Notes under the pieces: model-generated
Databases searched by the model: none
Seen by the model: the letters and a program-made list of their open reading frames with translations, nothing else
What the model was told of the DNA's origin: nothing
Source of the DNA: Oscillospiraceae bacterium
Lineage (GTDB): Bacteria; Bacillota; Clostridia; Oscillospirales; Ruminococcaceae
Direction of reading: 5' to 3'
Assembly (NCBI GenBank): GCA_016288755.1
Contig: JAEELE010000023.1
Location: forward strand, 1 to 47,395
DNA length: 47,395 bases
Translations under genes and position numbers: made by a program
In this document: positions 1 through 47,395 of the stretch, in pieces
How positions within the stretch are numbered: the stretch's first letter is position 1
Layout of the letters: each line of letters begins with the position of its first letter

Positions 1-372
1 CAGCAGGTCGACATCATGGAGACGCGCATCCGCAGCTACCGGTCGCAGGGCTATTCGGAGCAGAAGGCGACGGCGCTGGCGAAGGACTATGTGGCGGAGC
101 CGGGCACGAGCGAGCATCAGCTCGGGCTGGCGGTGGATATTAACGCAGAGAACGGCAACAACTGGTCGGTTTATAACTGGCTGGCGGTCCATGCGCAGGA
201 ATACGGGTTTATTCTGCGCTATCCGCAGGACGGCAAGGAGATCACGGGCTATGAATACGAGCCGTGGCACTATCGTTATGTCGGGACGGACGCGGCAAAG
301 GAAATCTACGATGCGAAGACCACGCTGGAGGAATACCTCGGGGCGGTCGGAGAGATGAAGGAAGCATCCTGA
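1..372 (+). CDS. VanY-like D-alanyl-D-alanine carboxypeptidase, 3' part only
   Basis: The reading frame is open to the left window edge, so the start lies outside. The visible 123 residues contain the LAS-family zinc peptidase signatures: SEHQLGLAVDI fits SxHxxGxAxD, which supplies a zinc-binding His and Asp, and EPWHYRYVG supplies the second zinc His and the catalytic region. Members trim the terminal D-Ala from peptidoglycan stem peptides outside the membrane. The domain is complete at its C-terminal end and the protein stops shortly afterwards at MKEAS, so no further C-terminal domain is present. An N-terminal signal or membrane anchor is expected but not visible. A D,D- versus L,D-specificity cannot be decided here. 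Confidence 0.85.
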   Translation, partial: QQVDIMETRIRSYRSQGYSEQKATALAKDYVAEPGTSEHQLGLAVDINAENGNNWSVYNWLAVHAQEYGFILRYPQDGKEITGYEYEPWHYRYVGTDAAKEIYDAKTTLEEYLGAVGEMKEAS

Positions 373-1204
373 GGAAAGTGAGGAATGAGGAGTTAGGAGT
401 GAGGAGTTGTTCCGTCACCGTAGGTTCATTGTTCTTAATCTTAAGTCCGATTGTGCCTTTCGTTGGGCGGCGCGGAGATTTTTGTTCCCTGTTCTTTATC
501 GTTAGTCCGACTGTGCCTTTCACTGGGCGCGGGGCGCGGGTTCGAGGGGGAACCACAAGAGAGGGGAAGAGTCGTCGGCTGGCGCCTCCGGTCTCTCCCC
601 CTCTCTTAAGGTTCCCCCAGCTGCACACAGTGCAGCTTAAGCTCCCCTTCCTTATCTCTCCCTCTCTCTGTTCCGTAATCTTAAGTTTATTGGTGATCTG
701 TTAAGCCGTGACCTTCACTCCCTGCGTGCAGGCTAACCGCCTGCAGGTGGGGGTTATTGTTATCTACGGTGTTTTGTTGAATCTTTCCCTGTGCGCAATA
801 CCGGCGGTTTCAGCACAACCTCCCCTGCGTGCGGTTAGCACGCACGCGGGGAGTAAAGGTTACCATTGAACCGGGCTACCAAGAAACGTAAGGTTACGGA
901 ACAGAGGGGAAGGGAGTTAAGGAAGGGGAGCGCGAGGGGGAACCTTAAGAGGGAGGGGGAGACCGCGAGCTTGCGAGCGACTCCCTCTCCCTCTTGTGGT
1001 TCCCCCTCGCATTCGCGCCCCGCGCCCAGCGAAAGATACGGCAGGACAAACGGTAAAGAACAGGAAACGAAAATCCCCCGCAAACCTGCGCCCCGCGAAC
1101 CCGCGAAATTCACAGCAGGAACAACGATAAAGCACAAAAAACAAAAATCCCCGCAGTCATTCCGCATTCCGCATTCTCCTCCGCTCCGCGCCATTCCGCA
1201 TTCA
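373..1204. repeat. Long mosaic inverted repeat, copy A1
   Basis: This 0.83 kb gene-free gap is one full copy of the dispersed repeat. It is a large imperfect palindrome centred near 770-820. The left arm (about 470-765) and right arm (about 822-1130) are reverse complements in mosaic form. Shared modules in the outward order are: CTGCGTGCGGTTAGCACG-like core, a GTTACGGAACAGAGGGGAAG block, GGGGAACC...GGTTCCCC hairpin blocks, a block with GAACAGGAAAC and AAAATCCCCCGC, then CCGCATTCCGCATTC at the outer end. The left end carries the GTGAGGAGTTGTTCCGT module. The reverse complement of 9164-10042 matches it over most of its length. No convincing ORF is present. Confidence 0.85.
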
Positions 1205-1246
1205 CAAAAAACCGCCGGTCTCCCCGCAGAATGGGAAAACCGGCGT
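1205..1246 (-). terminator. Rho-independent terminator of the phosphoribosyltransferase gene
   Basis: On the minus strand CGCCGGT (1239-1245) pairs with ACCGGCG (1213-1219) and is followed by a run of six T. It lies 8 nt after the stop codon of the minus-strand gene ending at 1254. Confidence 0.75.
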
Positions 1247-1253
1247 TCTGTCT

Positions 1254-1886
1254 TTATCCGAGCTTGGAATAGCCGAAGCTGTTGATCAGTGCGTCAACCT
1301 TGATCCCCTTGGCGCACATCGGACACTCCGATGCCGCAAAATTGTCATAATGCGGCAGGTCCTTGTCCGTGAAGAGCGACTTGACCTCGATGCCGCTGAC
1401 CTCCTCAATCGCCGAGAAGATCGCGCCGACACCCACCAGCTCGCCGCTGTAATACTGCAGACAGTCGATCGCGCGCAGAATGCTCTTGCCCGTCGATGCC
1501 GAGCTGATGAGCAGCAGCACCTTCTTGCCCCAGATCTTCTTCTGCGTGTTGTCGCGGAAAATCATCTGATTGACTGCGTTCATCTCCGGCGTGACAAGAT
1601 TGATGTCGCCCTGCTGATTGATGCCGCTCTGCGAGAGCTGATCTGCAAGGAATGCGCCGAGCGTTTCGGTGCCCTCAAGGCAGATAATCGTGTCAACATA
1701 GGTGTTCGCGAATTCGGCTGCGAGCTCGCGGGCTGCCTCCTTCGCCATCTTCAGGCTCGTCTTGATCGCGGTCATATCGACGTAGTAGTTGACATGGGAG
1801 TGGTTGGTCGCGTAATGCCCCGGAATAATGCCGATCGAGATGTGGGCATTCCGGCGCGACTTGATCGTTTGCATTCTGTCTTCCAT
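1254..1886 (-). CDS. Phosphoribosyltransferase-like protein (orotate PRTase type)
   Basis: A 210-residue protein with a type I phosphoribosyltransferase layout. The hydrophobic strand and loop KVLLLISSASTGKS (122-135) occupies the PRPP-loop position, and IICLEGTETLGAFLA (67-81) resembles the PPi loop region. The usual two acidic residues before the PRPP loop (VDDvxTTG) are replaced by ISSAS, so PRPP chemistry is uncertain. A CPMC pair (188-191) near the C-terminus could bind metal. The ATG at 1886 has GGAG 11-14 nt upstream. It is a single-gene unit with its own promoter (1943-1971) and terminator. It could be an orotate or related nucleobase salvage enzyme, or a regulatory PRTase-fold protein. 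Confidence 0.6.
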   Translation of the reverse strand: MEDRMQTIKSRRNAHISIGIIPGHYATNHSHVNYYVDMTAIKTSLKMAKEAARELAAEFANTYVDTIICLEGTETLGAFLADQLSQSGINQQGDINLVTPEMNAVNQMIFRDNTQKKIWGKKVLLLISSASTGKSILRAIDCLQYYSGELVGVGAIFSAIEEVSGIEVKSLFTDKDLPHYDNFAASECPMCAKGIKVDALINSFGYSKLG

Positions 1887-1942
1887 GTGGAAAATGACTC
1901 CTTTCTTCGTGCCGGGAGCTGCTCCGCGGCAATCATAGGTGT

Positions 1943-1971
1943 ATTATAACATATTTTCCCCAAAAGTGCAA
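1943..1971 (-). promoter_or_regulatory. Promoter of the phosphoribosyltransferase-like gene
   Basis: Minus strand: -35 TTGCAC (1966-1971), 17 bp spacer, -10 TATAAT (1943-1948). The predicted start is about 50 nt upstream of the ATG at 1886. Confidence 0.75.
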
Positions 1972-2016
1972 TGGGTCCGGGAAAATTCATGTCCCGTGCA
2001 CAGCCGGGGGGCGATG

Positions 2017-3087
2017 TCACGCCGCCAGCATTGCAAGCAGACGCTTGACATCGGCGGCGGTGACGGTGTTGTCGCAGTTGATATCCGCATTTTCCGCGGC
2101 GATCTGCGTCCACGCCGTGCCGGGCTCCTCCGTCAGCAGGCGAACCAGCAGTACGGCATCGGCGACCGTGACCGCTCCGTTTGCGTTGAGGTCACCCTGC
2201 GCAATGTACCGGTGCGATGGATGACTGCAGGGCGGCACATCGCGCACATAGCAGTCGGAGAGCGTGTGCGTATCGGAGATTTCCGCCAGCGTCATCCCGA
2301 ACCACTGATGATTGGCGGGTCGTCCGAAGCATTGCTCCCACGTCGGGTCGCTGTAGACACAATCGCCGTCGATCCAGTGCAGCACCCATGCGTGCCCCTC
2401 GCCCATGCCGCTGCCGTGCACCGTGACTGCGGGGAGCCCCGCGCGGCGCAGCAGCAGCGTATAGGCGTTTGCATAGCCCGAGCAGATCGCCTCGCCCTTC
2501 ACCAGCGCGCTGTATGCGGTCTGGTCGTCCCATGTGTGCTGCCCGTCGGCAAAAGAAAAGGCATAGCAGACATGCGTGCTGACATAATCGTGCAGCCAGA
2601 GCGCCTTTGCGTAGTCGGTATCGGCACTCTCCGGCATTTCCGCGAGGATCGCGTCGGCGGTCTCGTTGAGCGCCTGTACACATTCCGCAAGATAGGCGGT
2701 GTTTTCCGGCGTGACCGGCTGCGGCGCGGCAATGCCCGGCAGAATGAGCTTCATTTCCAGCACGGTGCTGCCGTCGCCGCGCTCCTGTGCGACCAGATCG
2801 GAGCCGATGTAAAACAGCTCGGGGTCGTTCTGGAAGAAGGTGAGCACCGCCTGCTGAATGTCGTCGTAGGTGAAGCCGTCGGCTTTCCGGAAGCGGATAT
2901 CAAAATCGAGCCGGCGGAGCTTCTCCGCGATGACCTGATAGGCTTCGGCGGCGCGGTCGCTCCGCACATGTGCAAAGCCGAAATTCCAGTCGCAGACCGG
3001 CGATTCCCCGGCGCTGACTGTCGTCTGCGGCAGGCTCCCGATGCAGAGCACTGCGGTCAGCGCAAGTGCGGTCAGTTTCCCTCTCAT
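2017..3087 (-). CDS. Secreted transglutaminase-like protein with C-terminal type I dockerin
   Basis: I place the start at the ATG at 3087 because AAAGGGGG lies 9 nt upstream. The longer frame to 3117 lacks this and would hide the signal peptide. The 356-residue product has a signal peptide (1-26, ending VSA-GES), then a transglutaminase/protease-like core with Cys202 (GEAICSGYA), His232 (GEGHAW) and Asp247 (YSDPTW) as the expected triad. A dockerin follows at about 298-356 with two Ca-binding repeats, GDLNANGAVTVADAVLLVRLL and ADINCDNTVTAADVKRLLAML. In Ruminococcus such dockerins plug proteins into cellulosome scaffoldins at the cell surface. The core may act as a cysteine protease or crosslinker rather than a true transglutaminase. 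The substrate is unknown. Confidence 0.85.
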   Translation of the reverse strand: MRGKLTALALTAVLCIGSLPQTTVSAGESPVCDWNFGFAHVRSDRAAEAYQVIAEKLRRLDFDIRFRKADGFTYDDIQQAVLTFFQNDPELFYIGSDLVAQERGDGSTVLEMKLILPGIAAPQPVTPENTAYLAECVQALNETADAILAEMPESADTDYAKALWLHDYVSTHVCYAFSFADGQHTWDDQTAYSALVKGEAICSGYANAYTLLLRRAGLPAVTVHGSGMGEGHAWVLHWIDGDCVYSDPTWEQCFGRPANHQWFGMTLAEISDTHTLSDCYVRDVPPCSHPSHRYIAQGDLNANGAVTVADAVLLVRLLTEEPGTAWTQIAAENADINCDNTVTAADVKRLLAMLAA

Positions 3088-3185
3088 CCCGATTTCCCCC
3101 TTTCGTGCGCGGAGCAAGCCGCCCCGTTACAATGGTATACGGGCGAAAGCAGGAAATCCCCACGGCGGAGAAGGGCGCAAGAAGA

Positions 3186-3358
3186 AAGAATAAAGAATAA
3201 TGGCGGAATCGCTTCGCGATGGATTTGAATGGGGCAAGCCCCTTGTGTATCCGCATGTTCGAGGCAGGAGTGAAGGTGACGGAACAGCTCCTCACTCCTC
3301 ACTTCTAACTGCTAACTTGCCATTTCTCATTTCTCACTTCTCATTTTTCCCTGCAGCT
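3186..3358. repeat. Mosaic repeat fragment between the dockerin and amylase genes
   Basis: The gap 3088-3363 holds AATAAAGAATAATGGC at 3190-3206, which recurs in reverse complement form near 22490, then GGTGACGGAACAGCTCCTCACTC and several CTTCTCATTTCTCA units typical of the outer end of the mosaic family. No gene is seen here. The promoter of the dockerin gene should lie near 3120-3150 but no good match was found. Confidence 0.65.
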
Positions 3359-3363
3359 CAGGT

Positions 3364-5016
3364 TCAGAGCATGATTTCAAAGGCGCGGTCGCGGAACTGG
3401 AGCGCGGCGCGGAGCACGGGGTCGCCCCAGCAGCGCAGCGTCACGCCGCCGCTGAATGTGAACTCATAGACCAGATTGCTGCCCTCGTTCTTGTATTCGG
3501 GCGTCATGCCGAATGCCTCGGTCAGCTTCTCACGCGTCATGCAGCGGTCGAGCAGCGCCAGCTTCCAGACCAGCTCTGCGGCGGTCATCTCCGCCGGACG
3601 CTCCGGCTCTGCCTGCGGCTGTTTGACTTCTGCGGGTGTCTCTGCGGCAGGAGCGGGCGGTGCAGTGACGGTCTCTGTCTCAGGCTGTGCGAGCTCTGCG
3701 GGATTCTTCTTCGCGATCCACATTGCCGTACACGCGGGCACAGTCACTCTGCCCGGATGCTGCTCCGTGCCGGAGATCAGGTCGAACCAGCCGTCGCCGG
3801 AGACCGGTAGCGGCAGATCGCTCGGGCTGTCCTGCAGATTGAGCAGGCAATAGACCGCATCGTCGCCCTCGCCGCGCCTGAAACAGAGCTGCTGATTGCG
3901 CACCTCGACCGTATTGAAGCTGCCGGTGTGCATCGCCGGGCAAGCCGCATAGGCGGCGCCGAGCTGATAGAGGAACTGCGTCAGCGGATTGCTCTCGGGG
4001 TGCATGTCCGCGATATCAAGGCAGGGGCGGAGGTTTTCGTCCGAACCCTGCTGCTTTGCCGCCTCAATGCCGAATTCCGAGCCGTAATAGACCGACGGGA
4101 TGCCGGGCATCGCGTAGAGCAGCGCGTAGACCAGCGGCAGATGACGCTTGTCGTGCAGCTGGGTGGCAAGGCGCGAAACATCGTGATTGTCGGCGAAATT
4201 ATAGAGCAGAAGCCCGGGGTAGATATCCTTCTGCCGGTTCATCGCGTAGTTGATCTCGAAGTAGTTTTTGTCGTTGTGCGAGGACCAGATGCCCTTCCAG
4301 CACTCGTAATTCGTCGAGGAATCGAGCATGTCGGGGTTTGCGAACTGCGCGTAGTTGCCGTGAATCAGCTCGCCCATGAGCCAGCAGTCGGGATTCTTCG
4401 ACTTGACCGTGTGCCGGATGCGGCGGAAGAAGTCACGGTCGATGCAGTCGGCGGCGTCGAAGCGGATGCCGTCGATATGAAACTGGTCCATCCAGCCGAG
4501 GATCGCCTGCTCCAGATAGTTCACGACGTCGTTGTTGCGCAGATTGAGCTTGACGAGCTCCTCGCAGCCGTGCCACGATTCATAGGAGAACGGGTCGCCG
4601 AAGCGGTTGGAATTGCCGAACCACAGATTGCAGAACCAGCTGCAATAAGGGGAGCTCTGCCCGTTTTTCAGCACATCCTGAAAGGCGAAAAACCCGCGCC
4701 CGACATGATTGAACACACCGTCGATCACGACGCGGATGCCGTTTTTGTGCAGGTCGTCGCAGAGGGCGGCGAAGTCGGCGTTGGTGCCGAGACGGCGGTC
4801 CAGCTGCGTGTAGTCGTGCGTGTCGTAGCCGTGCGTGCCGGATTCCCACAGCGGGCTGAAATAGACCGCGTTGACATGCATGCGCTTTAAGTGGGGGATC
4901 CAGTCGTGGATCTTTCGGATGCGGCTGACGGGCTCACCGCCGTGATTTTCCCACGGGGCGCCGCACAGACCGAGCGGATAGATGTGATAAAACAGTGCAG
5001 ATTGTTCCCAAGACAT
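3364..5016 (-). CDS. Cytoplasmic GH13 alpha-amylase family enzyme with extra C-terminal domain
   Basis: The ATG at 5016 is chosen because AAGGAG lies 10 nt upstream. The 550-residue product has no signal peptide, so it probably acts in the cytoplasm on imported malto-oligosaccharides. The (beta/alpha)8 signature regions are complete: DGVFNHVG (99-106), GIRFDAADC with nucleophile Asp187, MGELIHG with acid/base Glu216, and FADNHD with Asp279. The catalytic core and beta-domain end near 437. A Pro/Glu/Ala-rich linker follows (about 438-477), then a compact domain of about 73 residues (478-550) that I do not recognise. Family members include cyclomaltodextrinase, neopullulanase and maltogenic amylase, and exact specificity cannot be read. 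It stands alone, with repeat DNA downstream. Confidence 0.88.
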   Translation of the reverse strand: MSWEQSALFYHIYPLGLCGAPWENHGGEPVSRIRKIHDWIPHLKRMHVNAVYFSPLWESGTHGYDTHDYTQLDRRLGTNADFAALCDDLHKNGIRVVIDGVFNHVGRGFFAFQDVLKNGQSSPYCSWFCNLWFGNSNRFGDPFSYESWHGCEELVKLNLRNNDVVNYLEQAILGWMDQFHIDGIRFDAADCIDRDFFRRIRHTVKSKNPDCWLMGELIHGNYAQFANPDMLDSSTNYECWKGIWSSHNDKNYFEINYAMNRQKDIYPGLLLYNFADNHDVSRLATQLHDKRHLPLVYALLYAMPGIPSVYYGSEFGIEAAKQQGSDENLRPCLDIADMHPESNPLTQFLYQLGAAYAACPAMHTGSFNTVEVRNQQLCFRRGEGDDAVYCLLNLQDSPSDLPLPVSGDGWFDLISGTEQHPGRVTVPACTAMWIAKKNPAELAQPETETVTAPPAPAAETPAEVKQPQAEPERPAEMTAAELVWKLALLDRCMTREKLTEAFGMTPEYKNEGSNLVYEFTFSGGVTLRCWGDPVLRAALQFRDRAFEIML

Positions 5017-5159
5017 TGTACATACTCCTTCTCTGTCGGGGGGGTGGATATTCAACTTGTATATTATATCACAAAGCCGCTTTGCACGTCAACGGCAATG
5101 GCAAACAAATATTTTTGTCGGAATTTGTTTATTTTGCACAATCATCCAACGTGTATACA

Positions 5160-5199
5160 CCAAAGGAAAGCGCCCCGGCGATCGCTCACCGGGGCGCTT
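5160..5199 (-). terminator. Terminator of hpf
   Basis: Minus strand: AAGCGCCCCGG, a 10-nt loop, CCGGGGCGCTT, then TCCTTT. The 11-bp stem is perfect and starts 14 nt after the hpf stop. Confidence 0.85.
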
Positions 5200-5212
5200 G
5201 GCAGTGCAGGGA

Positions 5213-5743
5213 TTATTCTGCGGTCGGCTCGAGCACGGCATAGTCGCCGTCCTCGCGGCGGTAGACGACATTGATGCTGCCGTTCTCCGCGTTCATGAAG
5301 AGGAAGAACGAGTGACCGAGCATGTTCATCTGCAGAATTGCCTCGTCGACCGTCATCGGGTGCAGGCGGAACTGCTTGCGGCGGATGACATTGTACTCAG
5401 TCTGCTCCTCGACCGCATCGGCGAAGGAATCGGCGCTGAGCGCGCCCTCCTTGATGCGCTTGCCGAGCTTGGTCTTGTTGCGGCGGATCTTGCGGATGAT
5501 CTTCTCGATCGCGGCGTCGAGCGCGTCGTTCTTGTCGACGGCGCTCTGCTCCGCGCGGTAGATCATGCTGCCTGCACGGACCGTCAGCTCCGTGACGATC
5601 TGACCGCGCTGCTCTGTCAGAGTGATTTTTGCTTCTGCTTCGTCCTCAAAGAACTTGTCGAGCTTCTGGTCGAGCTTTTTCTTTGCGTAATCGGAAAAGC
5701 TCGGACCGACCTGGATTTTTTTTGCCATAATGTTCAGTTTCAT
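5213..5743 (-). CDS. hpf: Long-form ribosome hibernation promoting factor
   Basis: A 176-residue protein starting MKLNIMAKKIQVGPSFSDYA. The ATG at 5743 has AAAGGAGG at ideal spacing; a TTG two codons earlier sits against the ribosome binding site and is rejected. The N-terminal half is the RaiA/HPF ribosome-binding domain. After a short linker, the C-terminal domain (about 118-176, VIRRKQFRLHPMTVDEAILQ and FFLFMNAENGSINVVYRREDG) is the dimerisation module of the long form. The long form pairs stalled 70S ribosomes into inactive 100S dimers in stationary phase. The gene is monocistronic, with its own promoter and terminator. Confidence 0.95.
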   Translation of the reverse strand: MKLNIMAKKIQVGPSFSDYAKKKLDQKLDKFFEDEAEAKITLTEQRGQIVTELTVRAGSMIYRAEQSAVDKNDALDAAIEKIIRKIRRNKTKLGKRIKEGALSADSFADAVEEQTEYNVIRRKQFRLHPMTVDEAILQMNMLGHSFFLFMNAENGSINVVYRREDGDYAVLEPTAE

Positions 5744-5801
5744 TTGCAATCCTCCTTTGCCCGGTGGGCAGACCCGTGCCGCGCACCGGCTTCATGCTTC
5801 C

Positions 5802-5831
5802 ATTATAGCATAAATCTATAAAAATTGTCAA
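5802..5831 (-). promoter_or_regulatory. hpf promoter
   Basis: Minus strand: -35 TTGACA (5826-5831), 18 bp spacer, extended -10 TGC TATAAT (5802-5807). A 7-bp inverted repeat GTACGGA...TCCGTAC spans about 5847-5874 just upstream and may bind a regulator. Confidence 0.75.
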
Positions 5832-5897
5832 GGGGATATTGAATTCTTGTACGGATTTGTTTTGAAGTTTCCGTACTATTATGGTGTTTCTGCGATC

Positions 5898-5990
5898 AAT
5901 TCCGCATTCACTTCCTCCCTCCTCCCTCCTCCTTCACCATTTCTCACTTCTCTTTCCGTCACAAAAATCCCCCCGCCCCCCGCTCTCTCT
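5898..5990. repeat. Short mosaic repeat fragment
   Basis: The sequence contains TCCGCATTCACTTCC, repeated CCTCCCT units, ACCATTTCTCACTTCTC and ACAAAAATCCCCCCGCC, all modules of the dispersed family. It lies between the divergent hpf and sulfhydrylase transcription units and appears to have no gene. Confidence 0.6.
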
Positions 5991-6032
5991 TTGTGAAATC
6001 CTACAAAATTGATATGAATTGCAGGAAATCGC

Positions 6033-6061
6033 TTGACTTTCTCCCCTGAATGTGCTATGAT
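6033..6061 (+). promoter_or_regulatory. Promoter of the leader peptide and sulfhydrylase gene
   Basis: TTGACT (6033-6038), 17 bp spacer, extended -10 TGC TATGAT (6056-6061). The transcript should start near 6068, giving a 200-nt leader before the sulfhydrylase ATG. Confidence 0.8.
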
Positions 6062-6078
6062 TGCATTAAACCAAGTAA

Positions 6079-6093
6079 ACCTACAGGATAGGT
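6079..6093 (+). promoter_or_regulatory. Candidate operator at the start of the sulfur transcript
   Basis: ACCTA-CAGGA-TAGGT is a 5-bp inverted repeat with a 5-bp spacer, about 10 nt downstream of the predicted transcription start. Its position suits a repressor. Rrf2-family sulfur regulators are one possibility, but this is inference only. Confidence 0.4.
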
Positions 6094-6114
6094 AGTGAAA
6101 AAGGAGAACACCCC

Positions 6115-6180
6115 ATGAACATCAGACTTCCGCGGCTCGTCCGCTGCAACAGCCGCCGTACCCGAATGCGGTACTGTTGA
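6115..6180 (+). CDS. Putative Cys-containing leader peptide of the sulfhydrylase gene
   Basis: A 21-codon ORF starting MNIRLPRLVRC and ending RMRYC, too short for usual gene calling. It has a good AAGGAG ribosome binding site 8 nt before the ATG and lies 30-50 nt downstream of a strong promoter. It is Arg-rich (eight Arg) with Cys at position 11 and Cys as the last residue. The layout resembles the short leader peptides with terminal Cys found upstream of sulfur-metabolism genes in actinobacteria, where ribosome stalling at Cys codons is thought to report cysteine supply. The 87-nt gap to the sulfhydrylase ATG has a CCCGG...CCGGG hairpin (about 6221-6236) but no T-run. A translation-coupled switch is therefore more likely than a terminator. 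The role is inferred. Confidence 0.6.
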   Translation: MNIRLPRLVRCNSRRTRMRYC

Positions 6181-6267
6181 CGCTCAGAATCACCCCCCCG
6201 CACACAAAACCGAATTATCACCCGGCACACCCCGGGAAACATATTGATGAATAAAGGAGAAATCACC

Positions 6268-7548
6268 ATGAGCAACTATAAATTTGAAACACTTCAGCTT
6301 CACGTCGGGCAGGAGCAGCCCGATCCCGCTTCGGACGCAAGAGCCGTCCCGATCTACGCCACCACCTCCTACGTCTTCCGCAACTCCGAGCATGCCGCAG
6401 CGCGCTTCGGTCTGGCAGACGCCGGCAACATCTACGGCAGACTGACCAACTCCACGCAGGACGTCTTTGAGAAGCGCATCGCAGCGCTCGAGGGCGGCGT
6501 CGCGGCACTGGCACTCGCTTCGGGCGCCGCAGCGATCACCTACACGATCGAGGCACTCGCACAGGCAGGCGACAACATCGTCGCGCAGAAGACCATCTAC
6601 GGCGGCAGCTACAACCTGCTCGCGCACACCCTGCCGCAGTTCGGCATCCAGACCACGTTCGTCAACGCGCATGATCTCGCAGAGCTTGAGGCGGCGATCC
6701 AGCCGAACACGAAGGCGGTCTATCTCGAGACCCTCGGCAACCCGAATTCCGACATTCCGGATATCGACGCGATCGCTGAGATCGCACACAAGCACGGCAT
6801 TCCGCTCGTGATCGACAACACCTTCGGCACGCCGTATCTGATTCGCCCGATCGAGCACGGCGCAGATATCGTTGTGCACTCCGCGACGAAGTTCATCGGC
6901 GGACACGGCACGACCCTCGGCGGCGTCATCGTCGATTCCGGCAAATTTGACTGGAAGGCATCGGGCAAATACGCACCGATCGCAGCACCGAACCCGAGCT
7001 ATCACGGCATTTCCTTCGCCGATGCGGTCGGTCCGGCAGCATTTGTCACCTATATCCGCGCGATCCTCCTGCGCGATCAGGGCGCGGCGATCTCCCCGTT
7101 TGCGGCATTCCTGCTGCTGCAGGGCACTGAGACCCTTTCGCTCCGTCTGGAGCGCCACGCCGAGAACACCAAGAAGGTCGTCGAATTCCTGAGCAATCAT
7201 CCGAAGGTCGCGAAGGTCAATCACCCGTCGCTGCCCGATCATCCCGATCACGCGCTGTATCAGAAGTTTTTCCCGAACGGCGGCGGTTCGATCTTCACCT
7301 TTGACGTGAAGGGCGGTCAGAAGGAAGCGTTCGCGTTCATCGACAGCCTTGAGATCTTCTCGCTGCTGGCGAATGTCGCCGATGTGAAGTCGCTGGTCAT
7401 TCACCCGGCAACGACGACCCACTCTCAGCTCAGCGAGGCAGAGCTTGCCGATCAGGGCATCACGCAGGCGACTGTGCGCCTCTCGATCGGCACCGAGCAC
7501 ATCGACGATATCATCGCCGACCTCGAAAAGGGCTTCGCCGCAATCTAA
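6268..7548 (+). CDS. metY: O-acetylhomoserine aminocarboxypropyltransferase (sulfhydrylase)
   Basis: A 426-residue PLP enzyme of the Cys/Met metabolism family. It converts O-acetylhomoserine and sulfide or methanethiol to homocysteine or methionine in the cytoplasm. The start at 6268 follows AAAGGAG with 9-nt spacing; in-frame TTG/ATG codons at 6244/6247 lack a ribosome binding site. Seen motifs are YGRLTNST (56-63), the PLP-stacking YGGSYN (111-116), VIDNTFGTPY (181-190) and SATKFIGGHGTTLGG with Schiff-base Lys208. The C-terminal RLSIGTEHIDDIIADLEKG is typical. Length matches the long sulfhydrylase subgroup (about 425-430) rather than cystathionine gamma-synthase (about 380). It is monocistronic, preceded by the promoter, operator and leader peptide described above. 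Confidence 0.93.
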   Translation: MSNYKFETLQLHVGQEQPDPASDARAVPIYATTSYVFRNSEHAAARFGLADAGNIYGRLTNSTQDVFEKRIAALEGGVAALALASGAAAITYTIEALAQAGDNIVAQKTIYGGSYNLLAHTLPQFGIQTTFVNAHDLAELEAAIQPNTKAVYLETLGNPNSDIPDIDAIAEIAHKHGIPLVIDNTFGTPYLIRPIEHGADIVVHSATKFIGGHGTTLGGVIVDSGKFDWKASGKYAPIAAPNPSYHGISFADAVGPAAFVTYIRAILLRDQGAAISPFAAFLLLQGTETLSLRLERHAENTKKVVEFLSNHPKVAKVNHPSLPDHPDHALYQKFFPNGGGSIFTFDVKGGQKEAFAFIDSLEIFSLLANVADVKSLVIHPATTTHSQLSEAELADQGITQATVRLSIGTEHIDDIIADLEKGFAAI

Positions 7549-7641
7549 GCCCGGAGCCCGGGCTGGCAATTTGGCTCCGCGAGCCGTTTTGCATCCTCAC
7601 CCAGTTTGCGTGACTGCACGGCGCTGATCGCGCCTTCTTAA
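7549..7641 (-). repeat. Module B repeat after metY
   Basis: Read on the minus strand this gives GCGCCGTG, GTGAGGATGCAAAACGGC, TCGCGGAGCC, AAATTGCCAGCCCGGGC. The same string occurs on the plus strand at about 14725-14833 and 44345-44440. It contains strong hairpins (GGCTCGCGGAGCC, AGCCCGG/CCGGGCT) and may also end metY transcription. Confidence 0.75.
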
Positions 7642-7922
7642 GGGTCAATGCATCCATTGCTTTCCGTCCTCTGCGTCAGGAATTACAGCTGCGGGCTGCC
7701 CTGACCACGATCGGATATCCCGTTTGTCCGATTCAGCATTTCCAAAGCGATTTGTCCGTTGTTGAACCTCCTGTAAACCTTTTCCATCCTGAAGAAAGCC
7801 GCCCTGCAGTCTGCACCTGCGGGGCGGCGAATTTGTGTGATCAAATGCTTTGAAATCACGGCTGAAGTTTTTTGCAGCATTGCAGAGTCGTGCATCCGCC
7901 GGAATGTGAGATCTCTGCCGGA
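7642..7922. other. Gene-free stretch upstream of the hydE promoter
   Basis: About 280 bp with no supported gene. A minus-strand frame across it has no ribosome binding site and no recognisable protein features. GCCGCCCTGCAG...CTGCGGGGCGGC near 7799-7830 can form a hairpin, without a T-tail. Confidence 0.5.
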
Positions 7923-7951
7923 TTGACAAAACAGCGCCGCCGTGATACAAT
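7923..7951 (+). promoter_or_regulatory. hydE promoter
   Basis: Consensus TTGACA (7923-7928), 17 bp, extended -10 TGA TACAAT (7946-7951). The 5' leader to the TTG start is about 160 nt. No known riboswitch is recognised in it. Confidence 0.8.
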
Positions 7952-8119
7952 ATTACCGAATACACGTTTTCAAAATCGTTCTGCGGCGATGCTGCGGAGC
8001 ACGATGCTTCGAGCCCGGTCCCCGCCGCGTCCTTCTTCAGCGGCAGAAACGGAAACGAATGAACAGCTCCTCTCTGAAATGCGGACCACGGAATCATCGG
8101 CAAACGGAGGTAACCCGAA

Positions 8120-9163
8120 TTGGAAAGCCCGACCCTTGCGATTATCAAGAACCCGCAGCAAGCCGACGACGCGCTGCTGCTCGATTTTCTGCGCGAAGCC
8201 CCGGACCCCGAACGCGACCGCGCACTATTTGAAGCCGCCGATCAGGTGCGCCGCGCGCATTACGGCGATGCGGTCTATCTGCGCGGTCTGATCGAATTCA
8301 CGAATTACTGCAAAAACAACTGCTATTACTGCGGCATCCGCGCGGCAAACGCCAACGCGAAGCGCTACCGCCTGACGCCGGAGCAGATCCTCGCCTGCGC
8401 CGACGAGGGCTATGCGCTCGGCTACCGCACCTTTGTGCTGCAGGGCGGCGAGGATCCCTATTTCACCGACGACCGCATCTGCGAAATCGTTTCGGCGCTG
8501 CATGAGGCGCACCCGGACTGCGCGGTCACGCTCTCGATCGGCGAAAAATCCCGCGCGAGCTATCAGGCTTATTTTGACGCCGGGGCAAGGCGCTATCTGC
8601 TGCGCCATGAGACCGCCGACCCGGCACATTACCGCATGCTGCACCCGGAGTCCATGTCGCTGGAAAACCGCAAGCGCTGTCTGTCTGATCTGCGCGAGAT
8701 CGGCTATCAGGTCGGGAGCGGCTTCATGATCGGCTCGCCGTATCAGACCCCGGCGCATCTGCTGTGCGACATCCGGTTTTTGCAGGAGCTGGACCCGCAC
8801 ATGATCGGCGTGGGACCGTATCTCAATCATCCGGAGACGCCGTTTGCGGGGATGCCGTCGGGCGAGCTGCATTTCGGGATACGGATCGTGGCGCTGCTGC
8901 GGCTGATGTTTCCGAAGGCGCTGATTCCGGCGACGACGGCATTCGGGACGCTGCATCCGCAGGGGCGGGAGCTTGCGCTGAAGGCGGGGGCGAATGTGAT
9001 CATGCCGAATCTGTCGCCGACGGCGGTTCGACCGCTCTATGAGATTTACGAGAACAAGATTTGCACGGGGGAGGAATCGGCGCAGTGCCGCGGCTGTCTG
9101 GAGCGCCGCATCGCGTCGGCGGGCTACCGCGCCGTCACTGCGGTCGGAGACTCGCTTGTTTGA
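8120..9163 (+). CDS. hydE: [FeFe]-hydrogenase maturation radical SAM enzyme HydE
   Basis: A 347-residue radical SAM protein. HydE acts with HydF and HydG to build the organic part of the H-cluster 2Fe subsite of [FeFe]-hydrogenase, as expected for a fermentative H2-producing anaerobe. The start is a TTG at 8120, supported by ACGGAGGTAA 9 nt upstream, with no better ATG. The SAM-cluster motif CKNNCYYC provides Cys64, Cys68 and Cys71. The HydE-type segments YLRGLIEFTNYCKNNCYYCGIR, TFVLQGGEDPYF and SIGEKS follow, and the C-terminal half carries GPYLNHPETPFA and TAFGTLHPQGRE. HydF, HydG and the hydrogenase are not in this window. The related biotin synthase and PylB are less likely given these segments. 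Confidence 0.92.
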   Translation: MESPTLAIIKNPQQADDALLLDFLREAPDPERDRALFEAADQVRRAHYGDAVYLRGLIEFTNYCKNNCYYCGIRAANANAKRYRLTPEQILACADEGYALGYRTFVLQGGEDPYFTDDRICEIVSALHEAHPDCAVTLSIGEKSRASYQAYFDAGARRYLLRHETADPAHYRMLHPESMSLENRKRCLSDLREIGYQVGSGFMIGSPYQTPAHLLCDIRFLQELDPHMIGVGPYLNHPETPFAGMPSGELHFGIRIVALLRLMFPKALIPATTAFGTLHPQGRELALKAGANVIMPNLSPTAVRPLYEIYENKICTGEESAQCRGCLERRIASAGYRAVTAVGDSLV

Positions 9164-10042
9164 ATGAGAAGTGAGAAGTGAGAAGTTGTTCCGTCGCCTT
9201 TACTTCTGCTGCCGATTGTGAAGGGAGGAGGTAGCAGGTAGGAGGGAGAAAGTGAATGCGGAATGATTGCGGGGTTTTTTCGTTTCCTGTTCTGAATCGT
9301 TGTTCCTGCTGTGAATTTGGCTGGGCGGCGGGGGATTTTTGTTCCCTGTTCTTTACCGTTCGTCCGGCTGTGAATTCAGCTGGGCGCGGGGCGCGGTTCT
9401 GAGGGGAAACCACAAGAGGAAGGGGGAGTCGGCTGCAATGCAGCCGGTCTCCCCCTCCCTCTTAAGGTTTCCCCCGCTGCACGCAGTGCAGCTGAGACTC
9501 TCCTTTCCTTATCTTCCACCCCCTCTGTTCCGTAACCTTTTGTTTCTTGGTAGCCCGGTTCAATGATAACCTTCACTCCCTGCGTGCGTGCTAGCCGCAC
9601 GCAGGGGAGGTTGTGCTGTAACCGTCGGTATAAGTGCGCCGGGGCAGTGAAACGGAACACCTGAGAGAACAAAAACCCCCCCCTGCAGGCGGTTAGCCTG
9701 CCCGAGGGGAGTGAGGGTTACGGATTAACAGATCACCAATAAACGAAAGATTACGGAACAGAGGGGAAGGGAGATAAGGAAGGGGAGCTTAAGCTGCACT
9801 GCGTGCAGCCGGCTCCCCCTCCCTCTTGTGGTTCCCCCTCGCATTCGCGCCCCGCGCCCAGTGAAATTCACAGTTGGAGCAACGATTCAGAACAGGGAAC
9901 AAAATCCCCCGCAATCATTCCGCATTCTCCTCTGCCCCGCGAAATCCACGGCAGAAGCAACGATGACGGAACAACTCCTCACTCCTCACTGCTCACTCCT
10001 CACTATCCCTCAGCAGCAGAAGTGACGGAACCATTTCTCATT
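9164..10042. repeat. Long mosaic inverted repeat, copy A2
   Basis: The whole 0.88 kb between hydE and rluB is a second full-length copy. It starts at the hydE stop with GAGAAGTGAGAAGTGAGAAG and TTGTTCCGTCGCC, and ends with GGAACAACTCCTCACTCC at the rluB end. It therefore has matching inverted outer ends. The palindrome centre is near 9608-9690, and its reverse complement aligns with A1. Hairpins inside the arms, such as CGGCTGCAATGCAGCCG near 9430-9446 and CTGCACGCAGTGCAG near 9477-9492, are self-complementary although their sequence differs from the equivalent hairpins of A1. No gene is present. Confidence 0.85.
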
Positions 10043-10774
10043 TCACGGTTTTCCGATCGCCATGCGCAGGGCGCGGAGCTCTTCGGCGGTCAGGTCGCGC
10101 CAGTGCCCGGGCTTCAGCATCCCCAGCTTCACCGGTCCGATCGCGATGCGCCGCAGACGCGCCACCTCCAGCCCGACCGCATCGCACATGCGCCGAATCT
10201 CCCGCTTCTTCCCCTCGTGGATCGTGACCTGCAGCACCACGCGCTCAGGCTCGGTCACCAGCGTCACAATGTTTGCAGGTGCCGTTTTGAACCCGTCGTC
10301 AAGCGTCACGCCCGCAGACATCTGCGTCAGCTGCTCCTCCGAGACCGGCGGGCGCACCGTCACGCGGTAGCTCTTCGCAACCTCCCGCGACGGGTGCATG
10401 ATGCCGTTCGCAAACGCGCCGTCATTCGTGAAGAGCAGCAGCCCCTCCGAATTGCGGTCCAGCCGCCCGATCGGGTAAACGCGCTCCGCAATGCCCGTCA
10501 GCAGATCGGTCACGCAGCGTCTGCCCTGCTCGTCCGCCAGCGTCGTGACATAGCCGCGCGGCTTGTTGAGCATGATATAGCGGTGTGCGGTGCGCTTCGG
10601 GATATCCACCCGCTCGCCGTTCACCGTCAGCAGGTCTGCCTTGGTCGCCCGGTCGCCGAGGCGCACGGGATGCCCGTTGCATTTGACCTTTCCCGCGGCG
10701 ATCAGTGCCTCTGCCTTGCGCCGCGAGCAGTAGCCCGCGTCCGAAAGCAGCTTCTGAATTCTGATTTTTTCCAT
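10043..10774 (-). CDS. rluB: 23S rRNA pseudouridine synthase, RluB/RsuA family
   Basis: A 243-residue protein with an N-terminal S4 RNA-binding domain (MEKIRIQKLLSDAGYCSRRKAEALIAAGKVKCNG, 1-34) followed by a RsuA/RluB catalytic domain. The catalytic Asp lies in GRLDRNSEGLLLFTNDG, and HPSREVAKSYRV and EGKKREIRRMCDAVG are further family motifs. It isomerises a uridine in 23S rRNA helix 89 during ribosome assembly. It ends the minus-strand cluster DUF2953-unknown-gerW-rluB, an order with parallels in other Firmicutes where rluB follows ytfI/ytfJ genes. GGAGAG lies about 11 nt before the ATG. Confidence 0.92.
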   Translation of the reverse strand: MEKIRIQKLLSDAGYCSRRKAEALIAAGKVKCNGHPVRLGDRATKADLLTVNGERVDIPKRTAHRYIMLNKPRGYVTTLADEQGRRCVTDLLTGIAERVYPIGRLDRNSEGLLLFTNDGAFANGIMHPSREVAKSYRVTVRPPVSEEQLTQMSAGVTLDDGFKTAPANIVTLVTEPERVVLQVTIHEGKKREIRRMCDAVGLEVARLRRIAIGPVKLGMLKPGHWRDLTAEELRALRMAIGKP

Positions 10775-10898
10775 TCTGTTTTTGCTCTCCCTGCGGGAAA
10801 AACCCGCTTCCTTTGTGTTTCAGGCGCAGAAACGCCGGACTGCGCCGTTTCTGACCGGCACAGCCCTGCCTTGCGATGTCAAACGTCAGGCGGTCCGC

Positions 10899-11303
10899 TT
10901 ATTCGGCGTCCGCCGCCTCTGCTTCCTTCTTGCTCTGCTTGCCCGCGAGGAAGCCGGTGATCTTGTCCATCACATCGGGAACCATGTTGATGATCGCATT
11001 CGGGGTCGCCGCGTTGACGGAGAGCTGCAGGAGCTTGACGTCATTGGGCATGATCACGAGAAACGCGATCGGCGTGATCGACACGCCGGCACCGCCGCCG
11101 CCGCCGAACATATCCTTTGCGACCTTTGTCGGCAGGTCGGAGCCGCCCGACGCGAACCCGAAGCTCACCTTCGAGATCGGAATGACGGTCGTGCCGTTCT
11201 CGCACGAGATCGGCTGCCCGACGATGGTATTTGCGTCGACCATGCCGCGGATCTGCTCCATTGTAATGCGCAGGGTCTCCTGCGACGGATGCTCTTTGCT
11301 CAT
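10899..11303 (-). CDS. gerW: GerW/YtfJ family sporulation protein
   Basis: A 134-residue protein with the compact YtfJ family fold. Characteristic stretches are HPSQETLRITMEQIRGMVDANTIVGQPI, TTVIPISKVSFGFASGGSD and the glycine-rich GGGGGAGVSITPIAFLVI. In Bacillus subtilis YtfJ (GerW) is made in the forespore and is needed for normal germination through one nutrient receptor. AAGGAGG precedes the ATG with 10-nt spacing. The gene lies 42 nt downstream of an unknown gene and two genes from the DUF2953 protein, the same partner as YtfI-YtfJ. The acidic Lys/Glu/Ala tail (KQSKKEAEAADAE) is variable between species. Confidence 0.9.
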   Translation of the reverse strand: MSKEHPSQETLRITMEQIRGMVDANTIVGQPISCENGTTVIPISKVSFGFASGGSDLPTKVAKDMFGGGGGAGVSITPIAFLVIMPNDVKLLQLSVNAATPNAIINMVPDVMDKITGFLAGKQSKKEAEAADAE

Positions 11304-11345
11304 AATAGTGTGTCCTCCTTGGATATGTATTGCCCTTTGCAGAGC

Positions 11346-11954
11346 TTATTTACTTTTCAGCGAATCGTCGTCCATCTTTGCGATATAACACGCGCACTCC
11401 AGCGCCATTGCATAGACCTTCGGCTTGGGCGCGATTTGTGCCGCCGTCACCATGATATTCTGCAGCACGATCGCGAACAGCACCGGCATTTCGTCGGGCG
11501 TCTCGCAGTATTTGCCGGTCATGTTGTCGTAGATGCCGACCCAGCACTCCCTGATCGCCCTGTATGCGTCGTCCGGCTCGAGCGTATCCCAGATGCGGTA
11601 GCTGTCATTGCCGAGATTCTCCGCGACCCTTGCGACGATCGCCATTGCGTCGGGTTTCTCCTCGCCCTCCGCAAAATGCGTGAAAAAGCCGTTGCACAGC
11701 GACAGCACGCTGTACTGATTTTCGAGCAGATACGCATTGAGCGCGTCGCCGAGATAATACTTTCTGCCGTCTGCGGTCGCCGCGACAACAAAGGGCTTGC
11801 CGGTCTGCTTTACAGCCATGTGGCACGCCATGCCCGCCATGCCCGCGGCATAGAGCAGCGCCCTTTTCAGGTCGATGCCCCGCGGGGTCTCGCAGACATG
11901 CCGGAACATCGCGACGATGTGCCCGGAATGCGCAATCAAACGGTCGATATCCAT
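11346..11954 (-). CDS. Unknown protein within the sporulation-linked cluster
   Basis: A 202-residue protein with no signal peptide, no membrane segment and no motif I recognise. It is predicted mostly alpha-helical, with Cys residues scattered through it (MACHMAVK, SLCNGFF, ALECACYIAK) and a conserved-looking aromatic stretch RECWVGIYDNMTGKYC. GGAGGAGG lies 6 nt before the ATG, so translation should be strong. The gene sits 20 nt after the DUF2953 gene and 42 nt before gerW, and so is probably co-transcribed from the promoter at 12920-12948. That position suggests a spore-related role, but nothing in the sequence proves it. Confidence 0.7.
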   Translation of the reverse strand: MDIDRLIAHSGHIVAMFRHVCETPRGIDLKRALLYAAGMAGMACHMAVKQTGKPFVVAATADGRKYYLGDALNAYLLENQYSVLSLCNGFFTHFAEGEEKPDAMAIVARVAENLGNDSYRIWDTLEPDDAYRAIRECWVGIYDNMTGKYCETPDEMPVLFAIVLQNIMVTAAQIAPKPKVYAMALECACYIAKMDDDSLKSK

Positions 11955-11974
11955 ATGGTCCTCCTCCGGTCAGA

Positions 11975-12880
11975 TTATGCGTGCTCTGCGGCGGGGAGCG
12001 GTGCGGTCTCCTTTTCACGGCGCGCCGCCTCCTTGTCCTCGCGGCGGAATCTGCGCCATGTGCGCCAGAGGAACCGTCCGCCGAGCATCAGCACGGTCAG
12101 CAGCAGCGCGGCAGGCGAGCAGCGCAGCTCCAGCGAAATGCGGAAGGTGATTGCGGGATTGAAGAAATCGGCGAGGATGCGGAACTCGTCCGCCTCGAGG
12201 TCTACCCAGCACAGCATCGCGCCGAGCAGATTGTAGACTGCGGCACAGATCTTGCCGTAGAGCTGCGCGGTATTCGCGGGGTCGTCCGAGCCGACAGCAA
12301 GATACAGCTTCACATGCCGGAAGTGGAGATGGCGCGTCAGAAAGCGGAGCGAGGGCGACAGTGCCGCGCCGCCGTCCTTGATCAGCCCGAACACATCGGA
12401 GACAGAATGCGGCTTGATCCGCGCGATGAACGCTTTGATGCCGCGCTTTTTCTTGGGCTTTTCGGGCGCTTCGGGCGCGCTCTCCGCAATGTCGGCGATC
12501 ATGCTGCTGTCGGACGATGCGGGGAGATCGGCACTTTCGGGCGTGCCTGCAAGGGTTTCCGCCGAAACGGGCTCGGAGACGGTTTCCGGCTTCGGGGATT
12601 CGGCGGGCTTTGCGGGCTTTTTCTTTTTTTTGCGTTTTTTCTTGGGCTTTTCCGCGGGCTCGGGCGTGGGATCGGGCTGCGCGGGGGTATCGGCGTCGGG
12701 GTTGGGGATATGAGGTGTTTCGGGAGGCGGCGGTTCGGGCGCCGATTCCTTATGGAAGACGCGGAAGAAGGTGTAGTGGACGCTCACCGCCCATTTGCCG
12801 TCGCCGAAGGAGCCCCTGACGCGGATCGGCAGCAGGAGGATGATACACAGCACTGTGATGATGATGAGAAAAACAGTCAA
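11975..12880 (-). CDS. DUF2953 (YtfI-like) membrane protein
   Basis: The start is taken as TTG at 12880, because AAAGGAGG lies 8 nt upstream and the protein then begins directly with its membrane segment MTVFLIIITVLCIILLLPI. The longer frame to 12931 overlaps the promoter. The 301-residue product has this N-terminal anchor, a beta-rich domain (IRVRGSFGDGKWAVSVHYTFFRVFH), a long low-complexity spacer rich in Pro, Glu and Lys (including KKKRKKKKK), and the DUF2953 C-terminal part (FGLIKDGGAALSPSLRFLTRHLHFRHVKLYLAVGSDDPANTAQLYGKICAAVYNLL). YtfI of Bacillus, next to YtfJ, has this domain. It is the first gene of the operon. Confidence 0.85.
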   Translation of the reverse strand: MTVFLIIITVLCIILLLPIRVRGSFGDGKWAVSVHYTFFRVFHKESAPEPPPPETPHIPNPDADTPAQPDPTPEPAEKPKKKRKKKKKPAKPAESPKPETVSEPVSAETLAGTPESADLPASSDSSMIADIAESAPEAPEKPKKKRGIKAFIARIKPHSVSDVFGLIKDGGAALSPSLRFLTRHLHFRHVKLYLAVGSDDPANTAQLYGKICAAVYNLLGAMLCWVDLEADEFRILADFFNPAITFRISLELRCSPAALLLTVLMLGGRFLWRTWRRFRREDKEAARREKETAPLPAAEHA

Positions 12881-12919
12881 GGGCGCATCCTCCTTTCGCT
12901 GAGATACTTCTTCATTTTC

Positions 12920-12948
12920 ATTATACCACAAACGCGCACAAAATGCAA
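12920..12948 (-). promoter_or_regulatory. Promoter of the DUF2953-gerW-rluB operon
   Basis: Minus strand: TTGCAT (12943-12948), 17 bp, TATAAT (12920-12925). This is a vegetative sigma-A type sequence. No clear forespore sigma-F/G promoter was found nearby. Confidence 0.75.
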
Positions 12949-12968
12949 GCCCGTGCGGCGCGGGGAAA

Positions 12969-13378
12969 GAGAGAAATGAGGAGGCAGCAGGTCAAGTCAG
13001 GAGTGAGCAGTGAGGAGTTGTTCCGTTACTGTTGCTTCTTCTGCTGATTGAAAGAAATATTGGGGGTATCGCGTCTCAAGAAGGCGCGTCAGCGCCGTGT
13101 GTTGCGCAAAATTGGGAGACTCCGCGAAACCTTACCCGGAGGAAATCGCCCGCGCATTCGCGCCCAGCGAAATCCACAGCAGAAACAACGATAAAGAACA
13201 GGAATCAAAAATCCCCCGCAAACCCGCCGCCCAGCGAAAGGCACAACAGAAACAACGATTCAGAACAGGAAACTAAAATTTTCCGAATCATTCCGCATTC
13301 CGAATTCCGCATTCACCTCCTCCCTGCTCCCTCCTCCCTCCGACAACAGCGACGGAACCATTTCTCACTTCTCATTTC
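12969..13378. repeat. Mosaic repeat copy A3 (truncated)
   Basis: This 0.4 kb gap starts with GGAGTGAGCAGTGAGGAG and TTGTTCCGTTACTG, continues with a module B piece (TATCGCGTCTCAAGAAGGCG at about 13067), then CCCAGCGAAATCCACAGCAG and GAACAGGAATCAAAAATCCC twice in variant form, CCGCATTCCGAATTCCGCAT, TCCCTGCTCCCTCCTCCC and CTTCTCATTTCTCATTTC. The order is that of A1/A2 without the palindromic core. It ends at the stop codon of the following minus-strand gene. Confidence 0.8.
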
Positions 13379-14566
13379 TCATTTCTCATTTCTCCGTGCG
13401 ATCCAGCCTGCAATGTCTGCGGCGAGCTCCGATGCCGTCTCCATGCTCCGCGCCTCCACCAGCATCGCCAGACTCCGCCCCGTCGCCGACGGTCTCAGCA
13501 GCGCCGTCCCCCGCGGGTCTCTCAGCCGCACCCCCTCGGGCGTCCGCTCCGCATGCAGATATCCGCCGCACCGCGCCGCTGCACCCTCCGCATCCTCCGT
13601 CGGCAGAATCCGCCGGACCGTGTGGCACGCCGGGATCGCCTGCATCCACCGCCGCAGATCGGGCTCGCTCTCCGCATGTATCCGCAGAATCTCCGCGAGC
13701 ATGCTGCCCGCATCCAGCGTGAAGCCCTGTCTCCGCGCAAGCGTCCGCGCCTCGGTGTCCGAGCCGTCCGACCGCGACGCATACCGCAGAATGCGTCTGC
13801 CGTGCGCCGCCGCCATCTCCTCCGCGATCTGCGGCACCCAGTAGGGCAGTGCAACATCCTCGCCCGCCGCAAGCCGGTGCATACAGAGCATCAGCAGCAG
13901 CTTTTCGTAGAAAATCCACCCGAGCCGCTCTGAATAGAGCGAGCAGCGCCTGCCGTCCCCGGTCATCTGTACGGTCAGCGTCTCGCCGTGTCCGCCGCGG
14001 AAAATCCGTTCGTGCAGTGCGAGCAGCCGCGCCGATGCCGTGCTGAACTGCAGCTTTGCCGGGAGGTCCGCGGGGAGCTGCTCGGTCAGGCGCGCCGCAT
14101 AGAGCAGACGCAGCCCTCTGCCGTCGGTGATGCCGCCGTATTCGCTGCCCTGCATCCAGCGGGGTTCTGCCGCATAGGCACTGCCGATCGCCGCCTCCTG
14201 CCGCTTTGTCAGCGGGAGCAGTCCCGACGCGCAGACGCGCAGACGGTTTTCGCCCACATGCAGCGCGATGCCGCATTCCGCCGCCGCGGATGCATCTCCG
14301 AGCTCGACCGGCGCGCAGTCCGGCACGAGCACCGCATTGCCGCCCGCAGCCGCAGCAGCCCCGGCAAGAAGCATTGCGGCGGCTTTTGCACGCGGGGTGT
14401 CCGGCTCATATCCGACCGCGCAGCGCTGTGCCGCAGCGGCGAGCCCCGCACCGAGCCGCAGCAGCCGGTCGGGCTGTTCAAAGCAGGGCATGCCCTCCGA
14501 AAGCTGCCCCGGCAGACCCGTTTCCTCCGGCATGATCCAGCCGGTTTCCTCTGTCATCCATTGCAT
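13379..14566 (-). CDS. Degenerate phosphohexomutase (PGM/PMM family pseudoenzyme)
   Basis: A 395-residue protein that aligns by eye with the alpha-D-phosphohexomutase family. Domain I is visible as LRLGAGLAAAAQRCAVGYEPDTPRAKAAAMLLAGAAAAAGG (37-76). A domain III-like PYWVPQIAEEMAAAHGRRILR (241-261) and domain IV EGVRLRDPRGTALLRPSATGRSLAMLVEARSMETASELAADI (344-385) follow. Key sites are lost: the TASHNP phosphoserine loop expected near 99-110 is HVGENRLRVCAS, the DxDGDR metal loop is MTGDGRRCSL (201-210), and the GEESGH sugar loop is absent near 275-283. The RPSGTE loop is RPSATG. Catalysis is therefore unlikely and a regulatory or binding role is inferred. AAGGGAG precedes the ATG. The frame is intact and Ala/Arg-rich. 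Confidence 0.65.
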   Translation of the reverse strand: MQWMTEETGWIMPEETGLPGQLSEGMPCFEQPDRLLRLGAGLAAAAQRCAVGYEPDTPRAKAAAMLLAGAAAAAGGNAVLVPDCAPVELGDASAAAECGIALHVGENRLRVCASGLLPLTKRQEAAIGSAYAAEPRWMQGSEYGGITDGRGLRLLYAARLTEQLPADLPAKLQFSTASARLLALHERIFRGGHGETLTVQMTGDGRRCSLYSERLGWIFYEKLLLMLCMHRLAAGEDVALPYWVPQIAEEMAAAHGRRILRYASRSDGSDTEARTLARRQGFTLDAGSMLAEILRIHAESEPDLRRWMQAIPACHTVRRILPTEDAEGAAARCGGYLHAERTPEGVRLRDPRGTALLRPSATGRSLAMLVEARSMETASELAADIAGWIARRNEK

Positions 14567-14619
14567 CGCAATCCGCTCCCTTCTGCGGATAGTTTCGCCG
14601 GATTTTCAGGGAATATACA

Positions 14620-14657
14620 GCAAAACCGCCTGATTTCCGATTGGGAAAACAGGCGGT
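14620..14657 (-). terminator. Terminator downstream of the heat-shock operon
   Basis: Minus strand: ACCGCCTG (14650-14657), a 17-nt loop, CAGGCGGT (14625-14632), then TTTG. It lies beyond the module B repeat that follows dnaJ. Confidence 0.6.
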
Positions 14658-14699
14658 CTTTGTGCGGATAATGTCGGTGACGGTTTCCGATGCTTTATG

Positions 14700-14833
14700 A
14701 GCTCCCCGTTGCGCTGGGAGTAGTACGCCACAGAAGGCGCTTTAGCGCCGTGTAATTACGCGACATGGGAGAACATGCAAAACGGCTCGCGGAGCCAAAT
14801 CGCCAGCGCGGGCTCCGCGCCCCGCCGCGCTGG
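14700..14833 (+). repeat. Module B repeat after dnaJ
   Basis: It carries AGAAGGCGCTTTAGCGCCGT, CATGCAAAACGGCTCGCGGA, GCCAAATCGCCAGCGCGGGC and an inner GGCGC/GCGCC hairpin. It matches 44345-44440 in the same orientation and 7549-7641 inverted. It abuts the dnaJ stop codon. Confidence 0.75.
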
Positions 14834-14835
14834 GA

Positions 14836-15993
14836 TTATTTCTTGTCGTCGTCGCTGCCCGGGCCCTTGAAGAGGTCCTTCAGCTTCGAGAAGAAGGTCT
14901 CCCGCTTGGCGTAGTTCTTCGATTCGAGCGATGCCTCCAGCTGCTGGATCAGCTCCTTCTGGTGCTTGTTCAGCCCCTTCGGCACCTCGATGTTCACGCG
15001 GACATACTGGTCGCCGCGGTCGGAGCGGTTCGGGCGCCGGACGCCCTTGCCGCGCAGCCGGAAGATCGTGCCGGTCTGCGTGCCCTCGCCGATGCGGTAT
15101 TTCACATTGCCGTCGACCGTCGGCACGACGATCTCGTCGCCGAGCACCGCCTGCGCAAAGGTGATCGGAATCTCGCAGTGAATGTCAAAGCCGTCTCTGG
15201 TATAGAGCGGGTGCGGGCGGACATTGATCAGCACGAAGAGATCGCCGTTCGGTCCGCCGTTGACGCCGACATCGCCCTGCCCCGGCACCTGCAGACGCTG
15301 TCCGTCGTCGATGCCCGCGGGGATGTTGAGCGGGATGGGCTTTTCCACGCGCAATCTGCCGATGCCGCTGCATTTCCGGCACGGATTCTTGATGACCTTG
15401 CCCTTGCCGCCGCAGGTGGGGCAGGGCTTGGAGGAGGAGATCATGCCGAAGGGGGTGCGCTGCGTCGCCTTGACATTGCCGCGCCCCTGACAGTTCGGGC
15501 AGATCTCGGATTCTGCGCCGCCTGCACTGCCGGTTCCGCGGCACTCCGGGCAGTTCTCCATGCGCTGCACCGTCACCGTCTGCGATTTGCCGTTGACCGC
15601 CTCCATGAAGTCCAGCGTGATGCTGGTCTGGATATCTCTGCCCCGATGCGGTGCATTGGCAGCATTCATTCTGCTGCCGCCGAAGCCGCCGAAGCTCCCG
15701 AAGATGCTCTCGAGAATTTCGCTGACATCCGAGAAGCCGCCCGCGCCCGGACCCATGCCGCCGTTCTCCAGCCCTTCGTGACCGTACTGGTCATAGACCT
15801 GCCGCTTCTCCGGGTCGGAGAGCACCTCATACGCCTCGGTGATCTCCTTGAATTTTTCCTCTGCAGTCGGATCATCGGGATGCAGATCAGGGTGATATTT
15901 GCGTGCGAGCGAGCGGTAGACCTTTTTCAGCTCATCCGCCGAAACGTCCCGCGATACGCCCAGCACCTCATAATAATCTCTCTTGTCAGCCAT
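14836..15993 (-). CDS. dnaJ: Chaperone DnaJ
   Basis: A 385-residue type I J-protein, the DnaK co-chaperone that delivers unfolded clients and stimulates ATP hydrolysis. The J-domain (1-70) carries HPD at 34-36 in [14 protein letters not shown] Gly/Phe-rich linker follows ([29 protein letters not shown]). Four CxxCxGxG zinc repeats are [24 protein letters not shown] and CRKCSGIG. The C-terminal substrate-binding domains ([24 protein letters not shown] onward) are complete. It is the last gene of the hrcA-grpE-dnaK-dnaJ cluster and also has its own promoter at 16043-16071. Confidence 0.97.
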
Positions 15994-16042
15994 TTCTCAT
16001 GAACCCTTCCTGTTGGTTATCAGCCAAAGATTTGATATGCCT

Positions 16043-16071
16043 ATTATAGCACAGCCGAAGCGGAATTGCAA
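16043..16071 (-). promoter_or_regulatory. Internal promoter upstream of dnaJ
   Basis: Minus strand: TTGCAA (16066-16071), 17 bp, extended -10 TGC TATAAT (16043-16048). No CIRCE is seen here, so dnaJ may be expressed in part independently of HrcA. Confidence 0.7.
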
Positions 16072-16211
16072 GCGATTCTGACGGATTTCATGCATGCTGC
16101 CGTCAGCGGGAGCACCGGGAGCGGTTGATACGCATGCAGCAGCAGAATCAGCACGATGATCGCGATCGCGGCAACTGTCATTTTGATGTAGATACTTTTG
16201 TCCTTGTTCAT
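16044..16211 (-). CDS. Possible 55-residue single-pass membrane peptide between dnaK and dnaJ
   Basis: A small minus-strand ORF, MNKDKSIYIK followed by a hydrophobic run MTVAAIAIIVLILLLHAY (11-28), then a short outer part with two Cys. AAGGGA lies 7 nt before the ATG. It fits a one-helix membrane protein and lies between dnaK and dnaJ in the same direction. Against it, its last codons overlap the dnaJ -10 and -35 boxes, so the 3' part may be coincidental. No family is recognised. Confidence 0.35.
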   Translation of the reverse strand: MNKDKSIYIKMTVAAIAIIVLILLLHAYQPLPVLPLTAACMKSVRIACNSASAVL

Positions 16212-16303
16212 GTGCGTTCCCTTCGGTCAGATTCTGATTTCCGCATTCTGCGGCGATAGGGGCGGAAGAATCTTCCACCCCTGCCGATTGATTCTTTTAA
16301 GGA

Positions 16304-18202
16304 TCACACGTCGGTGAAGTCCGCGTCGACCACATTGCCGTTGAAGCCGCCCTCGCCGCCGTTGCTGCCGCCGTTTCCGCTGTCGCTTGCCGTGAAGCCG
16401 CCGCCGCCCTGCGTGAAGCCGCCGGTGCTGCCGAAATCCGGTGTCGCCCCGGGCATGCCCTGACCGCCCTGCTGATAGATCTTCGAGCTGACCGCGTAGA
16501 ACGCAGTCTTCAGCGCCTCGGTCTTTGCCTTGATCTGCTCGGTGTCGTCGGTCTTGAGCGCTTCCTTGAGCTCTGCGAGCGCCGCGTCGATCGGTGCGCG
16601 GTCCTCCGCGGAGAGCTTGTCGCCGAGCTCCTTGAGTGCGTTCTCGCACTGGAACATCATCGACTCGCCCTCATTCTTGGCGTCGACCTGCTCCTTGCGC
16701 TTCTTGTCCTCCTCGGCATACTGCTCTGCCTCGCGGACTGCGCGGTCGATATCCTCCTTGCTCATGTTGGTGGAGGAGGTGATCGTGATGTGCTGCTCCT
16801 TGCCGGTGCCGAGGTCCTTTGCGGAGACGTTCACGATGCCGTTCGCGTCGATATCGAACGTGACCTCGATCTGCGGGATGCCTCTCGGAGCCGGTGCGAT
16901 GCCGTCGAGACGGAAGACGCCGAGCTGCTTGTTGTCTCTTGCGAATTCACGCTCGCCCTGCAGCACGCAGATGTCAACTGCGGGCTGGTTGTCGGACGCG
17001 GTGGAGAACACCTGCGACTTGTGGGTCGGGATGGTGGTGTTGCGCTCGATGATCTTGGTGCAGATGCCGCCCATTGTCTCCAGACCGAGCGACAGCGGGG
17101 TGACGTCGAGCAGGAGCAGACCGTTCTTGACGTCGCCTGCGAGGATGCCGCCCTGATAGGCAGCGCCCAGCGCGACGCACTCATCGGGGTTGATGCCCTT
17201 GAACGGCTCCTTGCCGAGACGCTCCCTGACCGCCTGCTGCACCGCCGGGATTCTGGTGGAGCCGCCGACGAGCAGCACCTTGTCGAGGTCTGCGGGCGTC
17301 AGCGTGGAATCGCGCAGTGCCTGATCGACCGGACCCATCGTTGCTCTGACGAGGTCTGCGGTCAGCTCGTTGAACTTCGCCTGCGTCAGCGTGAGGTCGA
17401 GGCTCTTGGGCTCGCCGGCGCTGTTGATGCAGATGAACGGCAGATTGATCTGGGTGGTGGTCATCGAGGAGAGCTCGATCTTCGCCTTTTCAGCGGCATC
17501 CTTGAGACGCTGCATCGCGAGCTTGTCGCCGGAGAGGTCGATGCCCTCTGCCGCCTTGAATTCCGCGAGGATCCAGTCGATGATGCGCTGGTCGAAGTCG
17601 TCGCCGCCGAGGTGGTTGTTGCCGGCGGTCGCGAGGACCTCCGTGACGCCGTCGCCCATGTCGATGATCGAGACATCGAAGGTGCCGCCGCCGAGGTCGA
17701 AGACCATGATCTTCTGCTCCTCCTCCTTGTCGATGCCGTAGGAGAGGGCAGCTGCGGTCGGCTCATTGATGATGCGCTTGACCGTCAGACCGGCGATCTG
17801 ACCGGCGTCCTTGGTCGCCTGACGCTGGGAGTCGGTGAAATATGCCGGAACGGTGATGACCGCCTCGGTGACCGGCTCGCCGAGATATGCCTCCGCATCC
17901 TCCTTGAGCTTTGCGAGGATTCTCGCGGAGATCTCCTGCGGAGTGTACTCCTTGCCGTCCATGGTGACCTTCGTGTTCAGACCCATCTTTCTCTTGATGG
18001 AGATGACGGTGTTGTCCGGGTTGGTGATCGCCTGATTCTTTGCGATTCTGCCGACGAGACGGTCGCCGTTCTTGGCGACTGCGACGACAGACGGCGTGGT
18101 TCTGGCGCCCTCTGCGTTCGGGATGACGACGGGCTGACCGCCCTCCATGACCGCGACGCAGGAATTGGTCGTACCGAGGTCGATACCGATGATCTTGCTC
18201 AT
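16304..18202 (-). CDS. dnaK: Chaperone DnaK (Hsp70)
   Basis: A 632-residue Hsp70 beginning [22 protein letters not shown]. The start at 18202 has AAAGGAGG 8 nt upstream, and the 10-codon longer frame is rejected. The ATPase domain shows [21 protein letters not shown] and [13 protein letters not shown]. The short linker [18 protein letters not shown] leads into the substrate-binding domain, and the Gly-rich tail ends [11 protein letters not shown], as in Gram-positive DnaK. It cycles with DnaJ and GrpE to refold proteins in the cytoplasm. It lies 76 nt after grpE and is co-transcribed from the CIRCE-regulated promoter near 20007. Confidence 0.98.
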
Positions 18203-18278
18203 AATAGTTCCTCCTTTATTCGTATGGGGCATGCGCTGTGCGGATGTCCCGGGTTTTCCTTCCGATCAGTGCTGCGGG

Positions 18279-18887
18279 CTAATTGGCAACGGCAACGATC
18301 GCGCTGCGAATGACGCGGTCGCCGAGCAGATAGCCCTTCTGATAGACCTTGCAGACCGTGCCCTCCTCATAGTCGGGGTCATCGACCTGCTGGATGGCGT
18401 TGTGGAGCTTGGGGTTGAATTCCGAGCCCGCGCCGGGTGTCTCGGTGACGCCGAGCTTTGTGAGGATCGCCGTCAGCTGGCTGTAAATTTTCTCGATGCC
18501 CGCGCGGTAGGCTTCGTCGGAGCAGGGCACGCCCATCGCGAGCGTGAAGCTGTCGATCATCGGCAGCAGCTCCCCGACGGTCTTTGCGACGGCATCCTGA
18601 AAGGTCTCCGCCTTCTCCTTTGCCGTGCGCTTGCGGAAATTGTCAAACTCGGCGAAAAGGCGCATATATTTGTCCTTGGTCTCTGCCAGCTCTGCCGCGA
18701 GGGGATTCTCCTCCTCCTCTTCGATGATCTCCGGCTCGCCGTCGTCTGTCTCGTCAAACGGAGCTTCCTCCTCCCCGTCAGCGGGGCTCACGGGCGCCGT
18801 TTCCGGGGCATCCTCATGCAGACCGCTTTCCTCGAGGGATTCGTAATCCTCGCAGCCGTCGGCATCGCGGATCTCTTCATCTGTCAT
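18279..18887 (-). CDS. grpE: Nucleotide exchange factor GrpE
   Basis: A 202-residue protein. The first 65 residues are strongly acidic and low complexity (DGEEEAPFDETDDGEPEIIEEEEENP). The coiled-coil dimer helix follows (LAETKDKYMRLFAEFDNFRKRTAKEKAE), then the beta-wing domain with GVTETPGAGSEFNPKLHNAIQQVDDPDYEEGTVCKVYQKGYLLGDRVIRSAIVAVA. GrpE releases ADP from DnaK. Its ATG overlaps the hrcA stop by 4 nt, indicating translational coupling. Confidence 0.96.
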   Translation of the reverse strand: MTDEEIRDADGCEDYESLEESGLHEDAPETAPVSPADGEEEAPFDETDDGEPEIIEEEEENPLAAELAETKDKYMRLFAEFDNFRKRTAKEKAETFQDAVAKTVGELLPMIDSFTLAMGVPCSDEAYRAGIEKIYSQLTAILTKLGVTETPGAGSEFNPKLHNAIQQVDDPDYEEGTVCKVYQKGYLLGDRVIRSAIVAVAN

Positions 18888-19930
18888 GCGTCGTCATCCT
18901 CCTTCTTTTCGGAGATCAACCGGCTGATTTTCTCCGTGAAATATTCAAGGTAAGGGATTACTCTGGCGTAGTCAAGCCGCATCGGACCGATGATCCCGAG
19001 CCCGCCTGCGTCCTGTCCGTCCTTCTGCAGCCTGCCGACGATCATGCTGGAGTTGCCGATCACGAAGGTCGGGGATGCTGCCGCGCCCTGTCTGGGCTCA
19101 TCGCTGAACATCACATGGATGCCGCTGAAGGTGTCGCTCAGCAGCGGCACGATCACATCCTGATGCTCCATGAATTCGACGATATCCTGTGTTTCGAGCT
19201 CGCCGCAGGTCAGCAGATTGCGCGTGCCGTTGACGGTCAGCTCCTGCCGCATCATGTCGCGGGAGAGCTCGAAGAGCCCCTGCACCAGCGGTCCGAGGCT
19301 GACCATATAGGCGCCCATTGCGGTCACGAGCTGTTCAAAGAGCTCCGGTGACAGATCGCTGAGTGAGATGCCGTGCAGATGCTCGGTGAGGAACTGCTTA
19401 AAGAACGCGAGCTGCTCATCGTTCAGGTCAAATTCGAGCCGGCACGCTTTATTTTTGATCGAGCCCGCCGAGGTGATGAGCAGGATCACATAGAGCCGCT
19501 TGCCGGTCGGGATGACCTCGACCTTGGAGATCACGGAGAACTGCGGCATCGCGTTGACGGCGACGGCGGCGCATTTGGTGATCTCCGCGAGCGCGGTGGT
19601 TGCGGACTGGATGAGCGTATCGGCGGTCATGGAGGGGTCGTCGAAGATGCTGTCGATCCGGGCGCGCTCGTCGTCGCTGAGCCCGGTGCGTCCGCTCATG
19701 CAGCGCTCGATATAGACCTTGTAGCCCTGAAAGGTCGGGATGCGTCCGGCGGAGGTGTGGGGCTGCTCCAGCAGACCGAGCTGCTCGAGCATTGCCATAT
19801 CGTTGCGGATGGTGGCGGCGGAGACGTGAATATCCGGCAGGGCAGCGATGGTTTTGGAGCCGACCGGTTCGCCGGTCGTGACATACTCATCGACGACAGC
19901 AGCCAAGATACGGAGCTTCCGGTCATCCAT
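18884..19930 (-). CDS. hrcA: Heat-inducible transcription repressor HrcA
   Basis: A 348-residue repressor with an N-terminal winged helix (MDDRKLRILAAVVDEYVTTGEPVGSKTIAALPDIHVSAATIRNDMAMLEQLGLLEQPHTSAGRIPT). A GAF-like and dimerisation region ends in IIGPMRLDYARVIPYLEYFTEKISRLI. HrcA binds the CIRCE operator and represses its own heat-shock operon until chaperones are titrated. AAAGGGGG precedes the ATG. It is the first gene of the operon and overlaps grpE. Confidence 0.96.
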   Translation of the reverse strand: MDDRKLRILAAVVDEYVTTGEPVGSKTIAALPDIHVSAATIRNDMAMLEQLGLLEQPHTSAGRIPTFQGYKVYIERCMSGRTGLSDDERARIDSIFDDPSMTADTLIQSATTALAEITKCAAVAVNAMPQFSVISKVEVIPTGKRLYVILLITSAGSIKNKACRLEFDLNDEQLAFFKQFLTEHLHGISLSDLSPELFEQLVTAMGAYMVSLGPLVQGLFELSRDMMRQELTVNGTRNLLTCGELETQDIVEFMEHQDVIVPLLSDTFSGIHVMFSDEPRQGAAASPTFVIGNSSMIVGRLQKDGQDAGGLGIIGPMRLDYARVIPYLEYFTEKISRLISEKKEDDDA

Positions 19931-19975
19931 ACGCTGACCCCCTTTCTGCGATTTTGCAGACTGTTTTTTGATGTG

Positions 19976-20002
19976 CTAGCACTCTATCTCTCCGAGTGCT
20001 AA
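19976..20002 (-). promoter_or_regulatory. CIRCE operator (HrcA site)
   Basis: CTAGCACTC-N9-GAGTGCTAA matches the CIRCE consensus TTAGCACTC-N9-GAGTGCTAA except for the first base. It covers the predicted transcription start of hrcA. Confidence 0.93.
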
Positions 20003-20006
20003 ACAT

Positions 20007-20035
20007 ACAATACCACTTTTTCGGGCTGATGTCAA
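20007..20035 (-). promoter_or_regulatory. Promoter of the hrcA-grpE-dnaK operon
   Basis: Minus strand: TTGACA (20030-20035), 17 bp, TATTGT (20007-20012). CIRCE begins five bases downstream. Confidence 0.85.
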
Positions 20036-20117
20036 GGGTTCCCGCACAGTTTTCACAAACTTCGTCGTTTTACACAAAAGTGATGGGCGAGCGGAGGCGA
20101 TTTCCTACGGAAGCGTG

Positions 20118-20240
20118 AAGAATGCGGAATTCCGCATTCCGCATTCCCCTCCGCCCTGCTCCCTTCTCAATCAGCAGCAGGAACAAAAGCGCCGGAACAA
20201 CTCCTCACTTCTCACTTCCCATTTCTCATTTCCCACTTGC
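20118..20240. repeat. Mosaic repeat fragment
   Basis: GAATGCGGAATTCCGCATTC, CTCCGCCCTGCTCCCTTC, AATCAGCAGCAGGAAC, GGAACAACTCCTCACTTC and CATTTCTCATTTCCCAC in the usual outer-end order. It ends exactly where the -35 box of the lipoprotein promoter begins. Confidence 0.75.
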
Positions 20241-20265
20241 TTATTTCAGGGAAATGTGCTATAAT
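20237..20265 (+). promoter_or_regulatory. Promoter of the lipoprotein gene
   Basis: TTGCTT (20237-20242), 17 bp, extended -10 TGC TATAAT (20260-20265). Confidence 0.75.
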
Positions 20266-20329
20266 AGATACCGACCGCCGCGCAGATGCGGCAGATCATG
20301 ACTGATTATGCTTTTTGGAGGTATCCCCT

Positions 20330-20953
20330 ATGAACCGTCGCTTCTTCCGCAGAGCCGCTGCCGCCCTGCTTGCCGCCGCCCTCTGCTGCTCCGCTGCCGC
20401 GCTGACCGGCTGCGCAGGCAGCTCCAGTGAATCGGAGGGCTCCCTCGCCTACTCTCCCAAGGTCCCCGACAGCAAGGTCGATGAGTCTGTGCCCGGTGAC
20501 ACCCTCACCTGCGGCATCGGCGAGACCGCCGACTATCAGGGCAAGATCAAGGTCACCTTTGAGCGCGTCGTCGAGCTCGATTCCGCTGCCTCGACCGAGC
20601 ACCGCACGCTGCTCGCCGAAATGACCATCGTCAACAATTCCGCCGAGGCGATCGACTGCAGCACGATCACCCACTTCAGCGGCAGGATCGACGGCGAGGA
20701 TTACCCCGATATCCAGAATATCACCGCGGGCATCTTCGCGCGCAAATACTACACCGCGATCCAGAGCTCCCTGCTCGCCTTCAATCAGGAGATCGCCGCG
20801 GGTGCGTCTGTCACCGGCTATGTCTATCTGGAGGTGCCCTCCGCATGGAAATCCCTCGAGGTCATCTATAAGCCCTATCGGTACTACAGCAACGACTGCA
20901 TCATCCTGACGGTCGACGAGACCAAGCTCACGCACTATACCGCACAGCTCTGA
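20330..20953 (+). CDS. Lipoprotein with a DUF4352/DUF5067-like beta domain
   Basis: A 207-residue predicted lipoprotein. The ATG at 20330 follows GGAGG by 8 nt. The signal peptide MNRRFFRRAAAALLAAALCC ends in the lipobox LTGC (Cys28), followed by a Ser/Glu-rich tether. The outer domain (about 55-207) is beta-rich, with VTFERVVELDSAASTEHRTLLAEMTIVNNSAEAIDCS followed by GYVYLEVPSAWKSLEVIYKP. This matches the telokin-like immunoprotective fold often annotated DUF4352 or DUF5067 in Gram-positive surface lipoproteins. The ligand is unknown. It is monocistronic, with its own promoter and a strong terminator. Confidence 0.7.
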   Translation: MNRRFFRRAAAALLAAALCCSAAALTGCAGSSSESEGSLAYSPKVPDSKVDESVPGDTLTCGIGETADYQGKIKVTFERVVELDSAASTEHRTLLAEMTIVNNSAEAIDCSTITHFSGRIDGEDYPDIQNITAGIFARKYYTAIQSSLLAFNQEIAAGASVTGYVYLEVPSAWKSLEVIYKPYRYYSNDCIILTVDETKLTHYTAQL

Positions 20954-20967
20954 GCCTGTACAAAACA

Positions 20968-21006
20968 GGAACCGCCCCGGACACTGTACCGGGGCGGTTC
21001 CTTTTG
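20968..21006 (+). terminator. Terminator of the lipoprotein gene
   Basis: A perfect 13-bp stem, GGAACCGCCCCGG, 8-nt loop, CCGGGGCGGTTCC, followed by TTTT. Confidence 0.9.
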
Positions 21007-21082
21007 TGAGAAAATCAGAAAATGTTGCGCATTTTTGATAGATTGCACAAAAATCGAGCGCAAGATTCTACCAAAACGCGGA

Positions 21083-21111
21083 TTGAAACCGCGCGAAAAA
21101 TGCAGTATAAT
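21083..21111 (+). promoter_or_regulatory. Promoter of the AraC-family regulator
   Basis: TTGAAA (21083-21088), 17 bp, TATAAT (21106-21111), 67 nt before the chosen ATG. Confidence 0.75.
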
Positions 21112-21177
21112 AGAGAAAAGAAGGCAGTTCACGGAAACGCCCCGTCTTCGCGGCGGGGAGAAGGAGAGAGGGTACCG

Positions 21178-22047
21178 ATGGCACAGAAGGACGACACCGT
21201 GCAGAGCGTTCCGAATCCGCTCGACACGCGCATCATCAAGACGCCGAGCGCCGTTGCACGCAGGGCATTTTTCTATCTGCAGGAGTGCGGACACCTGAAG
21301 GCGAGCGGCGAGCACCGCACCAGCCGCCAGAATCTGCAGTCATTCCTGTTCGCGGTCGTGCTCGACGGCAAGGGCGAGCTGACCTATGAGGGCAGGACGC
21401 AGGAGCTTTCGGCGGGCGACTGCTTTTTCATCGACTGCCGCACCGCCCATTCCTACCACAGCGACGCGAAAAAACCGTGGGAGCTGATCTGGGTGCACTT
21501 CAACGGCAGCACCGCCGAGGAATACTATAAGCTGTTTCAGGGGCAGCTCCCGCCGGTGTTCCATCCGGCGGCGACCTCGAAATTCGTGTCACTGCTGCAG
21601 GAAATCATGCGCACGAACACCGAGACCTACGCCGACACTGAGGTGCTGACCTCCGGGATGCTCGCCAATCTGCTGACCATGCTGCTGACCGTCAACAGCA
21701 TTTCCGAGGAGGCGGATTCCGCCCTGCAGGCAAAGCTCAAGACCGTGCTCGCCTATATCGACGCCAACTTCACGAGCGATATCCGTCTGGACGAGCTGGC
21801 GCGGCGGTTCTATATCAGCAAGTATTACCTCACGCGCGAATTCAAGCGCGCCTACGGCGAGACGATCTTCCAGTACATCATCAGCAAGCGCATCAATTAT
21901 GCCAAGCGCCTGCTGCGCTTCACGGACAAGCCCGTCGAGGAGATCTCGGAGCTCTGCGGCTTCAACGACCAGAGCTATTTCTCCAAGCAGTTCAAGAAGG
22001 CGGAGAACGTCACCTGTCTCGCCTTCCGCCGCCGCTGGCGCGACTGA
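21178..22047 (+). CDS. AraC-family transcriptional regulator with cupin sensor
   Basis: The ATG at 21178 is chosen because AGGAGAGAGG lies just upstream and the longer frame to 21022 runs through the promoter. The 289-residue product has an N-terminal AraC-type cupin (FAVVLDGKGELTYEGRTQELSAGDCFFIDCRTAHSYHS) and a C-terminal double HTH (LDELARRFYISKYYLTREFKRAYGETIFQYIISKRINYAKRLLRFTDKPVEEISELCGFNDQSYFSKQFKKAENVTCLAFRRRW). Regulators of this layout usually activate sugar uptake or hydrolase genes on binding a carbohydrate. The nearest candidate target is the sugar ABC importer at 24.3-27.9 kb, whose upstream region carries phased repeats. Its stop codon is followed within 8 nt by a fragment of dpaA. 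Confidence 0.9.
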   Translation: MAQKDDTVQSVPNPLDTRIIKTPSAVARRAFFYLQECGHLKASGEHRTSRQNLQSFLFAVVLDGKGELTYEGRTQELSAGDCFFIDCRTAHSYHSDAKKPWELIWVHFNGSTAEEYYKLFQGQLPPVFHPAATSKFVSLLQEIMRTNTETYADTEVLTSGMLANLLTMLLTVNSISEEADSALQAKLKTVLAYIDANFTSDIRLDELARRFYISKYYLTREFKRAYGETIFQYIISKRINYAKRLLRFTDKPVEEISELCGFNDQSYFSKQFKKAENVTCLAFRRRWRD

Positions 22048-22054
22048 CGCGGTT

Positions 22055-22252
22055 TCCCCATGCAGCCTTCGGCGGAGCGAGGGCTGCGGCTGCCGCGCGG
22101 TGCATGTTTCCGCGCTGGACGGCGTTTTGCCGGGATTCCCGCTGGTGTTCAACACCGTGCCGGCTCCGGTGCTGGGCGGCGACCGGCTCGCAAGGCTGCC
22201 GGATCACGCCGTTGTCATTGAATTGGCTTCGGCGCCGGGCGGGGATGACAGC
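22055..22252 (+). pseudogene. dpaA: Middle fragment of dipicolinate synthase subunit A gene (dpaA/spoVFA)
   Basis: Frame 2 from about 22055 encodes SPCSLRRSEGCGCRAVHVSA, then LDGVLPGFPLVFNTVPAPVL and GGDRLARLPDHAVVIELASA, then PGGDDSG. This matches the DpaA signature order: a GCRA strand, the VFNTVPA(P/L)VL loop, and (I/V)(D/E)LAS-PGG-D. There is no start codon or ribosome binding site, and the AraC gene ends 8 nt before it, so the N-terminal two thirds are missing. After PGGDDSG the frame runs into mosaic repeat DNA. The next residues of DpaA (GVDAEAA...LGVRVI) are found 6.6 kb away at 28870. DpaA with DpaB makes the spore-core chelator dipicolinic acid. Confidence 0.75.
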
Positions 22253-22265
22253 GGAGACAATCCGC

Positions 22266-22520
22266 ACCGGGGCGGAATGCGGAATTAGAAATGAGAAGTG
22301 AGAAATGAGAAATGGTTCCGCCGCTTTCGTTTTTGCTGCTGATTGAAAGCGATTCTGGGAGCCGTGACCCATAAGAAGGTGCGCCAGCGCCGTGTGCTGC
22401 ACAAGGTTGGGAGGCTCCGCGTATATGTACCCGGAGGAAATCGCCCGCGGTGGCTCCCCGCCGCTGGGGCTCCCCGCCCCGCAGCCATTATTCGTTATTC
22501 TTTTTTTCTTTTAGCGAAGC
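22266..22520. repeat. Mosaic repeat copy A4 with module B
   Basis: This begins at the dpaA break with GGCGGAATGCGGAATTAG, AAATGAGAAGTGAGAAATGA, GGTTCCGCCGCTTTCG, TGCTGCTGATTGAAAG, then a diverged module B (AAGAAGGTGCGCCAGCGCCG, GTTGGGAGGCTCCGCG, CCCGGAGGAAATCGCCCGCG) and GCCATTATTCGTTATTC near 22489. No gene is seen in 22253-22567. Confidence 0.75.
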
Positions 22521-22567
22521 GCTGTATTGCGCTGCTCCTTCAAAAATGAACCGAAAGACGTGAGACG

Positions 22568-23377
22568 ATGGAAAAGCCGGACGTGAAAAAGTTCATATTT
22601 GCGCTGATCGCGGCTGCCGGCGTGCTCGCGGCGGGCGGTGCGGGTCTTTTTGTGCTCGCGAACGGGAACCCGCGCGCACAGATGACCTTCCGCGTGAACT
22701 CACAGAACGGTTTCGATTCCGATTTTGAAGCGGCGGCAAGCCCGGCTGACCGTATGCCGGAGACCTCTGCTGCCGTCAGCGAACCCGAGCCTGATATCAC
22801 CGAGACGACAACGACGCCGAACCGCGACCTCAATACCGCCACAGAAGCGGAATTGCAGCGCACGGACGGCGTCGGAGCTGTTTTGGCGGGGCGGATCGTG
22901 CAGTACCGCACGCAGATCGGCGGATTTCGGCGGCGCGCAGAGCTCTGCAATGTGCCGGGCATCGGAGAGACGCTCGCCGCCCGCATCATGGAGGAATTCG
23001 ACATTCCCGATGAGCTGCCGCCCGAGACGGCGGTCACGGCGACGGCAACGACGACGGCTGCGACAACGACAACGACGCCCGCGACAAAGCCGGTCACGAC
23101 CGTGACGACAACCGTGACCGAAGCCGAAACGACCGTCACGGAGACGCACCCGTTCTACGCGATCAACGAGGTCACGCTCGCGGAGCTGCTGACCGTTCCC
23201 GGGATGGACGAGGAACACGCGCAGTCGATTCTGGAGCTGCGTGAGAAGATCGGCGGCTACGGCAGCGTCTACGAGACCTATTATCTGGATTTCACCGCGG
23301 AGTATGTCAAGTACACGCTCTGCGAATACCTCTATGTCGAGGGCGACCCGAACGTCAGTGTGAAGCCGGAAGGATAG
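22568..23377 (+). CDS. ComEA-like protein with two helix-hairpin-helix regions
   Basis: A 269-residue protein with an N-terminal membrane anchor (FIFALIAAAGVLAAGGAGLFVLA, 9-31) and a disordered outer segment. The first HhH pair (about 86-146) is DLNTATEAELQRTDGVGAVLAGRIVQYR and LCNVPGIGETLAARIMEEF. A Thr-rich spacer (155-193) leads to a second HhH-like region (197-235) with NEVTLAELLTVPGMDEEHAQSILELREKIGGYGSV. ComEA binds double-stranded DNA on the cell surface during natural transformation. The second HhH region and long Thr spacer are unusual for ComEA, and no comEC or comEB neighbour is visible. It could be a general DNA-binding surface protein. Only a weak Shine-Dalgarno is seen. Confidence 0.7.
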   Translation: MEKPDVKKFIFALIAAAGVLAAGGAGLFVLANGNPRAQMTFRVNSQNGFDSDFEAAASPADRMPETSAAVSEPEPDITETTTTPNRDLNTATEAELQRTDGVGAVLAGRIVQYRTQIGGFRRRAELCNVPGIGETLAARIMEEFDIPDELPPETAVTATATTTAATTTTTPATKPVTTVTTTVTEAETTVTETHPFYAINEVTLAELLTVPGMDEEHAQSILELREKIGGYGSVYETYYLDFTAEYVKYTLCEYLYVEGDPNVSVKPEG

Positions 23378-23383
23378 CGGCGG

Positions 23384-23710
23384 TCACTTCGGCATGCGCG
23401 ACTGTGCCGCGGGATAGAAATCCTCGCCGGCGATCTGCCCGAACTGCCACGCATGGGAGCGGCTCTTGCGCACCGCACAGCCGCCGACCGGCAGGTCGCA
23501 GACCAGATGCAGCGTCGGGTCGATGTCGCAGAGCTCCGAGACGCTCAGCACGACCGCGTCCTCCTCGGTGTGGTCGCAGCCGCAGACGAACTCCCAAGAG
23601 TTGTCATTGAAATGGTGGCAGACCGTCGTGATGTCGTGACTGCCCTCGAGCGCGTGGATGCAGGTGAGCACGAGCAGCTCAGGGCGCTCGCTGAACGGAT
23701 AATGTGCCAT
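23384..23710 (-). CDS. Small uncharacterised protein
   Basis: A 108-residue protein that is probably cytoplasmic. GGAGG lies 8 nt before the ATG, and a promoter (TTGCAT, 17 bp, TATTAT) is present at 23748-23776, so it should be expressed. Visible features are WEFVCGCDHTEEDAVVLSVSELCDIDPTLHLVCDLPVGGCAVR, with six Cys and several His that might hold a metal, and a C-terminal SHAWQFGQIAGEDFYP. I do not recognise the family with confidence. It runs opposite to its neighbours and its stop is 6 nt from the stop of the HhH gene. Confidence 0.7.
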   Translation of the reverse strand: MAHYPFSERPELLVLTCIHALEGSHDITTVCHHFNDNSWEFVCGCDHTEEDAVVLSVSELCDIDPTLHLVCDLPVGGCAVRKSRSHAWQFGQIAGEDFYPAAQSRMPK

Positions 23711-23747
23711 AGCGGTAACCTCCGGATGAATGATGCTGTACTATATA

Positions 23748-23776
23748 ATAATACACGATTTTATTCAGAAATGCAA
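23748..23776 (-). promoter_or_regulatory. Promoter of the small 23.4 kb gene
   Basis: Minus strand: TTGCAT (23771-23776), 17 bp, TATTAT (23748-23753). Confidence 0.65.
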
Positions 23777-23885
23777 GCGGTCATATTTCATGTGCAAAAT
23801 GACGGATTTCGATTTGACTGTTTGCGCGGCGCAGGAGCCCGCTTCACAGGCTGAAAACAGCCGTATGGACCCCGCCGATGCCATT

Positions 23886-23962
23886 TTGTAAGAAATCGCC
23901 CTGAAATTGTAACCGATTTGTAACAAATCGCAAAAAATAGCGTAATAACGGTTTCAAATCGC
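23886..23962 (+). promoter_or_regulatory. Phased repeat cluster upstream of the sugar importer promoter
   Basis: TTGTAA occurs at 23886, 23907 and 23918 (21 and 11 nt apart). AAATCGC occurs at 23893, 23925 and 23956 (32 and 31 nt apart). The spacing is close to whole turns of DNA. The region lies 85-160 bp upstream of the -35 box at 24047, a usual place for an activator such as the nearby AraC protein. The gap 23777-24046 holds no gene. Confidence 0.45.
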
Positions 23963-24046
23963 AAATTATGGGCTAATTTAGAGGAATAAATGTTGAATGA
24001 TTTGGGCAAGACGCACAAATATAGTGACGAAACGGTATTTTGCATT

Positions 24047-24075
24047 GACTTTTCGGGGGTTTTCGTGTATATTTA
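24047..24075 (+). promoter_or_regulatory. Promoter of the sugar ABC importer operon
   Basis: TTGACT (24047-24052), 17 bp, TATATT (24070-24075). Transcription should begin near 24082, giving a leader of about 225 nt. Confidence 0.75.
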
Positions 24076-24081
24076 CATTAT

Positions 24082-24300
24082 GAAAACAGGGCGACGAAAA
24101 GCAGCCCGAAGGAAGCCTGACACCCGAAGGCGGCGGCTCTGAGACCTGTTGACAGACGAAGCCCGGTGCCCGCAGCGGCACAGAAGGCTCCGATGCTGCG
24201 CAAACCGCAGCGAAATGACCAGCCCAACCCTGAGAGGGGAGGCAAACTTATTTCACAGCTGTGATGTGCAGCAATAACTCACAGCAAAATTAAGGAGGAA
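24082..24300 (+). ncRNA. Structured 5' leader of the sugar-binding protein mRNA
   Basis: The 5' leader can form several stable hairpins in a row: GGGC...GCCC (24091-24109), a two-part stem AGCC/GGCT enclosing GTGCC-CGCAGC-GGCAC (about 24162-24191), CTGCG-CAAAC-CGCAG (about 24199-24213), and CCCT-GAGA-GGGG (about 24230-24241). The palindrome CACAGCTGTG follows at about 24256-24265. It ends in AAGGAGG before the start codon of the binding protein. It does not match the cobalamin, FMN, SAM, glycine, lysine or c-di-GMP riboswitch consensus sequences that I know. It may control translation or stabilise the mRNA. Confidence 0.45.
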
Positions 24301-24307
24301 ACTTACA

Positions 24308-25846
24308 ATGAACAAGCTGAGAAAGTCCCTCGCACTCATCGCTACTCTGGCGATGGCATCCACCGCTCTGTTCGCTTGCGGCGACGGCTCTTCCACTGCT
24401 CCGGCAGCAAGCAAGGCTGACAGCAAGGCAGCTGAGGAAAGCAAGGCTGCTGATGACAGCAAGGCTGCTGAGGAAAGCAAGGCAGAGGAAGGCCCGAAGG
24501 TCGAGTTCCCGGATGAGGCAGGCAGCAAGCTGTCCGTTCTGTCCTGGACCGGTGACGACCTCAACGCAATGATCAAGAACTTCGCTGAGAACACCAGCTA
24601 CAACGCAGACGACATCGTCTGGGTTCAGCAGGGTTCCAAGGGTCAGGAAGCCCGCGAGAAGTACGCAACCTACTTCGCAGGCGGCGATGATGCTGACCTT
24701 CTGTTCCTCGAGGCAGACTGGATCCTCGACTACATCAACAACGACGAGTACACCGCTCCGCTGACCAAGCTCGGCTTCACCACCGATGACTTCAAGGGCT
24801 GCTATGAGTACACCGTCGCAATCGGCACCGACAACAACGGCGTTCTGAAGGGCGCAACCTGGCAGGCAACTCCGGGCGCATACCTCTACAGAACCGATCT
24901 TGCTGAGCAGTATCTCGGCGCAAAGACCCAGAGCGAGATGCAGGATAAGGTCAAGGATTGGGACACCTTCATCGCATCTGCAGAGACCGTTAAGACCGCT
25001 TCCAACGGCAAGTGCGCAATGATCGATACTCTGGCTGGTCTGTGGCAGGTCTATCAGTACAACCGCTCCAGCGCTTGGGCTGACAAGGACGACAAGCTCC
25101 AGATCGATGACTACTGCAAGACCTACGCAGAGCTCGCAAAGAAGTGCTGGGACGAGAAACTTGTGACCAAGGAAGATGCATGGTCTGACGGCTGGTATGC
25201 AATCGGTCAGGACGGCTCCACCATGGGTTACTTCTTCTGCACCTGGTGCCTCGGCGAGAACTCCATGCTCTCCAACGCTGAAGGCGGCATCAAGATGAAG
25301 GATAAGGTCGACGCAGACGGCAACGTCGTGAAGGATGCTGACGGCAAAGCAGTCCAGGAGATCGACTACGATGCAGACGGCAAGGTCCAGCCGAAGAACC
25401 CCGATATCTTCGGTAAGTACGACATCTGCAACGGCCCGTCCGGCTGGGCATGGGGCGGCACCTGGTTCGCAGTCTCCCCGAAGTGCAACAACGGCACGCT
25501 GGCTCATGACTTCGTGAAGTACTTCACTGTCACCGAGGACACCATGGAGAAGTACGCTCTGGCAAAGTCTGAGTTCGTCAACAGCCCGAAGGTCATGAAG
25601 AAGATCGTCGACGACAAGTCCAACAAGAACCCGCTGCTCGTCTCCGGCGACCAGTTCGCGATCCTCTACGATGCAGCCGGCAAGATCGACATGACCGGCA
25701 AGATCACCGCATTCGATTCCCAGATCAAGGATAAGTTCAACGGCGTCGTCACCAAGTACGTCAAGGGCGAGATCAAGGACTACGATGCAATGATCGAGCA
25801 GTTCAAGAAGGACTGCGGCTCCATCGAGGGTCTGGTTGTCGAGTAA
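24308..25846 (+). CDS. Carbohydrate ABC importer, substrate-binding lipoprotein
   Basis: A 512-residue family 1-type extracellular solute-binding protein. The signal peptide MNKLRKSLALIATLAMASTA ends in LFAC (Cys24). A tether of repeated SKAAEE/SKAADD units (about 36-60) follows, then the ligand-binding domain (LSVLSWTGDDLNAMIKNFAENTSYNADDIVWVQQG onward), with aromatic residues typical of sugar sites (GPSGWAWGGTWFAVSPK). AAGGAGG lies 8 nt before the ATG. Codon choice is strongly biased to a few codons (GCA, GAC, AAG, ACC), which with the structured leader and the hairpin at 25922 suggests very high expression. It works with the two permeases downstream. The substrate is not readable, but an oligosaccharide is likely. 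Confidence 0.9.
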   Translation: MNKLRKSLALIATLAMASTALFACGDGSSTAPAASKADSKAAEESKAADDSKAAEESKAEEGPKVEFPDEAGSKLSVLSWTGDDLNAMIKNFAENTSYNADDIVWVQQGSKGQEAREKYATYFAGGDDADLLFLEADWILDYINNDEYTAPLTKLGFTTDDFKGCYEYTVAIGTDNNGVLKGATWQATPGAYLYRTDLAEQYLGAKTQSEMQDKVKDWDTFIASAETVKTASNGKCAMIDTLAGLWQVYQYNRSSAWADKDDKLQIDDYCKTYAELAKKCWDEKLVTKEDAWSDGWYAIGQDGSTMGYFFCTWCLGENSMLSNAEGGIKMKDKVDADGNVVKDADGKAVQEIDYDADGKVQPKNPDIFGKYDICNGPSGWAWGGTWFAVSPKCNNGTLAHDFVKYFTVTEDTMEKYALAKSEFVNSPKVMKKIVDDKSNKNPLLVSGDQFAILYDAAGKIDMTGKITAFDSQIKDKFNGVVTKYVKGEIKDYDAMIEQFKKDCGSIEGLVVE

Positions 25847-25921
25847 TTGACACCCGATTCCCGGGATTCAGGCAGCATCAGACAACAGATCAAATGCCTG
25901 AAATAGCATAACCGAATATGT

Positions 25922-25962
25922 GCCTATTGGGGGGAGACCCCCAATAGGCGTATATTTTATCT
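25922..25962 (+). terminator. Hairpin between binding protein and permeases (attenuating terminator or mRNA stabiliser)
   Basis: GCCTATTGGGGG-GAGA-CCCCCAATAGGC is a perfect 12-bp stem with a GNRA-like loop, followed by GTATATTTTAT. In ABC importer operons such an element lets the binding protein be made in excess over the permeases. Confidence 0.8.
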
Positions 25963-26006
25963 ATCCCGGTCAATTTCACTAATTTTTCTTTGAAAGGGTG
26001 TGCTGA

Positions 26007-27059
26007 ATGGCTACAGCTGCACAAAGACGGATCAAATCCGTCAGCTATGCGAAATACGGCTACATCTTTACCGCGCCGTTCTTTATCGTATACTTCATTT
26101 TCATGCTGTTCCCGCTGCTTACGACCTTTAAGCTGTCTGTTTACGGCAACGGTCTGAGCGCCAAGCTGGATCAAGCAGGTACCTCGATCAACTGCTTTGT
26201 CGGTATGGACAACTTCAAGACGATCCTTACCGGCGGTACCGACTACAAGTCCATGGGTATCCATGAGAACTTCGTCAAATTCTTCGGCAATACGATCATC
26301 ATCTGGGTCGGCAACTTCATCCCCCAGATCTGCCTTTCCCTGCTGCTTGCCGTCTGGTTCACCGACCTGCGCGTCAAGATGCCGGGCAAGGGCTTCTTCA
26401 AGGTCGTCATGTATATGCCGAATATCATCACGGCAGCTTCCGTTGCCGGTCTGTTCCTGTCTCTCTGCGGTGACTCCAAGTACAGTGTGTTGAACTCATT
26501 CCTATTAAATCACGGATTCTTGGATGAGGCGTATATGTTCGCCTCAAATAAATGGTCATCGCGCATCATCGTTATGTTCATTCAGGTGTGGATGTGGTTC
26601 GGCAACACCATGATCATGCTGATGTCCGGTATTCAGGGCATCAACGAGTCGCTCTTCGAGGCGGCTGAGATCGACGGTGCGAACTCCCGCCAGACCTTCT
26701 GGCGCATCACCTTCCCGCTCCTGAAGTCCATCATGGTCTACACGCTGCTCACCTCTATGATCGGCGGTCTGCAGATGTTCGATATCCCGTTCATGTTCCA
26801 CACGGGCAATGTCATCAACTCGCACCTCGAGACCATCGCAATCTTTATCTACGATTACTTCCACAGAGACTATCTGCATCCGTCCTACGGCTATTCCGCT
26901 GCGGCGTCTGTCATACTCTTTGTGATCACATCGATCCTCGGCGCGCTCGTGTTCTATGTCCAGCGTGACAAGGATGCGATCGAAATTAAGAAGAAGCGCA
27001 AGGCTGCTGCCAAGGAAGCCAAGCGCCGTGCTGCGAGAGGAGGCGGATTCAGCATATGA
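26007..27059 (+). CDS. Carbohydrate ABC importer permease, MalF/UgpA type
   Basis: A 350-residue integral membrane protein with about six transmembrane segments, the first being IFTAPFFIVYFIFMLFPLLTTFKL. The EAA loop that contacts the ATPase is ESLFEAAEIDGANSRQTFWRITFPLL. The C-terminus is basic (KDAIEIKKKRKAAAKEAKRRAARGGG). Start ATG 26007 follows GAAAGGGTG. It overlaps the second permease by 4 nt and would form the heterodimeric channel with it. It lies downstream of the attenuating hairpin and is expected at lower level than the binding protein. Confidence 0.92.
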   Translation: MATAAQRRIKSVSYAKYGYIFTAPFFIVYFIFMLFPLLTTFKLSVYGNGLSAKLDQAGTSINCFVGMDNFKTILTGGTDYKSMGIHENFVKFFGNTIIIWVGNFIPQICLSLLLAVWFTDLRVKMPGKGFFKVVMYMPNIITAASVAGLFLSLCGDSKYSVLNSFLLNHGFLDEAYMFASNKWSSRIIVMFIQVWMWFGNTMIMLMSGIQGINESLFEAAEIDGANSRQTFWRITFPLLKSIMVYTLLTSMIGGLQMFDIPFMFHTGNVINSHLETIAIFIYDYFHRDYLHPSYGYSAAASVILFVITSILGALVFYVQRDKDAIEIKKKRKAAAKEAKRRAARGGGFSI

Positions 27060-27952
27060 GCAAGAAGATCACATACGCAAGTGACAAGGGCGGCTACCAG
27101 ACCAAAGTCATCATCAAGTCTGCGTTCATCTACCTCGGTCTGATCATCCTCACCCTCATTTGTCTGGTTCCGATCTGGATCCTCGTTGTCAACTCCACGC
27201 GCGACCACAATGAGATCATCGTCAACGGTATGTCGCTTATCCCGAACAAATTCCTGTTCCACAATATCAAAACGCTGGGTTCGAACTCGCTGTACACCAA
27301 GTTCTTCCACCCGCTCATCGGTATGCGCAACTCGCTGATCATCGCAGGCTGCTGCTGCGCGCTGACCGTCTTCTTCGCCGGTCTGACCGCATACGGCATC
27401 GTGGTCTACGACTTCAAGCTCAAGGGCGCCATGTTCACGTTCATCATCGCAGTTATGATGATTCCGACGCAGGTCACTGCTGTTGGTTTCATGAAAATGC
27501 TCGTCAACTGGGATCTGCTCAACAGCTATATCCCGCTGATCGTGCCTGCAATCGCTGCACCTGCGATCGTGTTCTTCATGCGCCAATACATGCTGTCCTC
27601 CTTCCCGCTGGACATCATTGAGGCTGCCCGTATCGACGGCTCCAACGAGTTCCGCACCTTCCTGACCATTTCCATCCCGATGATGAAGCCGGCGTTTGCT
27701 GTGCAGGCGATCTTCGCATTCATCGCGAAGTGGAACGACTACTACAACCAGTCCCTCGTGCTCATCAAGGGCGACTATCGTCAGAATACGATGCCGATGA
27801 TGGTGCAGGGCGTTCTGGCAATCGACCGCAACCCGGATTACGGCGCAAACTACGCCGCGATCATGCTGTCGATCATCCCGGTCGTCGTGGTCTATCTCGT
27901 GCTCTCCAAGTTCATCATCGGCGGCGTCGCTGCCGGCGGTGTCAAGGAGTAA
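27056..27952 (+). CDS. Carbohydrate ABC importer permease, MalG/UgpE type
   Basis: A 298-residue membrane protein with about six transmembrane segments (first AFIYLGLIILTLICLVPIWILVV). The EAA loop is LDIIEAARIDGSNEFRTFLTISIPMMKP. The start overlaps the previous stop (ATGA), so the two permeases are coupled. No ATP-binding subunit follows and none is present in the window. The importer probably borrows a shared MsmX/MsmK-type ATPase encoded elsewhere, as is common in Firmicutes. A terminator follows directly. Confidence 0.92.
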   Translation: MSKKITYASDKGGYQTKVIIKSAFIYLGLIILTLICLVPIWILVVNSTRDHNEIIVNGMSLIPNKFLFHNIKTLGSNSLYTKFFHPLIGMRNSLIIAGCCCALTVFFAGLTAYGIVVYDFKLKGAMFTFIIAVMMIPTQVTAVGFMKMLVNWDLLNSYIPLIVPAIAAPAIVFFMRQYMLSSFPLDIIEAARIDGSNEFRTFLTISIPMMKPAFAVQAIFAFIAKWNDYYNQSLVLIKGDYRQNTMPMMVQGVLAIDRNPDYGANYAAIMLSIIPVVVVYLVLSKFIIGGVAAGGVKE

Positions 27953-27972
27953 CCGCACCGACATTCAGCACA

Positions 27973-28009
27973 AAAGCACAGCGTCATTCGGGCGCTGTGC
28001 TTTATTTTT
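27973..28009 (+). terminator. Terminator of the sugar importer operon
   Basis: AAAGCACAGCG, 9-nt loop, CGCTGTGCTTT, then ATTTTT. The tail touches the ribosome binding site of the next gene, so that gene depends on read-through or an unseen promoter. Confidence 0.88.
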
Positions 28010-28018
28010 GGAGGGCTT

Positions 28019-28804
28019 ATGTCTGATTTTTACAGTGCGATGCAGGCTGCGGCGCGCGACATGGGCTGCCGCGGCATCGGCACCATGGGCGAAAAATCGC
28101 TGCACCTGACGCTGAAATACTACTACGCGCCCGACCCGGAGACCCATGAGCTGCCGGTCGGCGGGTTCATTGCCGACGCTGTGACCGAACAGGGCGTCGT
28201 CGAGATTCAGACACGCGGACTTGCGCGCTTAAAGCCCAAGCTCGACGCCTTTCTGCCGTGTTGCCCGGTGACGGTCGTGCACCCGGTGATCGCGGAGAAA
28301 ACGGTCATCCGCGTCGATGAGAACGGCGAGCTGCTCTCGAGGCGCAGATCGCCCAAGCATGAGACGGTTTTCTCGAGGATGCGCGAAATCTACACGCTGC
28401 GCGACTATATAGCGCGGGAGAATTTCCGGCTCTGCCTGCCGCTGCTCGCACTGAACGAATACTCCGTGCCGGTGCACAGGGGCAGATTCAAAAAGCTGGA
28501 CCGCGAGCCGACCGAGCTGCGCGGGGAGGTCGTGCTCGGCAGCGCTGCTGATTTTGCTGCGCTGCTCCCGCCGAATTGCCCCGAACAGTTCACGGCAGCC
28601 GAGCTCGCCGACCTGCTGCACGCCGTCCCGAACGACGTGCGGATGCTCCTCAACCTGCTCGCGCGCATGGACCTTTGTGCAAGCACCCACCGCACAAGAA
28701 CCGGTCAGCTCTGGACGCTCCAAAGCGGGATTCCAAAGGGCCAGCCCCCAAGAATGCGATCGCAAAAACCGAATTCTCATCAAAATGGGAGTCCAGAGGG
28801 ATAG
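28019..28804 (+). CDS. Uncharacterised protein with a nuclease-like D...ExQ motif, chimeric C-terminus
   Basis: A 261-residue ORF. The N-terminal part has EKSLHLTLKYYYAPDPETHELPVGGFIADAVTEQGVVEIQTRGLARLKPKLDAFL, followed by VTVVHPVIAEKTVIRVDENGELLSRRRSPKHETVF. This layout recurs in conserved Clostridia proteins of unknown function. The D...GVVEIQT segment followed by a basic helix resembles the PD-(D/E)xK nuclease core, but this is only a pattern match. From about residue 235 (SGIPKGQPP...NGSPEG) the protein reads into repeat-like DNA, so the original C-terminus may be lost. The ribosome binding site GGAGGG is close to the ATG (3 nt), and no promoter follows the preceding terminator. Confidence 0.6.
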   Translation: MSDFYSAMQAAARDMGCRGIGTMGEKSLHLTLKYYYAPDPETHELPVGGFIADAVTEQGVVEIQTRGLARLKPKLDAFLPCCPVTVVHPVIAEKTVIRVDENGELLSRRRSPKHETVFSRMREIYTLRDYIARENFRLCLPLLALNEYSVPVHRGRFKKLDREPTELRGEVVLGSAADFAALLPPNCPEQFTAAELADLLHAVPNDVRMLLNLLARMDLCASTHRTRTGQLWTLQSGIPKGQPPRMRSQKPNSHQNGSPEG

Positions 28805-28841
28805 TATCCCTCTGGCAGGGGTTTGGGGACGGAGTCCCCAA
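28793..28841. repeat. Double palindrome (REP-like) at the right dpaA breakpoint
   Basis: Two adjacent perfect palindromes: CCAGAGGGATA-G-TATCCCTCTGG (28793-28815) and TTGGGGAC-GGA-GTCCCCAA (28823-28841), joined by CAGGGGT. They lie between the unknown gene and the dpaA C-terminal fragment. Similar gggac-gtccc elements are common extragenic repeats in Ruminococcaceae, to my recollection. Confidence 0.7.
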
Positions 28842-28869
28842 TATCAATCCTTCCTCTGTATCTCCGGCG

Positions 28870-29040
28870 TCATCCGGCGTTGATGCCGAAGCCGCGGAAA
28901 CGCTGGGCGTGCGGGTCATTCCTGCGCCGGGGCTGCCCGGAAAATATGCGCCGGTCACTGCCGGGAAAATCGTCGCGCAGACTGTCCGGGAGCTCCTGAC
29001 GGAAAGGAAGCTCCTGACGGAGAGGAGGCGCGGCACATGA
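28870..29040 (+). pseudogene. dpaA: C-terminal fragment of dipicolinate synthase subunit A gene (dpaA/spoVFA)
   Basis: The frame encodes SSGVDAEAAETLGVRVIPAP then GLPGKYAPVTAGKIVAQTVR, the conserved end of DpaA (GVD..AA..LG...I.A.GLPGK.AP.TAG.I...T). It finishes with ELLTERKLLTERRRGT, and its TGA overlaps the ATG of dpaB, the standard dpaA-dpaB junction. Upstream the frame is open only through repeat DNA and the end of the preceding gene, with no start codon or ribosome binding site that would make DpaA. The matching middle part lies at 22055-22252. Confidence 0.82.
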
Positions 29041-29627
29041 TTGATCTGACCGGGATCCGGCTCGGCTTTGCGCTGACCGGCTCCTTCTGCAATGCGCAGC
29101 GCGCGCTCGACGCTGCACAGGCTTGTGTGCAGGCGGGCTGCGAGCTGCTGCCGATCGTGTCGGAGCATTTCGCCTCGGTGCGGACGCGCTTCGGCGCCCC
29201 GGAGAGCTTTCTCGAGCCGCTCGCGGCACTCGGCGGCGGTCGGCTGATCCGCAGCATTGCCGAGGCGGAGCCCATCGGACCGAAGGATATGACCGACGTC
29301 CTCGCGGTCTGCCCGTGCACCGGCAATCTGCTCGGCAAGCTCGCCAACGGCATCACCGACGGCACCGTGCCGATGGCGGTCAAATCCCATCTGCGCGGCG
29401 GCAAGCCCGTCGTGCTCTGCATCGCGACGAATGACGGGCTTTCGGCGTCGGCGCGCAATCTCGGCGATCTGCTCAATCGCCGGCATTATTATTTTGTGCC
29501 CTTCGGACAGGACGCCCCCGCATCGAAGCCGACCTCGCTGGTCGCGGATTTCTCGCTGCTGCCCGGGACGGTCGCGGCGGCGCTCAGCGGGCAGCAGCTC
29601 CAGCCGCTTCTGCTGCGGCAGGTGTGA
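29037..29627 (+). CDS. dpaB: Dipicolinate synthase subunit B (flavoprotein)
   Basis: A 196-residue flavoprotein of the Dfp/SpoVFB family. Landmarks are IRLGFALTGSFCNAQRALDAAQACVQAGCELLPIVSEH, DVLAVCPCTGNLLGKLANGITDGTVPMAVKSHLRGGKPVVLCIATNDGLSASARNLGDLLNRRHYYFVPFGQDAP and KPTSLVADFSLLP. With DpaA it converts a lysine-pathway intermediate to dipicolinate in the mother cell. The gene is full length and its start overlaps the dpaA remnant. Since dpaA is broken, the activity and expression of dpaB are uncertain. In some clostridia dipicolinate is made without DpaA/B by an EtfA-type enzyme. Confidence 0.92.
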   Translation: MIDLTGIRLGFALTGSFCNAQRALDAAQACVQAGCELLPIVSEHFASVRTRFGAPESFLEPLAALGGGRLIRSIAEAEPIGPKDMTDVLAVCPCTGNLLGKLANGITDGTVPMAVKSHLRGGKPVVLCIATNDGLSASARNLGDLLNRRHYYFVPFGQDAPASKPTSLVADFSLLPGTVAAALSGQQLQPLLLRQV

Positions 29628-29692
29628 GGAAATGCACGCTCTTGTCCGAATTATAAGGTGAAGCCGCAATTCTTATATTTTCATGAAAATCC

Positions 29693-29721
29693 TTGTCAAT
29701 CCGACCGGAATATGCTATAAT
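29693..29721 (+). promoter_or_regulatory. Promoter of the YfhO gene
   Basis: TTGTCA (29693-29698), 17 bp, extended -10 TGC TATAAT (29716-29721). Confidence 0.75.
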
Positions 29722-29775
29722 AAGAGCGCGGCAAACCCCGTGTTTCCGCGCTTTTTCTTTGATTGGAGTGATGGC

Positions 29776-32514
29776 ATGAGACGCAGAATCCTCCGGCAGA
29801 CCGCGCCTGCCCTGTCAGCTGCGGTGATCACCGGGCTGCTGTTTGTGATCTGTTTTGCGATATACGGCATTTTCCCGCTCGGCGACAAGTCGATCGTCTG
29901 GTGCGATATGGAGCAGCAGGCTGTCCCGCTGCTGCTGCACTTCAAGGCGCTCGTGCAGCAGGGCGAGAGCATCGCCTATTCCGCGCTCGATGCGGGCGGC
30001 ATGCAGTTTTACGGCGTCTATTTCTTCTTTCTGAGCAATCCGCTCTCGCTGCTCGTGCTCGTCAGCGATATCCCCGCGGACATGCTTGTCAATCTGCTTG
30101 TGGTCATCAAGCTCGCGCTCGCCTCGGGCACGGCGGCACTCTGGCTCTGCCGGCGCGTGCCGGAGCTGCATCCGGTGCCGCAGGTGCTGCTCGCCGTGAT
30201 GTACGGCTGCTCGGGCTACGGGCTCTTCTATTATCAGAATCTGATGTGGCTCGACATCATGGTGATGCTGCCGGTCCTGATGATCACGCTCGATATTCTG
30301 CTGCGGCAGGCGGACGCGCGCCCGTATCTCCTCGCGCTCAGCATCATGATGCTGCTCTGCTTCTACCTCTGCTACATGATCGTGCTGTTTTTGCTGATCT
30401 ATACGGCGCTGTCGGTGCACTATCTGGTTGAGAAGGAGCGGCGCGGGAAAATCGCACTGCAGCTCTTCGGGGGGAGCATTGCCGCTGCCTTTCTGACGGC
30501 TGCGGTCTGGCTGCCGTGCTTTTTGCAGGTGATGGACTCCGCGCGCAGCGGGAGCATCATCGACAGCCTGATGAACAGCTATCTGGTCAATCACCTCGAT
30601 GACAAGCTTGCGCTGCTGGGCTGCACGGCGATCTGCTTTGCGGTGCTGCCGCATCTGTGGAAGCCGATCCGGACGCAGGAGCCTGTCACCCTGCGCGACC
30701 GCGCGCTCTGCCTGCTGCTGACGCTCCCCGTGCTGTTCGACCCGATCAACGCGATGTGGCACACGGGCAGCTATCAGGCATTTCCGCTGCGCTGGGGCAT
30801 GATCCCGATCCTGCTGCTGCTGACACTTGCGGCAAGGCTGCTCGCCGACCGCAGTGCCAAGCCGCTGCCGCTGCCTGCCGCGGCGCGATACGCGATTCCG
30901 GCTGCGGTGCTGCTGCTCTTTGGCGGCGCGGTCGCTGTGCTGATTTGGAAGGGCGGCGACCCGATCCTCGGCTATGTCCGCACGCTCTGGGTCGATGAGG
31001 TCGGCTTCTTCCTGCTGCTGATCCCGATTCTGCTCGCGGCGCTCTGCTATTGGCTCGGGCTGCGGCTCTACCGTGCGAAGCAGATCGGGATGCCGGTCTG
31101 TGCGGCGCTGCTGTCGCTGCTGTTCCTCGGGGAATTCACGCTGAGCTTCTACTGCTACATGGGCAGTGCCGCCGACACGGACAAGCTCTTTGCGCAGACG
31201 GTCTCGGCGGCGGACCGCATTGAGGATGACGCCTTCTACCGCGTGCGCATGGCGAAAAAATACGCGCACGCAAACATGGTCGGCGCGCTCGGCTACCCGA
31301 CGCTGTCGCACTATACCTCCATGACGCGCGAGGACCTGATGTTCGGCGTCAAGCGCGCGGGCTACAGCTCCTACTGGATGGAGATCACGGGCACGGGCGG
31401 CACGGTGCTGACCGACGCGATCTGGAATATCCGCTATCTGCTCGGGCAGCGCGCGGATTTCCCCTCGTGGACAGAGCAGGTCTGGTCGGACAATACGCTC
31501 TCGATTGCAAAAAGCAGCATGACGATGCCCGGCGCGCTCATGCTCGACGCAGACCCCGCCGACATCGCGTCGCTCCCTTCGGGCAGCCGCGCGGCCGTGC
31601 AGGCATATCTCGCACACCAGACGCTCGGGCTTGATGATCTCGTGCAGGAATACGCGGTCACGGAGACGAGCAATGTGCTGCTGACGTTCGGCGACGGGCA
31701 GACCGTTTCGTGGGAGAATGCGGACGGCACGCAGCACTTGGAGGAATTTGCCGGACCGGCATTCTGCGATATGCTGACGCCCGATACCGAGGGCGAGATT
31801 CGCTTTGCGTTCTTCGTCAAGGGGCGGCAGGCGCTCTATTTCGACCTCTATTCACAGACCGGCACCAACCTCGGCAACCCGCGCAATCAGGCAGTGGCAG
31901 TCGCGCGCGACGGCAGGACCTGTGCGGCGAGCTATCCGGAGAATTCCAACAACGGGCTCATTTTCCTCGGCGAAGCAGAGAATTCCTATGTCTCCGTGCG
32001 GCTGACGGTCAAGCACGGCTTTGACTGCGAGAGCTTCGGCGTGTTCGGGCTCGACCTCGACCGGCTGGAGCAGGCGATGCCGCAGGCGCAGGGCGCAGAG
32101 CTCGCATACAGCCGCGGCGTCTACACCGTGCAGGTGCAAAGCGAAGCGCCGCGCACGCTGATGCTCGCGGTGCCCTATCACGAAGCCTTCACCGCGACGG
32201 TCAACGGCGAGGCGGCACAGGTCCTTTGCGTCAACGGGTGCCAGACCGCCGTGCAGATTCCGGCGGGGGAGAGCGAGGTGCAGCTGCGCTTCCATGTGTC
32301 CGGGCTGCGTGCCGCGCTGATTCTGAGCGCCGCCGGACTGCTCTGCTGCCTGCTCGTGCTGCTGCTGCGCCGGCGCATTCCCGCGCGGGTCCGGGCTGCG
32401 GCAGAACGGCTCTCGGCGGCTGTGCTGACACTGATCCTCCGCGGCATTCTGCTGCTGGTCTATGTGCTGCCGGTCGTGCTCTGTATCGTCGGAGGCATCC
32501 GCAGCATATTGTGA
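29776..32514 (+). CDS. YfhO-family membrane protein (GT-C fold glycosyltransferase candidate)
   Basis: The ATG at 29776 is preceded by TGGAGTG; the longer frame to 29683 covers the promoter. The 912-residue protein has about a dozen transmembrane segments in its first 480 residues, a large outer domain, and a final anchor pair (LRAALILSAAGLLCCLLVLLLRRR and LILRGILLLVYVLPVVLCIV). The early loop VWCDMEQQAVPLLLHFKALVQQGESIAYSALDAGGMQFYG has the acidic pattern of GT-C catalytic loops. YfhO of Bacillus subtilis takes part in glycosylating lipoteichoic acid using lipid-linked sugar. The outer domain contains YSSYWMEITGTGGTVLTDAIWNIRYLLG, a typical YfhO stretch. A cell-envelope glycosylation role is inferred. 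Confidence 0.85.
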   Translation: MRRRILRQTAPALSAAVITGLLFVICFAIYGIFPLGDKSIVWCDMEQQAVPLLLHFKALVQQGESIAYSALDAGGMQFYGVYFFFLSNPLSLLVLVSDIPADMLVNLLVVIKLALASGTAALWLCRRVPELHPVPQVLLAVMYGCSGYGLFYYQNLMWLDIMVMLPVLMITLDILLRQADARPYLLALSIMMLLCFYLCYMIVLFLLIYTALSVHYLVEKERRGKIALQLFGGSIAAAFLTAAVWLPCFLQVMDSARSGSIIDSLMNSYLVNHLDDKLALLGCTAICFAVLPHLWKPIRTQEPVTLRDRALCLLLTLPVLFDPINAMWHTGSYQAFPLRWGMIPILLLLTLAARLLADRSAKPLPLPAAARYAIPAAVLLLFGGAVAVLIWKGGDPILGYVRTLWVDEVGFFLLLIPILLAALCYWLGLRLYRAKQIGMPVCAALLSLLFLGEFTLSFYCYMGSAADTDKLFAQTVSAADRIEDDAFYRVRMAKKYAHANMVGALGYPTLSHYTSMTREDLMFGVKRAGYSSYWMEITGTGGTVLTDAIWNIRYLLGQRADFPSWTEQVWSDNTLSIAKSSMTMPGALMLDADPADIASLPSGSRAAVQAYLAHQTLGLDDLVQEYAVTETSNVLLTFGDGQTVSWENADGTQHLEEFAGPAFCDMLTPDTEGEIRFAFFVKGRQALYFDLYSQTGTNLGNPRNQAVAVARDGRTCAASYPENSNNGLIFLGEAENSYVSVRLTVKHGFDCESFGVFGLDLDRLEQAMPQAQGAELAYSRGVYTVQVQSEAPRTLMLAVPYHEAFTATVNGEAAQVLCVNGCQTAVQIPAGESEVQLRFHVSGLRAALILSAAGLLCCLLVLLLRRRIPARVRAAAERLSAAVLTLILRGILLLVYVLPVVLCIVGGIRSIL

Positions 32515-32612
32515 GCAATTTGTGAGTTTTGGTCAATTTTCATGAAATCTCAACTTATTTCACAATTTATTCACAAAATTCTCACAACGCGTTAAACCAT
32601 GTTTTGTATAAT
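32509..32612 (+). promoter_or_regulatory. Phased TTGTGA/TCACAA hexamer array and -10 box upstream of the ROK regulator
   Basis: TTGTGA at 32509 and 32520, and TCACAA at 32560, 32571 and 32582. Each group is spaced exactly 11 nt, on opposite strands. TATAAT follows at 32607-32612, and the expected -35 position falls in the last TCACAA. This looks like a multimer binding array, perhaps for autoregulation by the ROK-type protein encoded 75 nt downstream. Confidence 0.55.
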
Positions 32613-32686
32613 AAAAATGATCAAATAGCCGCGAAAAGCGTGCAGATACGAAGCGATTCAGCATTTGAGAAAAGAGGAGAGCAAAT

Positions 32687-33943
32687 ATGGACGAAGTCAG
32701 AGGAATCAGCAAGCTCGATCTGAAGCGGCGCAACCGCAAGCAGATCCTGATCTCCATCCGGGAGGCAGGCAAGCTGGCGCGCGTGGATATTGCCAAGCGG
32801 CTGGCACTGACCAGAGCCGCCGTCACGATTATCACGAATACGATGGTGCAGCAGGGCATCCTTGTCGATCTGCCGCCCGCAGCCGCCGACGAAAACAGCC
32901 CCAGAACCCGCGGCAGAAAGAAGACGATGATCTGCATCAACACGAACTACAAGTTTGTGTTCGGCGCGGCGATCACGGAGCACATGATCTCGGTCGGTCT
33001 GGCGAATCTGGGCGGCGAGGTGCTCGGCAAGACCACCATGGCGATCGACGACACAACCGAGCTGCAGGAGATCACCTCCTTCCTCGCGAAGGCGGTCAAG
33101 AAGATGCAGCAGGACAGCTCGCTGGAGCCGCGGCAGATTCTCGGTGCGGGCATCGGTGTGGTGCCGTGCCGCGTCAAGCTGCTCCGCGGGGAGCCGAGCC
33201 CGGGCGGCATCTCCTTCGGCCGCATGGAAAATCTGCTGGAGATGGAGCTGGACATGCCCGTGCACATCAGCAATCTGATCGGGCTCTATGCGCTGGCGAA
33301 TATCGACTACCCGAAGCATCGCTACATCAATCAGGTCGTGCTGTATTCGGGCGACGAGTATCATTCGGCGGTGCTCTCGAAGAACGAACTCGTTTCCGGC
33401 AACACGATCGACACGAACGCGATCAACCGCTTCATTGTCAACCCGAACGGCGAGCCGGCAGAGGGCTATCCGAACGGCTCCGTCTTTGCCGAGCTGACCA
33501 AACCTGCACTGATCCGCCGCGCCGCCGCGATCATGAAGCGTGAGCCCGCGTCGCTGCGCTTCGACGAGATCAGCGCCGCCTACAAGAAGGGCGACAAAAA
33601 GATCATTGCGATGCTCAATGAGGCGGCGGAGAAGCTGGCATTCCTGATTTACAACATCGCAGTGCCGAACGGCGCACAGCGCGTGGTGCTGCAGAGCTTC
33701 GCGCTGATCCCGGAGACGGAGAAGCTGCTGCGCGAGACGCTGACCAAGCTGAGCGGCACGGACAGTGTGAAGCTGACCGTGGATATCAGCCGGCTGAGCC
33801 CGGAGCACAGCTTTGTGGCGGGCAGCAACTGGTGCGTGGAGAAGCAGTTCATCGAGCTGGGCGGCATGACCCGTGTCGAGAACAGCAACGGCTCCGTGAT
33901 CTACGGCTATGACCCGCAGGATAAGGTGTCCCCGGCAGATTGA
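32687..33943 (+). CDS. ROK-family (NagC/XylR-like) transcriptional regulator with degenerate sugar site
   Basis: A 418-residue protein. The N-terminal winged helix (LKRRNRKQILISIREAGKLARVDIAKRLALTRAAVTIITNTMVQQGILVD) is the usual ROK-repressor DNA-binding domain, followed by a basic arm PRTRGRKKTMICIN. The ROK domain shows FVFGAAITEHMISVGLANLGGEVLG, ILGAGIGVVPCRVKLLRG and ISNLIGLYALANIDY. The DxGxT ATP motif, the ExGH motif and the CxCGxxGC zinc cluster of classical ROK proteins are not recognisable, so ligand binding has probably changed. AGAGGAGA lies 6 nt before the ATG. No sugar pathway genes are adjacent, and the phased array upstream suggests it controls itself. Confidence 0.85.
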   Translation: MDEVRGISKLDLKRRNRKQILISIREAGKLARVDIAKRLALTRAAVTIITNTMVQQGILVDLPPAAADENSPRTRGRKKTMICINTNYKFVFGAAITEHMISVGLANLGGEVLGKTTMAIDDTTELQEITSFLAKAVKKMQQDSSLEPRQILGAGIGVVPCRVKLLRGEPSPGGISFGRMENLLEMELDMPVHISNLIGLYALANIDYPKHRYINQVVLYSGDEYHSAVLSKNELVSGNTIDTNAINRFIVNPNGEPAEGYPNGSVFAELTKPALIRRAAAIMKREPASLRFDEISAAYKKGDKKIIAMLNEAAEKLAFLIYNIAVPNGAQRVVLQSFALIPETEKLLRETLTKLSGTDSVKLTVDISRLSPEHSFVAGSNWCVEKQFIELGGMTRVENSNGSVIYGYDPQDKVSPAD

Positions 33944-33985
33944 TGCTGCGGAGCCGTCCCTAAAAATCCCATGATCGAAAGCATG

Positions 33986-34014
33986 ACGCCCCCGCCGATC
34001 GGCAGGGGCGTTTT
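33986..34014 (+). terminator. Terminator of the ROK regulator gene
   Basis: ACGCCCC and GGGGCGT enclose an inner GCC-GATC-GGC stem, followed by TTTT. Confidence 0.8.
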
Positions 34015-34019
34015 GATGT

Positions 34020-36959
34020 TCACTTGACGTATTTCGAGAGGTCGATGTTCAGCCCCTTGATGCCGTTCGCGATGATCTGCGCCACGACGGTCGCACCGTC
34101 CTCGGAGAAGTGCGTGAAATCGGTGCCGCCGGTCGCGCCGCCCAGATAGTATTTGTTGACCGTATTGTAGTCGATTTTGTTGAACTCGGTGACCATTGCT
34201 GCGCCCAGATCGAAATACGGAATATTGTACTTGCCCGCGAGCATCTTGCAGGCGGAGTCGATGTTGCGGTAGCCTGCCGTGAAGGGCTGCTTCGCATTCC
34301 GGATCGAGAGCGTCGGGCTCATGAGAATCGGCGTTGCACCCTTCTCGAGCGCCCCCTTGATGTAGAAGGTCATGTAATACTCAAAGGAGCCGTTTGTCGG
34401 GTTGTCGGCATTGCCGCAGACCGGTGCATAGCGCTCCGACTTCGAGGAGTCGCCGTCGTTGATGCCGAAATCGATCAGCAGATAGTCGCCGGACCGGATG
34501 GTGTCGAGAATGGTCTGTAATCTGCCGTTGTCGTAGAAGCTCTTGGAGCTGCGCCCCGCGATCGAGTGGTTCGCGACGGTCACGGCATCGGTGAAATAGT
34601 TGCCGAGATAGTAGCCCCAGCCCTGCTGCGGCGCGTAGGATTCGCGGTAGCTCTGTGCGGTCGAATCGCTTGCGATATAGACCGTGGGCTTATCGCTGAC
34701 CGGATTCTGCTGCCCGCTGTTCGGGTCGTAGGGCTCCGCGATCGGCTCGTCGGTGAAGGAAAGCATCAGGTAGTCGATATTCGGACCGCCGTCGGAGGTG
34801 TCGGACTGGAGCTTGATGTAGTTGACGCCGGCTTTCAGCGGGAGCACGAGTCCGCGCTCCTCCCATGTCGTCCAAGCGCCGGTCGTCAGGAAGCTCTGCC
34901 TCCAGATATCGGTGCTGCCGGAGACGGAGATCATCATGGCGCGGTCATTCGCAGAGCCGTTGGCGATGTGGAAGGTGCAGAGATAGTTGCCGGTCTGTGC
35001 CGCGTTGACCGCGAAGGTCACCGCGCTGGATTTGCTGTTGTCGAGGTTCATGTAGTCGCGGTAGAGATAGCCCGCGTTGGTCTCCTCGCGCCAGCCCTGC
35101 TCGATGATCTGCTCGGCGGCGGCATATTTGGTGTCGGCAAATTCCTTCGTCTTGCCGATCAGATAGTCGCGCAGTGCCGCGATATCGGTGCTGTCCGCCT
35201 TCATGTCGCCGTTTAAGTCGATTGCCTGCACGGTGTTGTATTGCGCGGCGTTCGTGAGAACGGCGCGCTTGGCAAGCGTCAGATCCTTCGCGGTGACCTT
35301 GCCGTCGCCGTCGAGGTCGCCCTGCAGCAGCGGACCGTCACCGGCTGCCGCCGCGGGGAGCATCTGCCATTTCTGGTTGTCGGTGCGGTCGTTTTCCCAC
35401 TCGATCGCGTTTGCCTTGTCGTCGTGCGAGCCGCCCCAGATGCCGACATAGCTCTTGAAATCGGTCACGGCGGTCGCGATGTGGTAGATGTCGCCCTCCT
35501 TGAAAATTTTGAAGCGCTGTGCATTCGACTGCGTGTCCGTCCAGATGCCGATGTTCGTGCCGTTTGCGGTCTTGCCGTCCTCAACATCGAGCAGATAGGT
35601 CTCACCGCCGCCGAGCATCGAATAGATGTAATATTCGCCCTCGTTCCCGGTCGCCTTCAGGCGCCATGTGTTCGCGTCGGAGGGGAAGGTGTCTGCAGAC
35701 TGTGAAACATTGGTGCCTTCCGCAGCCTTGCCGTCCTCGACCGCGAGATAATAGCCCGATTCGACATTGCGGAACATGAATGCCGCGCCGTCCGCGAAGA
35801 TTTCGGGGGTGCGCTCCTGTCCTGCCAGAATGGCATCCGCCATGAACTCGGCGAGCTTGGAGGCGCCCTGCCGGTTGATGTGCAGATCGTCGCCGCTCAT
35901 GTAGTAGGGCGAGGGGTTCGTGTCGTTGATCGAGAAGCGGAAATCCTGCCACAGATTGAACAGGTCGACGACCTCCAGCCCGAGCTCAGCGCCGATCTGG
36001 TCGAGCTGCCCGCCGAACCAGCGTCCGGAGAGCTTGGGGTTGCGGAGAATATCGCCGTCGCGCCCCTGCTGCTTGACGAGGATGACGCGCATCCCCTTTG
36101 CCGCCGCGCGCTTTGCCATGTCGGTGACGGTTGCGTAATATTCATCGCCGTTGGAATAGTTGGTGTCGTTGATGCCGATGGAGATGACATAGATATCGCC
36201 GGGCTGTCCGTTCTTCTCGATGACCGTGAACTGTCCGGCATCGACAAAGCCCTTCGCGAACTGTCCGCCGGTCGCAATGTTCATGACCTGCCACTCGCTG
36301 CTGTTCAGATACTTCGGGAGCATCTGCGCCCAGCCTGCCTGCGTCGAGGTGTCGAGCGGGTAGTAATTGCAGACGGTGGAATCGCCGCAGACCCAGACGG
36401 TCGGGTTGGTGTGCGTCTGCGTCGAAATCTGCCTGATCTCCAGCGCGGCGATCGAATAGGCGTAGCCTTCCTTTCCGGCACATGCGCAGATATTGAGCTG
36501 CCCGTCGGTGACCGGCACCTGCAGCGTGTGGTAGGCGCCGTTGCCGGTCATGTTCATGATCTGGTACATGTTTTCGATCGCGATGCTGGTGCGGTTGGTG
36601 TCGCCGAGCCACACCGAGACCTGATAGAGCCCGTTCGGGACGTCGGCGCAGAAGGTGTAGCCGCCGGTCGGAGACGAATTCTTGAACTGCACCGCATCGC
36701 TGAGCGCGCCGGAGCCCGAGGCGCCGACATTTGCGGCATTGGTGCCGGACGAGAAGCCGTAGCCGCGGGAGCTGTTGTAGCCGTCCGAGGCGGAGACGCC
36801 GGTATAGCCGCTCTGCACCCCGCCGCCGCCGAAGTCGAATTTCCACTCGGTCGAGGCTGCGGAGGCGGACAATGCGCCGCCCGGAAAGCCCTGTGCCAGT
36901 GCCGCCGCCGTTGTGAGTGCGAGCCCGGCGGCTCTGAGCCGTGACAAACGTGTTTTCAT
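34020..36959 (-). CDS. Secreted multidomain protein: two SGNH (CE12-like) esterase domains, CBM13-like, dockerin, CBM35-like
   Basis: A 979-residue exported protein. The signal peptide (1-35) is followed by an N-terminal beta-sandwich (38-175, FDFGGGG...GYTGVSASDGYNSSRGYGF) seen in rhamnogalacturonan acetylesterase-like proteins. SGNH domain 1 (about 187-382) has Ser194 (GDST), Gly231, Asn264 (GIND) and Asp357/His360. A ricin-like trefoil (about 390-535) and an internal type I dockerin (546-603, GDLDGDGKVTAKDLTLAKRAVL and DLNGDMKADSTDIAALRDYL) come next. A CBM35-like domain (about 611-737) precedes SGNH domain 2 (757-979) with Ser766, Gly802, Asn834 and Asp947/His950. Both triads look intact. 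It probably removes acetyl groups from pectin-type polysaccharides as part of a cellulosome. AGGGGGA precedes the ATG. Confidence 0.88.
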   Translation of the reverse strand: MKTRLSRLRAAGLALTTAAALAQGFPGGALSASAASTEWKFDFGGGGVQSGYTGVSASDGYNSSRGYGFSSGTNAANVGASGSGALSDAVQFKNSSPTGGYTFCADVPNGLYQVSVWLGDTNRTSIAIENMYQIMNMTGNGAYHTLQVPVTDGQLNICACAGKEGYAYSIAALEIRQISTQTHTNPTVWVCGDSTVCNYYPLDTSTQAGWAQMLPKYLNSSEWQVMNIATGGQFAKGFVDAGQFTVIEKNGQPGDIYVISIGINDTNYSNGDEYYATVTDMAKRAAAKGMRVILVKQQGRDGDILRNPKLSGRWFGGQLDQIGAELGLEVVDLFNLWQDFRFSINDTNPSPYYMSGDDLHINRQGASKLAEFMADAILAGQERTPEIFADGAAFMFRNVESGYYLAVEDGKAAEGTNVSQSADTFPSDANTWRLKATGNEGEYYIYSMLGGGETYLLDVEDGKTANGTNIGIWTDTQSNAQRFKIFKEGDIYHIATAVTDFKSYVGIWGGSHDDKANAIEWENDRTDNQKWQMLPAAAAGDGPLLQGDLDGDGKVTAKDLTLAKRAVLTNAAQYNTVQAIDLNGDMKADSTDIAALRDYLIGKTKEFADTKYAAAEQIIEQGWREETNAGYLYRDYMNLDNSKSSAVTFAVNAAQTGNYLCTFHIANGSANDRAMMISVSGSTDIWRQSFLTTGAWTTWEERGLVLPLKAGVNYIKLQSDTSDGGPNIDYLMLSFTDEPIAEPYDPNSGQQNPVSDKPTVYIASDSTAQSYRESYAPQQGWGYYLGNYFTDAVTVANHSIAGRSSKSFYDNGRLQTILDTIRSGDYLLIDFGINDGDSSKSERYAPVCGNADNPTNGSFEYYMTFYIKGALEKGATPILMSPTLSIRNAKQPFTAGYRNIDSACKMLAGKYNIPYFDLGAAMVTEFNKIDYNTVNKYYLGGATGGTDFTHFSEDGATVVAQIIANGIKGLNIDLSKYVK

Positions 36960-37013
36960 AAGTGAATCCCCCTATAACTGATTGGGTTGCCCCATTCTGT
37001 GTGTTGTATCTTC

Positions 37014-37042
37014 ATCATAGCACAATGCGGGCATGCTGTCAA
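37014..37042 (-). promoter_or_regulatory. Promoter of the double esterase gene
   Basis: Minus strand: TTGACA (37037-37042), 17 bp, extended -10 TGC TATGAT (37014-37019). Confidence 0.8.
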
Positions 37043-37517
37043 GGCGTCTGTGTGCAAAATGATAGAATCGGTCATTAAAATCTGACAATCCGACAGTTTT
37101 TCGTGTTCATAAAAACCTTTCAGACCGTTCACGAATTGTTCACGCAGAATGCATATTTTTTTCAGTTTTATGATGTATACTATAACCAAGGTTCAAGGAA
37201 CCTTGTTTCAAATCCCCCAAATCCCCCAATCCCCTTTTTTGAGTTGTTTTCTTTTCTTCGGCTATGTGGAGTCTCTTCACATAGCTTTTTACTTTTTCGG
37301 GATATTTTCGCTTTTTAAGATTATTTTAAACATAGTGCGCTATAATGGGATCAATGAAACGGAACCGCCGCGCAGGCGGGGACGGTTCAGGTTCGATTTC
37401 AAGCCCCCATTTCCCTATTTCTCTATTTCCCTATTCCAATCAAATCATTTTTCCTGAAGGACTGTGCTGCGATGCACGGTCCGTTTTTCTTTCCTGAACT
37501 CTGCATTCCGCATTCCC
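37043..37517 (+). other. AT-rich intergenic region with two terminator-like hairpins, possible small RNAs
   Basis: A 475-bp low-GC gap with no convincing protein gene. It contains TATACT (37176-37181), a hairpin CAAGGTTC-AAG-GAACCTTG (37187-37205), a terminator GCTATGTG-N9-CACATAGC-TTTTT (37261-37290), TATAAT (37341-37346), a hairpin GGAACCG...CGGTTC, and a second terminator GGACTGTGC-N6-GCACGGTCC-GTTTTT (37459-37488). Two short plus-strand transcripts of about 100 and 135 nt are possible, but both lack a good -35 box. The end (37499-37516) has a CATTCCGCATTCC repeat scrap. Confidence 0.45.
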
Positions 37518-37560
37518 AAAAAAGCGCCGGCGAACTGAACTGTCCGCCGGTGCCTTTTTG
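37518..37560. terminator. Bidirectional terminator after the EF-G-like gene
   Basis: GCGCCGGCG (37524-37532), 12-nt loop, CGCCGGTGC (37545-37553), with A6 on the left and CTTTTTG on the right. It works for the minus-strand gene ending at 37571 and for any plus-strand transcript. Confidence 0.85.
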
Positions 37561-37570
37561 TTTCTGATGA

Positions 37571-39664
37571 TTACTCCTCGCCGGTCTCAGCCTTGACGGA
37601 GGCGACAACCTCGTCGAGCAGGTTGGAGGGCAGCGGATCGTAGCGCAGGAAGGTGAACGTGAATTCGCCCATGCCCTTTGCCACCTGTCTGAGATACATC
37701 GTGAAATCGTGCATCTCGCGCATCGGAACCTCTGCGGAGATGGTCGTCATGCCGGTCTCGCCCGGGGTCGGCTCCATGCCGAGCACCTTGCCGCGGCGCG
37801 TGCTCAGATTGCCCATGATCTCACCGGTCTTGTCATCCGGGATCGTGACGGAGAGCGAGCCGATCGGCTCAAGCATGATCGGGCTTGCCTGCTTCATGCC
37901 CTCCTTGAAGGCGAGCGAAGCGGCGATCTTGAACGCCATTTCCGAGGAATCGACCGGGTGATAGGAGCCGTCCAGCAGCGTCGCCTTGATGCCGATGACC
38001 GGGCAGCCTGCGAGCACGCCGCGCTCGACGGATTCCTGCAGACCCTTTTCGATCGCCGGGAAGAAATTCTTCGGGACGGAGCCGCCGAAGATCTTCTCCT
38101 CGAAGACGAGCGTTTCGCTGTCGCACGGCTCAAACTCGATCCACACATCACCGAACTGACCGTGACCGCCGGACTGCTTCTTGTGGCGTCCCTGCACCTT
38201 GTCGGTCTTCTTGCGGATGGTCTCCTTATAGGCGATGCGCGGCTCTGTCAGCAGAATGTCGACATTGAACTTGGTCTTGAGCTTTGCCTTGACGACATCG
38301 AGGTGCTGGTCGCCCAGACCGGAGAGCACGCGCTCCTTCGTGGTGGTGTCGAGGTCGTAGGAGAGCGAGCGGTCCTCCTCGAGGATCTTTGCAAGGCTCG
38401 TGCCGATCTTGGATTCGTCGCCCTGTGCGGTCGCCTTGACTGCCATGCGGTAGGTCGGGTTCGGATACTGCACCTGTGCAAACTTCACGACGCTGTCTGC
38501 TGTGCAGAGCGAATCGCCGGTGGTTGCGTTCAGCTTGGTCGCGATGACGATATCGCCCGCTGCTGCCGCGGAAATCTCGACCTGCTTCTTGCCGAGCATC
38601 GTGTAGAGCTTGCCGATGTGCTCGACTGCGCCGGTGGAGGCGTTGACGAGATCGCTGTCGGGTGTGAGCGTACCGCTGATGACCTTGATGAAGCTCATCT
38701 TGCCGAACGGATCGGCGACGGTGCGGAAGACGAACGCCGCGACGGGTGCTGCCGGGTCGACCCTGACCTCGATTTCCTTGCCGTCAGCGTCCTCTGCCTT
38801 GATCGCAGAAGCTGCGGTCGGGTCGGGCATATACTTGAGGAACTCAAGCAGCAGGTCGCAGCCTGCGGGATTCGTGCACGAAACGGTGAACACCGGATAT
38901 GCCGAGCCGTTGCGCATTGCCTCGTGGATGCCGTGGGAGATTTCCTCCTGTGTGAACGGCTCCTCCATGAAGAACTTTTCCATCAGCTCGTCATCGGTCT
39001 CTGCGACTGCCTCGGAAAGCCCGGAGAGCAGGTCCTCGGCGGTGATGCCCTCCTTGTCGTTCAGCGTGATGCCCTGTGCATCGGCAGCGACGGAGGCGCC
39101 CTTCTTGTCATAGGTGTAGGACTTCATTCTGCCGAGGTGCACGAGCGACTTGAACTGACCGCCTGCGATCTCCGGGACGATGACCGGGCAGACCTTCGCG
39201 CCGAACTCCTCCTTCATGGAGTTGAGCACCGAATAGAAATCCTGATTGGGGTCGTCGATCTTGGTGACGACGAAGAGGATGTGCTTGCCCTGCCTGACGG
39301 CAGCGCGGAACGCCTTGATCGTGCCGACGTGGATGCCGGACTTTGCCGAGACGCAGATGATGACGGTATCACCTGCAAAGACGCCCTCGTTGGTGGCTGC
39401 TGCGAAGTCGAGCAGACCCGGCACGTCGATCAGGTTGATTTTATAGTCGCTGTATTCAAAATTCGCGAGCGAAAGGTTGATCGAATACTTGCGCTTGATC
39501 TCCTCGGGGTCAAAGTCGCAGACCGTGTTGCCGTCTGCAGCCTTGCCGATGCGGTCGATGATGCCTGCGCGGTAGAGCAGCGCCTCCGCGAGTGCGGTCT
39601 TGCCGCAGCCGCTGTGACCGGTGAGAACGATGTTTTTGATCTTTGCTGTGTCGATGGTTTTCAA
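37571..39664 (-). CDS. Elongation factor G-like translational GTPase
   Basis: A 697-residue protein starting from TTG at 39664, which has AAGGAG 9 nt upstream. The GTPase domain shows GHSGCGKT (P-loop), RKYSINLSL (switch I Thr region altered), DVPG and TKID (G4). EF-G domains II-V follow, with GRHKKQSGGHGQFGDVWIEFEP and the C-terminal PGETGMTTISAEVPMREMHDFTMYLRQVAKGMGEFTFTFLRYDPLP. It belongs to the paralogue group annotated elongation factor G-like, distinct from the main fusA of the str operon. It may act in ribosome recycling, stress translation or tetracycline-type protection. It is monocistronic, with its own promoter and terminator. Confidence 0.9.
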   Translation of the reverse strand: MKTIDTAKIKNIVLTGHSGCGKTALAEALLYRAGIIDRIGKAADGNTVCDFDPEEIKRKYSINLSLANFEYSDYKINLIDVPGLLDFAAATNEGVFAGDTVIICVSAKSGIHVGTIKAFRAAVRQGKHILFVVTKIDDPNQDFYSVLNSMKEEFGAKVCPVIVPEIAGGQFKSLVHLGRMKSYTYDKKGASVAADAQGITLNDKEGITAEDLLSGLSEAVAETDDELMEKFFMEEPFTQEEISHGIHEAMRNGSAYPVFTVSCTNPAGCDLLLEFLKYMPDPTAASAIKAEDADGKEIEVRVDPAAPVAAFVFRTVADPFGKMSFIKVISGTLTPDSDLVNASTGAVEHIGKLYTMLGKKQVEISAAAAGDIVIATKLNATTGDSLCTADSVVKFAQVQYPNPTYRMAVKATAQGDESKIGTSLAKILEEDRSLSYDLDTTTKERVLSGLGDQHLDVVKAKLKTKFNVDILLTEPRIAYKETIRKKTDKVQGRHKKQSGGHGQFGDVWIEFEPCDSETLVFEEKIFGGSVPKNFFPAIEKGLQESVERGVLAGCPVIGIKATLLDGSYHPVDSSEMAFKIAASLAFKEGMKQASPIMLEPIGSLSVTIPDDKTGEIMGNLSTRRGKVLGMEPTPGETGMTTISAEVPMREMHDFTMYLRQVAKGMGEFTFTFLRYDPLPSNLLDEVVASVKAETGEE

Positions 39665-39744
39665 ACAGATTCACTCCTTAAATGCTCCGTCGCAGGCGGT
39701 CCCTTGCAGACACGCATTCGCCCGCGCGGAAAAATGATACTCTT

Positions 39745-39773
39745 ATTATACCATGTGTCAAAATGTCTTGCAA
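39745..39773 (-). promoter_or_regulatory. Promoter of the EF-G-like gene
   Basis: Minus strand: TTGCAA (39768-39773), 17 bp, extended -10 TGG TATAAT (39745-39750). Confidence 0.75.
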
Positions 39774-39879
39774 GTGTCAATTTCATTTTCAGCATTATCA
39801 CGGTTTTCGGGCGCGAACTTTGTGCATTCTATACAATAATATTTGACGAAAACAGCGCACGCAACCGGCTCGCATCCGA

Positions 39880-40019
39880 GTCAGCACAAAAGCAGAAGTG
39901 ACGGAACAACTCCTCACTCCTCACTGCTCACTCCGGACCTGACCTTCTGCCTCCTCCCTGCTGCCTGCTCCCTCTTCCCCGTTTCGCCGCGGGCTTCCGG
40001 GCAGACGGAACGCCCCCGG
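39880..40019. repeat. Mosaic repeat fragment
   Basis: AGCAGAAGTGACGGAAC, AACTCCTCACTCCTCACTGC, CTGCCTCCTCCCTGCTGCC and TGCTCCCTCTTCCCC in the outer-end order. It ends next to the stop codon of the membrane glycosyltransferase gene. No gene is seen in 39774-40019. Confidence 0.7.
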
Positions 40020-41225
40020 TCAAGCCGGAGGCGTGTGTTCAGGATTCGGGCTTTGCTGCGGCTTTTCGGCGCCGAGCGCCTCCCGCCAGAGCATACAGAG
40101 CATACAGAGCACTGCCGAGCTGAGCAGCGTCAGCCAGCGCAGATCGGGGCGCTCCTTGCTGAAGAGGTTCCCGTAGATGCCGATGCCCGCACAGAACTGC
40201 GAGACCGGCAGCATCCAGAGCGCTTTGGGTCTGCACATGATGACGAGCACCAGCAGCAGCTCCGAGGTGAAGTAATAGCGCTCGTGCATGAAGGGCAGCA
40301 GATACGGAACTGCCATGCAGGAGACCGCCGCCGCCGTGACCGTCTCAAAGACCGTCACCCTGCCGGGCGGATTGTGCATCGCGCCGTACCAGACATAGCA
40401 GAGCATGACGGCACCGGCGAAGAAGACGCCCGCCTGCCCGAGCTCGGGCTGTTTGACGTCGATCAGCAGCGTCCAGACATTCGGCAGTGCCATGTTCAGC
40501 ATGCCGTACTGCCCCGCCTGCCGGAAATAGACCGTCAGCAGGTTGAGGAAGCTCCCGCCCGCGAAGAGCGCCGGCAGAATCATGACGACATAGATCACCG
40601 GCACCAGCAGAATGCTGCGCAGCCGGAGCTTTTTGCGCATCAGCATCACCATCACAAAGGGTGCGAAGAACACCGCCTGCAGCTTCACCGCAAATGCCAT
40701 GCCGAACATCGCCATAGAGAGCATATCGCGCTCCTTCAGCAGATAGAAGAGCGACATGATGATGAAGCAGGTGTAGATGCCGTCGCACTGCCCCCATGCC
40801 GCCGAATTGCACAGCACCGAGGGCAGGCAGAAGCATGCAGCATAGGTGATGAGCGGCTTGGCGCTGCCGGGGAAGGCGAGTGCGGCAATCCTTGCGGCAT
40901 AGACCGCGCCGACGAACTCGAAAATCCCCGAGAAGACCTTGATGCCGGGCACCGCGGGAATGTGACAGGTCGTGAGGAATGCGAGGAAATAGCGGTAAAA
41001 CGGCGTATAATCGCCGATATCCATGCCGACTGCCCGGATGCCGCCGTTGTCGCGGATGGTCTCATACCACGGGATCAGGAAATGCTCGAGGTCCCAAGAG
41101 GAGAGCGGGAAGAGCAATGCCCGTGCGATGATGCCGCAGAGCGTGACCGCGGCATAGAACATCAGCTCCGTCTCCGTGACCGGATAGGATTTCGGCGGGC
41201 GGACAGCAGGCTTTTTCGGCTTCAC
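40020..41225 (-). CDS. Polytopic membrane glycosyltransferase (GT-C, mannosyltransferase-like)
   Basis: A 401-residue protein with about ten transmembrane helices. The first outer loop has LSSWDLEHFLIPWYETIRDNGGIRAVGMDIGDYTPFYRYFLAFLT, with the Asp expected for GT-C catalysis. Helix ends carry CNSAAWGQCDGIYTCFIIMSLFYLL and LLPFMHERYYFTSELLLVLV, typical of DUF2029/GT87 or mannosyltransferase-like proteins that use polyprenyl-phosphate sugars. The start overlaps the serS stop by 4 nt, so it is translated from the serS mRNA, which is an unusual pairing. The acceptor is unknown, but cell-wall polymer or glycoprotein glycosylation is likely. The Pro-rich tail (EKPQQSPNPEHTPPA) is probably cytoplasmic. 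Confidence 0.8.
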   Translation of the reverse strand: MKPKKPAVRPPKSYPVTETELMFYAAVTLCGIIARALLFPLSSWDLEHFLIPWYETIRDNGGIRAVGMDIGDYTPFYRYFLAFLTTCHIPAVPGIKVFSGIFEFVGAVYAARIAALAFPGSAKPLITYAACFCLPSVLCNSAAWGQCDGIYTCFIIMSLFYLLKERDMLSMAMFGMAFAVKLQAVFFAPFVMVMLMRKKLRLRSILLVPVIYVVMILPALFAGGSFLNLLTVYFRQAGQYGMLNMALPNVWTLLIDVKQPELGQAGVFFAGAVMLCYVWYGAMHNPPGRVTVFETVTAAAVSCMAVPYLLPFMHERYYFTSELLLVLVIMCRPKALWMLPVSQFCAGIGIYGNLFSKERPDLRWLTLLSSAVLCMLCMLWREALGAEKPQQSPNPEHTPPA

Positions 41226-42508
41226 TTCTTCGGAACAAGGCGCTCCTTGCCGCCCATGTAGGGACGGAGCACCTCCGGGATCGTGACGGAGCCGTCAGCC
41301 TGATAGTGGTTCTCGAGCAGTGCGATCAGCATTCTCGGGGGCGCGACGACGGTGTTGTTGAGCGTGTGCACGAGATAAGTGCCCTTTTCGCCCTTGGTGC
41401 GGATCTTCAGTCTGCGCGCCTGTGCGTCGCCGAGGTTCGAGCAGGAGCAGACCTCAAAATACTTCTGCTGGCGCGGGCTCCATGCCTCGATATCGCAGGA
41501 CTTGACCTTGAGGTTTGCGAGGTCGCCCGAGCAGCACTCGAGCTGGCGTACCGGGATCTCCATCGAACGGAAGAGCTCGACCGAGAGCTTCCACATTTTG
41601 TTGTACCAGTCCATCGAATCCTCCGGCTTGCAGAGCACGATCATCTCCTGCTTTTCAAACTGGTGGATGCGGTACACGCCGCGCTCCTCGAGCCCGTGCG
41701 AGCCAATCTCCTTGCGGAAGCAGGGCGAATAGGAGGTCAGCGTCAGCGGCAGCGATGCCTCATCGACGATCTGCCCGACAAAGCGCCCAATCATCGTATG
41801 CTCGGAGGTGCCGATCAGATAGAGGTCCTCGCCCTCGATCTTGTACATCATCGCCTCCATTTCCTCGAAGCTCATGACGCCCTCGACGATGCTCCTGTGC
41901 ATCATGAACGGCGGGATCATGTAGGTGAAGCCGTGATCGATCATGAAATCTCTCGCATAGGCGAGCACAGCCTCGTGCAGGCGTGCGATATCGCCCATGA
42001 GGTAATAGAAGCCCGTGCCCGCGACTCTGCCGGCGGAATCCTTGTCGAGACCGCTGAGTGCGGTCATGATCTCTGCGTGATAGGGAATCTCATAATCCGG
42101 CACGACCGGCTCGCCGAAGCGCTCGACCTCGACATTCTCGGAATCGTCCTTGCCGATCGGCACGGAGGGGTCGATCATCTGCGGGATGCGCTTCATGATC
42201 TCGTCGAGCTTGACAGAGAGCTCGTCCATGAGCGTCTCCTGCTCCTTCATGGTGGCAGCGTCCGCCTTGACCTGTGCGCGGATGGCGTCAGCCTCCTCCT
42301 TTTTGCCCTCCTTCATCAGAATCGGGACCTGTGCGGAGAGCTTGTTGCGCTCGGCGCGGATCGCTTCGGATCTGTGCTTGGCGTCCATGATCTGTGCATA
42401 GAGCGCGGCTGCCTCGTCGACCAGCGGCAGCTTGTCCTCCTGAAACTTCTTGCGGATGTTCTCCTTGACCGCTTCCTTGTTGTTAATCAGAAATTTAATA
42501 TCGAGCAT
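41222..42508 (-). CDS. serS: Seryl-tRNA synthetase
   Basis: A 428-residue class II synthetase charging tRNA-Ser and tRNA-Sec. The ATG at 42508 is preceded by AGAGGAAAC, and the longer frame to 42598 would include the promoter. The N-terminal coiled-coil arm (MLDIKFLINNKEAVKENIRKKF through AIRAERNKLSAQVPILMKEGKKEEADAIRAQ) reads the long variable arm of tRNA-Ser. Motif 2 is FRKEIGSHGLEERGVYRIHQFEKQEM, and motif 3 lies in NNTVVAPPRMLIALLENHYQADGSVTIPEVLRPYMGG. The serine pocket segment ECCSGDLANLKVKSCDIEAW is present. The 5' leader is too short for a T-box. It is followed by the coupled glycosyltransferase gene. Confidence 0.97.
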   Translation of the reverse strand: MLDIKFLINNKEAVKENIRKKFQEDKLPLVDEAAALYAQIMDAKHRSEAIRAERNKLSAQVPILMKEGKKEEADAIRAQVKADAATMKEQETLMDELSVKLDEIMKRIPQMIDPSVPIGKDDSENVEVERFGEPVVPDYEIPYHAEIMTALSGLDKDSAGRVAGTGFYYLMGDIARLHEAVLAYARDFMIDHGFTYMIPPFMMHRSIVEGVMSFEEMEAMMYKIEGEDLYLIGTSEHTMIGRFVGQIVDEASLPLTLTSYSPCFRKEIGSHGLEERGVYRIHQFEKQEMIVLCKPEDSMDWYNKMWKLSVELFRSMEIPVRQLECCSGDLANLKVKSCDIEAWSPRQQKYFEVCSCSNLGDAQARRLKIRTKGEKGTYLVHTLNNTVVAPPRMLIALLENHYQADGSVTIPEVLRPYMGGKERLVPKK

Positions 42509-42569
42509 AAGTGTTTCCTCTTTTCGTCTGCATGAAATGAATGCCGGCAGCGTGCCGACTGTCCACATT

Positions 42570-42598
42570 ATTATAGCACATCTTCCCGAAAAATGCAA
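42570..42598 (-). promoter_or_regulatory. serS promoter
   Basis: Minus strand: TTGCAT (42593-42598), 17 bp, extended -10 TGC TATAAT (42570-42575). Confidence 0.78.
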
Positions 42599-42616
42599 GC
42601 GGCATGCGCTCTATCG

Positions 42617-42659
42617 CCAAAATCCCCGGCGGGTGCAGCTTTGCCGTTCCGCCGGGGAT
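42617..42659 (-). terminator. Terminator of the aminotransferase gene
   Basis: Minus strand: ATCCCCGGCGG, 16-nt loop, CCGCCGGGGAT, then TTTGG. It lies 14 nt after the stop codon. Confidence 0.8.
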
Positions 42660-42673
42660 AATCTGTGCCGGGA

Positions 42674-43954
42674 TTACTGCATCTGCTCCAGCGCGGCGAG
42701 CTTCACGCAGAGGCAGAAGAGCTCCATTGCCTGCGCCAGCTCCTCCGGGGAGGGATAGGTCGGCGCAATGCGGATGTTGCTGTCGTCGGGGTCGTTGTGA
42801 TAGGGAAAGGTCGCGCCCGCGCCGGTCAGCGTGACGCCGCCCTCCTTGCAGAGCTGCACGATGCGCTTTGCCGTGCCGTTGGGAGCATTGAACGAGACAA
42901 AGTAGCCGCCCTCGGGCTTGGTCCAGCTGCCGATGCCGAGCGGCGCGATCTCCCGTTCGAGGGTCTCGAGCACGACCGCGAATTTCGGCGCCAGAATCGC
43001 ACGGTGCTTCTCCATGTGCGCGCGCATGCTGTCCGCGTCGCCGAAGAAGCGCACATGGCGCAGCTGGTTGGTCTTGTCAAAGCCGATGGTCTGGATGCCC
43101 AGATGCTTTTCAAGCTCGTCGAGGTTGGCGCGGGAGGTGTTGAGTGCCGCGACGCCGGCGCCCGGGAAGGTGATCTTCGAGGTCGACACAAACTGATAGA
43201 AGAGCCCGTCGCTGCCCGCCTCTGCACATGCCTGACTGATGGTCAGCGGCTTTGGGGGCTGCGCGACCAGATGGTGCACGCAGTAGGCGTTGTCCCAGAA
43301 AATGCGGAAATCCTTTGCGGCGGGCTTTAATGCGGCGAATGCGCGCACGGTGTCGTCGCTGTAGACGATGCCGGTCGGGTTCGTGTAGACCGGCACGCAC
43401 CAGATGCCCTTGACCGCCGGGTCATTCTCAACATATTCGCGCACGAGTGCCATATCCGGACCGCCTTCGCCGGTCGGAATGTTGATCATCTCGACGCCGA
43501 AATACTCGGTCAGCGCGAAATGGCGGTCATAGCCGGGCACGGGGCAGAGGAATTTCACGGTGCCCTGCTGCGACCACGGCTTGCAGCCTGCGATGCCCTT
43601 GACATAGGCGATCTGGAGACATGCGAACATCAGCTCAAGGCTGGAGTTGCCGCCGATGAACATTTCCTCCGGCTTTGCGCCGATGAGGTCGGCAAAGAGC
43701 TTTTTCGCCTCGGTGATGCCGGAGAGCAGCCCGTAGTTGCGGGTGTCGTCGCCGCTCTCGGAGATCGGGTCGGCGTCGGCAGGGAGGGCGTTCAGCAGCC
43801 CCATCGTGATATCGAGCTGCTCGGGACCGGGCTTGCCGCGCGCCATGTTGAGCTTCAGCTTCTTTGCCTGAAAGGCGTCGTAGGCGGCTTTCGTGTCACG
43901 GAGCAGCGCCGAAAGCTCTTCGGCGGTGCAGTCCTGCAGGCGTTTTTGTTCCAT
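42674..43954 (-). CDS. PLP-dependent aminotransferase, aspartate aminotransferase type Ic-like
   Basis: A 426-residue class I/II aminotransferase. Start ATG 43954 has AAAGGATGA upstream; the in-frame ATG at 43966 lies inside that site and is rejected. The sequence begins MEQKRLQDCTAEELSALLRDTKAAYDAFQAKKLKLNMARGKPGPEQL, the pattern of the long bacterial aspartate aminotransferases related to MocR-type domains. The motifs NYGLLSGITEAKKLFADLIG, GGNSSLELMF, VPVYTNPTG and IFWDNAYCVHH are present, with the Schiff-base Lys in VSTSKITFPGAG. It transfers the amino group between aspartate and 2-oxoglutarate in the cytoplasm. An inverted repeat in the 5' leader (43991-44017) may control it. Confidence 0.9.
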   Translation of the reverse strand: MEQKRLQDCTAEELSALLRDTKAAYDAFQAKKLKLNMARGKPGPEQLDITMGLLNALPADADPISESGDDTRNYGLLSGITEAKKLFADLIGAKPEEMFIGGNSSLELMFACLQIAYVKGIAGCKPWSQQGTVKFLCPVPGYDRHFALTEYFGVEMINIPTGEGGPDMALVREYVENDPAVKGIWCVPVYTNPTGIVYSDDTVRAFAALKPAAKDFRIFWDNAYCVHHLVAQPPKPLTISQACAEAGSDGLFYQFVSTSKITFPGAGVAALNTSRANLDELEKHLGIQTIGFDKTNQLRHVRFFGDADSMRAHMEKHRAILAPKFAVVLETLEREIAPLGIGSWTKPEGGYFVSFNAPNGTAKRIVQLCKEGGVTLTGAGATFPYHNDPDDSNIRIAPTYPSPEELAQAMELFCLCVKLAALEQMQ

Positions 43955-43990
43955 ATCGTGGATCATCCTTTCTGTGCATACAGTATCATG

Positions 43991-44017
43991 CAACTGCCCG
44001 CCACTGACGGACAGTTG
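43991..44017 (-). promoter_or_regulatory. Inverted repeat in the aminotransferase 5' leader
   Basis: CAACTGCCCG-CCACTGA-CGGACAGTTG has 10-bp arms with one mismatch. It starts about 10 nt after the predicted transcription start and ends 36 nt before the ATG. It may be an operator or an RNA hairpin. Confidence 0.55.
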
Positions 44018-44033
44018 TCCTTTGCATAGCTAT

Positions 44034-44062
44034 ATTGTAGCACAATTCCGTAGTTTTGTCAA
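44034..44062 (-). promoter_or_regulatory. Promoter of the aminotransferase gene
   Basis: Minus strand: TTGACA (44057-44062), 17 bp, extended -10 TGC TACAAT (44034-44039). Confidence 0.8.
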
Positions 44063-44079
44063 GCCCGGAGCCCTGCGAG

Positions 44080-44329
44080 AGAATGCGGAATGAGAAGTGA
44101 GAAATAGCGAGACGGGGAGGAGGGGGAGGGAGGAGGGAGGAGGGAGGAGGGAGGAGGGAGGAGGGAGAAGGGAGAAGGGAGAAGGGAGAAGGGAGCAGGG
44201 AGAAGGGAGGAGGGAGCAGGGAGGAGGGAGCAGGGAGAAGGGAGCAGGGAGGAGGTCAAGTTAGCAGTTAGGAGTGAGGAGTGAGGAGTTGTTCCGTTAC
44301 CGTTGCTTCTGCTGATTGAAAGATATTTT
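44080..44329. repeat. Mosaic repeat copy A5 with an expanded purine tract
   Basis: AATGCGGAATGAGAAGTGAG, then about 145 nt of almost pure purine on the plus strand (44108-44252) made of GGAGGGA, GGAGAAGGGA and GGAGCAGGGA units. TCAAGTTAGCAGTTAGGAGT, GAGGAGTTGTTCCGTTACC and TTGCTTCTGCTGATTGAAAG follow. The same GGAGGGA module has only two to four units in other copies. Confidence 0.85.
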
Positions 44330-44440
44330 GAGAGTATCGCGTCTCAAGAAGGCGCTTTGGCGCCGTGCGTCGCGCAAATTGGGTGAGGATGCAAAACGGC
44401 TCGCGGAGCCAAATTGCCAGCCCGGGCTCCGGGCTCCGGG
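44330..44440 (+). repeat. Module B repeat
   Basis: TATCGCGTCTCAAGAAGGCG, CTTTGGCGCCGTGCGTCGCG, CAAATTGGGTGAGGATGCAA and GCCAAATTGCCAGCCCGGGC. It matches 14725-14833 and, inverted, 7549-7641. It ends a few nt before a -35 box. Confidence 0.8.
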
Positions 44441-44444
44441 CTGC

Positions 44445-44473
44445 TTGACAAATCGGGGCGAATCGGATATAAT
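44445..44473 (+). promoter_or_regulatory. Promoter of the CNNM/CorC gene
   Basis: Consensus TTGACA (44445-44450), 17 bp, TATAAT (44468-44473). The repeat directly abuts the -35 box. The 5' leader to the ATG is about 155 nt and includes another short repeat scrap. Confidence 0.82.
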
Positions 44474-44529
44474 CATACTGGATATGTGTATGCATATTAG
44501 AGGTTAGAGGGTAGATGATTAGAAGCTGC

Positions 44530-44590
44530 CCGGTTCACGGAACGACTCCTCACTGCTCACTCCTCGCTTCTCATTTCCCGCTTTCTCCTT
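44530..44590. repeat. Short mosaic repeat scrap in the CNNM leader
   Basis: CCGGTTCACGGAACGACTCC, TCACTGCTCACTCCTCGC and TTCTCATTTCCCGC, the outer-end module. It would be transcribed in the 5' leader. Confidence 0.6.
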
Positions 44591-44634
44591 AAAGGGGAAA
44601 GGAACATAACCGACAGAAAGGACACACTATTTAT

Positions 44635-45945
44635 ATGGATACCGATGGCGATCGAACGTGGCTGATCCTCTTTTTGCTGATCCTCTGCTGCCTGCTGCGC
44701 GCGTTTTTCACGGTCTGCGAGGCGGCGCTCACCGAGGTCAACGACGCAGCCGTGCACGCCCGCGCTCAGACCGACCCGCGCCGGAAGCGCCTTGACCGGC
44801 TGATCTCCCGCCCGGTGCAGCTGCGGCGCTGCTTTACCATGCACCGCATTCTCACGGCAGTGCTTGCGGCAGTGCTGTGCTGGATGCTGCTCGGCAGCCG
44901 TCTTGCCGCAGTGCTCCCGGTCGGGCAGAATGCCGGACTGCTTGCCGGTGTGCTGCTTTCGCTGGCGGCGGCGCTGCTGCTCGCCGTGCTGACCGACCTC
45001 TATCCGCGGCGCATCGGGCTGAAGGCAGGCGAACGCTTTGCGATGCTCTCGGCGGCACCCGTTCAGGCGCTCATGCTGCTGCTGACGCCGCTCTGGGGCA
45101 TTGCCTCTCTGCTGACGGCGCTGCTCTGCCGCCTGACCGGCATCCCCGCGAAGGATGCGGTCGATGTGGTCACCGAGGAGGAGATCCGGCAGCTCGTCGA
45201 TGCGGGCAATGAGACCGGCGGCATCGAGGAGAGCCAGCGCGAGATGATCAACAATATCTTCACCTTCGACGACGTGCCTGTCTCCGACGTGATGACCCAC
45301 CGCAAGGACATGTCCGCCGTGCCGAAGGATGCGACCGCCTCCGGGACCGCCGTGCTGGCGATGGAAAAGGGCTTTTCGCGCATCCCGGTCTATGAGGGCA
45401 GCATCGACAACATCGTCGGCGTGGTGCTGGTGAAGGACCTGCTGCCGCTGGTCGGCAGGGCTGCGGACTGCGGCGTCAGCGAGCTGATGCGCCCGGCGAT
45501 CTTCGTGCCGGATACCGCAAAATGCCGCGATGTATTCCAGCGGATGCGCCGCGAGAAAATGCAGCTCGCGATCGTCTCCGACGAATACGGCGGAACAGCC
45601 GGCATGGTGACAATGGAGGACCTGCTCGAGGAGATCGTCGGCAACATACAGGATGAATACGACGATGAGGAAGCTGAGCTGACCGAGCTGCGCCCGGGCG
45701 TCTTCTCCGTCGACGGCGCTGCCGACCCGGAGGATATTCTGCCGCGGATCGGCGCGGACCCCGCAGCCGCCGAGGAGTTCGACACCATGAGCGCATTTGT
45801 CGTGTCGCTGCTGGGACGCATCCCCGAGGAGGGCGAGCGCACGTCGGCAGAGAGCGGCGGCATCCGATATACACTGCTTTCCTATGAGGACAACTGGATC
45901 AGCCGGATTCAGGCAGAGCGGCTGACAGACACGGAGGAGGGATAA
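44635..45945 (+). CDS. CNNM/CorC (HlyC) family transporter-like protein with CBS pair
   Basis: A 436-residue membrane protein. The CNNM (DUF21) part (about 1-170) has three to four transmembrane helices, including LILFLLILCCLLRAFFTVCEAALTEVN and GLLAGVLLSLAAALLLAVLTDLYPRRIGLKAGERFA. A CBS pair follows (VSDVMTHRKDMSAVPKDATASGTAVLAMEKGFSRIPVYEGSIDNIVGVVLVKDLL and MQLAIVSDEYGGTAGMVTMEDLLEEIVGNIQDEYD). The CorC/HlyC domain (about 350-430) completes it. Members export or regulate Mg2+ and related divalent cations. The usual signature EEEIRQLVDAGNETGGIEESQREMINNIFTFDD is intact. The AAAGGA site is rather far (about 14 nt) from the ATG. The next gene starts 2 nt after its stop. Confidence 0.92.
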   Translation: MDTDGDRTWLILFLLILCCLLRAFFTVCEAALTEVNDAAVHARAQTDPRRKRLDRLISRPVQLRRCFTMHRILTAVLAAVLCWMLLGSRLAAVLPVGQNAGLLAGVLLSLAAALLLAVLTDLYPRRIGLKAGERFAMLSAAPVQALMLLLTPLWGIASLLTALLCRLTGIPAKDAVDVVTEEEIRQLVDAGNETGGIEESQREMINNIFTFDDVPVSDVMTHRKDMSAVPKDATASGTAVLAMEKGFSRIPVYEGSIDNIVGVVLVKDLLPLVGRAADCGVSELMRPAIFVPDTAKCRDVFQRMRREKMQLAIVSDEYGGTAGMVTMEDLLEEIVGNIQDEYDDEEAELTELRPGVFSVDGAADPEDILPRIGADPAAAEEFDTMSAFVVSLLGRIPEEGERTSAESGGIRYTLLSYEDNWISRIQAERLTDTEEG

Positions 45946-45947
45946 CC

Positions 45948-47036
45948 ATGACGCGGCAGGGGAAAATGATGGCAGCCTTTCTCGCAGTTCTGCTCCTGCT
46001 GCTTTTTGCCGCGATCTACAGCACCTCTCATAAGACGAAGCCGAAGCACGATGCTTTGCTCACGCAAGAGGAGGCGGCACTGCGCTATCCCTACAGCACG
46101 CTCGACGACCGCGAAAAGGCGTTGTATACCGCGCTCTACCGCGGCATGACGGCGCATGAGGAGGAGATTCCGCTGCCGGACACCTTCCGCGATGCGGAAT
46201 ATGAGCGCATCTATCTGCTGGTCACGATGCAGGAGCCGGCGCTGTTCTATGTGTCGAACATGTACGAGCTCAAGGATGTCATGGACACGGCGCATATTCA
46301 GTACAGCATGACGAAGGAGAACGCGGAGCGCTGCACGGCACAGCTGGAGCTCGCGGCGGATAACATTCTCAAGCGCATCTCTCCGACGCAGACTGACGCA
46401 CAGAAGCTGCTGATCATTCACGACGCGATCGCGCAGAGCTGCACCTACGCCGAGATCGGGCACTACGACGACGCGATCGGACCGCTGACAGAGGGCTGTG
46501 CGCTCTGCGAGGGCTATGCGAAGGCGTTTTTATATGTCGCCCGACGCGGCGGCATGCAGGCGATGTGCGTGACCGGAAAATCGTGGCGCGGCGAGCTGCA
46601 TGTCTGGAATGTCGCGCAGATGAACGGGAAATACTATAATATAGACGTCACATGGGACGACGACGACAGCTACATGGGCAATATTGCCCACTGCTGTTTC
46701 GGCGTTCCCGACCGGATGTTCACCGACCACAAGACCGACCTGACCGCCTATCAGCCGCCCGCCTGCACCGACACCGCGGAGAACTACTACCGGCAGCGCG
46801 GGCTGGTGCTCAGCGAGGAGGGGCAGCTGGCGGGCAAGCTGCAGGAGTGGAGCGCCTACAGCACAGGCGGCATCATGGAATTCCAGTGCAGCACCGATGC
46901 GGTCTATCGCGCGGTGAAGAAGAGCCTGCGCGACGACACGGCAATGAAAGCGATCATCCAGATCGGCGCGGGCGGCAGGAGCTCCCGCATCAATTTCGAC
47001 GACAGTCGTCAGGTCGTCAGCGTGGTCTATCTTTGA
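45948..47036 (+). CDS. Membrane-anchored transglutaminase-like protein
   Basis: A 362-residue protein anchored or exported by an N-terminal hydrophobic segment (MMAAFLAVLLLLLFAAIY, 7-24). A helical region (40-150) leads to a transglutaminase-like core with the triad Cys (GCALCEGYAKAF), His (GELHVWNVAQ) and Asp (YYNIDVTWDDD). The C-terminal part is beta-rich (KKSLRDDTAMKAIIQIGAGGRSSRINFDDSRQVVSVVYL). The fold resembles the dockerin-bearing protein at 2.0-3.1 kb in its core, but this one is kept at the membrane and lacks a dockerin. It starts 2 nt after the CNNM gene and is co-transcribed with it. It may cleave or crosslink surface proteins, and the substrate is unknown. Confidence 0.85.
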   Translation: MTRQGKMMAAFLAVLLLLLFAAIYSTSHKTKPKHDALLTQEEAALRYPYSTLDDREKALYTALYRGMTAHEEEIPLPDTFRDAEYERIYLLVTMQEPALFYVSNMYELKDVMDTAHIQYSMTKENAERCTAQLELAADNILKRISPTQTDAQKLLIIHDAIAQSCTYAEIGHYDDAIGPLTEGCALCEGYAKAFLYVARRGGMQAMCVTGKSWRGELHVWNVAQMNGKYYNIDVTWDDDDSYMGNIAHCCFGVPDRMFTDHKTDLTAYQPPACTDTAENYYRQRGLVLSEEGQLAGKLQEWSAYSTGGIMEFQCSTDAVYRAVKKSLRDDTAMKAIIQIGAGGRSSRINFDDSRQVVSVVYL

Positions 47037-47037
47037 G

Positions 47038-47085
47038 AACGCGATTTTTGTGCAGACTGACAAAACTGCAAAAAATCGCGTTTTT
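47038..47085 (+). terminator. Terminator of the CNNM-transglutaminase operon
   Basis: AACGCGATTTTTGTGCAG (47038-47055) pairs with CTGCAAAAAATCGCGTT (47066-47082) with one bulge, followed by TTT. It lies directly before the first rRNA-type promoter. Confidence 0.88.
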
Positions 47086-47088
47086 CGC

Positions 47089-47117
47089 TTGACATCGGCA
47101 AAAATCTGTGTTATAAT
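47089..47117 (+). promoter_or_regulatory. Tandem promoter P1, probably of an rRNA operon
   Basis: Consensus TTGACA (47089-47094), 17 bp, TATAAT (47112-47117). Confidence 0.85.
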
Positions 47118-47193
47118 ATCAAAGCTGTCACCAAGACAGCGGCACATCTGAGCGAGAGCAAAGGAAAGAAAATGAAAAACTTTTCAAAACCCC

Positions 47194-47222
47194 TTGACAA
47201 ACGCGCGAAGATGTGGTATAAT
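47194..47222 (+). promoter_or_regulatory. Tandem promoter P2, probably of an rRNA operon
   Basis: Consensus TTGACA (47194-47199), 17 bp, extended -10 TGG TATAAT (47217-47222). It is 105 bp after P1. Two perfect consensus promoters in tandem are typical of ribosomal RNA operons. Confidence 0.87.
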
Positions 47223-47229
47223 AAATAAG

Positions 47230-47395
47230 CTGCCCTCAAGAGTGAGGGGAGCGAGAGAGCACCTTGAAAATTGAACAATGCAACCAAAAAGAAACCCTTG
47301 AAGATTCCGCATTCCGAGGGAGCGAAAGCGACTGAAGGGATGCAAGTCGAGGCGAGACTATAAAGCGCACACGAAGTAATTGCGAGTGAATCGTA
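47230..47395 (+). ncRNA. Probable rRNA operon leader (cut by window end)
   Basis: After P2 the sequence has GAGAGCACCTTGAAAATTGA near 47253-47272, resembling the boxA-like antitermination and processing segments before 16S and 23S rRNA in clostridia. Then come ATTCCGCATTCCGAGGGAGC and TGCGAGTGAATCGTA. No open frame with a ribosome binding site is seen. The mature 16S start is not reached within the window. Confidence 0.6.

Follow-up and report, generated by a model that had tools for sequence, protein, structure and literature searches.

Three Separated Exons of the Sporulation Gene dpaA Are Probably Joined by Serine Recombinases Encoded Elsewhere in a Genus of Ruminococcaceae

Introduction

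The window analysed here, the 47,395-nt contig JAEELE010000023.1 of Oscillospiraceae bacterium assembly GCA_016288755.1 (genome G000), raises the question of what becomes of dpaA, the gene for the A subunit of dipicolinate synthase, which is needed for the acid (DPA) that protects the spore, when only fragments of it are found near an intact dpaB. The first-pass annotation had suggested either that DpaA was lost or that its pieces had been moved, and had mentioned elements excised during sporulation. Here, the locus is compared with 30 genomes of its genus and 31 outside it. The genus consists of uncultured bacteria, some of them from sheep rumen, and those of its assemblies that carry titles are metagenome bins, several of them incomplete. 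It is very probable, in our view, that dpaA is a gene of three exons, which unlinked recombinases would join at two sites in the mother cell.

Three Pieces of dpaA in One Genome

Profile searches of the window placed two fragments of the DpaA family TIGR02853 on the same strand, on either side of a sugar importer as first described, at 22064-22252 (model positions 186-248, E 3.2e-10) and at 28870-29004 (positions 243-287, E 5.6e-10). The ATGA overlap of the C-terminal fragment with dpaB was equally borne out (Table 1), and the short overlap between the fragments themselves, GGCGGGGATGAC versus GGCGTTGATGCC, was correctly noted and is the crossover region discussed below. The N-terminal two thirds, however, had been taken to be absent, whereas a search of the genome found them as exon 1 on another contig (G000:C81:8936-9460; TIGR02853 positions 52-190, E 1.7e-25). 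The gene is thus present in G000 in three pieces, exon 1 elsewhere, exon 2 by itself and exon 3 with dpaB, and a search of the same genome for a full-length dpaA found none. When the pieces are joined, the protein scores 200 bits with TIGR02853 over positions 52-287 of 287 (90, 40 and 40 bits for the separate pieces) and 235 bits with PRK08306 over positions 7-292 of 297; it matches the DpaA family over its length, yet stays below both curated cut-offs, of which that of TIGR02853 is reached by no genome of the 61 compared. The gene adjoining exon 2, whose product we take to be an AraC-family regulator, has an ortholog directly 5' of exon 2 in all seven other split genomes checked (G003, G004, G008, G021, G025, G026 and G029).

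Table 1. Features of the dpaA region, in coordinates of the window
Feature	Position	Strand	Basis or remark
Regulator gene adjoining exon 2	21022..22047	+	ORF; directly upstream of exon 2 in other split genomes
Site 1 insert-side arm (GCGGTTTCC...) upstream of exon 2	22049..22073	+	Conserved 24 bp from GG; inverted repeat of arm after exon 1
Site 1 crossover dinucleotide GG	22074..22075	+	GG in both partners, 22/22 genomes
dpaA exon 2	22076..22242	+	TIGR02853 186-248; pN/pS 0.12-0.66; ends in site 2 GG 22241-22242
Intervening segment 2, 6633 bp	22243..28875	+	Gene set similar across genus; no serine recombinase inside
Site 2 insert-side arm GGATGACAGCGGAGACA downstream of exon 2	22243..22259	+	Arm conservation, symmetry
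Helix-hairpin-helix ComEA-like protein, cargo	22568..23377	+	PF12836, TIGR00426
Small conserved gene, 108 aa, cargo	23384..23710	-	ORF; no family match
Probable sugar ABC substrate-binding protein, cargo	24308..25846	+	Position only; no family match
Sugar ABC permease, UgpA-like, cargo	26007..27059	+	Family match
Sugar ABC permease, UgpE/MalG-like, cargo	27056..27952	+	Family match
Conserved 261-aa gene, cargo	28019..28804	+	No family match
Site 2 insert-side arm TGTATCTCCGGCGTCATCC upstream of exon 3	28857..28875	+	Arm conservation, symmetry
Site 2 crossover dinucleotide GG	28876..28877	+	GG in both partners, 23/23 genomes
dpaA exon 3 (C-terminus)	28876..29040	+	TIGR02853 243-287; pN/pS 0-0.28; stop overlaps dpaB start
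dpaB, intact dipicolinate synthase subunit B	29037..29627	+	PRK08305 235 bits, cut-off 156; ATGA overlap with exon 3

Conservation of the Split across the Genus

Comparison of the sister genomes, which might have revealed an intact dpaA, gave no full-length gene in any of the 30, and 27 of them hold pieces of it cut at the same two positions. Exon 1 occurs as a separate piece in 22 congeners, exon 2 in 23 and exon 3 in 24, while exons 1 and 2 are fused in three (G005, G007 and G022) and no dpaA piece is found in three more (G016, G018 and G027). Outside the genus, 18 of 31 genomes, as counted from the listing of matches, have a single-frame match that covers most of DpaA, including four of the seven from the same taxonomic family. 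Chance, decay or an assembly join fail to account for the recurrence of the three-piece layout. All dpaA exons are under purifying selection, with pN/pS below 1 in 35/35 exon comparisons (maximum 0.66). SpoIVA is found in 26 of the 30 congeners; the three genomes without dpaA lack it, and G026 is likewise without a match. Exons 1 and 2 are always on different contigs where both are found apart, and in one genome they are at least 260 kb from each other. The fused state calls for at least two changes on the rooted tree, a single fused clade being rejected at p 0.004 for a group chosen after an earlier tree, and in two of the fused genomes, G005 and G022, no reciprocal joint was seen next to araC.

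In 19 genomes the pieces on either side of segment 2 share a contig, and the upstream match starts 5.9-7.2 kb before the end of exon 3. Six-frame searches with five queries found no serine recombinase in the window or in 60 fragment loci, 19 of whose segments are complete, so that the original remark that no recombinase is visible holds for the window. ORF filtering can mask genes lying under longer reverse frames, as it did for class C in L175; the recombinase search near the exons and the comparison of the surroundings of exon 1 were redone in six frames, which left the outcome of the search unchanged and gave the comparison reported in the next section.

Paired Recombination Sites

Non-coding conservation beside the cuts extends for ~24 bp at site 1 and 16-20 bp at site 2, and then drops to background. 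The insert-side arms of site 1 have mean pairwise identities of 0.77 and 0.91 at 17-24 bp from the GG and of 0.24-0.35 beyond (23 genomes). The DNA that follows exon 1 (up to 3 kb, six frames, 22 genomes) has no translated similarity to that of any other genome in 15 cases, and any similarity is common to at most two other genomes. At both sites the insert-side arms form an inverted repeat whose exact centre is the GG, with a complementarity of 0.74 at site 2 and 0.64 at site 1, compared with 0.17-0.37 at the 16 other registers tried. Within a genome the arms pair better than they do after shuffling between genomes, and none of 20,000 shuffles, which do not model kinship, reaches the observed value at either site. 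On the exon side, arm symmetry is 0.32 without a peak at site 1, and peaks at 0.57 at site 2, with a second, lower peak of 0.48 three bp away. Joining at the GG gives an open full frame in all 19 genomes that have all four junctions, and restores the motif PGGVD; placing site 2 at the first Gly codon was rejected, as it leaves asymmetric arms and PGVD, whereas the second Gly codon gives symmetric arms and PGGVD. Removal of segment 2 would leave exon 2 joined to exon 3. The att sites of large serine recombinases have an identical two-base crossover centre and inverted arms on the insert side. Both dpaA sites show this pattern, an identical GG centre flanked by symmetric insert-side arms, and judged by sequence their anatomy is that of large serine recombinase sites.

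Candidate Recombinases

Two classes of serine recombinase, C and E, were checked for presence throughout the genus. Class C occurs in all 23 genomes with a split at site 1 and in none of the three fused genomes or of the three without dpaA, one of which, G027, has only a 29%-identical homolog; it also occurs in G012, which is outside the 29 genomes with a known site 1 state. In these 29, presence agrees with the state of site 1 in 29/29 for class C and in 27 for class E, the two exceptions being G013, split at both sites, and G014, split at site 1, which lack class E; class E is likewise missing from G012 and the three fused genomes. Its usual neighbour, rlmB, is also missing in G012 and the fused genomes. 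In all 22 genomes having exon 1, exon 2 and class C, the class C gene lies on a contig other than those of the two exons. In each class, one protein was found to carry the Resolvase, Recombinase and zinc ribbon domains in order (PF00239, PF07508, PF13408), and relatives in the PDB are TP901-1 integrase, TnpX and YokA. The motifs YxRxS and [DSR]R-hydrophobic-[SAG]R, the catalytic serine motif and the arginine motif, are intact in all proteins of class C (24/24) and of class E (21/21).

Co-occurrence makes class C a candidate enzyme for site 1, and class E is, with less certainty, probably the enzyme of site 2. Partial distance correlations over 18 genomes lend this pairing no support, because the site 1 arms track class E even with class C held constant (r 0.23, p 0.012), and at site 2 the two classes are not separated. 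Sporulation promoter patterns before class C did not exceed chance (23 of 24 upstream regions scanned), and before class E the sigma-K pattern was in weak excess, with two found versus 0.15 expected (13 of 21 regions scanned). Classes A and B were rejected as site enzymes; they look mobile, since they are nearly identical between species that are far more divergent in class C. Class D was set aside as well, being present in G027, one of the genomes that lack dpaA. No directionality factor was identified.

Proposed Mechanism and Alternative Explanations

The computations show that dpaA is split, that the split is conserved, that its sites are paired, that joining restores the frame and that class C co-occurs with the split at site 1; the recombination event, its timing in the mother cell and the pairing of enzymes with sites we infer. 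In the growing cell, exon 1 would lie apart, exon 2 between araC and the helix-hairpin-helix gene, and exon 3, together with dpaB, 6.6 kb beyond it. When a spore forms, two site-specific events, each using a pair of ~40-50 bp sites with GG as the crossover dinucleotide, would connect exon 1 with exon 2 and exon 2 with exon 3, so that DpaA is encoded at full length immediately before dpaB. Class C would act at site 1 and class E probably at site 2, both as large serine recombinases whose genes lie elsewhere. The forespore would retain the split form, and loss or inversion of the DNA between the exons would cost nothing, because the mother cell dies. No rearranged or joined form of dpaA was seen in the loci fetched, and one viral-contig scan for a circle junction gave no matches.

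Several other readings of the same pattern have to be weighed. That dpaA is simply broken and decaying, with spores using another route to DPA or none, would fit the want of an intact copy in the congeners, but it is hardly credible in view of the purifying selection on the exons and the 19 open joined frames, of non-coding arms that are conserved and co-vary, and of the absence of SpoIVA from the very genomes that lack dpaA. The loss of DpaA that had been suggested is accordingly contradicted, because the exons are under selection, the joined frames are open and dpaA is present together with SpoIVA; the excisable-element idea was right in kind, although the layout differs, with three exons, two sites, ordinary conserved cargo and recombinases elsewhere. 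Joining at the RNA level, by trans-splicing of separate transcripts through split introns, could account for exons that lie at unrelated places and still agree in frame. Split group I or II introns, however, need longer flanks than the ~24 bp within which conservation ends, an Rfam search for intron RNA in window 21000-30000 gave no match with E of 1 or less, and dinucleotide-centred inverted arms together with a serine recombinase that co-occurs with the site 1 split make this a very improbable explanation. It is equally hard to believe that three separate peptides assemble unjoined, for while each exon keeps an open frame, an in-frame stop is followed by the exon with no ATG, GTG or TTG between them in 8 of 24 genomes for exon 3 and in 14 of 23 for exon 2 (in the remaining genomes, start codons exist or a stop is not met), and the arms would be left unexplained.

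Another possibility is that skin-type mobile elements sit at both sites, class C lying within a very large element 1 that the assemblies have broken. Known elements of this type carry their own recombinase (PMC10747680, PMC5025042, PMC5595907) and one cyanobacterial interruption element approaches 1 Mb (PMC4874684), but the 19 segments 2 that are complete contain no recombinase, class C shares a contig with neither exon in the 22 genomes that have all three, and most species have different DNA past the exon 1 arm; we regard this account as improbable. Somewhat less doubtful, although still unlikely, is that class E or another enzyme serves site 1, or that a single enzyme serves both sites. Class E is also absent from the three fused genomes and the site 1 arms follow it when class C is constant, while against this stand the better agreement of class C with the site 1 state, G013 and G014 lacking class E, and an element at site 2 in another genus that carries a sister of class E. 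This element, in L136 (RUG11193, a MAG), cuts dpaA at the same site 2, is 4.0 kb long and encodes its own serine recombinase, which is the sister of class E (FastTree local support 99). It resembles the window genus in the position of the cut and in its inverted insert-side arms, and differs in its length, in arms unlike those of the genus, and in carrying, besides its own recombinase, two further genes, which we take to be patatin-like and DegV-like.

Relation to Known Interruption Systems

Among the nearest known cases is vfbin, which interrupts spoVFB (dpaB), the gene for the other subunit of the same enzyme, in Bacillus weihenstephanensis and is reported to be excised in sporulation (PMC10747680, PMC6957869, PMC5025042). 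It is, however, one element in the B subunit gene, whereas here the A subunit gene is in three pieces and the recombinases are unlinked. The elements skin (sigK), SPbeta (spsM), gin (gerE) and yin (yabG) share with dpaA a split sporulation gene, a serine recombinase and paired att sites; dpaA, too, is precisely cut between paired att-like sequences, and joining restores its frame. The elements skin, gin and yin are single elements per gene with their own recombinase inside (PMC5025042, PMC10747680, PMC5595907), as SPbeta is reported to be (PMC4191935), whereas segment 2 encodes none. Among heterocyst genes of cyanobacteria, one survey describes 10 of 87 interrupted genes as cut by several elements, up to four, with serine or tyrosine recombinases and one element near 1 Mb, and records 44 xis-like genes for which no interrupted gene lies within 3 kb (PMC4874684); therefore, unlinked cases may exist unseen in cyanobacteria. 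Those elements were found through xis near the cut, whereas in the genus studied here the recombinases are elsewhere and the cargo consists of stable, ordinary genes. Searches of the published, non-preprint literature showed no account of a split dpaA.

Implications and a Possible Second Split Gene

Slightly better than even, in our judgement, are the chances of a wider reading, in which the genus would own a DNA-splicing system whose domesticated, element-free serine recombinases rebuild a spore gene across chromosome-scale, species-specific distances, bringing three pieces together from at least two places with hundreds of kilobases deleted or inverted in a doomed cell; selection would preserve the recognition arms, and around exon 1 the chromosome would be freely reshuffled. 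If true, programmed gene assembly in sporulation would have passed from the control of mobile elements into the ownership of the host and been fixed across a genus. The split may persist as a lock that silences DpaA until the mother cell commits, or out of simple dependence on the recombinases. Some twenty natural pairs of att sites with co-varying arms would be a resource for learning the specificity of serine recombinases, and gene finders and completeness tests will score a split dpaA as absent. In a search of the sigK family for a second split gene, G005, G016, G018 and G019 gave only weak matches, pieces lie at contig ends in G012 and G029, and the sigK-family gene of G004 looks truly split.

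Three Exons of dpaA

The first-pass annotation had described two separate DpaA fragments in the window (G000:C41), the C-terminal one overlapping an intact dpaB, and matches to TIGR02853 on the forward strand bear this out (table). Its statement that the N-terminal two thirds are absent does not hold, since a third piece lies on contig C81 of the same genome (G000), in a frame opened by ATG at C81:8936, with the crossover GG at C81:9459-9460. Thus, dpaA of G000 consists of three exons with no part missing; no full-length dpaA was found in this genome. We call the cut between exons 1 and 2 site 1, and that between exons 2 and 3 site 2. Joining at the GG yields a single open frame in 19/19 genomes with all four junctions, and gives PGGVD at site 2, the form of intact relatives and part of the turn that the first-pass annotation calls conserved. 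The joined G000 protein scores 235 bits against PRK08306 (positions 7-292 of 297) and 200 bits against TIGR02853 (positions 52-287). Neither score reaches the curated cut-off, but no genome in the dpaA survey reaches that of TIGR02853 either.

Features of the split dpaA system
Feature	Location	Strand	Remarks
DpaA piece (exon 1)	G000 C81:9050-9463		TIGR02853 positions 52-190
DpaA piece (exon 2)	window 22064-22252	+	TIGR02853 positions 186-248
DpaA piece (exon 3)	window 28870-29004	+	TIGR02853 positions 243-287; overlaps intact dpaB
Class C	G000:C15:678-2099		large serine recombinase, ~480-500 aa
Class E	G000:C4:313-1464		large serine recombinase, ~380-460 aa
Interrupted dpaA region of L136	L136:4205-9134		the inserted element encodes its own serine recombinase plus two more genes

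Conservation Across the Genus

Comparison with sister genomes, as the first-pass annotation proposed, revealed a whole dpaA in 0/30 genomes of the genus. Exons 1, 2 and 3 occur separately in 22, 23 and 24 of the 30, respectively; G005, G007 and G022 carry a fusion of the first two exons, and no dpaA was found in G016, G018 and G027. Pairwise pN/pS is 0.05–0.41 for exon 1 (11 pairs), 0.12–0.66 for exon 2 (12 pairs) and 0–0.28 for exon 3 (12 pairs). The split is real and conserved, and almost certainly functional. SpoIVA is present in 26/30 genomes, being missing from G026 and the three without dpaA; these three, which also have no strong class C or class E matches, have apparently lost sporulation. 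A second exon 2 in G029 is a duplicate assembly, the first 5000 of the 5820 bases of its contig C62 (L065) being identical to part of C25.

Segment 2, the 6633 bp between exons 2 and 3 in the window, carries a similar gene set genus-wide. It encodes a HhH protein resembling ComEA, a small protein on the reverse strand, components of a sugar ABC importer and a conserved protein of ~240-260 aa, each visible in 7–18 of 19 segments after ORF filtering. The early impression that no recombinase is visible agrees with a six-frame comparison with five serine recombinases, among them the L136 sister in place of class E itself; it covered the window and 60 fragment loci and gave no match. The leader of the sugar operon (24080-24300) has no Rfam match; it contains the short motif RKPDT in one frame, as do the leaders in G007 and G008.

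Directly before exon 2, araC is found in all seven other split genomes checked; it precedes the fused dpaA in G007, lies elsewhere in G005 and G022, and is followed by the HhH gene in G018, which is without dpaA. The exon 1 neighbourhood is not stable among species. Downstream, up to 3 kb, 15/22 genomes show no translated similarity to any other, and similarity is common to at most two other genomes (G024 contributes 312 bp only); upstream, the largest sharing group is a clade of five (G003, G004, G021, G025, G026). Contig extents place exon 1 at least 260 kb from exon 2 in G003, in either orientation, and at least 133 kb in G011.

Putative Recombination Sites

On the insert side of either cut, likeness between species is confined to the vicinity of the cut. 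At site 1, mean pairwise identity 17–24 bp from the GG is 0.77 among 22 genomes for the DNA following exon 1 and 0.91 among 23 genomes for that preceding exon 2, falling to 0.26 and 0.29 in the next bin. At site 2, the two insert sides have identities of 0.77 and 0.71 in the first 8 bp (26 and 24 genomes), 0.31 and 0.40 at 17–24 bp, and less further out. The insert-side stretches next to the GG (arms) are inverted repeats of each other at both sites, and GG stands on both sides in 23/23 genomes with both halves of site 2 and 22/22 with both halves of site 1. Insert-side symmetry peaks at the GG only (0.74 at site 2, 0.64 at site 1), compared with 0.17–0.37 in 16 neighbouring half-base registers. 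The exon-side arms of site 2 (GGCTTCAAAG / CTTTGAAGCC) reach a symmetry of 0.57, although a second, lower peak (0.48) lies at a distance of three bp; those of site 1 are not symmetric (0.32).

Arm pairs also co-vary between species, as in G013 (TGTCCTCGA / TCGAGGACA) and G007 (GCTCCGAC / GTCGGAGC). Pairing within genomes amounts to 13.48 of 20 positions at site 2, against 10.97 when shuffled between genomes, and 14.55 of 21, against 12.99, at site 1; both exceed all 20000 shuffles, in a test that ignores relatedness. Repeat-like DNA lies near both edges of segment 2, as reported (22283-22450 and 28780-28850), and inspection by eye shows similar stretches beside exon 1 in G000 and exon 2 in G029; what is conserved near the edges is the arms, not these repeat-like stretches.

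Candidate Recombinases

Among the matches listed, the genus is rich in large serine recombinases, and it is very likely by such enzymes that dpaA is joined. Strong orthologs of class C (E below 1e-140) occur in 24 genomes. These are the 23 that are split at site 1, plus G012, which is not among the 29 genomes with a known state of this site. None occurs in the three fused or the three dpaA-less genomes, G027 having only a 29%-identical homolog. In a rooted dpaA-dpaB tree (22 congeners, four outgroups), whose clades are by inspection those of the class C tree, the fused state requires at least two changes, a single fused clade being rejected (p 0.004, for a group chosen after an earlier tree was known). 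Loss of class C wherever dpaA is fused is the pattern expected of a dedicated enzyme, over two events only, and class C is the likely enzyme of site 1. Against the pairing of class C with site 1 and class E with site 2, distances between site 1 arms still track those of class E when class C distances are held constant (r 0.23, p 0.012, 18 genomes). A relative 35–38% identical to class C is present in four congeners (G006:C45:42231, G011:C28:13607, G013:C15:1018, G014:C60:7948).

Class E is assigned to site 2, as a plausible enzyme, because in L136 (MAG RUG11193, another genus) the element that interrupts dpaA at site 2 encodes a serine recombinase sister to class E (99% local support; FastTree, 109 rows, long branches included). 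The L136 element is possibly the ancestral form. Class E occurs in 21 genomes, adjoined by rlmB in 16/21 loci. Against its assignment to site 2, it is missing from six dpaA-bearing genomes. Four of these (G005, G007, G012, G022) also lack rlmB, so that the locus may just be unassembled there; G013 and G014 do not lack it. The recombinases of classes A and B, for instance those at L145:2995-4695 and L152:3413-5602, are near-identical between species far more diverged in class C, and are probably recently spread mobile elements.

Proposed Mechanism and Known Systems

The simplest reading is a programmed DNA joining of dpaA in the mother cell, a timing suggested by the place of DPA synthesis, late and in the mother cell (PMC5629000), and by the precedent of the skin element (PMC5025042). 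Either a deletion or an inversion could produce the site 1 joint. The two sites of segment 2 have the same orientation, so its removal would be a deletion.

Elements of this kind are known from the sporulation genes sigK, spsM, spoVFB, spoVR, gerE and yabG, and those described in detail encode their own recombinase (PMC10747680, PMC6957869, PMC5025042). Cyanobacterial genes can hold several elements each, one element is near 1 Mb, and seven opposite-orientation cases were read as mis-assemblies (PMC4874684); thus, neither multiple cuts nor great length is novel as such. As far as our searches show, what is new within the literature searched is a spore gene in three exons, recombinases apart from the DNA that would be removed, stable ordinary cargo, fixation throughout the genus, and arms kept while the exon 1 surroundings change.

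In G004, a sigK/sigE-family gene is split between two contigs (G004:C15:16300-18356, L273; G004:C83:10733-11080, L274). Its C-terminal piece is immediately preceded by a 565-aa ORF resembling serine recombinases, and the arrangement looks like a classical skin element.
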